Positions 1-5,036 of a DNA stretch of 5,036 nt are shown piece after piece. Under the pieces are notes generated by a model. The model was not told the origin of the DNA, did no database searches, and was given only the letters and a program-made list of their open reading frames with translations. The stretch's first letter is position 1; each line of letters starts with the position of its first letter. The translations under genes were made by a program, and so were the position numbers. The stretch is from Candidatus Planktophila sp. (lineage in GTDB: Bacteria; Actinomycetota; Actinomycetes; Nanopelagicales; Nanopelagicaceae), in assembly GCA_024641555.1 (NCBI GenBank), contig JAHECV010000037.1, forward strand, positions 1-5,036, written 5' to 3'.

Positions 1-239
1 ATATGGTAGAAATTAGAGCATATGGTTTTACTTTCTCAACTCCAACGATCAGCATGAAGTTGCGACCGATCGAAGATCTTCGAAAAGCTCAAACTGCGCC
101 AACACCAAACCCGGTTGCTACCAATGCGACGAAGAAGCTTGTGAAAATTATTTGTACTAAGGGGTCACAGCGAAAATCAATCAGCGCTACGTCTCCTGCA
201 AAACCAAGTTGTCCTAAAGGTTGGAAAGTTGCTAAATAA
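1..239 (+). CDS. C-terminal fragment of a secreted-type protein, paralogous to the 1747-3000 gene (partial, 5' end outside window)
   Basis: This open frame enters from the left edge and ends at TAA 237-239. Only about 78 C-terminal residues are visible. The in-frame ATG at position 3 is probably internal, because the residues just after it (EIRAYGFTFS) align with an internal stretch of the 417-residue protein at 1747-3000 (NLRAYGFTYS). After that comes a Pro/Ala/Thr-rich, charged linker, then a tail with the order Ile-x-Cys-x-Lys-Gly, Ser-Pro, Cys-Pro-x-Gly and a final Lys. The paralogue ends the same way, with its two cysteines 16 residues apart rather than 19. No enzymatic function is recognisable. 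By analogy with the paralogue it is probably exported, but its signal peptide would lie outside the window. The stop overlaps the 3' end of the convergent photolyase gene by 8 bases. Confidence 0.8.
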   Translation, partial: MVEIRAYGFTFSTPTISMKLRPIEDLRKAQTAPTPNPVATNATKKLVKIICTKGSQRKSISATSPAKPSCPKGWKVAK

Positions 240-1704
240 GGCCATTATCTAAATCGGCTAGAACTTCTTGGGCGCGTGCTCTTAATTCAGGTAGATCAGA
301 TAAGCGATTAAGGCCAAATATCTGTTGGCTCATGCGGTGGTTCTTCTTAAAGGATTCGCCGTGGCGATCTAGAAAATCCCAGTACAAAGTTGTAAATGGA
401 CAAGCGGTTTCACCGGTGCGAAGTTTTGGGTTGTAGGCACAGCCTTTGCAGTAATTCGACATACGCGAGATATAGGCACCGCCAGCAGCGTAAGGCTTGG
501 TCATAAGTGCCCCGCCATCGGCATGCACGCCCATCCCAATAACGTTGGGAACCATCACCCATTCGGTGGCATCGATAAAGACTTCGCGCATCCAATCGAG
601 AAATTCTTGCGGGTTGGTGCCGGTAATTAAAGCTAAATTACTTAAGACCATTAACCGCGGAATGTGATGAACCCAGGCGCGATCTTGAATATCGGTGACG
701 ATAGATTTCACACAGTTCATCTGAGTTTTATTAGGATCGTTAAAAAGTGGTAATAACTTCTTGGTGGCATTTAGCTGATTGTTTTCGCGGTAATCAGGGC
801 CGAGATACCAGTACATGCCATTTACATATTCGCGCCAACCGACTATCTGGCGGATAAATCCCTCAGCAGATTCAATCGGAATCGCACCTGTTTCAAATTT
901 CTTAACGGCAGCGGCGATGACTTCGCTGGCATGGAGTAGTCCGTTATTTAGATAGGGGCTAAGCAATGAATGGTGCAGCGCCCAGTTATCTAACGCCATG
1001 GCATCTTCATAAGGGCCGAAGGTGGCAAAGTGGTTATCTATAAAGTTCTTTAATTGCGCCAGCGCACCTTTGCGAGTGGTTGCCCAAGTCGTGGTGGGCG
1101 TGAAGTTAAGTTCCTTGGCAACTTCTAGATCAATCGCGTCAGGTTTATGTTCTAGGTACTTGGGCCAAGTGTAATTTTTTGGGGGAGGCAGGCGATTTTC
1201 TTTATCGAAATTCCAGGCGCCGCCTGTGGGTTTGCCGTTTTCAATCAAGATATTTAAACGAGCGCGTTGGGCACGATAAAAAGTCTCCATGAGATAACTC
1301 TTCTGCGAATCGGCCCAGATCGAAAAGTGTTTGCGAGTGGTTAAGAAGAAATCATTTTCAATTATCTGCGCGCCAAAATCCTGCAATTGTTTTAGTTGGC
1401 GATGCGAAGAAGGCTCGGCGCATGTTAATTGCAGTTTGGGGTATTTCTTCTGGACTTTAGTCAGCCCATCGATCGTTGTTGGGGCTTTTTCGTATTCGAC
1501 TTGAAAACCTTCATCGCGTAACGATTGGGCGAAGTGACGGGCCGATGAGATAAGAAAGTGCAGGCGTTGTGGATGCCAATTGCGCCCGCTGGTCATGCGG
1601 GCGCTTTCGACCATGACGATTACATCGCTTTTGGGATCAGCGCCTTTTAGCGCGCCAAAATTGCGGTGCAGATGATCAAAGGGAATGTAGATCAGCTGCG
1701 ACAT
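232..1704 (-). CDS. Iron-sulfur cryptochrome/photolyase family protein (prokaryotic (6-4) photolyase, PhrB/FeS-BCP type)
   Basis: This is a predicted FAD-dependent, light-driven DNA repair enzyme of 490 residues. It belongs to the bacterial 'photolyase-related' (DPRP, FeS-BCP) group, whose studied member Agrobacterium PhrB repairs (6-4) photoproducts and carries FAD, a [4Fe-4S] cluster and a ribityllumazine antenna. An N-terminal antenna-type domain covers roughly residues 1-130. The family signature GGAWNFDKENR is at 161-171, and the helical FAD-binding domain follows. Four cysteines at 331, 419, 422 and 435 have spacings of 88, 3 and 13, which match the cluster ligands of PhrB (350, 438, 441, 454) as I recall them. 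The His pair at 346-347 falls at the position of the PhrB active-site histidines, and Tyr405 and Tyr411 also correspond. Length is close to the family norm (about 500), so the gene looks intact. The start is ATG 1704-1702, with no strong Shine-Dalgarno sequence ahead of it. The secreted-protein gene lies 42 bases upstream on the same strand, so co-transcription is possible but the two functions are unrelated. A cryptochrome-like signalling role cannot be excluded. Confidence 0.93.
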   Translation of the reverse strand: MSQLIYIPFDHLHRNFGALKGADPKSDVIVMVESARMTSGRNWHPQRLHFLISSARHFAQSLRDEGFQVEYEKAPTTIDGLTKVQKKYPKLQLTCAEPSSHRQLKQLQDFGAQIIENDFFLTTRKHFSIWADSQKSYLMETFYRAQRARLNILIENGKPTGGAWNFDKENRLPPPKNYTWPKYLEHKPDAIDLEVAKELNFTPTTTWATTRKGALAQLKNFIDNHFATFGPYEDAMALDNWALHHSLLSPYLNNGLLHASEVIAAAVKKFETGAIPIESAEGFIRQIVGWREYVNGMYWYLGPDYRENNQLNATKKLLPLFNDPNKTQMNCVKSIVTDIQDRAWVHHIPRLMVLSNLALITGTNPQEFLDWMREVFIDATEWVMVPNVIGMGVHADGGALMTKPYAAGGAYISRMSNYCKGCAYNPKLRTGETACPFTTLYWDFLDRHGESFKKNHRMSQQIFGLNRLSDLPELRARAQEVLADLDNGLI

Positions 1705-1746
1705 GCGTAAAGGGTAATTGCCCGCCCGTCTTTTCGCGTCTTGTAG

Positions 1747-3000
1747 TTATTTCTTTCGATATCCAGCTGGGCATTTCGGCGAAACGGCTGTGATTTTCTT
1801 TGTTGTTTTGCCCTTTACGCAGGTGATTGTGGATTTACTTGGCGCCACAGTTTTTGTAGCTTGCACAGGTGCAGCCACTTCCTGCACAGGCGCTTTAAAA
1901 CTCACCGCCAACTGTGGCGATGAATAGGTAAAGCCGTAGGCACGTAAATTGATCCAATCATTTTTAGAATCATATTTGGAAGTTACGGTTGCGACTTTCT
2001 TGGTGCCATCTTGATAGGAGATTTCGACTTTGGCATAACCTGCCGCGATTGCGGGATCAATACCCCACCAATCCCGGGCGCGCGAGCCGCGAACTTTTAA
2101 CTCCATCCAGCCTTGAATTTCATTACCAAATTCATCAAAGTGCACGTTACCTACTTTGACGACGATTTGTTGGCTCGCTCGATCAAAGCGGAAATCGCTC
2201 AGACACCACCAACCATTGGTACCAAGGATCACATCGTCGGGGCGAGTCTCAGATGTTTTATTGCCAGCATCCCAGTAGACCATATTGACCGCGATATTGC
2301 GCTGGGTAGATTTGGCTTTCAATAGATTTGGTTCGCAAACTTGATCACCTGTATTTGCAGAGGGGCTATTTTCTGGAACGCCTTTCACGGTAATTAAATC
2401 TGCTGCAACGCTAACTTGTGGATCGCGCACATTTGAGAGCACCCATTTAAATTTCTTGGCAAAACCTGAGCTCTTCAAAACAAACTCGAAGTAATAACCT
2501 TCTGGAAGTGAACTTTTATCCTGATCGTAACCAGTGGTATTGATCTGCAGACTGCTCATCATCAAATGTATATAGGCATTTACCTTATTGGTGCCATCGC
2601 TATTGGTTATTCCATTTGGCAAAGTCCAGTGGGTAATCGGATGTTTTAAATCTTTAACCATTGCAGAATTTTCGATTAATTCACCTGTTGGAGATTTTAC
2701 GGTTGTCCATTCTTGGACCGCCTGTGCCGGGTTAAAATCTTCGGGTACTACATAGGTAAGCGCGCCGGCAGCTGTGCCATCGGGTTTGTAAAGGTTGATA
2801 CCTTGGATGCAATCATTAGTAATCGCCCAATCGACTTTGCAGGGAAGCCAGATTCCGTAACGAACATCGGTTAGCCCAGTCTGCTTCCACCATTTTGGTT
2901 CAGGTGGCATCGGGAAAGGATCGGCGGCGTTAGCAGGGGCGAGAGTGGTTACCGAAAGCAGAAGCGCGATCGCGATGCGAAGCGCGGAACGAGTTTTCAT
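1747..3000 (-). CDS. Secreted protein of unknown function with a two-cysteine C-terminal tail
   Basis: I do not recognise a functional family. The 417-residue product starts with a typical Sec signal peptide: basic MKTR, a hydrophobic core at about 8-20, and an Ala-Asn-Ala site at 23-25 giving probable cleavage after Ala25. The mature part is rich in Trp, Tyr, Thr and Gly/Asn/Asp turns, which suggests mostly beta structure. There are six cysteines (54, 64, 222, 266, 394, 410), an even number consistent with disulfides outside the membrane. Residues 369-390 are a Pro/Ala/Val/Lys linker with a repeated Ala-Pro-Val-Gln. Residues 391-417 form a compact basic tail (Ile-Thr-Cys-x-Lys-Gly ... Cys-Pro-x-Gly-Tyr ... 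Lys-Lys) shared with the truncated gene at the left edge. The tail may be a cell-wall or surface-attachment module, which is inference. Start ATG 3000-2998 is supported by the signal peptide beginning there. An AAGGA lies 15 bases upstream, farther than usual. No LPxTG motif or lipobox is present. Confidence 0.88.
   Translation of the reverse strand: MKTRSALRIAIALLLSVTTLAPANAADPFPMPPEPKWWKQTGLTDVRYGIWLPCKVDWAITNDCIQGINLYKPDGTAAGALTYVVPEDFNPAQAVQEWTTVKSPTGELIENSAMVKDLKHPITHWTLPNGITNSDGTNKVNAYIHLMMSSLQINTTGYDQDKSSLPEGYYFEFVLKSSGFAKKFKWVLSNVRDPQVSVAADLITVKGVPENSPSANTGDQVCEPNLLKAKSTQRNIAVNMVYWDAGNKTSETRPDDVILGTNGWWCLSDFRFDRASQQIVVKVGNVHFDEFGNEIQGWMELKVRGSRARDWWGIDPAIAAGYAKVEISYQDGTKKVATVTSKYDSKNDWINLRAYGFTYSSPQLAVSFKAPVQEVAAPVQATKTVAPSKSTITCVKGKTTKKITAVSPKCPAGYRKK
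1862..1890 (-). repeat. Short direct repeat encoding duplicated Ala-Pro-Val-Gln in the linker
   Basis: The octamer TGCACAGG occurs at 1862-1869 and again at 1883-1890, exactly 21 bases (seven codons) apart. It encodes the repeated Ala-Pro-Val-Gln in the linker before the C-terminal tail of the secreted protein. This looks like a small in-frame duplication in a flexible spacer, not a regulatory site. Confidence 0.5.
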
Positions 3001-3046
3001 GGCTACTTCACCGTTTCCTTCTAGGCTTTTTATGCGGACATTAGGC

Positions 3047-3075
3047 TTGTCAGTGCGCTCAATTAAGTTTAAAAC
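3047..3075 (+). promoter_or_regulatory. Possible promoter of the small membrane protein gene
   Basis: TTGTCA (3047-3052) resembles a -35 element, with one difference from TTGACA. It is followed after 17 bases by TAAAAC (3070-3075), a moderate -10 element. The spacing is ideal and the position, about 50 bases before the start codon, is reasonable. No SOS box overlaps it. The call rests only on hexamer resemblance. Confidence 0.3.
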
Positions 3076-3090
3076 AGGTTAGGTAAATAC

Positions 3091-3110
3091 GCACCTGGTC
3101 AGCCAGGCGC
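3091..3110. promoter_or_regulatory. Inverted repeat in the divergent intergenic region
   Basis: CCTGG (3094-3098) and CCAGG (3103-3107) form a perfect 5-base-pair stem around TCAG, and flanking GC/GC lengthens it to about 8 pairs with one mismatch. As RNA, the - strand version has a G-U pair at the mismatch. It lies between the two divergent genes, just before the ribosome binding site of the + strand gene. It could be an operator or a leader hairpin. There is no T-tract on either side, so it is not a terminator. Confidence 0.35.
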
Positions 3111-3118
3111 AGGAAAGG
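3111..3118 (+). promoter_or_regulatory. Ribosome binding site of the small membrane protein gene
   Basis: AGGAAAGG precedes two possible in-frame starts, ATG 3122 and ATG 3128. From the AGGA part the distance to ATG 3122 is 7 bases. From the end of AGGAAAGG the distance to ATG 3128 is 9 bases. Both are workable, so the true start is ambiguous by two residues. Confidence 0.6.
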
Positions 3119-3121
3119 CAG

Positions 3122-3526
3122 ATGGTCATGTTTGAGCTATTGGCATTTACCGCGGTGATCTATCTTTTTCTAAATCGCAAAAAGAAGCGGCGCAAAGCGC
3201 GCGGCATAGATGCGCAGTATCGCGAGTTAGTTGAGAGCACCTACTACTCACAGGCGATGGCTGGTGAAATCAAAAGCTATTTGCTTTCGATCATCGCCGA
3301 TGATCGCGACGGAGCCGAGAAATTTTCTGATGCACGTATCGCGCAGGCGCAATCGATATTAGATCGCGCCGGACCGGCCGCTCTTTATTGGATGACTGAT
3401 ATCGCAACGCAGTTAGCGGTGCTATCTGCCGCCAAGTTCAATGGCTTTGCCACCAACGTTGAAGCAGAACTCGGAAATGAAGGCGTGACTCCAGCAGCCA
3501 TTGTTGGCGTTGTAGTTCAGAGTTAG
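3122..3526 (+). CDS. Small membrane-anchored protein of unknown function
   Basis: I do not recognise this family. The 134-residue protein begins with one hydrophobic segment (about residues 3-17, with a Glu at 5). A strongly basic run, RKKKRRKAR, follows at 19-27. By the positive-inside rule the basic run and the remaining 105 residues face the cytoplasm, so the protein is a membrane-tethered cytosolic domain. That domain looks mostly helical (Glu/Ala/Lys/Leu-rich at 30-120), has no cysteines, and ends in a hydrophobic Val/Ala/Gly stretch before Gln-Ser. A good ribosome binding site and a candidate terminator support it as a real gene with its own transcription unit. The alternative start ATG 3128 would remove two residues. 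It is divergent from the secreted-protein gene and convergent with lexA, 18 bases away. It has no SOS box, so there is no sign of LexA control. Confidence 0.75.
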   Translation: MVMFELLAFTAVIYLFLNRKKKRRKARGIDAQYRELVESTYYSQAMAGEIKSYLLSIIADDRDGAEKFSDARIAQAQSILDRAGPAALYWMTDIATQLAVLSAAKFNGFATNVEAELGNEGVTPAAIVGVVVQS

Positions 3527-3546
3527 CGCAAGCGTTAATTGTTTTT
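3523..3546 (+). terminator. Probable intrinsic terminator of the small membrane protein gene
   Basis: TTAGCG (3523-3528) pairs with CGTTAA (3533-3538) around a CAAG loop, giving a 6-pair stem with one G-U. The T-rich run TTGTTTTT (3539-3546) follows directly. The stop codon lies inside the stem. The orientation fits the + strand gene. The opposite strand has no U-tract after the stem, so it would not end lexA transcripts in the same way. A longer alternative stem pairs 3526-3536 with 3551-3560 inside the lexA tail. Confidence 0.5.
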
Positions 3547-4231
3547 AGCGAACGCTGCGCATAACCGCGGTGACTTTGCCCAAGATCTCGCAGTTATCAC
3601 CATTGATTGGTTGGAATGCGGGGTTGGCCGGAAGTAACCAGATGTGGCCGTTCTTGCGCTGGAAAGTCTTAACGGTGGCTTCGCCATCGATCATTGCGGC
3701 AACGATTTCTCCGTTGTTGCAATCTTTCTGTTCGCGAATCACAACGTAATCGCCATCGCAGATTGCGGCATCGATCATTGATTCACCGACAACTTGCAAC
3801 ATATAGAGGTTGCCCTTGCCGACGAGAGTTTCGGGCAGAGCAAAGGTCGATTCGATATTTTGTTCGGCGGTAATTGGACCACCGGCTGCAATGCGACCAA
3901 CGAGCGGAACCTGCTTGGTGGCTTCGACTTCGAGTTCGGATTTTTCACCAGGTACCAAGACCTCAAGGACCCCGCCGCGGGTTGGGTGGGCGGTGATAAA
4001 GCCTTTCTCCTGCAAGATCTCGAGCTGGTATTTAACGGATGCGGGCGAGCTCAGCCCGGCAGCGGCTGCGATTGCGCGCATTGATGGGGGAAACCCCAGA
4101 TCGTCCATGCTCGCCTTGATGACTTCGAGGATCTTGAGCTGGCGGGCGGTGAGGCCATGGGCGCCGGCGGCTGAATCGGGAAGTTCGGAGATCTTGTTAT
4201 CGGCTGATTTGGAGGCAGGTTTTTTGCTCAT
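3545..4231 (-). CDS. lexA: LexA, SOS response repressor / self-cleaving serine peptidase
   Basis: LexA represses SOS genes by binding their operators, and it cuts itself when RecA filaments form on single-stranded DNA. The 228-residue protein has a winged helix-turn-helix at about 27-90 (LTARQLKILE onward) and a C-terminal S24 peptidase domain. The cleavage bond is Ala116-Gly117 in RIAAGGP. The catalytic serine is Ser151 in VGESM and the lysine is Lys188 in ATVKTF. The spacings of 35 (cleavage site to Ser) and 37 (Ser to Lys) equal those of E. coli LexA, so it should be active. A 26-residue polar N-terminal extension is typical of actinobacterial LexA. The start ATG 4231-4229 is forced: an in-frame TAA lies two codons upstream and the next Met is inside the DNA-binding domain. 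No Shine-Dalgarno sequence precedes it. An SOS box 31 bases upstream implies autoregulation. The divergent neighbour is an SOS-type LysM gene. Confidence 0.97.
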   Translation of the reverse strand: MSKKPASKSADNKISELPDSAAGAHGLTARQLKILEVIKASMDDLGFPPSMRAIAAAAGLSSPASVKYQLEILQEKGFITAHPTRGGVLEVLVPGEKSELEVEATKQVPLVGRIAAGGPITAEQNIESTFALPETLVGKGNLYMLQVVGESMIDAAICDGDYVVIREQKDCNNGEIVAAMIDGEATVKTFQRKNGHIWLLPANPAFQPINGDNCEILGKVTAVMRSVR

Positions 4232-4262
4232 GGGTTAAGGGTGGCACAGGCTGGAAAAAAAA

Positions 4263-4278
4263 TCAAACATATGTTCGA
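4263..4278. promoter_or_regulatory. SOS box (LexA operator), lexA-proximal
   Basis: TCAAAC-ATAT-GTTCGA matches the actinobacterial operator TCGAAC-N4-GTTCGA at 11 of 12 defined bases. The one difference is a G to A in the left half. It ends 31 bases before the lexA start codon, so it most likely mediates LexA autorepression. A run of eight A (4255-4262; eight T on the lexA strand) touches it on the lexA side. Confidence 0.88.
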
Positions 4279-4318
4279 AAATAACTTGCCGATGTCGGTG
4301 GCATGGGGTTTAATTGGC

Positions 4319-4346
4319 TTTGTTCGAACAAGCGTTCGAATACCTT
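4319..4346 (+). promoter_or_regulatory. Possible promoter of the LysM gene, overlapping its SOS box
   Basis: TACCTT (4341-4346) fits the TAnnnT pattern of a -10 element, and TTTGTT (4319-4324) is a weak -35 element 16 bases ahead. The SOS box fills the space between them, which would let LexA block polymerase directly. The -35 match is poor, so the exact hexamers are uncertain even though a promoter must lie close by. Confidence 0.3.
4324..4339. promoter_or_regulatory. SOS box (LexA operator), LysM-gene-proximal, perfect match
   Basis: TCGAAC-AAGC-GTTCGA is a perfect 6+6 palindrome matching the actinobacterial LexA operator, and the flanking T (4323) and A (4340) extend the symmetry. It lies 36 bases before the LysM start codon. 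Its left half is also part of a second palindrome, TGTTCGAACA (4321-4330). The perfect symmetry predicts tighter LexA binding here than at the lexA-proximal box. Confidence 0.95.
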
Positions 4347-4356
4347 CCCCAAGGTA
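4341..4356 (+). promoter_or_regulatory. Perfect hairpin between SOS box and ribosome binding site
   Basis: TACCTT (4341-4346) and AAGGTA (4351-4356) form a perfect 6-pair stem around CCCC, starting two bases after the SOS box. No T-tract follows. Depending on the transcription start, it is either an extra protein-binding dyad over the promoter or a hairpin in the 5' leader of the LysM mRNA. Confidence 0.45.
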
Positions 4357-4364
4357 GTACCAGC

Positions 4365-4370
4365 AGGAGA
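4365..4370 (+). promoter_or_regulatory. Ribosome binding site of the LysM gene
   Basis: AGGAGA lies five bases ahead of ATG 4376. It is the strongest Shine-Dalgarno sequence in the window and it fixes the start of the LysM protein. Confidence 0.85.
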
Positions 4371-4375
4371 AAACC

Positions 4376-4738
4376 ATGAGCACTGTAACCCTTATAAATC
4401 AAGGCCAATATGGCGTGTACAAGGCAGCAACCAATCCGTCCGGCGTTCGTTTAAATCGCCGTGGTCGCCTAGCCCGCACATTCGTGGTTCTCTCACTCGC
4501 TGTCGTTCTAGCCAGCGTCTTCGGTTTAAAGGCCGGGGCCGGCACAACCGATTCCGTTGGCGCCCCAACATCTTTTATTGAGGTAACCGTTGCTCCAGGT
4601 GACACCCTCTGGTCGCTAGCATCGCGCATGGCCGATGGCGCAGATGTTCGTGCGATGGTCGATGAAATTGCATCAGTTAACTCACTTCCTACCGCTGAGC
4701 TCCAAGCCGGCCAGAAGGTCCGCATCCCGCTTCGCTAA
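4376..4738 (+). CDS. SOS-regulated single-pass membrane LysM protein (YneA/ChiZ/DivS-like, probable cell division inhibitor)
   Basis: This 120-residue protein has the plan of the small SOS-induced division inhibitors found divergent to lexA in Gram-positive bacteria: B. subtilis YneA and M. tuberculosis Rv2719c (ChiZ), with C. glutamicum DivS at the same locus. Residues 1-34 are polar and end in a basic run (RLNRRGRLAR), so they should be cytoplasmic. Residues 35-53 are a membrane helix. A short linker follows, then one LysM domain at about 67-118, with VAPGDTLWSLA at the start and LQAGQKVRIP at the end. LysM binds peptidoglycan outside the membrane. No separate hydrolase domain is present. 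The strong ribosome binding site fixes ATG 4376. A perfect SOS box predicts repression by LexA and induction after DNA damage. The expected role is to delay septation while DNA is repaired, which follows from family and position, not from direct evidence. An AbrB-type gene follows after 18 bases. Confidence 0.9.
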   Translation: MSTVTLINQGQYGVYKAATNPSGVRLNRRGRLARTFVVLSLAVVLASVFGLKAGAGTTDSVGAPTSFIEVTVAPGDTLWSLASRMADGADVRAMVDEIASVNSLPTAELQAGQKVRIPLR

Positions 4739-4753
4739 AGGTGTTAGCCTTTA
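4736..4753 (+). promoter_or_regulatory. Short hairpin spanning the LysM stop codon (alternative pairing A-B)
   Basis: TAAAGG (4736-4741), which starts with the LysM stop codon TAA, pairs perfectly with CCTTTA (4748-4753) over a 6-base loop. It would hide AAAGG, the only Shine-Dalgarno-like sequence ahead of the AbrB-type gene. It cannot form together with the longer hairpin at 4744-4779, because CCTTTA is used by both. Confidence 0.5.
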
Positions 4754-4779
4754 CTTATGGCAATTAAGGTAAAGGCTAA
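4744..4779 (+). promoter_or_regulatory. Perfect 11-base inverted repeat enclosing the AbrB-type gene's start codon
   Basis: TTAGCCTTTAC (4744-4754) is exactly complementary to GTAAAGGCTAA (4769-4779). The stem extends to 13 pairs as RNA if a U-G and a U-A pair are counted. ATG 4757-4759 sits in the loop and the right arm lies in codons 5-8. No T-tract follows on either strand, so it is not an intrinsic terminator. It may be an operator for an AbrB/MazE-type autoregulator or a translational control hairpin. Confidence 0.7.
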
Positions 4780-5036
4780 GACTAATAGCAAAAGTGCGCG
4801 ACGTGGCCGTACATCCACAAGCAAGATATCTGCCAAGAATCAAGTGACGGTACCTGTAGATATATTGCGTAAAAGCGGTATAAAACAAGGGGATTTAGTG
4901 GATTTTAATATTAGCCAAGAGGGCGCAATAGAAATTACGTTGCTTAAAAAAGAGAGTGAAGGCGAGAAATTTATTCGCCTTCTTCAAGGCGCACTTAACG
5001 CAACTCTTGACCAAAACGATTTAGCCAAGTTGCGGG
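4757..5036 (+). CDS. AbrB/MazE/SpoVT-fold DNA-binding protein (partial, runs off the right edge)
   Basis: The first 93 codons are visible with no stop. Residues 1-23 form a basic, Lys/Arg/Ser-rich extension. Residues about 22-65 match the swapped-hairpin AbrB fold, with SAKNQVTVPVDILRK, then GIKQGDLVDF, then a closing beta strand (AIEITLL). Proteins with this domain are transition-state regulators, or antitoxins (MazE, VapB) that bind palindromes at their own promoter and neutralise a toxin encoded next to them. The visible part after residue 66 looks helical and could be a toxin-binding region or part of a longer regulator. ATG 4757 is the first possible start, since an in-frame TAG occupies 4745-4747. 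The gene lies 18 bases after the LysM stop and is probably co-transcribed with it from the SOS promoter. Four of its eight visible Ile codons are ATA, whereas I found none in lexA. Whether a toxin follows cannot be seen. Confidence 0.85.
   Translation, partial: MAIKVKAKTNSKSARRGRTSTSKISAKNQVTVPVDILRKSGIKQGDLVDFNISQEGAIEITLLKKESEGEKFIRLLQGALNATLDQNDLAKLR

Follow-up and report, generated by a model that had tools for sequence, protein, structure and literature searches.

A perfect 11-bp inverted repeat at the junction between a small LysM-domain protein gene (lysM) and a vapB-like antitoxin gene very probably serves as the DNA operator through which a vapBC-type toxin-antitoxin operon regulates itself, straddling what appears to be a leaderless start. 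We favor this reading, in which protein binding is predicted from sequence, because the dyad is conserved among relatives, its right arm is under codon constraint, a -10 box is predicted at its left arm, the antitoxin gene has a PIN-type partner in relatives, the arms do not covary, and dyads of some distant relatives lie upstream of the start. All positions refer to the window, i.e., the whole 5,036-base stretch of DNA that was analyzed (Table 1). An earlier note on this DNA had described the junction as a translational-coupling RNA switch and had offered a DNA operator of the AbrB-type protein as the alternative; it is this alternative that the evidence favors.

RESULTS

Table 1. Features at and around the antitoxin start in the window
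Feature	Position	Strand	Remark
lexA	3545-4231	-	LexA domains
Small LysM-domain protein gene (lysM)	4376-4738	+	Pfam PF01476; divergent from lexA
Arm A, TAAAGG	4736-4741	+	first bases are the lysM stop codon
Predicted extended -10 element, TGTTAGCCT	4742-4750	+	TANNNT is TAGCCT, 4745-4750; overlaps left half-site
Left half-site of predicted operator dyad, TTAGCCTTTAC	4744-4754		core CCTTTAC, 4748-4754
Arm B, CCTTTA	4748-4753
Spacer, 14 bases	4755-4768		contains start codon; length identical in 54/54 gapless junctions
Antitoxin start codon, predicted transcription start (leaderless mRNA)	4757-4759	+	placed from TANNNT at -12
vapB-like antitoxin gene, SpoVT/AbrB-MazE domain	4757-5036	+	continues past window end
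Right half-site, GTAAAGGCTAA	4769-4779		within antitoxin coding sequence, codons 5-8 (V K A K) minus third base of codon 8
Arm C, TAAAGG	4770-4775

Inverted repeat at the antitoxin start

The dyad TTAGCCTTTAC-N14-GTAAAGGCTAA is the sole perfect inverted repeat of at least 11 bases with a loop of 3 to 30 bases in the window. Since such a repeat also turned up in 8 of 400 sequences simulated from a Markov model of the window, the 11-bp dyad is only moderately unusual when taken by itself; judged by its conservation in relatives, the pairing of B with C is far beyond chance. The centers of the two cores, CCTTTAC and GTAAAGG, are 21 bp apart, corresponding to two helical turns. On recheck, the coordinates that had been given for the three arms, the ATG at 4757, the perfect 11-bp arms and the 14-base spacer all proved correct, and AAAGG was indeed the single match within 4730-4756 to the four Shine-Dalgarno-like words tested. 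The stretch 4720-4800 has a folding energy of -30.7 kcal/mol (z = -4.17), and none of 200 shuffles was equally stable.

Antitoxin gene, toxin partner and neighborhood

The antitoxin open reading frame (ORF) begins 18 bases after the end of lysM and carries the DNA-binding domain expected of a vapBC antitoxin, matching Pfam PF04014 (MazE/AbrB) with 25.7 bits at a cutoff of 24.7; a search of solved-structure sequences gave three matches, all of them AbrB-family regulators. The window stops at antitoxin residue 93, while the full-length match P0001 has 101 amino acids. Scanning the genome contigs for the antitoxin yielded 10 loci, and antitoxin relatives were found in 55 of 296 genomes of the order of genome G007. 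Together with the window, the 58 loci fetched made up 59 candidates. Five were left out of the junction alignment: L050 has no in-frame start codon, L103 and L104 are weak matches without the N-terminal part, and the contigs of L063 and L075 end within the site. This left 54 gapless junctions, window included.

Because a PIN-type gene, recognized by similarity to those of L002, L004 or L007, lies downstream of the antitoxin gene in 49 of the 53 relatives' junctions, we classify the operon in relatives as vapBC. Of the other four, L101 lacks such a gene, and the contigs of L089, L097 and L102 stop too soon. We scanned 10 of the downstream proteins (7 encoded in the order, 3 at distant loci), and every one matched the PIN family; the toxin gene overlaps vapB by 4 to 31 bases, counted from the first start codon found. 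By analogy with these relatives, the window, which ends within the antitoxin gene, is probably followed by a toxin gene of its own.

In contigs that extend far enough and have lysM upstream, the genes are usually arranged as lexA (reverse), lysM, vapB, vapC, nrdR and nrdJ. Overall, lysM is directly upstream in 25 of the 54 junctions and not in 28, and one contig is too short to tell; many junctions without it are divergent from an rpsL-like gene, assigned by reading the protein. We found no antitoxin relatives and no occurrence of the exact arms plus spacer in viral contigs, and no match of 4376-5036 to plasmids.

Several further observations concern this neighborhood. Between the divergent lexA and lysM genes, at 4325-4338, lies a LexA/SOS-type box, CGAACAAGCGTTCG (CGAACN4GTTCG). 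Because of its place, lysM, and vapBC through read-through, may be damage-inducible. In L050, which occupies the same place as L001, a shortened lysM runs into an antitoxin frame that lacks both start codon and dyad (about 186-846) and is followed by a PIN-like gene, an arrangement reflecting either a deletion or an assembly chimera. In L101 (about 2488-2630), the antitoxin ORF is shortened to 45 codons, no PIN-type gene was detected and both dyad arms are altered; the dyad may decay once the module is lost. Elsewhere in the window, ORF 3-239 resembles by eye the C-terminal part of ORF 1747-3000, with RAYGFT followed by a Cys/Lys/Ser/Pro-rich end.

Conservation of the dyad in the order

The dyad was present at constant spacing in the 54 gapless junctions, with conservation that is strong but not perfect as judged from the alignment. 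The left core CCTTTAC is exact in 33 of the 54 and the right core GTAAAGG in 44; both are exact in 28 and neither in 5. One or both cores thus deviate in 26 junctions (CCTTGAC in 8, CCTTTGC in 7, GTAAAGA in 9, and others), and all 11 pairs are retained in 14. Particular positions are nearly invariant, namely T-12, A-11 and C-8 (54/54 each) and T-7 and C-3 (53/54 each) on the left side, and G12 (54/54), T13 (53/54), A14 to A16 (54/54), G17 (54/54) and G18 (45/54) in the right arm.

Searching the 296 genomes of the order, we found the exact core dyad in 30, once per genome, and in 27 of these at the vapB start; the three matches elsewhere (G011, G017 and G160) are inside other reading frames. 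The reversed-pattern control matched a single genome of the 296. Allowing spacers of 6 to 36 bases gave matches in 91/296 genomes, with frequent matches in the reversed control too. Six wider-spacer stretches away from vapB, among the matches listed, lie in other reading frames, and the remaining ones away from vapB are taken as chance.

Predicted promoter and leaderless start

The first T of TAGCCT lies 12 bases before the ATG and is preceded by TGT, making the element an extended -10 type; the TG is found in 36 of 54 junctions. A TANNNT at -12, the sequence signature of leaderless genes, is present in 53 of the 54 junctions. Such a signal about 12 bp upstream of the start is frequent in Actinobacteria, according to the part of PMC3160421 that describes it. 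We also counted the pattern in 400 kb of a relative's genome, using 181 first-gene starts (genes that either are divergent or have over 60 bases to the next gene, with the first ATG, GTG or TTG of the ORF as the start). TANNNT begins at -12 in 41 of these 181, compared to 2.3 on average at each of the 38 other offsets. From the position of TANNNT, the antitoxin transcript should begin at the ATG or immediately beside it, and the gene's own mRNA should therefore be without arms A and B. As expected of a vapBC palindrome, the dyad overlaps the promoter, lying over the predicted -10 box.

At the same junctions, the sequence CRACACGCC (-35 to -27 of vapB; L061-L089 and others) starts exactly 35 bases before the ATG, in the place expected of a -35 element. 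It is present in 20 of the 28 loci without lysM directly upstream, many of them divergent from an rpsL-like gene, and absent from all 25 with lysM.

Codon constraint in the right arm

We tabulated codons in 50 genes, leaving out nine of the 59 candidates (fragments, masked, weak or without a start). Codon 5 encodes Val in 47 of the 50 genes and codon 6 encodes Lys in 48. Every one of these Val5 codons is GTA (47/47), against a background of 24% GTA among Val codons after codon 10 of the same genes, and every Lys6 codon is AAG (48/48; background, 45%); Lys8 is AAG in 41 of 45. At Lys4, just beyond the 11-bp arm, AAA (26) and AAG (21) are mixed. Strong bias also occurs outside the arm, with one conserved Ser encoded by AGY in 48/50 and one Lys by AAA in 25/26. 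The greatest deviation of all listed columns was nevertheless that of Val5 GTA (G = 134), followed by Ser (81) and Lys6 (77). The rank of Val5 and the mixture at Lys4 argue that selection in the right arm acts on nucleotides.

Dyads in distant Actinomycetota

A class-wide search matched 38 of 394 genomes, and a phylum-wide search with five distant antitoxins matched 121 of 396. We examined 51 distant AbrB-type loci, namely the subset of these matches that was fetched plus L009 and L010 from the scan of genome contigs. TTTAC-N(10-18)-GTAAA lies ahead of the domain in 15 of the 51, compared to 9 of 8,826 control stretches, and 36 have no dyad. Close-kin searches with two distant antitoxins added no further dyad locus to the set.

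With the likely start codon defined as the first ATG or GTG that is in frame and lies within or after the dyad, we placed it inside the spacer in 9 of the 15 loci, and the Val-Lys pair recurs in these nine straddling cases (in L173 as read from the DNA). In the other six the start is behind the dyad: L139, L159, L164, L165 and L167, with N14-16, and L186, whose N11 dyad may be chance. The starts of L164 and L165 are less sure, the frame being open further upstream. In L159 and L165, a TANNNT begins 12 bases before the likely start and overlaps the right arm. The dyad thus appears to keep to the promoter while the start codon shifts, which an RNA loop displaying the start codon would not explain.

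The occurrence of the dyad also followed the KxQ contact loop of the antitoxin, the variable residue of which presumably contacts DNA. The dyad accompanies 14 of 24 KNQ/KHQ antitoxins and 1 of 27 others (Fisher P = 2e-5), a comparison in which the residue class is also a phylogenetic class and in which five of the 14 (L136, L137, L139, L142 and L159) are, or equal, seeds of the second search already known to carry the dyad; without them the count is 9 of 19. Two KGQ-type AbrB antitoxins (L135 and L179) carry another dyad, GTAATAC...GTATTAC, and this may point to a further class of operator tied to the contact-loop residue.

DNA operator or RNA structure

According to the RNA switch of the earlier note, B pairs either with A, hiding the Shine-Dalgarno sequence, or with C, which leaves the start codon in the loop, and ribosomes terminating on lysM set the balance. 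Both hairpins are indeed possible in read-through RNA, the B-C stem is stable, as is the wider stretch, and lysM ends close to the ATG. The computed pairing energies, however, are -14.7 kcal/mol for B-C and -5.8 kcal/mol for A-B alone, so that the two are not near-equal alternatives, and the idea of mutually exclusive hairpins holds for its B-C half, which is real and conserved, but not for arm A. At least five contiguous matching bases of this arm were found in 5 of 54 junctions, with all six bases only in the window, and in 49 junctions the arm is absent; it is probably incidental. Nor did the compensatory changes sought in aligned relatives appear. Paired cells amounted to 88.1%, compared to 87.9% after shuffling, pairs with changes on both sides numbered 3 (2.5 in shuffles), and the covariation score was equaled or exceeded in 165 of 500 shuffles, a test of limited power as most columns hardly vary. 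Pair -2/+11 is near independence (TA 20, TG 16, CA 9, CG 8 and AA 1). Complementarity is specific to the register, falling from 88.1% at register 0 to 23 to 64% when slid by 1 to 3, but this is predicted by a DNA dyad and an RNA stem alike. Rfam gave no match at the gathering score across the window and none with an E value up to 1 within 4650-4900. Of the marks of an RNA switch looked for, then, neither conservation of both pairings, nor compensatory stem changes, nor a known RNA family (which a new one would not require) was found. Also against the switch, lysM is not directly upstream in 28 of the 54 junctions and the dyad is equally good there, with a mean of 9.3 Watson-Crick pairs of 11 beside lysM (25 loci) and 9.4 in the other 29; the start is predicted to be leaderless; and six distant relatives have the dyad upstream of the likely start codon. 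We therefore rejected the switch on covariation, arm A and genomic context, and regard it as extremely improbable.

Slightly less remote, yet still highly improbable, is a dual use, in which the dyad would serve as DNA operator for its own promoter and also, in read-through RNA from a possibly LexA-controlled lysM, as a start-codon-loop hairpin limiting VapB translation. The stable hairpin would be part of such RNA and the CGAACN4GTTCG box lies ahead of lysM, but the lack of covariation and the independence of lysM described above speak against it, and the hairpin is an automatic consequence of DNA symmetry. An RNA function of the dyad in general is argued against by the absence of covariation and by the predicted leaderless start. 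Finally, dyads serve as sites for many proteins, and the binder could in principle be some protein other than VapB. An operator of such a regulator, or a recombination or attachment site, is nonetheless most unlikely, given that 30 of the 296 genomes have a single copy of the exact core, 27 of these copies being at vapB, that the dyad accompanies vapB across differing neighborhoods and, in distant relatives, tracks the contact-loop residue of the AbrB protein, and that no direct repeats were found when looked for in 4500-5036.

DISCUSSION

Autoregulation through the dyad would work as follows. The two half-sites flank the predicted start of both transcription and translation, the left one over the -10 box and the right one in codons 5 to 8. 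Both half-sites would be occupied by VapB, probably within a VapBC complex that contains two AbrB-fold dimers, and RNA polymerase would be obstructed; once the antitoxin is degraded, the site would become free and the operon would be transcribed. Repression by VapB or VapBC is the most likely mechanism because antitoxins of the AbrB type bind inverted repeats at the start of their own genes, as in the systems covered by the relevant parts of PMC3302801 and PMC4803016.

A more speculative extension, which we consider rather unlikely, is that the right half of this one 36-bp site, when translated, fixes Val-Lys at codons 5 and 6 and so gives rise to a basic N-terminal tail (KVKAK...), probably disordered, that adjoins the AbrB fold and contacts the very DNA encoding it. 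If true, a single 36-bp stretch would be -10 box, transcription start, start codon, both half-sites and DNA-clamping peptide at once. Codon 4 lies outside the arm and its third base is free to vary, yet 47 of the 50 genes still encode Lys there, and the structure model of the antitoxin (mean pLDDT of 64, too weak for a fold search) has means of 47 and 48 per ten residues over residues 1 to 20. Conservation of Lys4 and low model confidence in this region would allow a protein-level role of a flexible N-terminal tail.

The operator reading yields a testable motif, CTTTAC-N13-16-GTAAAG, for one class of AbrB-type VapB antitoxins in Actinomycetota. It would also provide a clean case of a regulatory DNA site imposing codons and amino acids on its target gene, and it illustrates how DNA symmetry can produce, as a by-product, a stable hairpin around a start codon at a gene junction. 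A literature search at the level of titles and abstract openings found no description of this operator or of vapBC in these bacteria.

Among the closest known systems is vapBC-1 of Haemophilus influenzae, which also combines a SpoVT/AbrB-type VapB with VapC (here VapC as known from relatives). As described in the sections of PMC3302801 that deal with binding, the footprint of the VapBC complex covers an inverted repeat located no more than 50 bases from the vapB ATG, binding is weaker when one half of the repeat is altered and lost when both are, and VapB alone does not bind. The footprints in H. influenzae are located ahead of the ATG, where they overlap a Fis site, whereas in our case the start codon of a gene predicted to be leaderless falls inside the dyad, the right half of which is coding. 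More generally, the targets of antitoxins are usually palindromes overlapping the promoter, as stated in the review's treatment of the subject (PMC4803016). The same source describes in E. coli mazEF an alternating palindrome, a promoter operator whose middle arm is complementary to either flanking arm. The window resembles it in the AbrB-type antitoxin, the operator in a (here predicted) promoter and the A-B-C layout of arms, but arm A is not conserved, so that the alternating layout is limited to the window sequence, and the toxin of the relatives is PIN rather than MazF. In region I of Kis/Kid (parD), the antitoxin Kis binds a perfect palindrome over the -10 region, and the toxin acts as corepressor (PMC4803016). 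The overlap with a (here predicted) -10 region is shared, whereas the toxin family differs and the review's passage on the Kis site mentions no extension into the antitoxin coding sequence. With the leaderless TANNNT genes of Actinobacteria, the antitoxin gene shares a TANNNT about 12 bases before the start codon; the subject of that study, as far as its relevant part goes, is initiation signals and not operators (PMC3160421). Autoregulation by antitoxins is thus known as such, and what appears unusual here is an operator centered on a leaderless start, the in-frame right half of which would fix Val-Lys in most members of the order.
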